From the NCBI GenBank assembly GCA_009760855.2, contig WPIO01000064.1, forward strand, positions 1,558,501 through 1,622,500: a stretch of 64,000 nt of DNA. Direction: 5' to 3'. Positions 1-64,000 of the stretch are shown piece after piece. A program made the translations under genes and the position numbers. The DNA comes from Cristatella mucedo (taxonomy: Eukaryota > Bryozoa > Phylactolaemata > Cristatellidae). Positions within the stretch are counted from its first letter, which is position 1. Each line of letters begins with the position of its first letter. The notes beneath the pieces were generated by a model. The model had not been told where the DNA came from and did no database searches. It saw only the letters and a list, made by a program, of their open reading frames with translations.

Positions 1-579
1 ACGACTCCGCGCATGAGAATATCGGATAGAGGAGCACTCCGCTTATAGAAATAGCAGTTTCGCGTCCCAGATTAACTTAAGCAATAGTCTCTATTTCGCA
101 TATGGGAATAAATACTCCGCATATAAGAATGGCCATTTGTCGGCCCGAGCGTATTCTGTGTGGAGCCAACTGTACGCAGCTCTACGTTAGCGGGGAGTTG
201 CCGAGAAGGCTCCTAGGAGATCCTAGGGCGCTCACGATCGCTGTCATGCTCTGCTACTTGCATGGCGTGCCACTTGTAGCGGTGCAGCGACTTCCAGACT
301 CGCTGTAGCCGTCGTGCTGCGAGAATCCAGCTCCACGTGTGCTGGTGCCTCCAAGGACTATGGCCAGTGTCTGTTGTGGTTTTGAGGTCAAGGACAAGGA
401 GTTCGTTCGCAAGCCGCCACTGCAAATCAACCCAATGGCCGCCGTCTACTAGCGAGACGATTGAAACCAGTGTTTGTGCTAACGCACAATGCGTATTCTC
501 CTGCTTTGTTTGAACGGACGAAGCAGCCAAATACAATTTTAAGGATATATAAAAAAATATAATGCATGGATAGTATGGA
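1..579. other. intergenic, nothing recognised
   Basis: No coding, RNA or repeat feature could be supported here. The short open frames overlap each other on both strands and resemble no protein family. The A+T-rich stretch just before 580 is simply the upstream flank of the tRNA gene. Confidence 0.5.
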
Positions 580-651
580 GGCCTGTTGGTCTAGGGGTAT
601 GATTCTTGCTTCGGGAGCAAGAGGTCCCGGGTTCAAATCCCGGACAGGCCC
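580..651 (+). tRNA. tRNA-Pro (anticodon CGG)
   Basis: A 72-nt cloverleaf folds without gaps. The acceptor stem GGCCTGT (580-586) pairs with ACAGGCC (644-650), followed by discriminator C at 651. The D-arm carries an A-box-like TGGTCTAGGGGTA. The anticodon arm CTTGC-TTCGGGA-GCAAG places CGG at positions 34-36. The T-arm CCCGGGTTCAAATCCCGG contains a perfect B box. A run of T residues follows within a few bases, as expected for an RNA polymerase III terminator. The body closely matches the animal tRNA-Pro consensus and lacks the extra tail of the SINEs in this window, so I read it as a real tRNA gene. Confidence 0.95.
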
Positions 652-662
652 GTCTTTTTTTT
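652..662 (+). terminator. Pol III T-run terminator of tRNA-Pro
   Basis: A run of eight T residues begins three bases after the discriminator base of the tRNA. This is the usual signal for RNA polymerase III release. Confidence 0.8.
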
Positions 663-904
663 CAGGACACATTTCACTGAAATATTGTGTGCTCTGCCCT
701 ATAGTGACCTTAGTCTTGGTTATCGCATCCGCTCTATAGTCAAGTCTGCCTACTTTTGGCTACGCAACATTTCACTACCAAAGGTCTGCTTAGGCAGGGA
801 AACCATGTAGAATTTGGTCCACTCATTTGCTGCATTGAGCTTCGACATCTGTAACTCATAGTTTGCTGGTCTACCGGCCTGTGCAATGAAGCACTTGAAG
901 TTGG

Positions 905-1160
905 TGCAGAGTTCTGCAGCTATGCTTGTTATAATAATAATATTGCACTTGATAAAGCGCCCTCAGAGAACTTAATCTCTTTCTAGGCGCTTTACATTTG
1001 CTGCAAAGTGATACGCAATAGAATAGTAAGTAAAATCATGCTTGAAAAACAAACAAAATGAATAACATGGTTAGGGGTTACATGCACTGGGTCAGCATGC
1101 AAATGTGGTTAGTGGCAGCATGAACAGTGTCAGCACGCATAAGCATTGTTAATGATGTTA
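905..1160 (-). mobile_element. LINE-B 3' end fragment
   Basis: Read on the minus strand, this ends in an ATTATTATT tail preceded by the conserved LINE-B hairpin (AAAGCGCC ... GGGCGCTTTATCAAG). Upstream is the repeated 3' UTR with the GCATGCTGAC and CTAACCATGTTATTCAT blocks also seen at 54.3 and 51.0 kb. It is a 5'-truncated non-coding remnant. A further coding scrap of the same family lies at 1555-1690, so both may come from one copy separated by later insertion or decay. Confidence 0.8.
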
Positions 1161-1394
1161 TGTCTGAACGCAGCGACTTATAAAAAGATACTGTACACAT
1201 TTTCTCACATTTTGGGAACCCTTAAGCCCTCACATATCTGCGTGGTAGACATGTGATATAAAACGATTTTAAAACCAAGCTTTGCGTCCAAAATACCGCA
1301 TCCAATCACTTTGAAAGAGCAGGGTTGCTTAAAACTAAGCATGACTGCAGTATCTTTATTTAAGCAGGACCGAATTTCAGGAATGGTACATGCC

Positions 1395-1505
1395 GCGCTG
1401 GTTTGGCTTAATGGTGATGGTGCTTGCCGCGACCAAGGGCAAGGTGAACGTATTTCATGACCGAGGTCCTAGGTTCGAGCCCCGTGGCACACGTTAAGTG
1501 GCTGA
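1395..1505 (+). mobile_element. tRNA-derived SINE, diverged
   Basis: A tRNA-like head is visible: GGCTTAATGGTGATGG resembles an A box and GGTTCGAGCCC at about 1472-1482 is a good B box. The sequence between them resembles the head of the SINE copies at 25.4 and 56.1 kb. No cloverleaf with a sound acceptor stem forms, so it is a SINE relic and not a tRNA gene. Confidence 0.6.
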
Positions 1506-1554
1506 AAAGGGATTATGTTATTTTAGGGTGCTAGCTAAATAAATACATTAAATA

Positions 1555-1690
1555 TATTTTTTAGCTAAAAGTAGGCAGAGTTGACCGATGTTGATGTGGT
1601 CATCTAGATAGAGAAAGGTCACTACGCAACAGGACACCAGAATTTCGAAGGAATAGGTTGGAGAAAATGATACTGGTAACAATGCCCGAG
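1555..1690 (-). mobile_element. LINE-B reverse transcriptase scrap
   Basis: The minus-strand translation contains LDDHINIGQLCLLLAKK, which matches the LINE-B segment LDDHISSTVKSAYFQLNNIAK encoded at 51.5-51.6 kb. The reading frame does not continue beyond this block. It is a degraded fragment of the post-reverse-transcriptase part of the element. Confidence 0.6.
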
Positions 1691-1943
1691 AACATGCTTT
1701 CTCTCGAGCAGAAGGCGTGAGGCTTAGGCTGCCTAGGTTCACTCGTTCAACGGAATGCACAGTTGAGTCAACTTGAAGAAGCGTAAGGAGGGCGCAGGGG
1801 GTGGGGGTCTGTAGGATATCTACGCGCGTAGCAGGGCTGCCGCTCGGTACGCTCCAGCAAACCTCGCCGAAAGTCGCTCCCGTAGCCGCATTCTTTGATG
1901 TTCGTAAGCGAACCCTTCGTGGTGCTGGTTTTTGCCTGTTTTC

Positions 1944-2157
<214 letters not shown>

Positions 2158-2159
2158 AC

Positions 2160-2241
2160 CCCCAGGCCTAGAGAGATATTCTTGAGGCTTCTCTCCTGCT
2201 TTGACGACATCTAAAAAGAAGCTTAAAACACGCCTGTTTAT
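2160..2241 (+). mobile_element. LINE-B C-terminal fragment (left half of split copy)
   Basis: The last codons of a LINE ORF are recognisable: the frame around 2200-2236 gives a KKLKTRLF-like end, matching KKNLKTHLS of the LINE-B copy at 53.5 kb. The element then stops at 2241, where a Copia retrotransposon begins, and resumes at 7098-7103 with CCAGCATTTAGCGGG. That is the same order as at 53.56 kb (CAGCATTTAGTGGG). This is therefore the left half of a LINE-B interrupted by Copia. Confidence 0.7.
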
Positions 2242-2417
2242 CGTTGGCTGAATCCGCTTTAAAGCCATTGCGCCGTGTGGTTTCAACCTTGACCCGAAGC
2301 AGCACCGGTTGATTCAGGACACCACGTCAATTTTTTGTAGCCATAGACCACTATTGATTGGCTGGATGTCACGTGTACCTGGGTCGCTTCAGCTACGGCT
2401 TATCGAAAGTGTTCCGG

Positions 2418-2423
2418 AAGAGA
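2418..2423. repeat. target-site duplication AAGAGA (left) of LINE-A
   Basis: AAGAGA here and at 3744-3749 flank the LINE-A copy exactly. The uninterrupted 3' LTR carries a single AAGAGA at the equivalent place (near 6878), which proves the insertion point. Confidence 0.9.
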
Positions 2424-3743
2424 TCTGTCTGCTGCCTTCAACACCATTGATCACGAAGTTCTGCTTGAACGATTGAGGACAACGATCGGTCTGGCAGACG
2501 AAGCACTGGCGTGGTTTAAATCATACTTGTCTGATCGTGTTCAATCCGTGTCGTGTGGGGGTCAGGTCTCAGACATGAGAAGGGTCACCTGTGGAGTCCC
2601 TCAAGGGTCTGTACTCGGTCCCTTGCTGTTCTCCATTTATACACAACCTCTGGGAAAAGTGATTAAGGCCCATGGAATAGGATATCACTTCTATGCTGAC
2701 GATACTCAGTTGTATTTGTCATTTAAGCCGTCGGAATCTGCTGCAGCAACTGAGAAACTGAATGCTTGCCTTGCCGATATTCGATCCTGGATGTCGGAAA
2801 ACTTCCTGAAATTAAATGACGATAAAACCGAACTGCTTCTCATAGGACACCCTAAGCGTGTGGCTGGATTAAAAGGCTTTGCTCTTCTAATAGGTGATGC
2901 TATTGTGCGACCTTCACCACGTGCTCGTAATCAAGGTGTCGTGTTCGACAGCTGCCTCAATTTCAAAAGCTTCATTCAGAAGACTGCCTCTACAGCTAGC
3001 CATCACATCCGATCCATATCCAAGATTAGAAGCTGTCTCCCACAGTGGCTTGTAAAAAATTTAACTAGCTCTTTAGTTCTGTCTCGGCTTGATTATTGTA
3101 ATTCCCTTTTGGCTGGGCTACCAAAGAAAGCTATTATGCCACTACAGCGGACTATGAATATGGCTGCAAGGCTGGTCTTCAAGTCCCAGCGGTTTGAGCA
3201 CGTGTCACCTCTGCTGAAAGAGCTAGGATGGTTGCCGGTTGAGCAAAGGATACAGAGCAAAGTTCTTACGCTGACCCACAAGGCCCGCCACGGCTTGGCT
3301 CCTTCGTACCTAGCTGAACTGCTGCATCAGTTTCAGCCTGTTCGCGCCCTCAGGTCCTGTGTGGACAATCAATTAGCTGTCCCATTCCTCCGCCTAAAGA
3401 CCGTTGGCGACAGAAGCTTTAGCTCTGCAGGTCCTAGACTGTGGAACTCGCTTCCACAATTCTTACGCAACGACAACTACTCTCCAGTTGCCGACTATGG
3501 CACATCTTTTTCAGCGGTCCTGAGCTGCTATTTCCATGCTACTCACTACCTCAACTTCTCTCCTGACTCTGCTATGCTTCCCACTTTCTCTTTGTTTGTG
3601 TGAGACGAAGTCTGTTGGCTACCGAATGCGTACCGAAAGCCGCTTAGGCTGTGAGTGCGCTATACAAAACTCTCCTGCGTAACACCCACATGGTCTTTAT
3701 GACTTTGTGGAGTTACTGACGGAGATACATTACATTACATTAC
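2424..3743 (+). mobile_element. LINE-A non-LTR retrotransposon, 5'-truncated copy 1
   Basis: The copy is 1,320 bp and begins within reverse transcriptase motif A ([10 protein letters not shown]). It has one open frame to TGA at 3601-3603 and then a 3' UTR of about 140 bp ending in CATTA repeats. Its order of motifs is that of the Jockey/CR1/L2 group of LINEs. The flanking 6-bp duplications AAGAGA show true target-primed insertion. No endonuclease domain or upstream ORF is present. Confidence 0.93.
2425..3603 (+). pseudogene. LINE-A reverse transcriptase, partial ORF
   Basis: The frame is open from the truncation point to the stop. It encodes an RNA-templated DNA polymerase that would copy the LINE transcript at the target nick. 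Motif A ([10 protein letters not shown]; the usual second Asp is Asn) is at the start. Motif [16 protein letters not shown], lies around 2597-2640 and motif [12 protein letters not shown], around 2692-2724. A conserved LINE tail follows ([20 protein letters not shown], then [12 protein letters not shown]). The N-terminal fingers, endonuclease and 5' end are missing, so the copy cannot be autonomous. The open frame over about 390 codons suggests recent insertion. Confidence 0.85.
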
Positions 3744-3749
3744 AAGAGA
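3744..3749. repeat. target-site duplication AAGAGA (right) of LINE-A
   Basis: This is the right-hand partner of 2418-2423. It follows directly after the CATTA tail of the LINE-A copy. Confidence 0.9.
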
Positions 3750-4199
3750 AGCCAGTTGTATTGAGACTATTGTGCATGATTGCTTTCTCGGCCAATGGTG
3801 GTAGTTTAGGACTACTATAAATTGAACCTGTTTGTCGCCTACTCCTTTGTTCGTATTTGCTAGGGTTCACGTTCTATTCGCCGGCTGCGTTATTAAACAT
3901 CGCAATTTTCTCAACCATTGACTAGTGAATGGCTTCCCGGCAGCACTGCGTCCCACAGCTTGTGGGCCCGGCGTTCACTGGCGTCATTGGTTTGGAGAAG
4001 TTTACTTGCGAGAATTGAGAGGCAGATGTGGAGCACCCGGGCCAAGTTCTACTTTACAGCCAACGACCTGCGTCGGTGTCGTAAACGTTCCGTGGATGAC
4101 GCAGGCAGATGACGTAAACGGTGTCGCAAACGGTGATGAGAGACGTTCCATGGATGTCGCAGCTCTTGCTGCTTTGCTGAGCTGCAGGAATGACGAAGA

Positions 4200-5690
4200 G
4201 CACAAATGTCAAGGTCAAGCAGAGCGAGAGTTTGACCGGCGAACGGCAAAGGCTATGTCAATTCTCGTCTTGGCTGTCTCGGATTCTGCGTTAATGAGTT
4301 CCTGCATTGATGCCATCGATGCTATCGATTCTTCGGAGGCGGAAGCGAGATGCCATGTGCGACGCTTCGAGAACGCTGATGAGTAGACTACTTCTACATT
4401 AAAAGCTCGCATCAATCCGAATGCCATAGGATGACTATCTCCAGGACTATGCAAACGAAGTTGAGTCAATTGCCAATCAGCTGCTAGCTGCTGGCGATAC
4501 CAGCGATACAGAGGAGCAGATTGCCCTCCGCATGCTTAATGGGCTACCGGACTTGTGGTAGCCTCTAATAAGGGCAGTTGGAGCAAGGGACACGCGCCAC
4601 TTAATTCTTTACTTTGAGCGGAGCGCGGTGTTGCATGAGCGTCTGAGGCGGTAAAATCGACCTTCCCCTTGACGTGAGCGTGAGCGAGATGGCTCTTGTG
4701 GCTTCGAGTGAGGTCCGGAGAGCCAGCAAGGCAGCGGCTACTGCCGCTGCCGCTCAAGGAAAACAGCATACTTCCAAGTTTACTAGTGTCACTACTGTTT
4801 GATAGTCGGTCAGAAGGCCTCGTAGTGCATTAAAAAGGAAATCGAAGAGAATGTCAAACCCTGGGCCAACACAGCAAATAATGATTGCTTCACGGCCGAC
4901 TCGACTGATTACAAGCTTCGATCACAGCTCGAGTGGCTAATAGACTCCGAAGCCACACAGCATATGTACTTAAAGTCCGAACTATTTACCAACTGCGAGA
5001 AAATTGCTCATCGCATCGCGGTGGGTGAGGGCGAAGTGCTTAATACGACTGGCATTGGAACGTGCGTGTTCAGCTGCGTGTTGACAGTGCATGGCGAAGA
5101 GCTGAAAGGTGAGATATTTTATTATTGTAACTAGGCTTATCAAGAACCTCTTTACGCTAAGCCAATGTGTCAAGAGAGGCTATGGGGTGGAGTTCGACGG
5201 CGATCGTGAGTCTTTTACCGACTCTTCGTCAACAGACGTGGCTGCTTCTGGCATAAGACAAGGGGTACTTTTGTATCTGCTAGATACTTCTGTGAGACAG
5301 AAAACAGCATTGGCTGCTCACACATGTAAATTCATCTCTGGTGATATGACGAACCTTTACTCTGACAATGGTTCGCCAGAATAGGATGCTACAAAGCTCC
5401 TTAAATGACCTACTCTAGCAGTGTTTGGGCAACAGGTACTAGCTGCAACTAAAAATGCGTCTACGACTCAACCTACTTGTGCAATATGGGTTAGCGGCAG
5501 AGGCCCTGATTGCTTGCAGCGATTAGCCCACGACCTTGCATGATGCTGTGAGCAGCATGGAAGCACATTTGTGGACGACTGCTATTGATGACGAGCTTTC
5601 TTCCCTACGCGAGATGAGGTCGCCCGACTACCCGAGGGCCAGCAAGCCATCAGATGCAAATTTGCATTCAACGTGAAGCGAAATTTACAA
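4200..5690 (+). pseudogene. Copia gag-protease-RT remnants
   Basis: Blocks in several frames preserve a gag (ANQLLAAGDTSDTEEQIALR, then MLNGLPDLW followed by a stop), a retropepsin-like segment (WLIDSEATQHMYLKSELFTN) and the N-terminal edge of a Copia reverse transcriptase (DDELSSLREM). Stops and frame changes separate the blocks. The zinc knuckle is not clear and integrase is missing. I infer a single ancient polyprotein that lost roughly 2 kb between protease and reverse transcriptase. Confidence 0.75.
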
Positions 5691-5696
5691 GTGTTC

Positions 5697-6480
5697 TAGA
5701 GCCCGCTTCTGTAACCGCGAAGAAACTCGTCCCCCGGCTCTCTACCGGTGGACTGTGAGATGCAGTGCTGCAGTCCAGTTAAAACACAAGCGGCTACAAC
5801 TGGGCGCCGAAAGCGACAGTTTATTGTGGGCCTGTTAGTAGTGGTTACGCGCCGGCGAAAGCGCTTTACGCGGCGCGAACCGGACCGACAGAGTTAACTT
5901 TGCGAACTCCCGAAGCCCGACTATGTAAGTACCCTATGCGCGCGTCGCTAGCGATTGTCCCAACCCCGAAGGCGGGTCGCTACAGCACCCCAAGATACGA
6001 GCTGCTAACTGAGTAGCCGCAGAACACAACATTGCAGTCTTAAGTTGCACGTAGCTGCTCGTCGCCGTAGGTTCGTCTCTCGTGCTCTCGAAGCGTAGCC
6101 TCGCATCGACTACGGAAGCTGCAGCCCCGAGCTCTGTCAGTCGTCCCATTATATTCTCTCTCTTCTAAACTCCTGACCTCGCGCGTAGCTGCTATTTCTA
6201 ATTCAGCATATTAGTCGGTGCAAATCCTGACCGCATCTTCTGCACCAGGCTTCATTCTAACTTTAGTGGGTGGACCAGGAGTCGGGCTTGTACTAGGTGT
6301 CCTAGTCGAACCCGCTAAGGCAAGCACATCAGTTGCCCCATCTCCTAACCGCATCGCCTGCACAGAGCTCCACTCTCACCTGAGCTAGGTGGGTCAGGAG
6401 CTGGGTCTGTACTAGGTGCCCTAGTCGACCCCGCTAAGGCAAGGGCTTCCGCGGCTAAGCTGAGAGCTGCCCTACTGCAC
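5697..6480. other. foreign insert within Copia reverse transcriptase
   Basis: The Copia RT frame breaks after CKFAFNVK near 5690 and resumes at GYFQVDGIEFKDVF near 6490. The roughly 780 bp between has no counterpart in Copia elements and encodes nothing I recognise. It ends with two imperfect tandem copies of a unit of about 117 bp. I could not find clean terminal repeats or target duplications, so its nature is open. Confidence 0.5.
6226..6450. repeat. two-copy tandem repeat, unit about 117 bp
   Basis: Both units share CCGCATC near their start and TAGTCGA with CCCGCTAAGGCAAG near their end. The first runs from about 6226 and the second from about 6343. The copies are diverged but colinear. 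Confidence 0.8.
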
Positions 6481-6484
6481 TCCT

Positions 6485-6650
6485 ATGCTCACGGCTATTT
6501 TCAAGTGGATGGCATTGAATTCAAAGACGTTTTCGCCAGTCTTTCGGTACAAATCTCTGAGAACTTTCTTGTCCAATGCTTCCGTGATGGAAGTAGAGAT
6601 CCATCAAATGTCTGTTTGAGCTACTGCTCTTGGACATCGTCCATCGCGTC
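6485..6650 (+). pseudogene. Copia reverse transcriptase, second remnant
   Basis: GYFQVDGIEFKDVFAS resembles the conserved Copia block around GYSQxxGIDYxETFAP. It follows the foreign insert and lies just upstream of the 3' LTR. RNase H and the rest of the polymerase are absent. Confidence 0.6.
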
Positions 6651-6673
6651 ACCGGCACCGGCTGCTCAGCGAG

Positions 6674-7097
6674 TGTTGGCTGAATTCTTTTTAAGCCAGT
6701 GTGCCAGAGCTATGCCACGTGGTTTTCACATTGACCTCCAATGCAGCACCGGCTGACTCAGGACACTAGGTCTATTTTTGGAGCCGCAGACACCACTGAT
6801 TGGCTGGAGGTCACGTGTACCCGGGCCAATTGAACTAGGCCCAGTCCACATCAGCTACGGCCGATCGCAGCGTGTCCCTGAAGAGAAGCTGACGGCATTA
6901 AGATCGCTATGCACGATGGCTTGCTCTGCCAATAGTAATCCTTTTGGGCTACTATATATTGAACCTATTTTATTGCTAATACATTTTCCGTCTTTGCTAC
7001 GGTGTACGGTATTATTTGTCGGCTGTGTTATTAAATATCATAATTTTCTCGACCGTCGACCACGGTGAATGGCTTCGTGGCAGCACTGCGTCTCAAA
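6674..7097 (+). repeat. 3' LTR of the Copia element
   Basis: It starts with TGTTGGCTGAATTC, a usual Copia LTR opening. A TATA-like CTACTATATATTGAACC lies at about 6949-6966. It ends in TCTCAAA just before the TTTAT duplication at 7098. Compared with the 5' LTR there are many substitutions, so the insertion is old, and older than the LINE-A copy inside the 5' LTR. Confidence 0.8.
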
Positions 7098-7290
7098 TTT
7101 ATTCCAGCATTTAGCGGGTTTTCGCGATTCGTCCTTCGGGTGCCTGTGCATGCTTACACTTGCCGGCTGCTTGCGGATGTTACTACCAATCGTTTTGGAG
7201 AAGTGCTCTCTAAACTGTACCTACAAAGTGCCTGGAAAGGGATTCAGCTCTCCGAGGGCGCTATTTAAATCTATTATTATGATCATGATT
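7098..7290 (+). mobile_element. LINE-B 3' end (right half of split copy)
   Basis: This resumes the LINE-B interrupted at 2241. CAGCATTTAGCGGG is followed by the GCGATTCGTCCTTCG block (also at 24.69 kb), then the hairpin GTGCCTGGAAAG ... CTCCGAGGGCGCTAT and an ATTATTAT tail near 7275. Confidence 0.8.
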
Positions 7291-8664
7291 ATTACCCTTA
7301 TTATCCGACGGAACGCCCTCCGCGAACAAAGTAATGGGGTTTCTTCACTGAGAACCTCGAAGGGCGTTTACTTTACTTCATCTGAAGTCATAGTGAGCTG
7401 TGCCTTGTGCTTCTAACTAGTGAGCTGTACGCTATGTTTGGTGCTGTGCAGAAGTGTACCTCTGTGGCTGTCAATGCTCCACTAGCATTTTTCACGAGAC
7501 TGCAAGGTACTAGCATCCGTTACGGGGCCTGTGTTTGTACAAGCTGATTTTAGTAGAGGAACTGTTACAACTGGTACTTGGACTCGTGACATTCTGGTAG
7601 GGCAGTAGCCTCCATCGGTCGCTCAACTGAACCTTAAGTTACTGTAGGGACGAGGCTGCCTCCGGCACTGCAGCTCTCTAAGCCTGCAACCGGACGAACT
7701 TTCTGCCCGTCAATAACGCAGCAGGCGGAAGCTGCTGTCTGCCCCAGGTTGCCGCAGCCAGCCAGCCAGCGCTAGCGTCGAAGGCGTCTGGCTGAGCACG
7801 CAATTGTCGGCTCTTTGCGGGTCGGGCAGATCAGCAGGAAAAGCAGACGGCTAAGCAGCCCAGCAAGAACTCGAAAGATGCGTTCAATAACTTGCGCTCA
7901 AGCAGACTGCCCAAGACGACGTTATGTGGCTGCTTGACTGGGCGGCCAACCGATCATATTTTACAAAACGAACGACTCTTCATGATGACTTCAGAGCTAA
8001 ACATAAGCAATAGTTCTGTCAACCTACTCATACTATCGCGACGGTCTGCTGCAGTCTTAAAAAAGACTGAGTGCCCTTCAGAAGAGTACATGCCATTCAC
8101 TAGCTGGAGGCTCACAAGCATAATTCATAGTGGCCATTTTTCAAAACTGCGCCACAGTGTTTACCTAACAGGAGCTACACACACACTCGAAGCACTGACG
8201 AAATGATTCCTCGTATTCTGGTGGAGCACATAATCCCAGCGTTCTCTGTAGCCTGCTACGATGCAGGTGTACGCTGGCAGCTATTGTTCTCTGTATTTGT
8301 GTCGAATACGTCTCATCTTTCTTCCGAAGGCTACTCATCGGATGAGTGCATTCCTACTACAAGCACGCTGCTGCTAAGAACCCGAGGATTGTCTTAGCTG
8401 CTGTATAATCGAGACTTCTAGCCGTCTTGGCTCTTTTCAGTCTTTAAAAAAACTCCGCTCAATCTGCAAACGAGTGCAGGACGTACGTAAGCTACAGACT
8501 TAGAGGCACCGCATCAGCAAGCGATTTTCCGTCACCCGCGTACTGGACGCACTGACGAAACAAAGTTCGCAGTAGTAAGATAGAGTAGCCCCTCGTGTAG
8601 CCTGCGAATATGCATGCACTGCTAGGTATTGTTATCGGCATCAATCCAATGAGTTATTTGCGAC
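7291..8664. other. intergenic, nothing recognised
   Basis: Short open frames on both strands show no family resemblance and no splice-bounded coding character. A small direct repeat of GCCAGCCA lies near 7760. I see no mobile-element ends. Confidence 0.4.
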
Positions 8665-8898
8665 TCAGCTTTTCTCTGAGGCTCCGAATCCGGCTGCCAA
8701 TTGCATTTCTGCATAATCACGGTTGTCTCGGGTCAGATTTCTAAGGGCATAGCGAAATCTGCCAGAACCTGTCCACGTTCCTAATAGAGCTGAATCAGCA
8801 GCCGGCATGTAAGCGCTGGCCCTGTCCACCATTTCAATGTCAGCCGTTAAATGCGTCTTGAGCAAATTGACGTCAATGGTGCGAGCTCGTTTGTCGTC
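8665..8898 (-). CDS. candidate terminal exon, unknown protein
   Basis: A 77-codon frame runs from a good splice acceptor to a TGA at 8665-8667. On the minus strand the acceptor is a pyrimidine-rich stretch ending in GCGTTCCAG, immediately before GACGAC. The predicted peptide is of mixed composition and not low complexity, with NLLKTHLTADIEMVDRA, then GTWTGSGRFRYALRNLTRDN. I do not recognise the family. No matching upstream exon and no poly(A) signal could be found nearby, so it could be a chance frame or a lone exon of a gene extending to higher coordinates. Confidence 0.3.
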   Translation of the reverse strand, partial: DDKRARTIDVNLLKTHLTADIEMVDRASAYMPAADSALLGTWTGSGRFRYALRNLTRDNRDYAEMQLAAGFGASEKS

Positions 8899-8987
8899 CT
8901 GGAACGCAAAGTGAAGCAAAGGTCAGCGGCCTCGCTCACTTAAAAGCAGAAGCGCATTAGTGGCTACTTGCTCTAGCTCGCAACGAG

Positions 8988-9035
8988 CAAAAAGGAGCAG
9001 GATCTTCTGCAGGACTCGAGCCCACGACCTGACTA
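8988..9035 (-). mobile_element. SINE head fragment
   Basis: The reverse complement reads GGTCGTGGGCTCGAGTCCTG then GATCCTG. This is the B-box end of the tRNA-derived SINE. Only this segment survives. Confidence 0.45.
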
Positions 9036-9227
9036 GTGAAAGGCGTGCAGAGGTGCATACATATCAAGTCCCAGAAACGACCCCTTCGCACTCTATTTGA
9101 TGAATGGCGGTGGGTAAGAAAAGTTGAAGCAGCTCACAGGGCAGTCGTCAGGAGCGAGATCTGCTGCAGCACTTGTTATCCAGCAAGCTTGTTTTCACTC
9201 TGCAGATTCCTATTGATGCAGCGTATA

Positions 9228-9790
9228 TCAGTCTGTAACTCTGCAAGGCCACAAAGACTAAGTATGTGCTACGCTGGAGTTTTCTACAGCTAACTCAAAA
9301 CCCTAAGCGGCTATCGGTTCGCACTAGGTAATCAATAGACTTTATCTCACTCAAAAAAAAGAGAGTAGCAGCTCAGGATGGCTGGAAAGGATGTGCCACA
9401 AGTCGACAGCAGCAGAGTAAATCTTGGTGTGTCATAATTGTGGAAGGCAATTCTTCTATCTGGGACGTGCAAAGCAAAAGCTTCTATCACCGGCTGTCTT
9501 TCAGCATAGGAATATAACAGCCAATTTATTGTCCGTAGACAACCTGAGGGCATGAGGAGGCTGAAACTGGTGCTGCAGTTCAGCTAGGTGTGAAGGAGAG
9601 AAGCCATGGCTTGCTATGCGAGTCTGAGTAAGAATTTTACGCCTTTGATCGACCTGGAGCCATCGAAGCTCCTGCAGCGAAGGAGACCAGCGGTGGATGG
9701 ACCTCTGGGTTTTGATGACTAATATTGCAGCCATATTCATCGCCAGCGGCAGAGGCTCTCTGGATTTTTCCGTAGCCCACCCCAAACGAA
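9228..9790 (-). mobile_element. LINE-A fragment, 3' part
   Basis: The 3' UTR (CTAAGCGGCTATCGGTTCG on the plus strand) and the last third of the ORF are present. Minus-strand translations give WLQVDQRRKILTQTRIASHG and SHLAELQHQFQPPHALR in shifted frames. Frameshifts and stops show an older copy than those at 2.4 or 26.0 kb. Confidence 0.85.
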
Positions 9791-11180
9791 ATTTCGGACG
9801 TCCAGCCTACTCAGAATCGGGTTTAGTAGCTATCTGTGGTGGCAAAAAATTATACATTGTCTACCGACCTGAAGCCCAAAAAATATTATCTTCCAGCTGC
9901 TCTAATCTACATTAAATAACCAGCCAGCGATCAAGCCTGACCTCCGCTTCTAATCCGCAGCCTTTATAGTGATTATCTCGAATCGCTCCGCAACAATATA
10001 CCGGTCCTGCCGCGCGGTTAAGCACCTACTTGCCAAAGCCGTCTTCGGCTAGTCATTAGTCAGGCCTCTGTCAGGCGGGTGCTTTGCGACTGCGTCGCGA
10101 TTTCTGCGGCTCGAACTCGCGCGAGAAGCCGCCACACAACCAAAAAGGGCGAAGAAAGGGGCGGCACCAAGGAGCTCGACGACGCAGGGCAGCCACTGCA
10201 GCCCCTGACTGCTTGGCTAGTCGCGAAGAGCGGCTGCTGCCGCCGCTGAATGGAAATCATAAACGAGAAGAGTGGCACGCCCGAGTCACCCTTATTAGGA
10301 AAGTCGCTTCGTACACCTAGCAGCGCATCTAGCGCGCCGCCGTATCCGGTGTCTCTTCGCGGCCGCAGTATTCAGAGCCGCAGCAGCTGCTAGTGGGCGG
10401 GCGGAGCGCCGGCGGAGCGGCCAGGCGGCTACAGTGTGCACGATTGCGTCAGGCGGCTGCGATCTTCGGCTGCCCATGGCGTCGGCAGAGCTGCCGGTCG
10501 CAGCGCCGCACGCCCGTTCGGTCGAGATGTGCGGCGGCGATTCATCAAAGCCAGAGCCAGAGCACTCAAGCGCCGGCCGCGGTTCTCGCGTGGGCTTATT
10601 GGACAGCCGGCCTGGACTCGGCAGCTTCGGAAAAGTAGAGCGACACCGTGCTTCGCCGATTCGGTAATCCTCACTGAACTCGAACGCAGCTAAGCGGTCT
10701 CGTGTGAGAAATGTGTAGTCAATCAAACTAAGACGGAAACATACGGTAATAGCACGGCTGGGTGGCTGATTCTTCATTTTGGCGCATCCTGAAATTGACC
10801 CTATATATATAGACTGCAGCTGTTGACTCAAACGTCAGCGGCCAGCATCCAATGCTCCGAAATCGCACGGCGTACTCTTGAGACAAACACCCTCGCCTCA
10901 GCTTGTCCATCACTAGTATGAAAGGAAGTCGTCTGATAACCCCCAGGGCTCCGGCGGTTCGCTAAAACAAAACTTCATTCATCACAATTATGAGTTTATC
11001 TCTTCGGAAGGGTAACTCGGGGCATCCAGCATTCAACTACATACAACACACCGATGCTAATGAAAATAACAAGCGAAAAATTTGCACAACCCAGCAAGAG
11101 AACTAAATCACTCTCCCCCTCTCTCTCTAAATACATTAAATAAGTCAGAAAGAAACACGAAAGCAGCTGCTGCGATAAAG
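9791..11180. other. intergenic with GC/CpG-rich patch at 10080-10680
   Basis: The middle 600 bp are rich in G, C and CpG and give overlapping long frames on both strands, as expected from base composition alone. It lies downstream of the CREC gene. I find no splice sites, domains or repeat ends. Confidence 0.4.
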
Positions 11181-11184
11181 TAGT

Positions 11185-11194
11185 TTTATTTATT
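11185..11194 (-). terminator. poly(A) signals of the CREC gene
   Basis: The plus strand reads TTTATTTATT, which gives two overlapping AATAAA hexamers on the minus strand. They lie about 300 bases past the CREC stop codon at 11499, a normal length for a 3' UTR. Confidence 0.7.
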
Positions 11195-11498
11195 TATCAC
11201 ACCTAAACCGCCGTGAATAGCATTTCAAACGAGCGCCCAGCAGGTTGCAGATCAGTTTCAGCGAGCGGCATTCGGGCTGGTCATCATATCGAGCGTAATG
11301 TAACATGAGAAAAACAGAACAATACAAAACTTCCGGCGAATAGCGGCTGCACAAATACGTGCATAACAAGTCCACGAGCAAATCAGCTCACGGGCACCAA
11401 TCAAGTGGAATGCCTGGCCGTGCGCCAGAAAGACTGCCAGAAAAAGTAGCCGGATGCGTTACCGGAAGAGCTGGAAGACGCCGGCGGCTGCACAAGTA

Positions 11499-22780
<11,282 letters not shown>

Positions 22781-22933
22781 GAAAAGAGAGAAATCCGCTG
22801 CAGCTCAGAGCTGTACGTCCGAGCTCGAACGCTCTTTGAGCACAGTTGCCACGGCACGAGCACGCGTCACGAGTGCTCGTGCCGAGCGCACACAATCAGA
22901 CGACGAGCAGTCGCAGCGCAGTGGCTGCACGGA
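22781..22933 (-). promoter_or_regulatory. likely 5' UTR/promoter zone of the CREC gene
   Basis: This follows directly upstream of the CREC start codon and belongs to a CpG-rich interval (about 22300-22920). No TATA box is seen. The call rests on position and composition only. Confidence 0.35.
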
Positions 22934-23095
22934 CATGTTGAGGGGTAAGGTGCTCGCTCTTGTAGACCTAGGTCCAAGGCTTCGAGTCGTGCAGTAAATG
23001 ATCCTTTATTGCTCACTGCAAGCAGTGGTGATAGCGGTTTGATATGCTCTTCTGCTGCTATACAAATGACACGGGGTTGAATCGGCTACAATTTT
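22934..23095 (+). mobile_element. tRNA-derived SINE
   Basis: It matches the other copies: GGGGTAAGGTGCTCGCTCTT, a damaged B box GGCTTCGAGTC, GATCCTTTATTGCTCACTGC, then AGTGGTGATAG and CTCTTCTGCTGCTATACAAA. The tail ends in a short T-rich stretch. Confidence 0.8.
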
Positions 23096-23099
23096 TTCA

Positions 23100-24654
23100 A
23101 CTTCGATTCTTTGCATTGCAAGGATGCGGGCTCGGCGCTTTTCTGTAATCCCTCGAGGTCGACATGCAAATGCTGCTATACAACACTATCAAAATAGGCG
23201 ACGGGCTGCCAGCCAAGGGTGTCTAAGCCAGCCTATATGCTACGTTCATCTCCGGTGACGAAGGATCCCTTAAAGGTCCACTGATTTGCTCTGCTCAAGT
23301 CGTCAGTTAGAGTGGCCTAGCAAGACTTTTAGCAGGTCCAAACCTTCGATGGTTGCCTGACCATCCCCTTGCTGTCCCGATCGTTTGTCAGACTAGGGAG
23401 ACCACACCGCTTTGTCGATTTCGACAGTCCCAGTTGAAATTGCTTCTTAATACTGCAGCAATAATACAATGAATCTCTGTCTGTAACTTTAAAAAGAATA
23501 TATGAGTGCTACGTACGAGAGTTTTCCGTTGAGCACTCATAGCCTAGGCGGTGTTCGGTACGCACATGGTAGCCAACAGACTTGATCTCACGAAACAAAG
23601 AAAGTACGAAGCATTGCTGAGTCGGGCAGAAGGGCAAGGGCAGTTGAGGTAGAGAGTAGCATGAAAGTAGCAGCTCAGGACCGCTGGAAAGGATGTGCCA
23701 TAGTCGGCCGCAGGAGAGTAGTTGCCGTTTCGTAAGAATTGTGGAAGTGAGTTCCGCATTTGATGATCTCCAGAGCAAAAGCTTCTGACGTCAACGCTCT
23801 TCAAGTGGAGGAATGCACTGTTCGGAAATGAACTCGTATCAAGGTTCAAATGCAGTTCCCATATTTTTTTTCTTCGTGAAGGCGGTAATTCTGCCTCATT
23901 TCAATCGCCTCTTCGATCGCTTTGTCAACACCACAATATCTCCGAATCTGGCTGCAAAGTGAATCACCAACAGTTGATGACCTCTGGCCTATATCACTCT
24001 GCCTTGACGAAAGCCTTTTTTGCATTCAATGGGGCATCATTTTTAGCACGACACAACAACATTAGTTAGGCGCCATTTAAAATTATTTACCACTTCAGGA
24101 TGTGTTTTCTGGTATCATTTTCTTCCCCTGAGCCTGTACATGAATGGAGCTACTTTGCCTAATATGAATTGATACAGCGATTAAGGTGTGCTGCTGCAGA
24201 GCCAGTCCCGGCTGAAGAGACCTTAGCCATCTTAACCGTTATTAATACTCAGTGACAATTACTGTTACTGCATACATTTGACGGTACCTGCCAGTCAGTT
24301 GCTGATTAATGCTTTGCCTACTCTCCAAACGTGACAGCTGTTTGATTTCAATGACCTTAAAGCCACATTACTAAGTAGCAACAGGCCGGAACGGCATGCA
24401 CTGAAGCTACGACGGGCAGTGACTGCACTGTAGGCCAGGTTTCAACTTCTAATCATTACCGAATTGGCACATACCGGGTGCATACTGATGCAACCTGGTG
24501 CGAGCCAACCTTGCCACACTCGGGAGGCAAGAAGAATATCATGTTATAACATGACTTCAACCAGAGCAAACAGTGGTGGCCAGTCTGACAGCAGCAGGCT
24601 GCTGACCATCTAGGTAGGAGAGGGAGATGCAACAGGTAGAACGAATATGGAAGC
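23100..24654. other. intergenic; LINE-A at 23466-23835, otherwise nothing recognised
   Basis: Apart from the LINE-A fragment listed separately, this stretch has only short overlapping frames. I see no splice-bounded exon, RNA gene or repeat end. Confidence 0.4.
23466..23835 (-). mobile_element. LINE-A 3' fragment
   Basis: The minus strand carries the ORF tail ([20 protein letters not shown]) and the 3' UTR with the reversed GGTAGCCAACAGACTTGATC block. It lacks the reverse transcriptase core. Confidence 0.85.
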
Positions 24655-24814
24655 ATCGCCTTTTTATTGCAGCATTTGGTGGGTCTTTGTGATTCGTCCT
24701 TCGTGTGCATGTACCTGCTTACACTATATACCTGCTGCTTCCGGTTGTTATCACCAAATATTAAGTAATGCTTAAGTAATTTCTTTTTGTGCAGCATCTG
24801 TAAGGTGCCTAGAG
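24655..24814 (+). mobile_element. LINE-B 3' end, left part (split by hAT MITE)
   Basis: GTGATTCGTCCTTCGTGTGC and GCAGCATCTGTAAGGTGCCT match the LINE-B 3' region at 7.1-7.25 kb. It is interrupted after GCCTAGAG at 24814 and resumes at 25134. Confidence 0.75.
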
Positions 24815-25125
24815 CAGGGGTAGGCAAACTTTTCGGACAACTAGGCCATTTCAGGTCAGGCCCTATGGAGTGGGCGTGGCCAGACGAACAAATAAACAGT
24901 CGTAACAGACGCGTCCGGCGATTCTAGGGGTGGACATTTATCATTCCTCACCCACTGGACCCTTCTGTTTCATACAAGCGCCTGACAGCAGTTCAAGCTG
25001 CAATCAGCAGGACGATGAAGGGGAATCAAGACAATTCAACTCTTAGGGGGCCGCTAAGCTGGACTGTGGACTGGAGCGCTAGCTAGGCCAGATCTGGCCT
25101 AAAGGCCGGAGTTTGCCGACCTCTG
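24815..25125. mobile_element. hAT-type MITE with 8-bp target duplication
   Basis: The element is 311 bp. The left terminus is CAGGGGTAGGCAAACTTTTC and the right terminus, read in reverse complement, is CAGAGGTCGGCAAACTCCGG: inverted repeats with the CAGRGGTNGGCAAACT pattern of hAT (Charlie-like) transposons. The flanking duplications are GCCTAGAG at 24807-24814 and at 25126-25133, exactly 8 bp as hAT transposases make. It encodes no transposase. The target was the 3' hairpin of a LINE-B copy. Confidence 0.93.
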
Positions 25126-25180
25126 GCCTAGAGAGTGATTCAATTCTCCGAGGGCACTATACAAATATATTATTATTATT
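25126..25180 (+). mobile_element. LINE-B 3' end, right part
   Basis: AGAGAGTGATTCAATTCTCC then GAGGGCACTATACAAATA and an (ATT)n tail complete the hairpin interrupted by the MITE. Confidence 0.8.
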
Positions 25181-25395
25181 ATATGTCGGTCACGTGAGAG
25201 AAAATGAGCACGGTTGACATCACCCTATCCAGGAAATGGATCACATGCAAATATGCCGGGACGTAGCATTGCAAGCCCACAGAGTTGCATTCATGACTTG
25301 GCTTGAAGTATTGACGAGAGATGCACTGCACGAAAATAGCGTAACAATCGGTAAAGTGCAGAGAGCATCGGTGCTCGTCCTCCCTCCCTCCCCTG

Positions 25396-25590
25396 GTGAG
25401 CCGTGATGGCACACTAGGTAAGGCGGTTGCTTTCACGACCTCGGTCCCGAGGTCGTGGGTTCGATACCTGCGGTGGGCGATCCTTTATTCCCACTGCAAG
25501 TGGTGGTGATAGCCGTAAAAGGCTCTTCTGTCGTTATACAAAAAGAGGCTGTTTAATCAGCTAGGATTTATTTTATTATTATTTATTCCT
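25396..25590 (+). mobile_element. tRNA-derived SINE, best-preserved copy
   Basis: The head GGTGAGCCGTGATGGCACAC is followed by TAGGTAAGGCGGTTG. The B box GGGTTCGATACCTGC lies at about 25458-25472. The body has GATCCTTTATTCCCACTGCA, GTGGTGATAGCCG, GGCTCTTCTGTCG and AAAGAGGCTGTTTAATCAGC. It ends in a TTTATTTTATTATTATTT tail, similar in style to the LINE-B tail. Confidence 0.88.
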
Positions 25591-25599
25591 GTCAGCCAC

Positions 25600-26047
25600 T
25601 ACGCCCTGGTTTAGCTCAGAGGTAAGTAAGGTGCTCGAACTTAACGACAACTCGAGCAGCTCCCGGCAGCAGCACATACGAAGCGCCTGGATAGAGACTA
25701 CGAGTTCTCTCAGGGTCGTACAAATTAAGTTCATTTGCTATGCAAGCACATGCAGCCAGCAAAAAAGGCCTCGAGTGATGGATTCTGTCGAGCACCTTGC
25801 TGCGTTGCCGACGCCTCACTAAAATGCAGCATTTAGCTCCCTTGACGATGTTCCAGTCAGCTTCAGTCGGATTACAGGGGCCAATCCGCCAAGAGCTGCA
25901 TGCTGTGACCAAGGTTAAAGTCAGTCACGTCCGAATGCCCCCCCCCCCCATGCCAGCCGAGGCCACGGGCAGACTGGGCACAGTGCTGCACAAACCTAAC
26001 AAGGCAAGAGACATGCGCATGCACACACCTACGCACGGGCTGCTATC
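25600..26047. other. intergenic with SINE-like head at 25606-25640
   Basis: GCCCTGGTTTAGCTCAGAGG at the left looks like a tRNA 5' half with an A box and no B box follows. The remainder, including a C9 run near 25940, shows nothing further. Confidence 0.4.
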
Positions 26048-27026
26048 TGCTTGCCTTGCCGATATTCGATCCTGGGTGTCGGAAAACTTCCTGAAATTAA
26101 ATGACGATAAAACCGAACTGCTGCTCATAGGACACCCTAAGCGTGTGGCTGGATTAAAAGGCTTTGCTCTTCTAATAGGTGATGCTATTGTGCGACCTTC
26201 ACCACGTGCTCGTAATCTAGGTGTCGTGTTCGACAGCTGCCTCAATTTCAAAAGCTTCATTCAGAAGACTGCCTCTACAGCTAGCCATCACATCCGATCC
26301 ATATCCAAGATTAGAAGCTGTCTCCCACAGTGGCTTGTAAAAAATTTAACTAGCTCTTTAGTTCTGTCTCGGCTTGATTATTGTAATTCCCTTTTGGCTA
26401 GGCTACCAAAGAAAGCTATTATGCCACTACAGCGGACTATGAATATGGCTGCAAGGCTGGTCTTCAAGTCCCAGCGGTTTGAGCACGTGTCACCTCTGCT
26501 GAAAGAGCTAGGATGGTTGCCGGTTGAGCAAAGGATACAGAGCAAAGTTCTTACGCTGACCCACAAGGCCCGCCACGGCTTGGCTCCTTCGTACCTAGCT
26601 GAACTGCTGCATCAGTTTCAGCCTGTTCGCGCCCTCAGGTCCTGTGTGGACAATCAATTAGCTGTCCCATTCCTCCGCTTAAAGACAGTTGGTGACAGAA
26701 GCTTTAGCTCTGCAGGTCCTAGACTGTGGAACTCACTTCCACAATTCTTATGCAACGACATCTACTCTCCAACCGCTGACTATGGCACATCTTTTTCAGC
26801 GGTCCTGAACTGCTACTTCTATGCTACTCACTACCTCAACTGCTCTCCTAACTCTGCTATGCTTCCCACTTTCTCTTTGTTGCGTGAGACGAAGTCTGTT
26901 GGCTACCGAATGCGTACCGAAAGCCGCTTAGGCTGTGAGTGCGCTATACAAAACTCTCCTGCGAAACACCCACATGGTCTTTATGACTTTGTGGAGTTAC
27001 TGAAGGAGATACATTACATTACATTA
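26048..27026 (+). mobile_element. LINE-A copy 2, 5'-truncated, near-identical to copy 1
   Basis: Homology begins at TGCTTGCCTTGCCGATATTC (26048) and ends in ACATTACATTACATT near 27026. Over the shared kilobase it differs from the 2.4-3.7 kb copy at few bases, mostly single substitutions. A one-base change in TTTGTTGCGTGAG removes the normal stop, so the frame runs on into the 3' UTR. It starts downstream of the YADD motif, so no polymerase core is left. Confidence 0.93.
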
Positions 27027-29280
27027 TCACGAGGATTTGCCTGATCACCCAAGCTAGCTAGTGATTCTCAGCAACAACATAGGATTGTTGCAATAAAATA
27101 GAGCAGCTAGCTAGCTGGCGTGTATAGGAAATATGTGGACCGCGGACGGAACACAAGTGAGAATGGGATGTGTTCGCAGCGGGCTCGCTCCCGGCGGCGG
27201 CACGCTGGAGCACAGCAGCCTGCAGAACAGAAACAAAGTCTGGCGAAAACCAGCGAAAATCGACCATCAGGTGGCAGCAGGTGGCTGCAGACGAACCGCT
27301 GAGCCGGACCCGAGCACGGCAGGCAGCGACTGGCACCGAAGCATCGAGAGTCAACGTATCTTCGGCGGTGGTCAGCTAAGCCCGCGAGCGCTTCGCGAAG
27401 AAGGGTGGGGGAGCTCACGAACGTCTGACTGGAAGACGCAGCCGTCGGCCGCTAAAGGCTAGCTTCTTTCCAGAGCTCGCCGGGGGGGGGACGGAGTGGC
27501 GACCAGCAGTGGCAGCGTGGAGGATTCCGAAGCAACGGGCGCTCCGAGCTTCGAACAGCGCTCGCTAGCACGCTCGCGTTCTGCGGCGTCGGCTCGGAGT
27601 CGTGCGGAGGAGACAACCAAGGCACGAGAGCGACCGCTGCCTGGCAGCAGCTTAAAGAGGCGAGGTAGAGCCAAGCGGCCGACGGCCTTAGCATTTGGCC
27701 TGCAGGCTCGTCTGCCGGCTCGTCTGCATTTGGGACCGAGAGCCGAGTTCGCGACGTTAAGGCAGCAATCGGCGCACGATGCGAGCAAGCACAGAAGCTG
27801 GTCATTCAGCCACCACCCCTCCCAGCTACCGTGAAGACGACCCTAAACCTCGACTGCCACGTTGCCGACGTAATGCGAAAGTAAACAAGAAATGGACGAG
27901 GACGCGTCCATTTACAAACCGAAAGCTCACGAGAAGGCCACAAAAGCCCCTCGCAAAGGCAGCGTCGGGGCCGAATTTCGGGTCAGACGTATCCGAGAAA
28001 GATACGTAGATACAGCGCATGACCACGCAAGTCCTGGAGCGCTCAAACGCGCGGTAGGTGAGTCAAGGCCTTCAGGGCGATGTCGGCGGGGCGCGCTGAG
28101 CGAAGCCTCTGGCCAGCTGACGGGGCCAAGCAGACTCTGGTCAAAATCCTGCCGCACAAAGTGACGCGACAGTCGGACGACGCTTGTAAGAAAGCGACGT
28201 GAGCGAGCAGAGAGAACGCAGCGCTCGGCTTATAGGTTGGCACGAGGTTCGACGCTACGGACGCGCGTGAAACCGATGCAGCCCGCAGAGAGAATGCGCC
28301 AGCTATCGGGTGCTTGAGCAACTCCTTGCGCCGGTGGAGGGGGTGGCGGTGGCGGTGAGGCGAGAACTAATAACGAGAATGAATCTGACACCGATATGCG
28401 GGATGAGTTAAGTCTAAGCGCCACTTGATCAACTGCGGCGACAAAGCGGAACCCTCCAGTCTGCGTCCGTACGGAGGCGTGCATCGGTGCATCCGGTCCT
28501 GAGCTCTAGTAATGCGAAGGCGGCGCGGGGCGCGCGAGAGCTGCATGGGTAAACCCAGCCTCAAGTGAAACAACCGGGTACACCGGACGACTCACGAGAA
28601 GACGGCGCGGCAGCAGCGCAAGAAAACTAAGCAGACGTGCGTGCTTACGTCAGGACCAGCGAAGCGGTTAATTCATCCGCCGACTCGCCGCGGGTCACGT
28701 CGGGTATTCCACGACGACGACACCGGGCCACACACACCACGTTACCACGTCCGCCCGGGCGCTGGTAGGGTATCCCAAATGTCACGTGACTCGCGGAACG
28801 GCCGCCTCGAGGCTTCCGCTCTCACACCGCTGCGCTAGCTGGTCTGCCGGCGTGTAAGGAATACGCGGTTGCCGTATAGCTCCCAAGACTGCTGAAGCGC
28901 TTCCGTCAATATGGACGTAACGACGAGACGCTTGCGACAGCGTCGCATCGGGCGCTGCAGCGCCCACGCACGCAGTAAAATCACCTCCGCTGCTTTCTCA
29001 GGCTCGGCTTTTAGCTCTGTTAAAACTGCCCAAGCGCGTTAGTGGGAAAACAGACATGGGTGCTGCCCTCACCGGGCTTGCGGTGTGTCGGACTAGCGGC
29101 ATATCGGGCTAGCGGTTTAGCACGTACCGAGGAAACAGCCGCCGCACTGGTAGCTGTTGGAAGCAGCCCGAGCCCTGTACGATTCGATCGCGGATACGGA
29201 CTAGCGCATGAACCCGGATAACCCACGCCCACTGCTTGTTTACGGGGCATTGGCGCGTCTCGCTGTGTGATGCAATCATG
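27027..29280. other. GC/CpG-rich block, no gene recognised
   Basis: About 2.2 kb is distinctly richer in G, C and CpG than its surroundings. Long frames overlap on both strands, which is expected from composition. I find no domain, signal peptide or consistent exon. It could be a CpG-island-like promoter, an old GC-rich mobile element, or an unread gene. Confidence 0.4.
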
Positions 29281-29282
29281 AT

Positions 29283-29445
29283 AATTATGCTAAGAGATTT
29301 CTGCAGCACCCGCCGAGAACTTAATCTCTTGCTAAGCGCTTTACATATGCTGTAAAGAAAGCGCGATCGAATGGCTAGTGGTTAGATGCGCGTTTTCGAC
29401 ATGTAAGTATAGTTAGTGGTAACGCGAGCAGAGTCAGCACGCATG
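29283..29445 (-). mobile_element. LINE-B 3' end fragment
   Basis: The plus strand reads CGAGAACTTAATCTCTTGCT then AAGCGCTTTACATATGC, the reversed LINE-B hairpin. The GTTAGTGGTAACGCGAGCAG and TCAGCACGCATGAG blocks of its 3' UTR follow. Confidence 0.7.
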
Positions 29446-29983
29446 AGCGGCGCACAAAGAAAAATCACAGGGTGCAACAAAAACCAAATACTTCGAGAAA
29501 CGAGTGCGTTTTTCGCTTATTTTCGCTGTGACGATGTGACTCGCAACTCAAACGGCTCCACAGCGACGTACGACAACCAACAATTTATTGGCACCCCCAA
29601 GCGCAGCCACTTTAGGTCGAGTAGAGGTCGAGTAGCGCCAGAGCATCCGCGAAATAACCTGCGCTGCCGCATATGCCATCTATGCAGGCGCAGCGCTTTC
29701 ATCCGGTCGACGGCCTATTATGCCTCCGGAGGCGCTCGATTAGCCGAGCGATCTAGCGACGGCTATGGAATGTTATACTTTCATCGCAATTTAATTAATT
29801 TATGTTTTTATTATAATTTTTAAATTCGCAGTAACCCTCCATCTATCGGTAGCTGGAAATCCATTATTGGGAAACCTAATATCCCCAAGTCTTTGCCACC
29901 GCTAGCTATTAAGTGTATCTGCTTTGAGCTTGTTCTTCGGCAAATTTTTCCCGAAACCGAAGTTATTCGTGTGTGAGAGTTAT

Positions 29984-30135
29984 GCACGTGATAGCCCAGG
30001 AGGCACGATCGAGGTCGTGGGTTGGAATCCTACAGTGAGCGATCCTTTGTTGGTCACTGCAAGCAGTGGTGAAAGCCGTCACAGCTTTTCTGTAGCTATA
30101 CAAAAGTGGCTGTTAAAAAATAATCAGCTAATACG
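29984..30135 (+). mobile_element. tRNA-derived SINE
   Basis: GTGATAGCCCAGGAGGCACG, a damaged B box GGGTTGGAATCC, GATCCTTTGTTGGTCACTGC, then GTGGTGAAAGCCG and TACAAAAGTGGCTGTT. The A box lacks the usual following region, so it is internally deleted. Confidence 0.8.
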
Positions 30136-30955
30136 AGAGGTAATGACCAACCTGAAGATCGCTGCGGCTGTTGCTAGCTATTTCATTGCAGAAAATTTCG
30201 AGGGGGAGTCAGCCTCAGTCAGCATCGCCAAGCACTTGCTTTTTGCACCTGTCAGCTCACTAACTCCCTTTGGAAGCAACTCATTCAAGGCCCATCTAAT
30301 TGGCTGCCTGGTTTGGAAAGATCATGTACGTGTGGCAACGCAAAATTTAAGCTGGACGAGGAGGGTCAACGGATGGCAAGCAGTGCACCATTGCTGCAAG
30401 CAGTGCACAATTGCTGCAACAGCCGTGCACAACTACAGACACAGCCTACAAGCACCCCTACTGCTACAACAAGGTAAATACCATTTCTGCTTCACTTTCC
30501 ACAGCATGCAACCAGCACACTTAAGGGTTCACTTCACCTACACGTATCCAACATCTTCCCATGCCACACTGCCTGTACTAGTAAGGCTGAGATACACTAC
30601 CACATTTCCCGATCTTCGTCTGAAGTAGCCCCCATCCCCACACGAAAGTCCTACAAACTAAGTTCTGATAAGGGATATATATATAAATGAAATATACTGA
30701 TATATAAATGGGAGCTGATTCAATGGCCTCATTCACATTTAGTGGCAGATGTCCCTTTGTGATTATCCTCCTTCTTCCAGGGGATAACACAATTGCTTGC
30801 TGCAAGACATGAAGCCACGACCTGGATGGTGAGCATTGCCAGCATTTCACCCAAAGGGCAAAGGCTCAGATGCCTCGTTCGATATCAATCATAAAGGATT
30901 AAGAGCTGCCGGCTAAAGTAGGTAGGCACGTCACAAAAAGACATACTTGGAATCT
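30136..30955. other. intergenic, nothing recognised
   Basis: A long plus-strand frame crosses the SINE into this stretch but has no domain and varied low-similarity content. A short direct repeat of TGCACCATTGCTGCAAGCAG-type units occurs near 30385-30425. No gene is called. Confidence 0.4.
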
Positions 30956-30960
30956 GAATA

Positions 30961-30966
30961 TTTATT
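30961..30966 (-). terminator. poly(A) signal of POMGNT1
   Basis: TTTATT on the plus strand is AATAAA on the minus strand. It lies about 245 bases past the POMGNT1 stop codon at 31209. Confidence 0.6.
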
Positions 30967-31208
30967 ACAAGGTATAGAAGCAAAATGGCAAGTAGAAACA
31001 CAGTGATTAATGGTATATTTGTCTAACCAACACTCCTAAGCATAGCCTACATGACCGTGACCTTTGTAAAAGGGCTACAATGCTGCTTCGTTTAATTGAA
31101 AGCTTCTTTCCAAAAGATGGATGTTGTGCCTGATGCACCACACCAAATGTCCTAACTGTTTCAACCAAAGATGCACATTGCACAGTTGGCTGATAAAGCA
31201 TAATCATA

Positions 31209-31322
31209 TTAGCACATGCGTGCCAGTCTATGGTGATTAAGGTGAAGCCCTGCACTGCTATTGCCAACCATGAAGTGCCGTTCAAGCAGGCGCTTTCGAA
31301 TACATTTGCTGCCACCCTCCAG
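31209..31322 (-). CDS. POMGNT1: POMGNT1 exon 18 (last, tentative)
   Basis: The acceptor is TCTTGTGGCAG (or six bases further in), with entry in phase 0. The peptide includes [15 protein letters not shown], which aligns with the HFLVVG end of the catalytic domain, then a short tail ending LARMC and TAA. The AATAAA 245 bases beyond supports it. The 3.8-kb intron before it and the weak tail similarity keep confidence moderate. Confidence 0.55.
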   Translation of the reverse strand: MEGGSKCIRKRLLERHFMVGNSSAGLHLNHHRLARMC

Positions 31323-34300
31323 CTGCCACAAGACATGCATGCATCGGCAATCTAAGAACATCAGACCAAGGTGGTAAAAAAATGAAGCTTTAGTATCATC
31401 TGCAGATTTTCACAAAAATTACATAACCCTCGGACCAAGCATTCGATTGACCATAAAGCAAACGATACTGAAAAAGTGGATGCCAGCATAGAAAAGCATG
31501 CGACAGAAGATCAAGTCAATAGCGATGCACTCAAGAAAGGACAAAGCCGAGTTGAATAGGGCCGAGCGTCGTGGCATGCACATCTGGAACCATTGCAAAC
31601 GATGTCCTCTCGGTCAGATTCTCACGGTACACCATCGAAAACGCGAGAAAATGTAGCACCTACGGTGCACCAAATCTTGGACAAGGCTGCAGGCGGTGGG
31701 CTAAGAAAGACATGTGAAAACAAGCCACGCATTTCCATCGAGGCAGGCATCGAGCCAGCAGCAGGGACAGCTTGACATGCGCTGCCCTCGAATTGCTGCT
31801 TGGTGATGGATGGCGCACTGGCAGCCAGGCTGCTGCTGCAACCAGCTGCCCGCGTCGGGTTCACTGTGAGCAGCCCGGCAAACAGTTAGGAGATCCAAAA
31901 ACTTTGTTGCAATCAACTAGGTTGCCCAGAGGCAGACTCCTGCCTTCGTACGGCGGAGCTGGACAAAGCCGCCGGCCTACGAAATACCTCTCGACGTAGT
32001 GCTCACAGGCGACGGAATGTAGATTGGCATCACACTGTCTGGTTTATATGAACTGTGTAAATGAAGAGGCAAAGACGTAGTGGCAACACGATATCAAGCC
32101 AAGAAAGTTATAACGCACGAGACTGCAAAGGTGAGAGAGCTATGCGCTAGATCAAACAAGTCCAGGAGGCCCACCGAATCAAAGCCAAAGCGTGAATGTA
32201 CCTCCACGTAGAGACCGAAAGCAGTACGAAGATGTGCAAGTGATGTGAGATAGAGCATGAAGTGAGATGAGGCAGAGGAAGGGAGAGGGAGCTAGATGAA
32301 GAGAGATGGAGGGAGGGAGGGACAGGCTCTAACCGAATTAATGCAAATCAAACGCTTGCTTGCTAACAATTTGAGGCCACGACACACCAAATACAGTGGC
32401 AATAGGACTGAATGTTTCCTCACACCAAACTGCATGTACTTACGAATACGGCGAAGCTGGGTAGCCAATGATGACTACACGATTGACCTTTAGAGATATT
32501 CTCCACATGCTCTAAAAGTACATAGAATGTGACACACTGGCTTTGCCATTATCCTGATGAATGCTATTTATCAGCTTAAAGACAATACAGCACATTTTGC
32601 CATAACTCACACAAGACCACAGTATTATGTCGACTACCTAATATGGTTTCCCAGTGCTAGCTATCACGAAAGATCCGGATGGTCGTTGTCAAAGCAAACA
32701 CACGGGTCTCAGCAGAACATTGTGCACACACTCGGCGAGTGCCTGCCTGAAATCGGAAATATTCGCCGACTTTGCTTTCTTACCCGTGTTGCAAACAGCC
32801 TGCATTATATTACGATGGCTTTGCGTAACTATATCTTATTCCAATACTACAACTAAGGCAAGCTGTAGTACACATTCCTGTTATTGAGCCAAACAATTCA
32901 GAACCTCGCCCTCTCTATATTTTGTGAGGTACCTCGAACAGATGACAATGCCATCGATTGCACAGTCAACGTAGCTGGCAGCACAAAAGAATGGCCAGCT
33001 ACTAGGCACGCACGTTGTACCCATACATCAGGTACCTGGCATGAGTACATACCAACAGAAGATAGGACATGATGATATGATAAGACATCTATACATTCCA
33101 AACTACATGCCTTACATATAAATAATCATCTGCAGGCAAATTAGCTGGAGCTGCAACCATGCCTAGCACAGGCAAAGCTGCTACCCTCAATACCGCAATC
33201 TGTGGCTTGGTCCACCACCAGCGTTCATCGGCTGAACGCTGCATCCTGAAGCAACATCCTCCCAATTCGTGAATACTCAACCTCTGGGAAAAGTGATTAT
33301 GGCCCATGGAATAGGATATCACTTTTATGCTGACGATACTCAGCTGTATTTGTCATTCAAACAGTCTCAATCTGCTGCAGCAACTGATAAACTGTATGCT
33401 TGCCTTGCCGATATTCGATCTTGGATGTCGGAAAACTTCTTGAAACTAAATAACGATAAAACCGAACTGCTGCTCAAAGGACACCCCAAGCATGTGGCCG
33501 GATTAAAAGGCTTTGCTCTTCTAATAGGTGATGCTGTAGTGCGACCATCACCATGTGCTCGAAATTTAGGTATCGTTTTCGACAGCTGCCTCAATTTTAA
33601 AAGCTTCACTCAGAAGACTGCTTCTACAGCTAGCCATCACGCCCGACCCCTATCCAAGATTAGGAGCTGTCTTCCACTGTGGCTTGCAAAAAATTTAACT
33701 AGCTCTTTAGTTCCGTCTCGGCTTGATTATTGTAATTCCCTTTTGGCTGGGCTACCAAAGAAAGCAACTAGGCCACTGCAGCTGACTATGAATATGGCTG
33801 CAAGGCTAGTCTTCAAGTCCCGGAGGTTTGAGCACGTGTCTCCTTTGCTAAAAGAGTTAGGATGGCTGCCGCTTGATCAACGGATACAGAGCAAAGTTCT
33901 TACGCTGACCCACAAGACCTGCCACGGCTTGGCTGCTTCGCACCTAGCTGAACTGCTGCATCAGTTTCAGCCTGTTCGCGTCCTCAGGTCCAGTGCGGAC
34001 AATAAATTAGCTGTTCCATTCCTCCACTTAAAGACCGTTGGCGACAGAAGCTTTAGCTCTGCAGGTCCTAGACTGTGGAACTCGCTTCCACAATTCTTAC
34101 ACAATGACAACTACTTTTCTGCCGCCGACTATGGCTCATCGCTTTCAGCGGTCCTGAGCTGCTATTTCCATGCTAATCACTACCTCAACTGCTATCCTGA
34201 CTATGCTATGCTTCCCACTTTCTCTTTGTTTGTGTGAGACGAAGTCTGTTGGCTACCGAATGCGTACCGAAAGCCGCTTAGGCTGTGGGTGCGCTATACA

Positions 34301-37300
34301 AAACTCTCCTGCGCAACACCCACATAGTCTTTATGACTTTGTGGAGTTACAGACAGAGATACACACACATTATATATATATATACATATATACATACATA
34401 TATATATATATATATACACACATATATATATATATATATCTATATATATATGCACTCACAGCCTAAGCGGCTTTCGGTAGCCAACAGACTTCGTCTCACA
34501 CAAACAAAGAGAAAGTGGGAAGCATAGCATAGTCAGGAGAGCAGTTGAGGTAGTGAGTAGCATGGAAGTAGCAGCTGGACCCCTTAAAAGGATGAGCCAT
34601 AGTCGGCAGTAGGAGAGTAGTTCTCGTTGCGTAAGAATCGTATATATCACTCAATGGTTGAACGATGCTTACAGCTAATCACTAGCATCAACAGCAACAG
34701 AATAACGGGACCATCCTAGTGGTGGCTTGTTATACTGTTGCACATCTTAGACCTAGCGGTCCAGGTTTTGAATCCTGTTAGCGGTAGTGTTTCATGCCAA
34801 TAGGATTTCTCATCAGTAAACAAACACCTACCATAATTGCAAGGTCCACAGTGCCTAGCAGCAGTTGGGAGACATCTGCAACTGGAAGGGTGACCCACAA
34901 AGACCCATGGGGTAGGTGCAATACACCATTCCCTGCGAATAATGCTATACACATAGCTATACTACTAAACAAGTGGAGTAACTGCTACGTGCTATTCTAC
35001 TTCTTACTTTCTTTTTACGAGAAAGCAGTTTTAAGCCACGAATCTATAAGCAAATTCTTTTGCCATATCCCACTGCACGGGCAAAAAGGTATTAGTAGAC
35101 GAGTCGAACCAGAATGTCTTCTGCTTGAAATGCTATTTGACTGCTGCTTGGTGAGACTCACCTTATGGTAACCACGAATGTCGACGTCCCACAGATGAAA
35201 GCACTGAAAAAGCAGATCAAATAGTTAGGCTCGTTGGAGGCAACATCAGCTCCAACAGACACATTCGATGATCTCAAGAGGCACAACACTGCAAGGCGTG
35301 CAACTGCACACTAGCTACAGAGGCTTCCTAATATTTCTTTCCGCCATCTCAGGCCTGAGAATAGGCAGATAAAGTGGCGCACAGCAGAAACTGAAAGCAT
35401 CCGGTCGACTTTGCAAAAGAAAATGAAAGGGAGACACAATGTCCAGAGCGGCGCCTCCATATGTGTGCTGTGAGAATACAAGCCAAGGATACAAGATGAA
35501 CTGGGCCATCCCTTCGCAGAGGTCGGCCTGGGGGGGAGGGGGGTGATGGTAGCCATTAGGTCAACCACTTCTGCCGAGGTCCATTTTGGCGGTGTACTCA
35601 AGAAGTAATCAAGCATAATTAACAGCCTCTAAATGGAGCACTGGGAAAATAGCAAGGATGCTCGATCAGTTGCAACTATAGCTTCCATCAGACCAGACAC
35701 TTATCTCTTGAACAACCGAGTTAAAAAAAACTTAAGCAGGCACTCCAAATGTTAGGAGGACTACCCTTTGTGCTTTAAAGAATTACGACAGCCCACTTGG
35801 AGGTGCTTTAGTATTATAGTATTCCGATCGATGGTTGAGCCACATGTTACTGCTTCTTATGTATAACGTACAATCATAACTCTGAAAAACAAAAAGTAGA
35901 CCAAGGCACATGAACAGTGGTGCTTTTTCTAATACGACAGCATAGTTGTCACACAGTGCTCACTTGGCACGTATACTAATGATCAGACGCACAGCCGGCG
36001 GAAGCAGGTGTCCCCGCCGTTTGTGCTCAGGGCCCGGTGTGACATGCAATTAGCACAGGCAAGGCCACGAGAGGTGTCACGCTCTAGCAGTGATGATCTT
36101 ACATCTTTCCTGGCCAGCATCTTGAACGTTTCGAAATCTTTGGGGTTACTCATTTTTATAAAAAGGATGTACGTCTGGTTCTAAAAGAAGAAAAATTATG
36201 TTTGCAACCAAGTTCAACCACTAACAGTATTTAAAACCTGCATGGTACCAACACAATAAATAACAAGCACACTCAGTCAGATATGCACACATGCATGCAC
36301 ACACGCACATGTGCACGCGCACACACATTTACGAACAAGAAATGTTATGAGCCTTTGCAAGTATGCATTGAAGTCGATATAATAATGTAACCACCATAGA
36401 TGCCAAGAGTCAGAGGTGGTATATCCATTCACCGATTTATTGGGAATGAAGTTTGCTGCACACGGATCCTTAGTGTGATCCAGCAGTTCGGCATCGGTGA
36501 GAACTTCATTAAGCAGGAGCTCATAGGAATTTTGTGACAACCTAAATATAAAGCAATGCTATGTCAACACAGCCAGTACATAAACTAGCACCAATACGGT
36601 TGAAAAAACTACGAAAGTTTGCACAACGAATTATGCACAAAGAACCATGCCGTGTATAGTGAAGGGAAGGGTATTAAATCGTCGGTGCAAAATCTAAGCT
36701 GGCCAGTAACGGCTAGTCCAATTGCTTTTCGGTTCCTGCAGCATGATCGATTCCATTACCCTTAAACCACTCACCGGCCAACATCTCTCAGAATGACGTT
36801 GGGTAGCTTGTTATAAACGCGATTCTTGAAGTATTCGCTGTGAAAGTAAGGATTCATATTAAGGCCCTTGACACCGAAGTGATATGAGCGCGAAACGTCC
36901 GGTATGATGCACTCTCTGCTCTTGCGGATGGCCTCATTTCGCATCCACATGTCCCAGTCCCAAAGCTGCAGGCACCAAAGTTATTGGCATCATGACGCGA
37001 ACGGCAGCAGAAAGGGCATATCAGCTTACTGCACACTCTGACCTAGCAGATCATTCATTCAGCAGTGGCAAAGTAGCAGCAGCAGCTGCTGCAGCTACGG
37101 GCTTACCTTGTCCGGGCTCGGCCACTGTGGCTCGAGCTCGTCTTTGTACAGCTTTCGTGACAGCATCCATCCGAGGCCCGGCATGGTCTCGACACGATAC
37201 AGCAAAGCTGGATCGTAGCTCGAGTGGGAGTAACCCTGTCACAACCAACACAGCCAGAGTCACTCAGCCTTGCCTTGCAGCAGCAGCACGACAGAGTAGC

Positions 37301-40300
37301 AAGCTGGGCAATGCCGATGGACACGCCATCGAGGCTCTATGAAATCCTCTAAGTTGAGGAAAACTGGCTAACCCAGATCAAGACGTCTGCAAGGCAGACG
37401 GTCAGTTTATCGATTGCTTCTGCTGATTCTGTGGGATTGAACGACACATAGTTCAGACTCGGAAAATGGCAAAATCGATCAGACCAAGGAGAGGCATTGC
37501 TGCTTCCAGAGAAAGGGTTATAACCAGTGGCGGAGCCAGGGAGCAGGGGGACACTTACTCGCCCCTTACAGCGGGACAGCAACCTGGACCTAACCCTGTT
37601 CCTACGTGCCCAATTGTCACCAACGATGAAACTTTGTCGTAAGTCATTCGATCGAATGTACAAAGGAAATAAAGAGACAACTAATGTATTGCCTCGAGAG
37701 AACTAGCAAACAAGAAGGCTGAGACTGGTGAAGCAGTTTCAGCTAGGTATGAGGAGGTAGGCCTTGGCAAGTCTTTCGAGTCGACATATAAATTACGTGA
37801 ACAGCCAGAGAAATCGTAGTGCTTTAAGCAAATGATATCCGACCAAATTTCTTGGATTGAAGATGCAAAGGGTGTGGCTTTTTCTTTGATATGGTAAACA
37901 AACAGTATGTTCGAGGTACCCGATCACGAGGGAATGTCAAGTAACATGGGAATTTAAGCATGCAAAAATTGATTCTCCGACGTCTTTTGTACCATGTGAT
38001 CTTCACTATCACGACCTCCTCTACCAACATCACAATACTGTAGAAACAAAGATGGTTGGAAAAGCTGCCAGATTCAGTTGCAGGAGATCAGCCAGCACAG
38101 TAGTGTAAAGGTGCTCGAGGGTACTCGAGAGTTACCAGGTTTGATTCCAGGTCTGGTTTATCGAGTTTTTGCCAAATATGTCCCCACACCTGAAGATATT
38201 CGAGTTCTTTATTTTCAAAATGGGCATCAACAGGCATCAGTGACGAGCTAACAACCAAGACTCGCTTCTATCCCTGGCTAGTTTGACCCAGTGAGTGACA
38301 ATAATGGTCAGACCGAAGCACACAATGGCTTTCCAAGCAAGGGAAATAGCTGCAATGTACGAACAGTGCTACAATAACGACAGCCAGACAATTTTTGAGG
38401 TACATTGGCATTTGAAATACTTTCAAATTATTAGGAAAGTCACATATGTAGAGAATCTTCGCATGGAGAGGGTCTTCGGCGCCCATTCTAGTTGCTACTT
38501 TGCACTGATGGCTACCGATTGCGTTCTTGCAGCTTTGTGAAGTTACACATGGCCTATACATACACCCGAATTAATATGAAGCCCACGTAAGATAATAGTT
38601 TTGTGTCGACTGCACTCAGATATAAACTGCAAATGACTTGACACAAGACTTGCGGTGACTCTTGAAGGAGATAAAATCAAGTAGAAGAATGTTGCCCAAG
38701 CAGTGTCGACTCACGTGGTCATTCCAGGCAGAGATGCAGTATACCGACGAGTCCTCGTGCAGCAAACGCATGGTCTGGCTGAAGTAGCTGCAACACAAGA
38801 CGGTGCAACAACCCCATCAGTAGCTGCAAGGCTCGAGATTCAATTAAACACAAGCTACAGTACAGCCAAGCCACAGCAGCATCAGCCGCAGCAGCAGCCA
38901 CGTGAGCATGGGAAGATGATGCACGATTAAAGCAACAACTGTCTGACATAGCTCACTGGAACACACTCACTGGATCCCTCTATGTTGCCTATAGTTATGA
39001 ATGCTGATACACAATAAAGAAACCAAGCCATACTTTTTCTTTCACGCTTTAACTACTTGGGAGACAGCTTTGTACATTACAGAAATGATCAAACAATTAT
39101 GGAGTGACCAGTATGTATGTATGCAAGTATGAAAGTATGTATCTATGTATGCATGGGTGCATGCACCTGTGTAGGTATGTACAGGCATGCAACCGTGAGA
39201 AGCTAAGTCTTAAGGTCTAAAGCAATGATGCAACAATTGAGTAATTCTGCAAGGAAGAGTCTCAGAATCCAAACAGAACTAACTCGGCAGCAGCTCCTGC
39301 AATATAGCTTCCATGCCAAAAATTCCAAGGTCTATGGGGACACCGCATCTACCGTGGACCGTGGTCAAGTAAGAGTGAGACTGGCACAGTAAAAATTTTG
39401 ATGCAAGAGAAATAACGGGAGCCACTAACGACAAGCAGCACGGACGAGTCCACAGGGATATTCGCACCTGAAAAAGTCAGGCGACACCTCCAAATCTTCT
39501 TCGACGATGATGGCATATTTTGCAGCCTGAAAAGTGGCGAACATTTTGTGCTGACATGCGGCTGGCTAATCGGGCAGCAGCGGACTGCGAGCAGGACTCG
39601 AGAATAGGTGGGATACTGCCGTTTCCTTGTCCAACTGTGACTGACACTGGCAAGCCTGTCTGTCTCAATGCTGGCACGGTAAGAATGTGAATGAATAAAG
39701 GTGCAGTGGGGCTGCTAGTGATACTGCAATAGCGTTAGTCGTGCCTGGTAAGTTAAGTCACTAAAGACTGACAAAAACCAATTCCAAAAGCTGTGGAGAC
39801 TACTGTTTCGTGCTCGGGTAAAATGACTAATAGCTAACATACAAATCCTGGACAATGCTTGCTGTCACTGTTCATTCAGCCACGAGTAGCAAAAAAACGA
39901 GTTTACCTAAACAAAAGATGATAAGAAAAGACCCAAAGATGCAGCACACATACCAAGACAATACTCGGGACAACCTGAGTAGAACACGGATCCCAAAAAC
40001 CCTTTTCCCCACCAAGTAACAAACAACAGATTAACTGAGCAAGCATCGACAATGCCGGGACGAAGTAGTACACAACCTGCTTGCTATCCAGGTCCTATCG
40101 TCAGCGATAAGAAAAACCAAATAGCCAGCCCCAACCTCGTTGAGATCGCTGCACTCTCAGCTGAAGCTACCATTTAGGCTATGATATAAGTCAACCGTTC
40201 GTTTTTGTTGGCGAGAGGCAAGATGTCGATTCAGCAAACCACAGCCTTCAAGCAGCTGCTTCTAGCAGCCAAACCAGTAAGCTTTGGTGACCACCGAGAG

Positions 40301-43300
40301 CTACTAATGGCAGGGTCACTAGAGGCAGGGCTAAGAAGCACTGGCCAGATGTCGAGATTGCATTGTGGATGATGGGGCGGCGCCATCGGTGGACAAGTAG
40401 CTGTGAGTGGGCGTTTCTATGGCAACATAAACCTGTGGCGACAGAAAAAATGGCTAAGAAAGTTTCTACGGCAATCGGCACGGCGAGAAGAAGAGCTCTC
40501 TCTCCAGTTCAGCTCATGCGCAGACGGTCGGCCATCCTGCTCGCTTGCTGGGCAGCACTTACACCGTGCAAGTTGAACGTGGCCGTCAAGCTGGCCCTGT
40601 AGTGCTGCGATATCCTTGCATTCTTTATGCCAACGGGTTTATGTTGGACGGCACGTAGACCGAACAGCCGGGCGACATCGGTCGATTCCTGGCAGACACA
40701 GGGCTTATCAGTGACAAAATGAATGACGACACAACAAAAACAACATCAACAACAATAACAACAAGAAGATTGCAGATGAATCGATGTCAAATCATTCACC
40801 TCATGGTGGCCATCGATAAACACGGTAATCATTTTCGGTTTGGCACCATAAGCAGACAGCAAAGATCGAAGACCCCTGGATTAGAAAGCGTAACACCGAC
40901 ATCGACCGATTGCTACGACCGAGCGATTGCGTGAGCAAATCGATTGCTTCCCTTTCGACCGGCATCGCATCACGCAGCATCGACCTTCTTGCCGGCAGCC
41001 AGACATGGGAGCTGTGGCGGAACATACCTGAATAGATACGATGGTCGGTCAGAAGCAATGACGGCCACCGGTATTGTGGAAATAGCATTGGCAAACTACA
41101 ATGCACATCATCAGATGCCCCATCAAGCTTCCGTGTCTAGCTTCACGAGTCCATCGAGATAACAGCAACCAGCACTGTTCAACAGTTCAACAAGCTACGG
41201 CACACTCGCTGCATCTCCACTAGGGGCAGAGGAAAGGTGTGCAACCATGCTCCAGACAGGCGGTCGGCATTCATGCAGAAGGTCAATGCGGCCCTCCATT
41301 GACCTCAAAAGACACGGTGACCTCGTGGCCTAGGGGGAAGGGGGTGTGCATGAATATGCAAACCATAGCGGTGGAATACACGAACTACTTACTAGGCAAG
41401 CGAATGGAGGCTAGTGGCCCCTTCCCATCACCGACCGACCTTTACCGGATGTGGCAGGCGGCTAGCAGCACCCACACAGCCGCTGACGAAGCAGTCAGCA
41501 GTAGCACACCAATGCCAGGTGCACCACTAGTTGTGCTGTAAGGTTGCTTGGGCATCGCTCAAGTATTGCCTGCTCCCATTCGTCACTGCATGTGCATGGT
41601 CCGAACACTCGGGCACATATACGAGCGCGCACGTTCAGGCACGTCCAGATATGTACAGTTCTGCCAGAAATCTGCTAATGAAGGCCACAAAGCCAGAAAA
41701 CAATGGCTACACATGGGCAGTGCAGGACGGTTGCCTGATTTAATATTTGGTTTGTCAAAACAACCCATCAACCTGTGACTAATAAAAACAGATACCTTTA
41801 TCCAGCAAGAAAATATGGACAGCATACACATTTCTGATTAGTGACTCCGGGAATGCTTACACTCGAAGTACCGTCGACTGCTACGTCTCGAGCATGCTGC
41901 GGAAGAAGCGGCTCGCTGTCAAAGCAGCTACACACGGCACCGTAGCCCTCGTACTTTGAGCAGAAAGTCTGCTTCAATTGATCCTCGTGGCCGTCGACAT
42001 CTACGTGTCCAAAGTTGCATGCTTGCTCTGCAAAGGAGGAAGGCATGGTGACAATGACGGTCCCATTGAGGTTGGCAACGCTCATATTACACAAGCCCGA
42101 GTGAAGAGGTCGTACCACGCCCGGTCAGAGGTTGCGCCACACAAGTCAGAGGTCTTATTGCACAAGTCAGAGGTCGCAATCGAAGTTATGACAGAGAGGC
42201 ACAGGTAAAAGTACATTGAGGACACGGGTGGGCATTGAAAGACACGACCGCATTTGGGGAATTAACAAAGACAGCAGATGAAATTAACAGCTAGAGCTCA
42301 TTCAAGAAATGAGCTCTGCACGACTCCAGGAATGTGCAAACATCCCAGTCGGCTGTCCAAGTCGAGAACATGCCATCTGCGAAGGTCCGTCCTTTGCATC
42401 GTCTGCACATGTTTGCAGCTCCGTATGAGGCAGAATCAAGAAGCAACATGGCACCGGGCTTCTGAGCTTTAAGCAGCTTTCACAAGGCGAGTCTTGGCTT
42501 CTTTCCTGCCTCTGTCCTACTTGAGTCTTCAGTGTATACATCACCAAGACTGGGGTCTAACACTTAGGAACGACTTAGCGAAGACTCAGCAGCCAAACGT
42601 GATTCTACTTCTAAGCCAAGACTCAGGTATGACATAACAGACAGCCAATCATAGGCAGCGTCAAAGGTCAGCGTCTTCTTCATTGCTTTGATTTCAAGCG
42701 TGGCGTACCGCTCAAATGGTGCGTTCTCATTGAATCGTTCCTACGAGAGTCCCTGTTCATGGGACACTATGAGCTCGTCATGTAAGAATCAGGTAGTGGG
42801 AGGACAATCGCAGAGGTTTAAAATTCAGTGGTGGGTTGCAGAGGACCATTTCTTAGCTACCTAACAAAAGGAGAATTTCCCACGATCCCTGATCTGTGGA
42901 AGGAGCAAGTAGGAAGCAAGACTTAGAGAGGAAGACTGACTATGTGTGAACTTCATACAAGAAGGAGGACTGGAGTAGGGCAGCAGATGTAGAATAAAAG
43001 CAGGACAGAAGCGATACTCACCGCGTACACGTGACTCTAGCTATCTGGCTGGTGGCGGCCTGCCACGCCGGCAGCTATCTATGCTCCGGGTGTCCGACAT
43101 TACTCTTACTGAGATATTACTCTTACTTACCAGCAGCACCCTCTCCGTGCTGAAGGACGGCTGTTGAATTTCGCACACGATAAATTTAAATATTAGCTAA
43201 TTTAGAAATATTAGCTGATTTAACAGCCTCAGTTCTATAGCAGCAGATGAACCTTAAGTTTACCATCGTCTCCGCTTTCAGTGGGCAATAGAAATTCGAG

Positions 43301-45479
43301 CCCATCTCGAGACTGGAACCCATGAACCGAATCGTGAGCTGCCCTCGACCAAGACATAGAAGCAGCATTTCCCCTTCACCTACCCCATTCCTTGCCTTTG
43401 ATTGGCAACCCCAACATATTGCTAGCGGCTTAAGCATTTGCAAGCGAATGTGCACCTGCTTTCAAGCACAACTGTCGCAAGCTGATGCAACACAACGGAC
43501 GATTTTGTCACTACAGTTTCGTATCACATTAAGGTGCACGAATAGGTCTCGTGTGCACCTTCCTAGTGCTGCCGATGAGCTCGAGAGCATATTTTACCGC
43601 AGCAGCCGAGTTGCTTCATCTCACTGGTCCGTGGCAAGTCCCCACTCACCATCACCGTCTCTATCGAACTGCACGTCAGCCACCCAGCTGTGTCGTCGAA
43701 TCTCATTGCTGTTAATACTTTGACTCCAGACATAATGCTTGCTCTGGGGAGGTGTTCAAAATGTGGTCTTACATTGTAAGATTGCACAAATTTAATAATT
43801 TCATGCTCATCCTTTATGTTATTCACTAGGTGGAAACTTTCCCATTTGTTGCCTGCAATCTTCAGTCGTCCATGCTCAAAGGCACCTAATATTTCAAGCT
43901 ACCCATCTGCAAAAAGTAGTCCTAGACATGCCTCTGTTCACATGCATCAACTCTGGGCACGAGATCACTTCTGCTGCAGCAACACATCTCGGCTGCAGCA
44001 CATAACAACCATAGAATCCGAGCCCAGACACTGTCAAAACCATAACATAGAACTGCTCAAAAAGAAAACCCAGTTAACGATTCAATTCTTCCTCTTTAAT
44101 GGACAAGCAGCCTGCTTCTCTTAGCTAAGCTCGGGTTTTTGAAAGCAGTAGTGGCTGTTAGCTGCCGACAGACTACAACAGGAAGCGATTCGTTGTGAGC
44201 CTTGCTACACCCATGATTCAGATCTTAAAATGAAATTCCGATTGGGAATAGGCCACCGAGCTAAGCAGACAGCTACACCCCATGCTGCTAACAGAGCCAA
44301 ATCACCTTTGGACTGCAATCCCGACCAGGCTCAGCACACAACGCGATCGAAACTGTTCTTTAGATGCGTACCGAGGGATAGAGAAAAAAGTGCCAGCGAC
44401 ATTAAAAAGAAGAGCTCTTGCAGGAGCACGGTTGTCGGCCTCTATCGCCTCTTTCACTCCAGGCCTGGCTCACGCAACAGGTAACATCTTTTCTCCGCGA
44501 CTCAAAAGTGAACAAAATCTTGGGCAAAACGAAGAATTTTCTTGTTCTTTCAACATTTCTCTGCTTACGCTCATGCAGCGGTATCGGCTCTGACTCAGTG
44601 CCCCGTGTGTTACAAACGTTCACTTGAACGATCGGTTGTGCCGTATCAAGCTATGCAACACGATTTTGCTCCATGGTAATATGTGGTGTCTGGCCAAAAC
44701 CAATGCCCCCAAAGTAGGAACAATCACCATTCCCCACAAACTTTGGGTCTGTGACAGAGACAGTGATAATTTGGGAAATTTTCACATTTTCAATAGCAAC
44801 ATAAAAATTTGCTTTGCTGAGTCTTTTGGATACCATTTAGTTAGATGAAAAACAACGAATAAACCAGAATTAACTTGCATTTATACTTAAATTACATACA
44901 GATACGACCTCACAATACTTTGAAGTAGTTTTTCGATAAGTACGAATATAGTCGAAAATTTCCAAATCTTATTTGATAATTATCAGTCGTGCCTAGTTTA
45001 GCTATCAGAGCTAGTTAGTATCAAGTATTAGCAAGATTAACGAATTCCATGCATTCCTGATCGTGGTGAACTGCACAAACCAGTGCTCAACAGTAGTTGT
45101 TGTCACATAAAATACCGAGAAGTGACCGCCCCTTCCACAAAAAACAGCTCGACCATAATCAGGAGGTTGCATAGGCAGACACTCAACACTCAAAACCCTA
45201 TGATGCCGGTGGCCCAGATTAGCACGGCCACTCAGACCAGCAAAGCAGAGACCGTAGCACGACTCGCTAGAGGCCGCTTGCTTGCTCCAGCAGCCTGCAA
45301 CAGTGCTGCCGCGAAAATAGGAGGCAGTGGCGTGGGGCACAGCAAATGCTCACCCTTGGCTTTCAGTGCGACCGCAATGTCGAGCTCAGCAGGGCCGGCC
45401 CAGGCAGCAAATCCTTGGGTATTGGCCCGATACATCTCTTGCACAAGTGGGCCTAAAGCGAGATCGAGTTTAGAAAGAG

Positions 45480-45572
<93 letters not shown>

Positions 45573-48500
45573 ACTGAAGCAGTCGCGCAGCACGGGCATG
45601 TCGGCCACGTAGCAGCACATCGCAGCAGCTGGCCACCAAACAGCTGCCGGCTGCCGTAGCGTAGCGCGCACACCCGGCGCCTCGGGTCTGCAGCAGCAGC
45701 TGCTGTGCTACATCGGCGAGGCAAGTCTGCGGCAGAGAGACACGCCCGGCTCGGGCAGCAGCAGCGGCAGCAGCGGATGGGTGGCGCCAGGCTGAGGGCG
45801 AGACGGAAGGCGCACGGACCGTTCTTGAATGCCACCATCGCCCACGTGTCCCTCCAGCCGATCTGGGTCGAGTGCTGGCTTCCGTAGTCCTGCAGCAGAC
45901 TGCGAGCAGCACTGCCGAGCTTGTGCGAGCCCTCGTCCTTGAGCGCGAACACGAGCAGCCGCCCAGGCCGAAGCGCGTCGAGGAAGTCGACCAGCTGACC
46001 ATCCTCGTCCACGAGATACGTGTCGAACACCCGCTGCGCCATCTTTGCGCCCTGCGCTCGAAACGCGACAGGAAGTGAGCGAAAGTAGAGGCAGCGCACT
46101 ACGGCGGCCGACTCGCCGGCCACGTCGACACAGTGGCAGCGCAGCCGCGGCAGCTTTCAGCCTGCTCATAGCAGCGGGCTCAGCAGAGAATCGCCAGCTA
46201 CCCGCGACATGGCTGATAAAGTGCCAGGCACCTAGCCACTGGGGAAAAGACCGTGTGAGGGCGATGCACGTGCTGTGTACTAGCATGAGCTTACGGCTTC
46301 AGCGGAGGTGACGACCATCGAGACTGATACGAGGGTGGCTTGCGGGAAAGATGGCGAGGGAGGGAGGGGGAAGAGGGGGAGCTGCTCGCCTGCTTCGAGG
46401 TGGCAGCTTGCATGCCGCTCGTGAAGCACTGTCCGCGTCTGTCTCCACTGCCGAGGACATGTAACATAATATAATCTAATGTCCGCCTGTAACTCCACAA
46501 AGCCACAAAGACGATGTGGGTGTTACGCAGGAGTGTTTTGTAGAGAGCCTTCAAAGCCTAAGTGGCTTTCGGGTACGCATTTGCTAGCCAACAGACTTCA
46601 TCTCACGCAACAAAGAGAAAGTGGGTAGCATAGCAGAGTCAGGAGAGCAGTCGATGCAGCGATTAACATGTAAGTAGGCGCTCAGGACGGCTGGAAATGA
46701 TGTACCACAGTCGGTAGTAAGTGAGTGGTTGTCGTTGAGTAAGAATCGTGGAAGCAAGCTCCACAGTCAAGGACCTGCAGAGCAAAAGCTTCTGTTGCCA
46801 ACGGTCTTTAAACAGAGGAATGGAACAGCTAATTTATTGTCCATATAGGACCTTCGGGGACGAAGAGGCTGAAACTGGTGCAGCTGTTCAGCTAGGTATG
46901 GAGAAGCCAAGCCGTGGTGGGCCTTGTGGGTCAGCCTAAGAACTTTGCTCTGTATCCGTTGATCAACCGGCACCCATCCTAGCTCTTTTAGCAAAGGAGA
47001 CACATGGTCAACCTCTGGGATTTTCAAATTAGCCTTGCAGCCATATTCATAGCCAGGTACAGTGGCGTAGTGGCTTTTTTCCGTAGCCCAGCCAAAAGGG
47101 AATTAATTACAATAATCTAGCCGAGACAGAACTAAGGAGCTAGTTAGATTTTTGCAGGCCATCGTGAAAGACAGTTCCTAACATTAGGTAGGGATTTGAC
47201 GTGATGGCTAGCTGAAGAAGCAGTCTTCAGAACGCTTTTACAATTTATACAGTTTTCAAAGACGACAGCTAAATTCTGACTACGTGATGATGGTCGCACA
47301 ACAGCATCACCTATTAGAAGAGCACAGCCTTCTAGTCCGGCCACAAGCTTAGGGTGTCCTATGAGCAGCAGATCAGTTTTACTGTCGTTCTTCAAGGAAA
47401 TTTGCCGACATCCAGGATCCAATGTCGGCAAGGCAAGCATTCAGTTTATCAGTCGCTGCAGCAAATTCCGAAGGCTTACATGACAAATACAGCTGTGTAT
47501 CGTCTGTATATAAGTGATATCATATTCTATAGGCTGGAATCACCTTTGCCAGAGGTTAAGTATAACTGAAGAGTAGCAATGGACCGAGGACGGACCCTTG
47601 CGGGACTACTCAGGTGACTGGTCTGGTGGATGAGACCTGACCCCCACACGACACGGATTGAATACGATCAGACAAGTACGATTTAAACCAAGCCAGTGCT
47701 TCGTCTGCCAAACATATCGTTGTTATCAATCGTCCACTCACCATTTGATCGTGCTTCCTTTGCAGCAAATGTAAAGCGCCTAGAAAGAGACTAAGTTCTC
47801 TGAGGGCACTTTATCAAATGTATTATTATTATTATTCAAGTAGGACATCGTGAGAAATAAATAGTGCCGAAGGCAGCTGATAGATCTGGCAGAGCTGGGG
47901 CAGTGACATTCCGTCATGGCTGCTGCATGGGATGTCATTGTTTACACGGAGATGAGCAGTTTCAGTGGAGTGCTGCTGCTTGAACCCCGATTGAAGTCTT
48001 TCTGAATTCCATTCTTTTCAATGTGTGCTGAGAGAAAGTGAAAAGCAGGAGTACAAGTTGCAAGGCGTAGTGCAGCCAATCTGCCTCAACCAACCAACCC
48101 TGGCACGTCGACCACTATATTTTGTTGAGGAAAAGGTCGATAGTGCAATGCACATGGTCTATCTTCAGGGCAGAAAGGCATAGATCATTGTAAAGGTTCG
48201 AATGGCAAATAATAATAATAATAATATAACAGCAAAGAATTTGCATTCTACCCTAAGAGAGCTAAATTTTTTTTAAGGGTCTGTAATCAATTAAGACTTT
48301 TAAGAGACTGAAGGGATCTAAAAAAAAACATTGAAGTAGATGCATGCTGCTTAATGGAGAGAGAACAGGTGCCGGTCAGGGAGAAGTAGCGCAAGGTGGC
48401 AGTTGCAAAATGCATCACCGTTGCAATCGACGACGTGCACCGACACGACTAGCTTCCTTCTACACGGATTCCGAAATGGACACCTGCGTGACCCTCGACA

Positions 48501-49743
48501 CTGTGCCCAAGCTAGCTATGTAATGCTGACGCAGCCTGCATTTCGGCATCCTGCTCGTTGCAGGCAGAATGCTCCACAGACGGCTGGTGTCACCGCTTAC
48601 CGTGACTTCATTCAGCACCACCACGTGGATTCCTCGATCTGTCTCCGTGCCTAAGCTCTCCAGAAGCTGCAAGCACAACAAAAGACAGATTTCGGAGCAG
48701 CAAAACAGAGGAGGCCAGCAAACGAAGATGGTCCCGACAAGCGCACAAGCATCAACAAAGCGATTTCGACAATGTATTGCAGCAGCAATGTTGACAACGA
48801 CAGGCAGCAATGGAAGCTGCTTGTGCTAAAGCAGTAGCCAACAGCTGCATATGCCGGCAAGCCGTAGCTTCCTTACGAGGTCATTGTCAACTCTAACAAA
48901 AATGGAGTCCCTGGCTGACCGGCCCGTGATTCGCACCACCCTCGGCTTCACGATGGCTTCCGCTACTGAAGGAAGCGAGAAAAATGCACACAGCCACTGA
49001 CCAACCGTTCGGCAAACGCATGGGGCAAAATTCATCTCAGTTCAGCGATGGTCGACATACTTGGATCGAGTTCGCCTTCTCTAAGCCAGGTGCTCAACTT
49101 CCACACGACCAGTGCTGAAATCAGCAGCACCACAATCTGCAAAGCAGCCAAGTTTACATAGATGCAAGACAGTCTGCCATCGGCACTCGCTCAAGAAAAA
49201 AGTGCTACCAACAAGCGCCGAATGTCAGCATCCCTCAGAGGTCACGAGACTCGAGCGGACAAGACTCTGGTTGTCACAGACACAAGCCTGCGGATCATGT
49301 GCTTCACCTCACCCCAGCTGCTTATCGCATGATCCCTAGGTCAACCTGCCTGCTTGAGCTCTGCTTTGTCGGGCATTTTCTTTTCTTTTCAGTGACTTGT
49401 TTCATGACAGTACACTTTAGCTGTAGCTGTATTTCTCATCAAAGTGCTGCAATCTACGGCTTAGCATTTTCATGAGCCTGGAGCCTTCGAAAACGCCCTC
49501 CCATTCCTCAGAGCGGCCCACTCATTCTTCACAGTCGCCCACTCTTTCTTCACAGATTGCACAAGCAGCCCCAGAGCATCAAGGCAGGCACCGCAAGGTA
49601 GAACCGCAAAGCAGAACCACAAGGCAGAGCATCAGAGGCTGGTGAGGTTGCACGGTTAGTCCTACAGCGATGAACAGCGTGGTAAGGCTAAGCGACAAAT
49701 CCTAGCTTACCCGCTTCAGCTTGACTCGCCTAAGCACCATCAT
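31209..49743 (-). CDS. POMGNT1: POMGNT1, protein O-mannose beta-1,2-N-acetylglucosaminyltransferase (18 exons)
   Basis: This Golgi type II membrane enzyme transfers GlcNAc from UDP-GlcNAc to O-linked mannose, as on alpha-dystroglycan. Coding exons, 5' to 3': 49743-49711, 49136-49061, 48965-48877, 48666-48601, 46051-45820, 45452-45354, 42027-41861, 41095-41028, 40875-40800, 40688-40563, 39526-39468, 38787-38715, 37235-37107, 36965-36775, 36541-36433, 36180-36103, 35203-35162 and 31322-31209. Every adjoining pair agrees in phase, and the sum is 1,827 nt (608 residues plus stop). Exons 1-2 give the basic tail and anchor, exons 3-6 the stem domain ([22 protein letters not shown]), and exons 8-18 the GT13 catalytic domain with the metal-binding EED. 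The protein is about 50 residues shorter than the human enzyme, partly at the C-terminus. Introns contain LINE-A copies at 33.3 and 46.5 kb and a long CA tract. Only the last exon is less certain. Confidence 0.95.
33273..34362 (+). mobile_element. LINE-A copy 3, in the last POMGNT1 intron
   Basis: It starts at CAACCTCTGGGAAAAGTGAT, just before the YADD motif ([14 protein letters not shown]), and keeps an open frame of about 320 codons to TGA at 34235-34237. It is clearly more diverged from copy 1 than copy 2 is. The CATTA tail has turned into an AT microsatellite. It is antisense to POMGNT1. Confidence 0.92.
34362..34451. repeat. (AT)n/(ATAC)n microsatellite at LINE-A tail
   Basis: About 90 bp of TATA and TACA repeats start where the LINE-A tail should be. 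They probably grew from the CATTA tail itself. Confidence 0.9.
34452..34640 (-). mobile_element. LINE-A fragment, inverted against copy 3
   Basis: The plus strand reads CACTCACAGCCTAAGCGGCT and GCCAACAGACTTCGTCTCAC, the reversed LINE-A 3' UTR, and continues into the ORF tail. It lies tail-to-tail with copy 3, separated by the AT tract, and lacks the last 60 or so bases of the element. Confidence 0.88.
34712..34795 (+). mobile_element. tRNA-like SINE relic
   Basis: AGTGGTGGCTTGTTATACTG and the B-box-like CAGGTTTTGAATCCTGTTAG suggest a tRNA-derived head. No sound acceptor stem is present. Confidence 0.4.
35162..35203 (-). CDS. POMGNT1: POMGNT1 exon 17 (42 nt)
   Basis: A 14-codon exon, [14 protein letters not shown], lies between acceptor TTTTTCAG and donor GTGAGT, phase 0 to 0. 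It matches the CLHIWDLDVRGNHR segment of vertebrate POMGNT1. Confidence 0.93.
36103..36180 (-). CDS. POMGNT1: POMGNT1 exon 16
   Basis: The exon encodes 26 residues, [19 protein letters not shown] then KMLARKD, bounded by TTCTTCTTTTAG and GTAAGA. It corresponds to the TYVAFIRMEKDDDFTTW segment of the family. Phase 0 to 0. Confidence 0.93.
36433..36541 (-). CDS. POMGNT1: POMGNT1 exon 15
   Basis: Acceptor TATATTTAG, donor GTGAAT, entry phase 2 and exit phase 0. It encodes [20 protein letters not shown] then DPCAANFIP, matching the LLSEAEVLDHSKNPC region of the enzyme. Confidence 0.94.
36775..36965 (-). CDS. POMGNT1: POMGNT1 exon 14: catalytic core
   Basis: Acceptor GTGCCTGCAG, donor GTGAGT, phase 0 to 2. 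It encodes [12 protein letters not shown], then [20 protein letters not shown] and [12 protein letters not shown]. The WDWDMWMR and SRSYHFG motifs are among the most conserved of GT13 glycosyltransferases. Confidence 0.97.
37107..37235 (-). CDS. POMGNT1: POMGNT1 exon 13
   Basis: A 43-codon exon, phase 0 to 0, with donor GTAAGC. It contains [20 protein letters not shown] and [10 protein letters not shown], an almost residue-for-residue match to the family. Confidence 0.97.
37345..37830 (-). mobile_element. LINE-A relic, two diverged blocks
   Basis: Blocks at about 37345-37480 (reversed TTCAGTTTATC...CTTGCAGACG-like region of the reverse transcriptase) and 37690-37830 (reversed CAGCTAGGTATGAGGAG region of the ORF tail) match LINE-A. 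They are separated by about 200 bp of unrelated sequence. Located in the POMGNT1 intron 12. Confidence 0.6.
38098..38170 (+). mobile_element. SINE head fragment
   Basis: GTAAAGGTGCTCGAGGGTAC and a B-box-like CAGGTTTGATTCCAGG resemble the SINE head. The body is absent. Confidence 0.4.
38715..38787 (-). CDS. POMGNT1: POMGNT1 exon 12
   Basis: Acceptor GTGTTGCAG, donor GTGAGT, phase 2 to 0. It encodes [20 protein letters not shown] then WNDH. The YCISAWND motif is conserved from animals to plants in GT13 enzymes. Confidence 0.97.
39468..39526 (-). CDS. POMGNT1: POMGNT1 exon 11: metal-binding motif
   Basis: Acceptor CTTTTCAG, donor GTGCGA, phase 0 to 2. It encodes [19 protein letters not shown]. 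The EED is the family's DXD-like triplet that binds Mn2+ and the UDP-sugar diphosphate. Confidence 0.97.
40563..40688 (-). CDS. POMGNT1: POMGNT1 exon 10
   Basis: A 42-codon exon, phase 0 to 0, acceptor TGTCTGCCAG, donor GTAAGT. It includes [20 protein letters not shown] and [16 protein letters not shown], close to the family sequence throughout. Confidence 0.97.
40800..40875 (-). CDS. POMGNT1: POMGNT1 exon 9
   Basis: Acceptor TCTAATCCAG, donor GTGAAT, phase 2 to 0. It encodes [20 protein letters not shown] then DGHHE, the beta-strand and FIDG of the nucleotide-binding fold. Confidence 0.96.
41028..41095 (-). CDS. POMGNT1: POMGNT1 exon 8
   Basis: Acceptor GCATTGTAG, donor GTATGT, phase 0 to 2. 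It encodes [18 protein letters not shown], the first strand of the GT-A fold (VPVAVIAGNRP in vertebrates, here ASDRP). Confidence 0.95.
41861..42027 (-). CDS. POMGNT1: POMGNT1 exon 7: Cys-rich linker
   Basis: Acceptor CCTTTGCAG, donor GTAAGC, phase 1 to 0. It encodes [13 protein letters not shown] and [20 protein letters not shown]. The cysteines match those of the linker between stem and catalytic domains. Confidence 0.95.
43183..43330 (-). mobile_element. tRNA-derived SINE in POMGNT1 intron
   Basis: Reversed body (AACAGCCTCAGTTCTATAGC) and head (GGGCAATAGAAATTCGAGCC) are both visible. The B box is mutated. Confidence 0.7.
45354..45452 (-). CDS. POMGNT1: POMGNT1 exon 6
   Basis: Acceptor TCGCTTTAG, donor GTGAGC, phase 1 to 1. 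It encodes [20 protein letters not shown] then [12 protein letters not shown], corresponding to the SKSPALSSWGDPVLL segment at the end of the stem domain. Confidence 0.9.
45480..45571. repeat. (CA)n microsatellite in POMGNT1 intron
   Basis: About 46 CA repeats start only 28 bases upstream of exon 6, so they sit close to its branch-point zone. Confidence 0.97.
45820..46051 (-). CDS. POMGNT1: POMGNT1 exon 5: stem domain
   Basis: Acceptor CGAGCGCAG, phase 0 to 1, with the weak donor GTCCGT. It encodes [34 protein letters not shown] and [17 protein letters not shown]. This is the FAM3/ILEI-like carbohydrate-binding stem domain of POMGNT1. The donor was chosen because it alone joins exon 6 in frame and yields the expected FKNGPLVQ. 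Confidence 0.95.
46462..47735 (-). mobile_element. LINE-A copy in POMGNT1 intron 4
   Basis: This is the longest minus-strand copy. The 3' tail (reversed, with TGTAACATAATATAATCTAA), ORF tail ([20 protein letters not shown]) and upstream polymerase part ([14 protein letters not shown]-like, frameshifted) are all recognisable. It begins at about the same motif A position as copy 1. Multiple frameshifts make it inactive. Confidence 0.9.
47738..47838 (+). mobile_element. LINE-B 3' end
   Basis: CACTCACCATTTGATCGTGC, GCAAATGTAAAGCGCC and GAGGGCACTTTATCAAATG run into an (ATT)n tail. It adjoins the LINE-A copy without a gap. Confidence 0.85.
48601..48666 (-). CDS. POMGNT1: POMGNT1 exon 4
   Basis: A 22-codon exon, phase 0 to 0, acceptor TGTGCTTGCAG, donor GTAAGC. 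It encodes [20 protein letters not shown] then VT, matching the RGIHVIVLNQATG strand of the stem domain. Confidence 0.95.
48877..48965 (-). CDS. POMGNT1: POMGNT1 exon 3
   Basis: Acceptor CGCTTCCTTCAG, donor GTAAGG, phase 1 to 0. It encodes [20 protein letters not shown] and IFVRVDNDL, the opening strands of the stem domain (VEVYSSRSKVYVAVDG in vertebrates). Confidence 0.88.
49061..49136 (-). CDS. POMGNT1: POMGNT1 exon 2: membrane anchor
   Basis: Acceptor GGCTGCTTTGCAG, donor GTATGT, phase 0 to 1. It encodes [20 protein letters not shown] then GELDP. The hydrophobic run is a signal-anchor for a type II Golgi protein. Confidence 0.88.
49711..49743 (-). CDS. POMGNT1: POMGNT1 exon 1: start and cytoplasmic tail
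   Basis: Eleven codons, [11 protein letters not shown], end at donor GTAAGC in phase 0, which joins exon 2 exactly. A short Arg/Lys-rich tail before the anchor is what a Golgi type II enzyme needs. Either of the two adjacent ATG codons could be used. Confidence 0.8.
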
Positions 49744-50282
49744 CTTTCCGAAGGGGTGAGTGGCTTTCTATAGGCTCCTGTCGGCACGAACTAGCACCAG
49801 CTGGGTGCAGTCGAGTGTGGAGCCTACCATTTTAAAGTAAAGGCTCATAGCTGTAACATCACGACACACGATCCTTACAGCCCATACAAACGCAAGGAGC
49901 AGACAAGATCGTGGGCAACATAAGACAAAACGCAAGTGAGCGCAAATACAACATCCTGTAGCAGAAGCATATAGTTTCAGCAAAAATGGGGGCGGGGCAC
50001 CGAAGCATCCTGCGAGATGGGTGACAAAAGGTACTTGGCACTTAAAAAATGTGCTGCCGGAGATCCATAATCAGCATAACGAATCCTTGTAAAAAAAAAA
50101 GTGGATAGGGGCTATTAAGATGCAGCTGTTCTGAGTGTGCATAAATCTAAATCCACGTCCCTAAATAGTACAGACGAGGAAGACGAGCAAAATATCGGCG
50201 GTTTTCGAGGCTCTAAAAACTCACGATTATGTCCAAACTTGGTAATAATAATAACAAAAACAGACTTTCATAGCGCCCCAGG
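49744..50282. other. upstream flank of POMGNT1, nothing recognised
   Basis: The promoter and 5' UTR should lie here. I see no TATA box or CpG enrichment that would fix the transcription start. Confidence 0.4.
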
Positions 50283-50450
50283 AAAACAGAGGTTCAGCCA
50301 CTAACTCAGGGGTAAGGTGTTCTCTGTTCCCGATCCGGGTCGTGGGTTCGAGTCCTGCAGCAGACAATCCTTTGTTGACCACTGCAAGTGCTGGTGATAG
50401 CCGTGAGGGCACTTCTTCCGCTATATGTCTCCCTTATTGAAAAAGCTCCG
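50283..50450 (+). mobile_element. tRNA-derived SINE
   Basis: AGCCACTAACTCAGGGGTAA, the B box GGGTTCGAGTCCTGC, AATCCTTTGTTGACCACTGC and GCTGGTGATAGCCG are all present. It runs into a C-rich stretch and then a LINE-A relic. Confidence 0.85.
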
Positions 50451-50467
50451 ATTACCCCCCCCCCCCC

Positions 50468-50700
50468 CGATCAACGGATACAGGGCAGAATTCTTACACT
50501 GACCCAGAAGGCCTGCCATGGCTTGGCTCCTTCATACCCTGCACTAGTTTAAGCCGTCGCGAGCTTGGGTCCTCAATGGACAATAAATTAGCCGATCCAT
50601 TCCTTCGCTTAAAGACTGTTAAAGACTTCAAGTTGGCGACAGAAGCTGTTGCTCTGCAGGTCCTAGATTGTTCAACTCACAACCACAATTCTAACTCAAC
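50468..50700 (+). mobile_element. LINE-A relic
   Basis: ATCAACGGATACAGGGCAGA, GGCCTGCCATGGCTTGGCTC and GTCCTCAATGGACAATAAAT follow the LINE-A ORF tail with small deletions. The reading frame is lost. Confidence 0.75.
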
Positions 50701-50841
50701 GACTTCTCTCTTGCGACCAACTGGCTATGTGAAATTACGGACAGAGATGCATGGCTATACGTGCACCGTCTATGATACTGACATATGAGGCTGGAAAGGA
50801 AGCATGCCAACTGACTACTGACAATACGATGAACAACTGCA

Positions 50842-51888
50842 CCATAATAATAATAATAATAATAATGCATTTGATATAGCACCCTCAGAGAACTCAATCT
50901 CTTTCTAGGCACAATGGTTAGTGGTCGCATTCTCAATAAACAACAGGAATAACATGGTTAGGAGTGACATGCATAGGATCAACATGCAAGTTTAGTCAGT
51001 GGCAGCATAAGCACATAAAAGACGAATCACAGCGACCCAATAAATGCTGTCATAAATCAATGCGTTTTTAGTTTTTTTTTAAATGTGGACAGTCAGGAGA
51101 TGTCGTGACGCAAGTCGGGAGTGAGTTCCAGGCTTTGAGACCATATGAACTAAAGGCACGGCCTCCAAAGGATTTGAGATTTGTACGAGGTATAGGTAAA
51201 CAGTTAGATTCCAAAAAGTAGGTGGTAAGATGCTTAGCCTGGTGGGACAGTAGATCTGATAGGTAGGCTGGAGCCAAAGAATGAAGAGACTTAAAGTGAG
51301 TGACAAAACCTTGAAGTCGATGGGTTTCTTGATTGAGAGCCAGTGCAGGTCGGTGAGAAGTGGTGTGATGTGGCAGCTTCGACGCTCACGACAGACAACC
51401 TAGCTGCAGAGTTGTTCACCAGCTATAAGAACCTGAGTGCACAGGCCGGTAGACTAGCAAGCAGTGAGTTACAGAAGTCGCGACGGGATGTCACAAATGC
51501 ATGGACCAATTTAGATGTGGTATCCCTGTCTAAACAAGCCCAAGTTTTAGCAATGTTATTTAGCTGAAAGTAAGCAGACTTGACTGTGGAGCTGATGTGG
51601 TCGTCTAACTGCGAAAGGTCACTTTGGAACATGACACCTAGATGCAGATTCAATAGGAGATATGCTGGCAGAGCCGATTTTGAGCGGCAGCCTTTCCACT
51701 TTCTGAATCACATTTGGTTTTCCCATAACTAGTAATTTGGCTTTATCGTCATTCAATTCAAAAAAGATTTGCTGCCATCCATGTGCGGATGTCATCAATA
51801 CATGCAGCAAGGGAGTTGAGAGAATTCGATGTGCTCAAGGGCTGGGAGGGATCAAAGCAAAGGTACTTACTATCAAAGCAAAGGTACA
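50842..51888 (-). mobile_element. LINE-B, minus copy, right part of a split element
   Basis: On the minus strand the ORF runs through LNDDKAKLLVMGKPNVI, GVMFQSDLSQLDDHISSTVK, RRDFCNSLLASLPA and RTNLKSFGGRAFSSYGLKAW to the 3' UTR, hairpin and (TTA)n tail near 50842. Frames are interrupted by small indels. Its upstream part continues at 54521-54835 beyond a 2.6-kb insertion. Confidence 0.88.
51875..51888. repeat. 14-bp target duplication (left)
   Basis: AAAGCAAAGGTACA occurs here and again at 54521-54534, bounding the inserted block. The same motif minus its last base also occurs once more at 51854-51866. Confidence 0.85.
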
Positions 51889-51959
51889 TAAGCAAATAAA
51901 ACACACGGATTCCCATGGACGGAGAGAACGGTGTGAGGAACAGTTGGAACAGACCAACT

Positions 51960-52330
51960 ACTCTTTGACAACCGTCGCGCGAGGGGATTGCGCGATCGTT
52001 TGTCGGTATCGAGCTCCAGGCTTTGGGAGCGTTGGAACTAAACGCATTCCTCGCAGGGTTTGAGGTTAGGGGTTAGGGCTAAGAAATCAAGAGTCGCGCG
52101 AGCGGTTAGTGCGAGGGAGGCCATAGGAATGAGCATTCCGGATAGGGTAATTGCCGGAGCAAGAGAACGTCGGAACTTGGAAGCGTCAGGGGCAGCAGCA
52201 CCTTGATGACGTCGATGCTGTCAGCACTCGGGATGAGGAGCCAGTGTAAGCCGGAGAGAACGAGCGGAATTTTCCAGCTTGAGTTTCGCACCGTATGCAG
52301 GCGCTGCATCATTTCCTAGGCAGAATGACC
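51960..52330 (-). mobile_element. third, GC-rich LINE relic (C-terminal part)
   Basis: GAGCTCCAGGCTTTGGGAGC with GAACTAAACGCATTCC parallels GAGTTCCAGGCTTTGAGACC and GAACTAAAGGCACGGCC of LINE-B at 51.12 kb. GAGGAGCCAGTGTAAGCCGG parallels GAGAGCCAGTGCAGGTCGG at 51.34 kb. The spacing is similar but the base composition is much richer in G+C, so it is a separate, diverged LINE lineage. Confidence 0.55.
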
Positions 52331-53160
52331 TGTAAGGAGTGAGCTACTCCGGGCGGGACGTCAGCTACGGCGCTCTACTTAAAGCCTAAGCGCTCGACGC
52401 TCGACTGGGAAAGCAGAGAGGAAGGAGGTCACTCGGACTCGACGAGCAGCATATCGCTTCTCAAGCAAAAGCGACTGGCTTTTCGACGCACCGACTTCGC
52501 ACGCCGTGCCGTCCAATGAGCATGTGCTTTAGCAATTGCGGCGTAGTTCACCGACACCCGCCCCCCCCTCCAGACACGCCAATGCGGCCGCCACTGAGGA
52601 CGCTGCACCATGCAATGCGCGGACTTTGCAATCCAGCCGATGCTGACGTACCTGCAGGCCGGCTCCGCGAGATGCGGCCACACAGAGTAGAGTGGCACTA
52701 CACTGAGCTGCAGCGCGGCGACAGGTACAGCGAGAACCGTCGGCTACGCTGTCCCGCCGCCGGCTGAGCAGTCTCCTGCACTAAAGAGGTTTTTCCGGTA
52801 TTTGGGGCGCCCGGGTAGCGCGTGCACGCTTGCGCATAGTATCTCAGGATAAACCGACCGCAAAACTCATTGCCGCGCACGCTAAAGGTGGAGTAAAGAA
52901 GCTCCCGTATTAGCATTATGATGATTGAAGTGTGTGTTTTTAAATCCACTATTACACTAATAAACCGTCATCTCGGTCGCCTAGTCGCAGCCGATTGTGT
53001 TTGCACCATGAGAGAGCTCCGATGTCAGCAAAACTCCGGCCTTTGGGTCAGATAGGCCTTGTTACCGGCAATATTCCGGTCCGGCTGCTAGCTATTAATT
53101 GTTTGATCCGGTATAATTGAATTGTCGTGGTTTTGTTCCCATTCATTGGTGCTCTTTGCA
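52331..53160. other. GC-rich stretch inside the insertion, nothing recognised
   Basis: No coding frame or repeat end is supported. A run of C residues lies near 52560. Confidence 0.4.
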
Positions 53161-53169
53161 ACTCAAGCT

Positions 53170-53605
53170 GTGGCCCGTGTTTTTTTTAGAACTGGTGTCT
53201 GCAGCTATGCTTGTCTGTCATGAGCGTCGCAGTTGCCACATTACTCCACTTCTCGCCCACCTGCACTGGCTACCAGTCAAGCAACGGATCGACTTCAAGA
53301 TTTTGTCGCTCACTTATAGATCACTTCATTCTTTGGCTCCAGCCTATCTCTCAGATATACTCCCCCATCAGGCCAAGCATCGTACCACCCGCTTCTCGGA
53401 ATCCAACAGTCTACAAATACCCCGTACAAACCTCAAATCCTTTGGAGACCGTGCATTTAGTTTCTACGCTCCCAAAGCCTCGAACTCACTCCCGACCTGT
53501 GTCAGAACGTCCCCTGACTTGACCACATTTAAAAAGAACTTAAAAACACACCTATCTAGGACAGCATTTAGTGGGTCCCTGGGATTTGTTCTTTATGTGC
53601 TTATG
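53170..53605 (+). mobile_element. LINE-B, plus copy, C-terminal ORF
   Basis: The frame reads RRSCHITPLLAHLHWLPVKQ, SLTYRSLHSLAPAYLSDILP, RTNLKSFGDRAFSFYAPKAS and TTFKKNLKTHLS. It is broken off at 53605 by a LINE-A and its 3' UTR resumes at 54301. Confidence 0.9.
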
Positions 53606-54300
53606 CGTGTATCTCCGTCAGTAACTCCACAAAGTCATAAAGACCATGTGGGTGTTACGCAGGAGAGTTTTGTATAGCGCACTCACAGCCTAAGCGGCTT
53701 TCGGTACGCATTCGGTAGCCAACAGACTTCGTCTCACGCAACAAAGAGAAAGTGGGAAGCATAGCAGAGTCAGGAGAGCAGTTGAGGTAGTGAGTAGCAT
53801 AGAAGTAGCAGTTCAGGACCGCTGAAAAAGATGTGCCATAGTCGGCAGTTGGAGAGTAGATGTCGTTGCGCAAGAATTGTGGAAGCGAGTTCCGCAGTCT
53901 AGGACCTGCAGAGCTAAAGCTTCTATCGCCAACTGTCTTTAAGCGGAGGAATGGGACAGCTAATTGATTGTCCAGACAGGACCTGAGGGCGCGAACAGGC
54001 TGAAACTGATGCAGCAGTTCAGCTAGGTATGAAGGAGCCAAGCCGTGGCGGGCCTTGTGGGTCAGCGTAAGAACTTTGCTCTGTATCCTTTGCTCAACCG
54101 GCAACCATCCTAGCTCTTCCAGCACACAGCCTAAGCGGCTTTCGGTACGCATTCGGTAGCCAACAGACTTCGTCTCACGCAACAAAGAGAAAGTGGGAAG
54201 CATAGCAGAGTCAGGAGAGCAGTTGAGGTAGTGAGTAGCATAGAAGTAGCAGTTCAGGACCGCTGAAAAAGATGTGTCATAGTCGGCAGTTGGAGAGTAG
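53606..54300 (-). mobile_element. LINE-A copy with internal duplication
   Basis: The minus strand carries the ORF tail and 3' UTR of LINE-A. About 175 bp (ORF end plus the first part of the 3' UTR) occur twice, at about 53685-53860 and 54122-54300, in the same orientation. The copy splits a plus-strand LINE-B. Confidence 0.9.
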
Positions 54301-54520
54301 TTGGCGTGCTGACACTGTGCATGCTGCCACTAACCACATTTTTGCATGCTGACCCTGTGCATGTCACCCCTAACCATGTTATTCATGCTGTTTGTTTTTC
54401 AAGCATGATTTTACTCACCATTCAATTCCATTTTCCTTTGCAGCAAATGTAAAGCGCCTAGAGAGAGATTAAGTTCTCTGAGGGCGCTTAATCAAGTGCA
54501 TTATTATTATTATTATTATA
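54301..54520 (+). mobile_element. LINE-B 3' UTR and tail, continuation
   Basis: GTGCTGACACTGTGCATGCT, the CTAACCATGTTATTCATGC block and GCAAATGTAAAGCGCC with GAGGGCGCTTAATCAAGTGC lead to an (ATT)n tail ending at 54520. This is the clearest example of the LINE-B 3' hairpin. Confidence 0.92.
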
Positions 54521-54835
54521 AAAGCAAAGGTACAACTGAGTGTCATCCGCACAGAAGTGAAGCCTAGATGGTGCTTGGTAATCACATCAACAGAAGGGAG
54601 AGTATAAACCGTGAAAAAAACCGGACCTAGCACGGAGCCCTGAGGTACCGCTTATTTCAGAGGTACCTCGGATGATCTTTGTCCATTTACGTCAATACTC
54701 TGGAGTCTGCCACTGAGATAGGACCTGAACCATTGCAGAGCAGTGCCAGTAATGCACAGGCGAGATGAGAGGCGCTCCAGAAGAACTTTGTGATCGATAG
54801 TATCAAATGGAGTTCAAATAAAGTTCAAACGGAGA
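54521..54835 (-). mobile_element. LINE-B reverse transcriptase, left part of the split minus copy
   Basis: On the minus strand, FDTIDHKVLLERLSSRLCIT, ALQWFRSYLSGRLQSIDVNG and [20 protein letters not shown] can be read with one stop. These are motifs A and B of a LINE polymerase. Together with 50842-51888 this makes one element. Confidence 0.88.
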
Positions 54836-55690
54836 AGCAAAGAGGTTGGTCAGGACCGCGAGATTTCGGCTGCTCATACTCGCTGCTTCGTTGAGTTTAG
54901 AGCGGCAGCATGCTGCACGCTGGCGTTTGCTTTTCAGCTGCCGCTTTTAGCAACGCACAGCTTAAAGCGCCGGCTGCCCTTTCAATAGCGACAGTAAGGC
55001 GCCATTAGCTGGGAAGCGCCGTCTGTGCCATAAAGGGACCCTTGCCACTGAGCGTCGCAAATTACCGAATCAAGGACTAATTTTGTGCTCTCGCTAATGA
55101 GGAAATATATTTATTTCAATTAGGCGAGCGGGAGCATGTTAGATTGGTAATTGGAATCGACTAACGCAGGCCCAATGGAGGCCAAATGGAGCGTCGTGAA
55201 AAGTCTCCGCCATTTCGACATCTGAGATAGGCGTACTGATATTGGCATTGCCGATGGCTCATGCGACCGCCATTTGCGGCGTCAGGATTGCTGTTGAATC
55301 TCTGCTCTTAGCCTGGGGGATTCTAGGTAGGTAAACCCGCAGAGCTGCCTCGATCGCTCTGCGGTGGCGGCGGCAGCGGCAGCGGCCGCTGTGGATGCCG
55401 AGCGCTGCGAACGTAGGCAAAGTACTGCACTGTCGGCGCCCTAGCGTGCAGCTTTCTCGAGAACGTAACCTACTGAACAAGCCCTATTGCTTTACGTGCT
55501 CATCCGTGTATGCGTCGCGAGTTATTTTGACGCCTTTTCTTGGTTTTTATTTGACAGCTTTTGACGGCTTTTCTTGGCAAACTATGCCGGTCGTTACCTG
55601 CCTGTTCAGGTGTTCTGGAAAGTTCAGAGTAGCTTGTGTGGAGCATTAGCGTAGCTGCCGAGAATAGCTAAGATTGGTTAGTGCTAGATC
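54836..55690. other. intergenic, nothing recognised
   Basis: A GCGGCAGCGGC-rich patch lies at 55355-55400. No gene or repeat end is supported. Confidence 0.4.
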
Positions 55691-55693
55691 TCG

Positions 55694-55843
55694 GGCGTCT
55701 GCTTACCCTCGATATCGTCTGCTCGCCCTTGCTATCGTCTGCTCACCCTTGCTATCGTCTGCTCACCCTTGCTGTCGTCTGCTCACCTTTCCTATATCGT
55801 CTGCTCACCCTTGCTGCCGTCTGCTAACCCTTGCTATCCTCTA
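55694..55843. repeat. minisatellite, 20-22 bp unit, about seven copies
   Basis: The unit TATCGTCTGCTCACCCTTGC repeats with single-base variants. The outer copies are the most diverged, as expected for a minisatellite. Confidence 0.92.
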
Positions 55844-56112
55844 GCTTCGCAGGCGCAACTGCAAGTAAACGTGGCGGTGTGCGTTTCGGAGCAGGGTTTT
55901 GGATTGGTTGGTTGGACACGTTCTTTTCGTTGGCTCAAGATGACACTATTAGCTTGGTTCAAAAGTTAGCTCGCAGACTGAAGTGAGTGCCTATTTATAG
56001 CCACCTACCAGTAGCCAGAGACATTCAAGGAGTGGGTTTCAGAGAGTTCAATCTCGGTGAAGATAGCGTAAATGTGGAAGGACCCCGTTGCACTCATTGC
56101 AACGAAACAATG

Positions 56113-56265
56113 ATGGTGAGCCGTGATGGCACACTAGGTAAGGCGGTTGCTTTTCACGATCTCGGTCCCAAAGTGGGTGATCCTGTATTGCCACTGCGAG
56201 CGGCGGTGATAGTCGTAAAGGCTCTTCTATAGTTATACGAAAGAGGCTGTTAAATCAGCTGTGAA
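56113..56265 (+). mobile_element. tRNA-derived SINE
   Basis: It starts TGGTGAGCCGTGATGGCACA and TAGGTAAGGCGGTTGC, the same as the 25.4-kb copy, with a deletion across the B box. The body GTGATCCTGTATTGCCACTG and AGAGGCTGTTAAATCAGCT follows. Confidence 0.85.
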
Positions 56266-56344
56266 GCAGCACAACTTATCTGGCCTGTCATGATCGACCG
56301 TAAAGACCAGGTTGCTACAAAAATAAGTGTAACAATAGTAGTAC

Positions 56345-56440
56345 TAGGTCATTTGTATGGCACCCAAAGAGAACTTAATCTCTATCTGGGCAATGTAAAA
56401 TTCTCTGCAAAAGAATTAGTACCGTACGGTGAGTGACGAG
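56345..56440 (-). mobile_element. LINE-B 3' end relic
   Basis: AAAGAGAACTTAATCTCTAT and GGGCAATGTAAAATTCTCTG are the reversed hairpin in weakened form. GGTGAGTGACGAGCACGG follows. Confidence 0.5.
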
Positions 56441-56487
56441 CACGGTATCAAGCTTGCAAAAGCTAAGGACTGTTATGCTTAGGCAGG

Positions 56488-56532
56488 CGAAAGCAGACAC
56501 GAAGCAGACACGAAGCAGACACGAAGCAGACA
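56488..56532. repeat. short tandem repeat, 12-bp unit
   Basis: The unit GCAGACACGAA occurs about four times in a row. Confidence 0.85.
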
Positions 56533-56704
56533 CTCGTGGCCACAGCTTAATGTGACTTCTGGCTGGAAAGATGCCCTGAATGATACACAGGTACGAACAC
56601 AAAACACCGTGGTAGAAAACAAGACAAGCTCACCGGGGTCGCATGTGTACCTGAACCACCGGGGTCGCAGGTGCAGTTGACATGTAAGCGACGATGCGCG
56701 AGCG

Positions 56705-56714
56705 CCACGCGCAC

Positions 56715-56777
<63 letters not shown>
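56705..56777. repeat. (CA)n microsatellite
   Basis: Pure CA repeat of about 70 bp with CACGCA variants at both ends. Confidence 0.96.
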
Positions 56778-56779
<2 letters not shown>

Positions 56780-56929
56780 CACGCGCACGCAAACACTGAG
56801 AGGACTTTATCAACCTTGTATTCGGATGACGCTCGAAGCGAAAAAGCACGATGCCGTTCTCCCCTGCGCCCCCCCCCCGTTCTGTTCTCAGTCCCGTTGC
56901 CGTTCCGCTCGTCCTGCCTCTGCTTAGCA

Positions 56930-57555
56930 GCGAAAGTTCATCAACGGCCGGTCGGTGGACCGAAGCTGCGTGTCGGCTTGTGCCTAAACTACGGGCAGTA
57001 GCTAGTCAAGGGTAGGTTAGCTGACGACAGCTGCGTGCCGACCTGCGACCAAGCCGCAGACGGGGAAGCTCGCCAGAGTGGATGCGTCTTCGGCTGAGAT
57101 GCATCTTAAAGGCTGCAAGGTCATTGCTGGTTGTGACCGCAAACGGAAGCTTCCGTCCCAAACTTGTGGTGCATGACGGGCTGGAGGCTCGATCGCCAGA
57201 AGAAGATTTCAGTTTAGTGCACGAGGGAGGACAAGAGGACTAGATGCTGAGGAGCGAGTGTTAATGTGCGATGGTCGAGTGCGACCACTGGAGGAACGAG
57301 GAGGTCGGATAGGGGGAGGCCGAGGGTGTGGCGAGTGAACTGACGTGTACTAGGAAACCAATGAAGCTCAGCCTTAAGTAACTGTAGTACTTAAGTAACT
57401 TAGGTAACTGCGGTGGCCAAATAGTTGACTACAGGCCTGATAAGCCGCTGAGTTTTACACTATCTGCAGACTGTTAAGGGCACATGCCTGAAGATTGAGA
57501 ATTGCAATAAACTAGACGCAATATCACGAATTCCTAAACTAGTTAGGCCGTCGTA
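56930..57555. other. intergenic, nothing recognised
   Basis: No frame or repeat end could be supported. AGTAACTGTAGTACTTAAGT-type direct repeats near 57375-57405 are short. Confidence 0.4.
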
Positions 57556-57559
57556 TTCT

Positions 57560-57900
57560 GATATAATTAGGCACTGATTTTGGCGACGTTCCTTAGCCAA
57601 AAAATAGGTCGACTTGACAGTCCGAGAAAGTTTTCTTCTCTAATGAAAAGTCGTTTCTTAATAGTACGGCACCTATATTGCTCGTAGACGTCACGGGAAT
57701 GATGCTAGGTGGACCGATCTCGAGGTTTAGGTCTTCCAATTTTCGGGTGACACAAGTTTTTCGTATAACTGTAAGGTTAGTCTTATCACTGTTCAGCTCC
57801 ACTAAGTTAGTTGCCATCCAAACACGAATGTCATCAATACAGAGTGTAAAGGAATTAAATGAATTGGATGAAGAGTATGGTATAGCCCACTCCGAGTCGA
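57560..57900 (-). mobile_element. LINE-B-related reverse transcriptase fragment
   Basis: The minus strand gives WMATNLVELNSDKTNLTVI then LEDLNLEIGPPSIIPVTSTS, resembling FELNDDKAKLLVMGKPNV and LKIGSASISPIESAS at 51.7 kb. It is a different subfamily judging by the differences. Confidence 0.7.
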
Positions 57901-57911
57901 AGCGGCTTTCG

Positions 57912-57913
<2 letters not shown>

Positions 57914-57945
<32 letters not shown>

Positions 57946-58030
57946 ATGTGTAGGTATGTGTGTGTGTGAGTGCTCGTGTGCATGCGTATGTGTGCACGCT
58001 CGCTCGCGCCCGTGTATGTGTGTGTGTTCG
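57914..58030. repeat. (TG)n microsatellite, impure
   Basis: About 30 bp of pure TG followed by 80 bp with interruptions. Confidence 0.9.
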
Positions 58031-58039
58031 CGAGTGCAA

Positions 58040-59160
58040 TAAATGGCAGCAATATGCATCTAGATCATTACGAAATAAAGAAGAACAAAAAGTTATATTG
58101 AAGCAGTCGATGAAATAAAAACGAGATTTAACGATAACAACAGTTGAAGCAGTGACTGTCGTCGGTCCGTGAACTCCAGACATGACTGCTGCAGCTGCCT
58201 AGAGCTGCAGGAGAAATCCACCTTGGATGAATAGGGAGGGAAAAGAGCGAGCCGGTGACTCATTGTCCTGAGACGATCTAATGTCGCATAGTCGCAGCTC
58301 ATTACGCTGCAGCAGTTCATCTATGCTTACACAAGCGAAGCCGTGGCGGACCGGGAAAGTCCGAGTAAGGAGGCTGACTTGAGGCCACTGATCAATCGCG
58401 AGCTGCTGCTGTTTCTATTGTGCGACGAAATATCAATCGCCGAATTTTTCTTATTTAAAATGCAACGCCGGAGGATGACCTCGCTTCGCAATCATGAGAG
58501 GTCTTCCATCCAGCAGCGCATTAGCGTACCGGAAGGAGAGCGTCTCTTCGACCCGCGCGCGGGGGGGGGGGGGGGGGGGCGTGTGCTGGTGGTCCGGCAT
58601 GCTCTTCATCTCCGCGACTGGCCTGCCACTCGGCGAGCTGGCGCTTGAGCTCTGCTTGAGACATTACGGAGCTTACCGGCGTCCAAGTGTCTTGTCTTCT
58701 CTACCCTGAACGCGTCGAGAAACACTAATGCTGCGGTTTATTGTCGACCATAAACCTATAAGAGTAGACCTAAAAAAAAAGCATAGACCTAAAATAAAGC
58801 ATTTAACTCAAATCATATTCTTGAATCATGCTTTAAGACAAAGCCGAGTTCTGCAGTCTTGTGAAAAGAAATTGTCAACTGGTAAGAGATCATCAAAGAG
58901 AACCTATAGATGGTCAGCAATTGACAGCGACCTCACAGAAGCACGTCGAATAGTGTGGATTTCGACCCCAATGCTTACGCAGATGGTAGATTAAGATTTA
59001 TAGTAGTCCAGTTTCAAATTCAAGGGGCAGATTTCTGCAAGTTGGAACGTGATCTTGCAACCGCCCAAGGCGCTTCGGAGGTCTTGAACAAGACAGAGAA
59101 ATTTGGATGTCAAATATTTAGAAAGGAAACATACTCCCATCAGTCAGAGTTACAGGCCCG
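58040..59160. other. intergenic, G20-type run at 58560-58580
   Basis: A run of about twenty G residues stands out. An open frame over it (58343-58648) has no family resemblance and I do not call it. Confidence 0.4.
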
Positions 59161-59164
59161 ATTG

Positions 59165-59242
59165 GGACTGCAGCAAATGTAAAGCGCCTAGAAAGAGATT
59201 AAGTTCTCTGAGGGCACTTTATCAAGTACATTATTATTATTC
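59165..59242 (+). mobile_element. LINE-B 3' end
   Basis: GCAGCAAATGTAAAGCGCC, AGAAAGAGATTAAGTTCTCT and GAGGGCACTTTATCAAGTAC end in an (ATT)n tail. Only the last 75 bp are present. Confidence 0.85.
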
Positions 59243-59388
59243 ACGGAGAGCAGGCGACAGAGGATCGAGAACCTCTTTCTCCTCAAAATTACAGCCCTCT
59301 TGGACGATCACAAATCAGGATTGAAAATTGCTAAAGGTAGTATTCTAAATGCGCCGAGCCGTGCTTACCTCAGTCTTTCAGAAGAATG

Positions 59389-59435
59389 TGGTGTGGGCGG
59401 TGGCATTTAATGTGGTGTGGGCGGTGGCATTGAAT
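59389..59435. repeat. two-copy 24-bp tandem repeat
   Basis: TGTGGTGTGGGCGGTGGCAT occurs twice, followed by TTAATG and TGAATG. Confidence 0.85.
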
Positions 59436-61525
59436 GCTGCCTAGGCAGAACCAAAGTGGTTCAGTTTTCAGCGCCCGTCGACTCGGCAAGTCTTGACTAC
59501 TGAAGAGATCGCCGTCTATTGGTTTCTGTTGCTGAATGTAATGTCCTTCGCTATGCTGAGTAGCTATACAGTTTAGTTTGTGCATTTCTTCGTAGGATTC
59601 TTCTCTCTTCAATCTCAGAGAACTCCATCGTCCGTACCTTTGTCACCTGAACCTGACTTTCAGCTCAGAACTCGAGCTTTTACTGGTAATCTAATAAGTC
59701 ATTATGCGACTTCAGCGTACTGAGCAAACCCAAGCCCATAAAACTGCCCCTCCTACTCCGACCTTTGAAATAGGTGACAGATAATAATAAGATTAATATT
59801 GATAATACCAAGGCAATGTTTAGTCAAATCGGTAGCATAATGGACGCCGATTGACACAATTTGGATATGAGCAACTTGAGTCTGAACCATTAGTTAGGCT
59901 TCCAAGTATAAAAAGAGCAGAATGCACCTATTGCACGCTTGCTGGCAATTGCCGCCACCAGCTTCGAGACATGCGGGATTCATGAGGGCAGCTGAAAAAA
60001 GCTAGGAGACTCCTTGAAATTGTGTTAACTTCTTAACCACTGAACGTACTCGGATGGTTATCGAAGCTCATTTAGTGTGAGCCAAGGTACTCGTCTGCAA
60101 TGGACACTGATATGGCCATGCCTCTAATCAGCGTGATTAGGTGTACTACTCCCAGGCCCTAGCCCAGGTAAAGGTGCTCCAACTTTCAATGCGCTTTTAA
60201 AATCATATTAGGCCTTTCGCACAAGCAAACACTAAAAACGACAACTTGTGGCCACGTAGCTACATTCACGATGTTTGGAGTTACCACTCGCACCAAATAG
60301 TAGCCATCGCCCTATTGGTGAACATGAAGTAAAGAGCAACATCCTAGCCACTAACCCGTGTAAAAAAGGGAGTATTCCAACAAGCGAAGTTCCGATGTGA
60401 CTGAAATCACTGAGAACTTAGCCGCTGTGTCTAAGAATGATAATGGGGTGCCAGAAGGCACGATCGCACGGAACGCCGGGATGGCGTAATGGTAGGTAAA
60501 GTTGGATGCCGAGGGAACAAACTTTTGCTTCTAAAGGTAGGACGCTTTACGAAAGGCAATAGCATTTGTATTTTTTCCGCACCGATTTCGGAGTCGAGCC
60601 CCCACACACTACGCCAACTCGCAGCTGAGAGGAGGCTTGGCTGACAGCCCTGAGCCTAACCGCTTTGCTGGATAAGTAGTCGGACCAGCAGTAAAAACCC
60701 TTTGGCACCGTTGAGGCGGTGAATGGCTTCGTGGAAGGGCATTCATTGGATGTCGGGGCCTGGCACCCGATCTACGCTGACTCTGTGCGAGTGGTCAGCT
60801 AGAATGCTCTGTTGCCTACGGTGCATCGATTTATTGCATCGTATGAAGTGAAGTAGATGTTTTGTGCTTAGAGTAGGTGTTGAATGAGTGGATGAAGCAG
60901 ATATGAAGATTTTCCCGTCGCGGCTGTTGCTGCACACGATACTACAATAGCGACACCAGCTTTCGCATCAGGGTTTTTTTTTTAACAGGACGATTCATTC
61001 ATCATGACCAAATAAGGTATCAGACATGCTTGGCTGGTGTACCTGTTTAGCCATACGGTACCCAATTCCGAAAGTCTCAGCAATGATGGTAAAATTTCAT
61101 CCGGTGGGTCACTTGAGAACGGCCATCAGCTTAGCTGTGTGAAGCTTCCTCACCCACAGCTGATCAAATTCGTACAGCTGCGCGTCTCCTGCACAGATGA
61201 ATACTTGTTGGCAGCATCGAGATTCACCATGGCCTGTTCTCTTCTTGAGCGATTTTGATTAAGCTGGAATAGCTTATACTGCCGAATCACTTTGACACAG
61301 TTGCAGGTGTTTAGTTTAATTATAGGTCTCACAAAACATGTCACTAAAAACGACGTCCTAAAATAACCTACATGACTAAGACCGATGGGACAAGCCCTTC
61401 TGGCAGTTGTGAAGAGCCTGCCCACGCTAGCAACGCTCGCTTACGAAATTTTACGACATATCCTTTATGAACTCGATCTGGTGGTCTTCACTCGAAATGA
61501 AGGAAGAAACAACAAAGTATATTGA
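59436..61525. other. intergenic; possible SINE head at 60478-60610
   Basis: GCCGGGATGGCGTAATGGTA resembles an A-box region and GGAGTCGAGCCCCC a B box, but they are too far apart for a tRNA. A short ATT-tailed stretch near 59780 has no hairpin. Otherwise nothing is recognised. Confidence 0.35.
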
Positions 61526-61527
61526 AT

Positions 61528-61645
61528 TCTTTAACAGCCTCATTTCTATAGCGGCAGAATAGCCTTAACTGCTATCCCCACCGCTTTCGGTTGGCAATTA
61601 AGGATCGCCCAATGCCATATTCCAACCCACAATCTCGGTCTCGAA
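61528..61645 (-). mobile_element. tRNA-derived SINE
   Basis: Reversed body: AACAGCCTCATTTCTATAGC, then GGTTGGCAATTAAGGATCGC. The reversed head GTCTCGAAGAGCAAGCGCCT leads into the C-rich minisatellite. Confidence 0.75.
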
Positions 61646-61657
61646 GAGCAAGCGCCT

Positions 61658-61803
61658 TACCCCCCCCCCCTTATCCCCCGCCTTGTCCCCCGCCTTACCC
61701 CCCCCCCGCCTTACCCCCGCCTTACCCCCGCCTCACCCCCCCCCCGCCTTACCACCGCCCCCCCCCCCCCGCCTTACCCCCCCCCCCGCCTTACCCCCCC
61801 CCC
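61658..61803. repeat. C-rich minisatellite, CCCCGCCTTACC units
   Basis: About ten units of GCCTTACC separated by C runs of varying length. On the minus strand it is G-rich with repeated GGTAAGG. Confidence 0.92.
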
Positions 61804-62177
61804 GTCTATCGCGGTGCTAAATAATAGAGTGCTGTCAATGAAAAATCCGGGAGTAAATAACGGCGACTACTTTTGATCGAACAGGTACGGGATTTCAAAA
61901 AAGTCAAGTGTTTATTGCAGTTTATTCATTATTTCTTTTAACGAAGGATGGATTAGCTCAAGTGGCTGGTGTCAAGTGGTTAAGGTAAATTGCCTTATTT
62001 CCGGCTGTTTTTTCTCGCTTGCAGTATTAATGTTCGCCATCAAGCAAGGTCTCGACAAGCCTTTAAGGTGATCGCAAATCAACCAAGTACGTCACTGACA
62101 GCACGCTAGTTGCTTTCGATCTCCTGCCTACGGCGCTCAATCACTGAAGTCGTATGAACCGCATGCAAACGAGACCA

Positions 62178-62328
62178 AATAATAATAAAATAATAATAAT
62201 AATAATGCACTTGATAAAGCGTCCTCAGAGAACTCAATCTCTCTCTAGGAGCCTTACATTTGCTGCAAAGGGAAATACAATTGAATGGTGAGTAATATTA
62301 TGCTTGATAAACAAACAAAATGAATACC
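62178..62328 (-). mobile_element. LINE-B 3' end
   Basis: (AAT)n, then GCACTTGATAAAGCGTCCTC, AGAGAACTCAATCTCTCTCT and CATTTGCTGCAAAGGG, the reversed hairpin with its flanks. Confidence 0.85.
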
Positions 62329-62559
62329 AAAGGGATGCCAGAGCAAAGCCATTTGATCAGCCTGTAGTCGTCTAGCGATAAGACTACTAAAGTCTACGCT
62401 AAAGTGGCAGAGGTACCGCCGGAGAGAGGACCGAGCCGAGTATAGATAAATAAGCCATTGAGACGAAAGGCTAAGAATGCAGCTTAGAAGGCCAAACAGA
62501 AAGTGCTCTACATCGGGCGCGAGGCTATCTGGCGCGTTAACATTGAGAATGCGGCCACT

Positions 62560-62662
62560 AAGCACTCACCATGCTTCCTTTATAGCCTATGTAAAGTGCC
62601 TATGAAGAGATTAAGTTCTCCGAGGGCACTATACTAACGTATTATTATGATTATCCAAGTGC
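62560..62662 (+). mobile_element. LINE-B 3' end, opposite orientation
   Basis: CACTCACCATGCTTCCTTTA, GAAGAGATTAAGTTCTCC and GAGGGCACTATACTAACG end in an ATTATTATGATTAT tail. Confidence 0.8.
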
Positions 62663-62781
62663 CAAATTCTTTTTAAACTAGCAATTCGAGCGAGACGTTT
62701 GCCTTTCACGTAAGCAGCATAATGCTACGATAGCGTGCTGGTGCGCCCGCTATCTCTTATATTACTGCGCGGCATTTCTAG

Positions 62782-63084
62782 GGGCAATTTGTGTTCTTAA
62801 CGGAGCTTCGCTCGAGGATTCGACGGAAACGTATGGACATTCTGCACTCGATAAGGAATCTCTCGGGCTAATTGTCGCCGACGACGGCGTGGCGGCAGCA
62901 GCGGTCTACAGTGGTGGCAAAAACCGCAGCCTGCGAACCTCGAACGGAGGAGCGAGGACGTTCTACAAATCATGCGAAGCTGTCGGGCTCTGTTTAAATG
63001 GAGGACTCTGCATCAACGAGACAGAATTCGGCGGCTTTCGTTGCGCATGCCGGCTGGGATACTCGGGTCAACATTGTGCGAGAG
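62782..63084 (+). CDS. exon with one EGF-like domain, partial gene
   Basis: This is one exon of a gene that continues off the right side. The six-cysteine EGF pattern is complete: CEAVGLCLNGGLCINE, then FRCACRLGYSGQHC. NGGLC and GYSGxxC are hallmarks. The likely acceptor is CATTTCTAG and the exon would be 303 nt with phase 1 at both ends, the usual phase for EGF exons. The donor reads AGAG/GCAAGT, a GC-AG type. The 60 residues before the domain are polar with no recognised domain. Reading through the acceptor instead gives a hydrophobic run YLLYYCAAFLGAICVLNGAS that could be a signal peptide, but no in-frame Met precedes it. EGF modules mediate extracellular contacts. The protein itself cannot be named. 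Confidence 0.6.
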
Positions 63085-63375
63085 GCAAGTGTGTACTGCT
63101 TTAGCGTCTGCTAGTGGATAGTGCTTATTTCGAAGATGGATTCGAAAGCAGTGCACGTGCCAGCATGGCGCGCGTGCGAGTGTGTGTGCGTGTGTGCTCG
63201 CGGCGCTCTTGGTTCGTACGAGTAGGCGATGAGAGGATCCACCTGACCCAAACCCACGGCTATATGTATGCCAGTAAAGAGCTGAAGAGCACCCAGGTGT
63301 ACACTTTCATCCAAAAAAGAGAAGAAGAAAGAGATAGAGGAGAGAGGGAGGATTGAGAATATTGTTTGATAGGAG

Positions 63376-64000
<625 letters not shown>

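Follow-up and report, generated by a model that had tools for sequence, protein, structure and literature searches.

Insertion order in a nest of decayed mobile elements in the bryozoan Cristatella mucedo

Results and Discussion

Four Decayed Elements on Three Levels

A short interval near the start of the window (the whole 64,000-nucleotide stretch of Cristatella mucedo DNA that was analysed) almost certainly holds four decayed mobile elements nested on three levels, namely a LINE (LINE-B), a Copia-type element inside it, and, inside the Copia, both an LTR element and a second LINE (LINE-A). As read from sequence, the insertion order LINE-B, then Copia, then LINE-A is supported by the nesting, the target-site duplications, the uninterrupted paralogous sites, and the graded divergence of the elements. 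Nesting places LINE-B before Copia, and Copia before both later insertions. The first-pass annotation had described a three-layer nest and held that the order of events could be read from the DNA itself; that order stands, with all four lines of evidence concurring, but the picture was incomplete, since a fourth insertion at 5710–6479 had been missed.

The history that we propose begins with a 5′-truncated LINE-B already present at the site, into which an internally deleted Copia-type element integrated, duplicating TTTAT. The Copia was then struck by two independent insertions. One was an LTR element that entered the reverse transcriptase (RT) remnant, duplicated 4 bp, and now persists as a solo-LTR-like block of 770 bp; the other was LINE-A, which entered the 5′ LTR, presumably via target-primed reverse transcription, duplicating AAGAGA and losing its own 5′ end at a three-base AGA microhomology. 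Both LINEs are, from their general look, presumably L2/CR1-like.

LTRs and Target Site of the Copia-Type Element

The Copia-type element carries paired direct LTRs and is flanked by an exact TTTAT duplication (2237–2241 and 7098–7102), just as had been claimed for a Copia lying between two LINE-B pieces. The 5′ LTR (2242–3957, plus strand) is broken by LINE-A into parts at 2242–2423 and 3750–3957 and measures 390 nt with LINE-A left out, and the 3′ LTR (6674–7097, plus strand) measures 424 nt and contains the single uncut AAGAGA, at 6881–6886, that the first-pass annotation had reported. Aligned with each other after removal of LINE-A and one AAGAGA, a comparison suggested at the outset, the LTRs share 77% identity over 387 positions (89 mismatches, comprising 54 transitions and 35 transversions; K2P 0.28), with K2P distances of 0.22 to the left of the LINE-A site and 0.33 to the right. 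The 5′ copy runs CG…CA and the 3′ copy TG…AA, which we read as consistent with TG…CA plus one point mutation in each LTR; these non-canonical ends count against the favored reconstruction.

The LTR bounds taken from this alignment agree with those of copies elsewhere in the genome. A query composed of the 3′ LTR and adjoining LINE-B listed 40 places, with 40 of 2164 candidates scored. All 39 scored places besides the window matched the LTR part only, to query position ≤428 and at 72–78% identity, and thus no second LTR/LINE-B junction occurs among the scored candidates; the genomic LTR copies span query position 1 to ∼422.

LINE-A in the 5′ LTR

LINE-A (2424–3743, plus strand) lies within the 5′ LTR between exact AAGAGA copies at 2418–2423 and 3744–3749, where it had first been placed. 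It contains an RVT_1-family RT (E 4.3e-19), is 5′-truncated within that domain, and ends in an (ATTAC)n repeat tail, which together with the target-site duplication identifies it as a LINE. Its nearest relatives in the window are 97.7% identical over 980 bp (26.0–27.0 kb) and 96.7% identical over 518 bp (54 kb). A search of the genome (572 Mb, 688 contigs), in which 40 of 5405 candidates were scored, listed 42 matches; apart from the window’s own and two partial ones (92 and 93%), these were 97–98% identical.

LINE-A relatives extend 5′ of the truncation point, with AGATCTGTC, and in the five copies inspected, of seven fetched besides the window’s, the 5′ continuation reads CTCTGCTAGATCTGTC. 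The window LINE-A stops at TCTGTC beside AAGAGA, and the truncation point therefore has AGA in common with the target, an overlap that would fit target-primed reverse transcription in which microhomology served to close the 5′ junction. When the LINE-A protein was compared with viral contigs, no relative was found (eight pattern matches, none confirmed). Elsewhere in the window, at 33273–34641, LINE-A sequence is followed by a (TA)n run (34371–34451) and then by an oppositely oriented piece of LINE-A.

Because a single template gives rise to both LTRs whenever a new copy is made, an insert in one LTR only must postdate integration. Alternatively, the source Copia could already have carried LINE-A in its LTR before it jumped, with gene conversion, a process known in general between LTRs, or precise deletion later removing LINE-A from the 3′ LTR; this is very improbable, however, because the 3′ LTR has one clean AAGAGA without any LINE-A remnant, and because the LTRs differ at 19% of positions (34/178) to the left of the site and 26% (55/208) to the right, whereas LINE-A is only 2–3% from its nearest copies. 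Twenty LTR loci, the window included, were fetched, and LINE-A-like stretches are present in the flanks of seven of the 19 others but inside the matched LTR of none, which further argues against LINE-A having travelled with Copia. We therefore rejected inheritance from the source Copia on the clean 3′ LTR, the LTR divergence, and this survey of LTR loci, and retain insertion of LINE-A after the Copia had integrated.

A Solo-LTR-Like Block in the Copia RT Remnant

The 770-bp block at 5710–6479 is, as judged from its sequence relatives, a later insertion that separates two pieces of the Copia RT. It starts with TG, finishes with CA, and is bordered by 4-bp duplications (CTTC at 5706–5709 and CTCC at 6480–6483, with three of four bases agreeing), and thus resembles a solo LTR; a minus-strand AATAAA at 5820–5825, near one end, suggests that it lies on the minus strand. 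A genome search with positions 5640–6540, which scored 40 of 1085 candidates, listed 46 matches, most of which cover query positions ∼71–840, corresponding to 5710–6479 in the window, and in the listed matches besides the window’s own the Copia flanks are covered by no more than a few bases. Over >650 bp, the block is 86.9–90.0% identical (mean 88.3%) to 19 other fetched loci. Comparison with the divergence of LINE-A suggests that LINE-A is the younger of the two later insertions, the divergences being those within two different families.

Short exact repeats by themselves gave nothing convincing as a target duplication of the block, and its ends were settled from the genome copies. The ends could be placed in 17 of 20 loci, the window included (L031, L037, and L038 were dropped), and the flanking 4-bp duplications were exact in seven, agreed at three of four bases in four, among them the window, and agreed at two or fewer in six. 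When flanks were paired across loci as a control, only 1 of 272 pairings was exact and 21 of 272 agreed at three or more bases. The imperfect duplication in the window and the six family copies with at most two agreeing bases nevertheless count against the insertion. Two Copia relatives, L015 and L012, provide empty sites, aligning through the position of the block without it at scores of 96 and 89, where 300 shuffles reached at most 35; gaps slightly upstream of the site, of 11 bases in L015 and of 8 and 5 bases in L012, count against this evidence.

There is very little chance that the block is instead an inherent part of the Copia. Such a reading draws on the block being single in all three loci inspected to ∼4 kb on each side, so that no complete LTR element that might have supplied it was seen there; against it, Copia sequence was found in none of the 19 other block loci within the 1.5 kb of fetched flank, the block is absent from all 19 LTR loci fetched besides the window, and L012 and L015 cross the site without it. 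Its membership in a separate family, the two empty sites, and the lack of co-occurrence led us to reject this reading in favor of a later insertion. Across the 20 block loci with 1.5 kb flanks, a second copy was seen only in L035, where it is partial and in the opposite orientation. Within the block, a 119-bp unit is repeated 1.8 times (6225–6443).

A Probable Internally Deleted Copia Family

The Copia interior (3958–5705, plus strand) retains a decayed gag, a protease region, and the start of the RT, and continues beyond the block as an RT stump (6484–6673, plus strand) directly before the 3′ LTR. The Copia-type domains are collinear; Pol_BBD in the protease region exceeded the Pfam cut-off (E 5.9e-8), and the weaker matches to Retrotran_gag_2 (E 0.015 and 0.037) and, in the stump, to RVT_2 (positions 55–83 of 244, E 0.021) fell below it. 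No integrase match was found in nine searched pieces of the window Copia or in five of L012 and L015, pieces that cover part of the interior, and the RT matches end at RVT_2 position 83–84 of 244, short of the integrase and complete RT with RNase H of an autonomous element. We accordingly class the element as Copia-derived and defective rather than as an autonomous Copia.

An RT piece precedes the LTR in 4 of the 20 LTR loci (the window, L012, L015, and L023), and in the first three the stump abuts the 3′ LTR, with six extra bases, mostly purines, between stump and LTR in L012 and L015. The RT match of L015 covers RVT_2 positions 1–84 of 244 (E 0.05, below the cut-off), and L012 and L015 share 70–77% identity with the window Copia in their interiors. 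Identity at this level combined with a common RT breakpoint suggests, as a lead, an old deletion propagated by transposition, and the window element appears to belong to a family with an internal deletion.

Internally deleted, non-autonomous LTR retrotransposons are a known class, which this element resembles in having kept its LTRs and its gag and protease-region remnants, with three copies sharing one point of RT truncation. We lean toward a helper-dependent Copia lineage, an old family that would have spread through the genome after losing the integrase and most of the RT while keeping gag and protease-region sequence along with an RT stump of fixed extent, which stops at purine-rich sequence ahead of the 3′ LTR.

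LINE-B, the Outermost Element

LINE-B is present as a 5′ piece from the end of its coding part (2192–2241, plus strand, TTTAT target included) and a 3′ piece comprising the remaining end of the coding part and the 3′ tail (7103–7290, plus strand). When the two pieces are joined with a single TTTAT, three further LINE-B copies of the window align to them through the junction, with scores of 142 (51.1–50.85 kb, minus strand), 128 (24.6 kb, plus strand), and 88 (53.5 kb, plus strand), compared with maxima of 39, 35, and 31, respectively, in 300 mononucleotide shuffles each. The reading frame is unbroken through the join when one TTTAT is kept, and the 24.6 kb copy has one TTTAT at the corresponding place. 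That two unrelated fragments flank the Copia by chance, a reading to which the small size (50 and 188 bp) and the divergence of the alignable pieces lend some color, is refuted in practice by the match of the join to three copies far above shuffles; the continuous frame also speaks against it, and we give it next to no weight.

The first-pass annotation had named overlap of the two pieces, or their origin in different subfamilies, as grounds for abandoning the nest; they proved colinear and non-overlapping, both lying end to end on the one 51.1–50.85 kb copy, which is as fine as the subfamily comparison goes. It had also started LINE-B at 2160, which looks too early, because the 34 bases at 2158–2191 match no LINE-B copy within the window; the alignment begins at 2192 against the 51.1 kb (minus strand) and 53.5 kb (plus strand) copies and at 2207 against the 24.6 kb copy (plus strand). 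Colinearity with the 53.5 kb copy, which had been called intact, does extend across the join, but that copy is itself cut by a reverse-oriented LINE-A at 53608–54307, beyond which LINE-B continues. The 24.6 kb copy is broken further on by a 311-bp insert (24807–25133) with an 8-bp GCCTAGAG duplication and ends CAGGGGTAGGCAAAC/CAGAGGTCGGCAAAC, which we take to be hAT-like, and among the three only the 51.1 kb copy is free of large insertions throughout the part compared. For LINE-B itself no target duplication could be recognized, and this counts against the favored reconstruction.

The K2P distance between LINE-B and the 51 kb copy is 0.42 (237 positions), and that between LINE-A and its nearest copy in the window is 0.023. 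The resulting ranking, with LINE-B (0.42) above the Copia LTRs (0.28) and these above LINE-A (0.023), agrees with the nesting.

Two further observations concern LINE sequences outside the nest. The two parts of the reverse-oriented LINE-A within 53510–54519 overlap in LINE-A query coordinates (787–1304 and 1045–1228), and hence contain a duplicated segment. Upstream of the nest, LINE-B-like 3′ ends occur in opposite orientations at 931–993 and 1496–1540, the second match being weak (E 0.003).

Comparison With Known Nests and Window Surroundings

Pile-ups of nested insertions are ordinary in large genomes and nested retrotransposons are well known; the locus is a fresh instance of an already known kind and leaves the general view of transposon biology unchanged. 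Its value is that of a clear illustration, with the nesting, the duplicated target sites, the uninterrupted paralogs, and the divergence all yielding one order. Reading insertion order from which element interrupts which, with LTR divergence as a clock, is standard, as in the description of REANNOTATE (PMC2672092); the principle set out there is the same, applied here to two LINEs, a Copia, and a solo-LTR-like unit on three levels. According to the account in a survey of nested LTR elements in 12 plant genomes (PMC6911290), LTRs are not a common target of nesting LTR elements. The nests described in that survey resemble this one in having mobile elements within older LTR elements, but the inserts there are LTR elements, whereas here a LINE lies within an LTR.

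Scanning the window with Rfam at the gathering threshold, and for tRNAs, recovered only a tRNA-Pro (CGG) gene, at 580–651 (Rfam score 58.7). At the other end, 63373–64000, a long GA run is followed by an AGGC tandem array (73.5 copies) that continues up to the window end.
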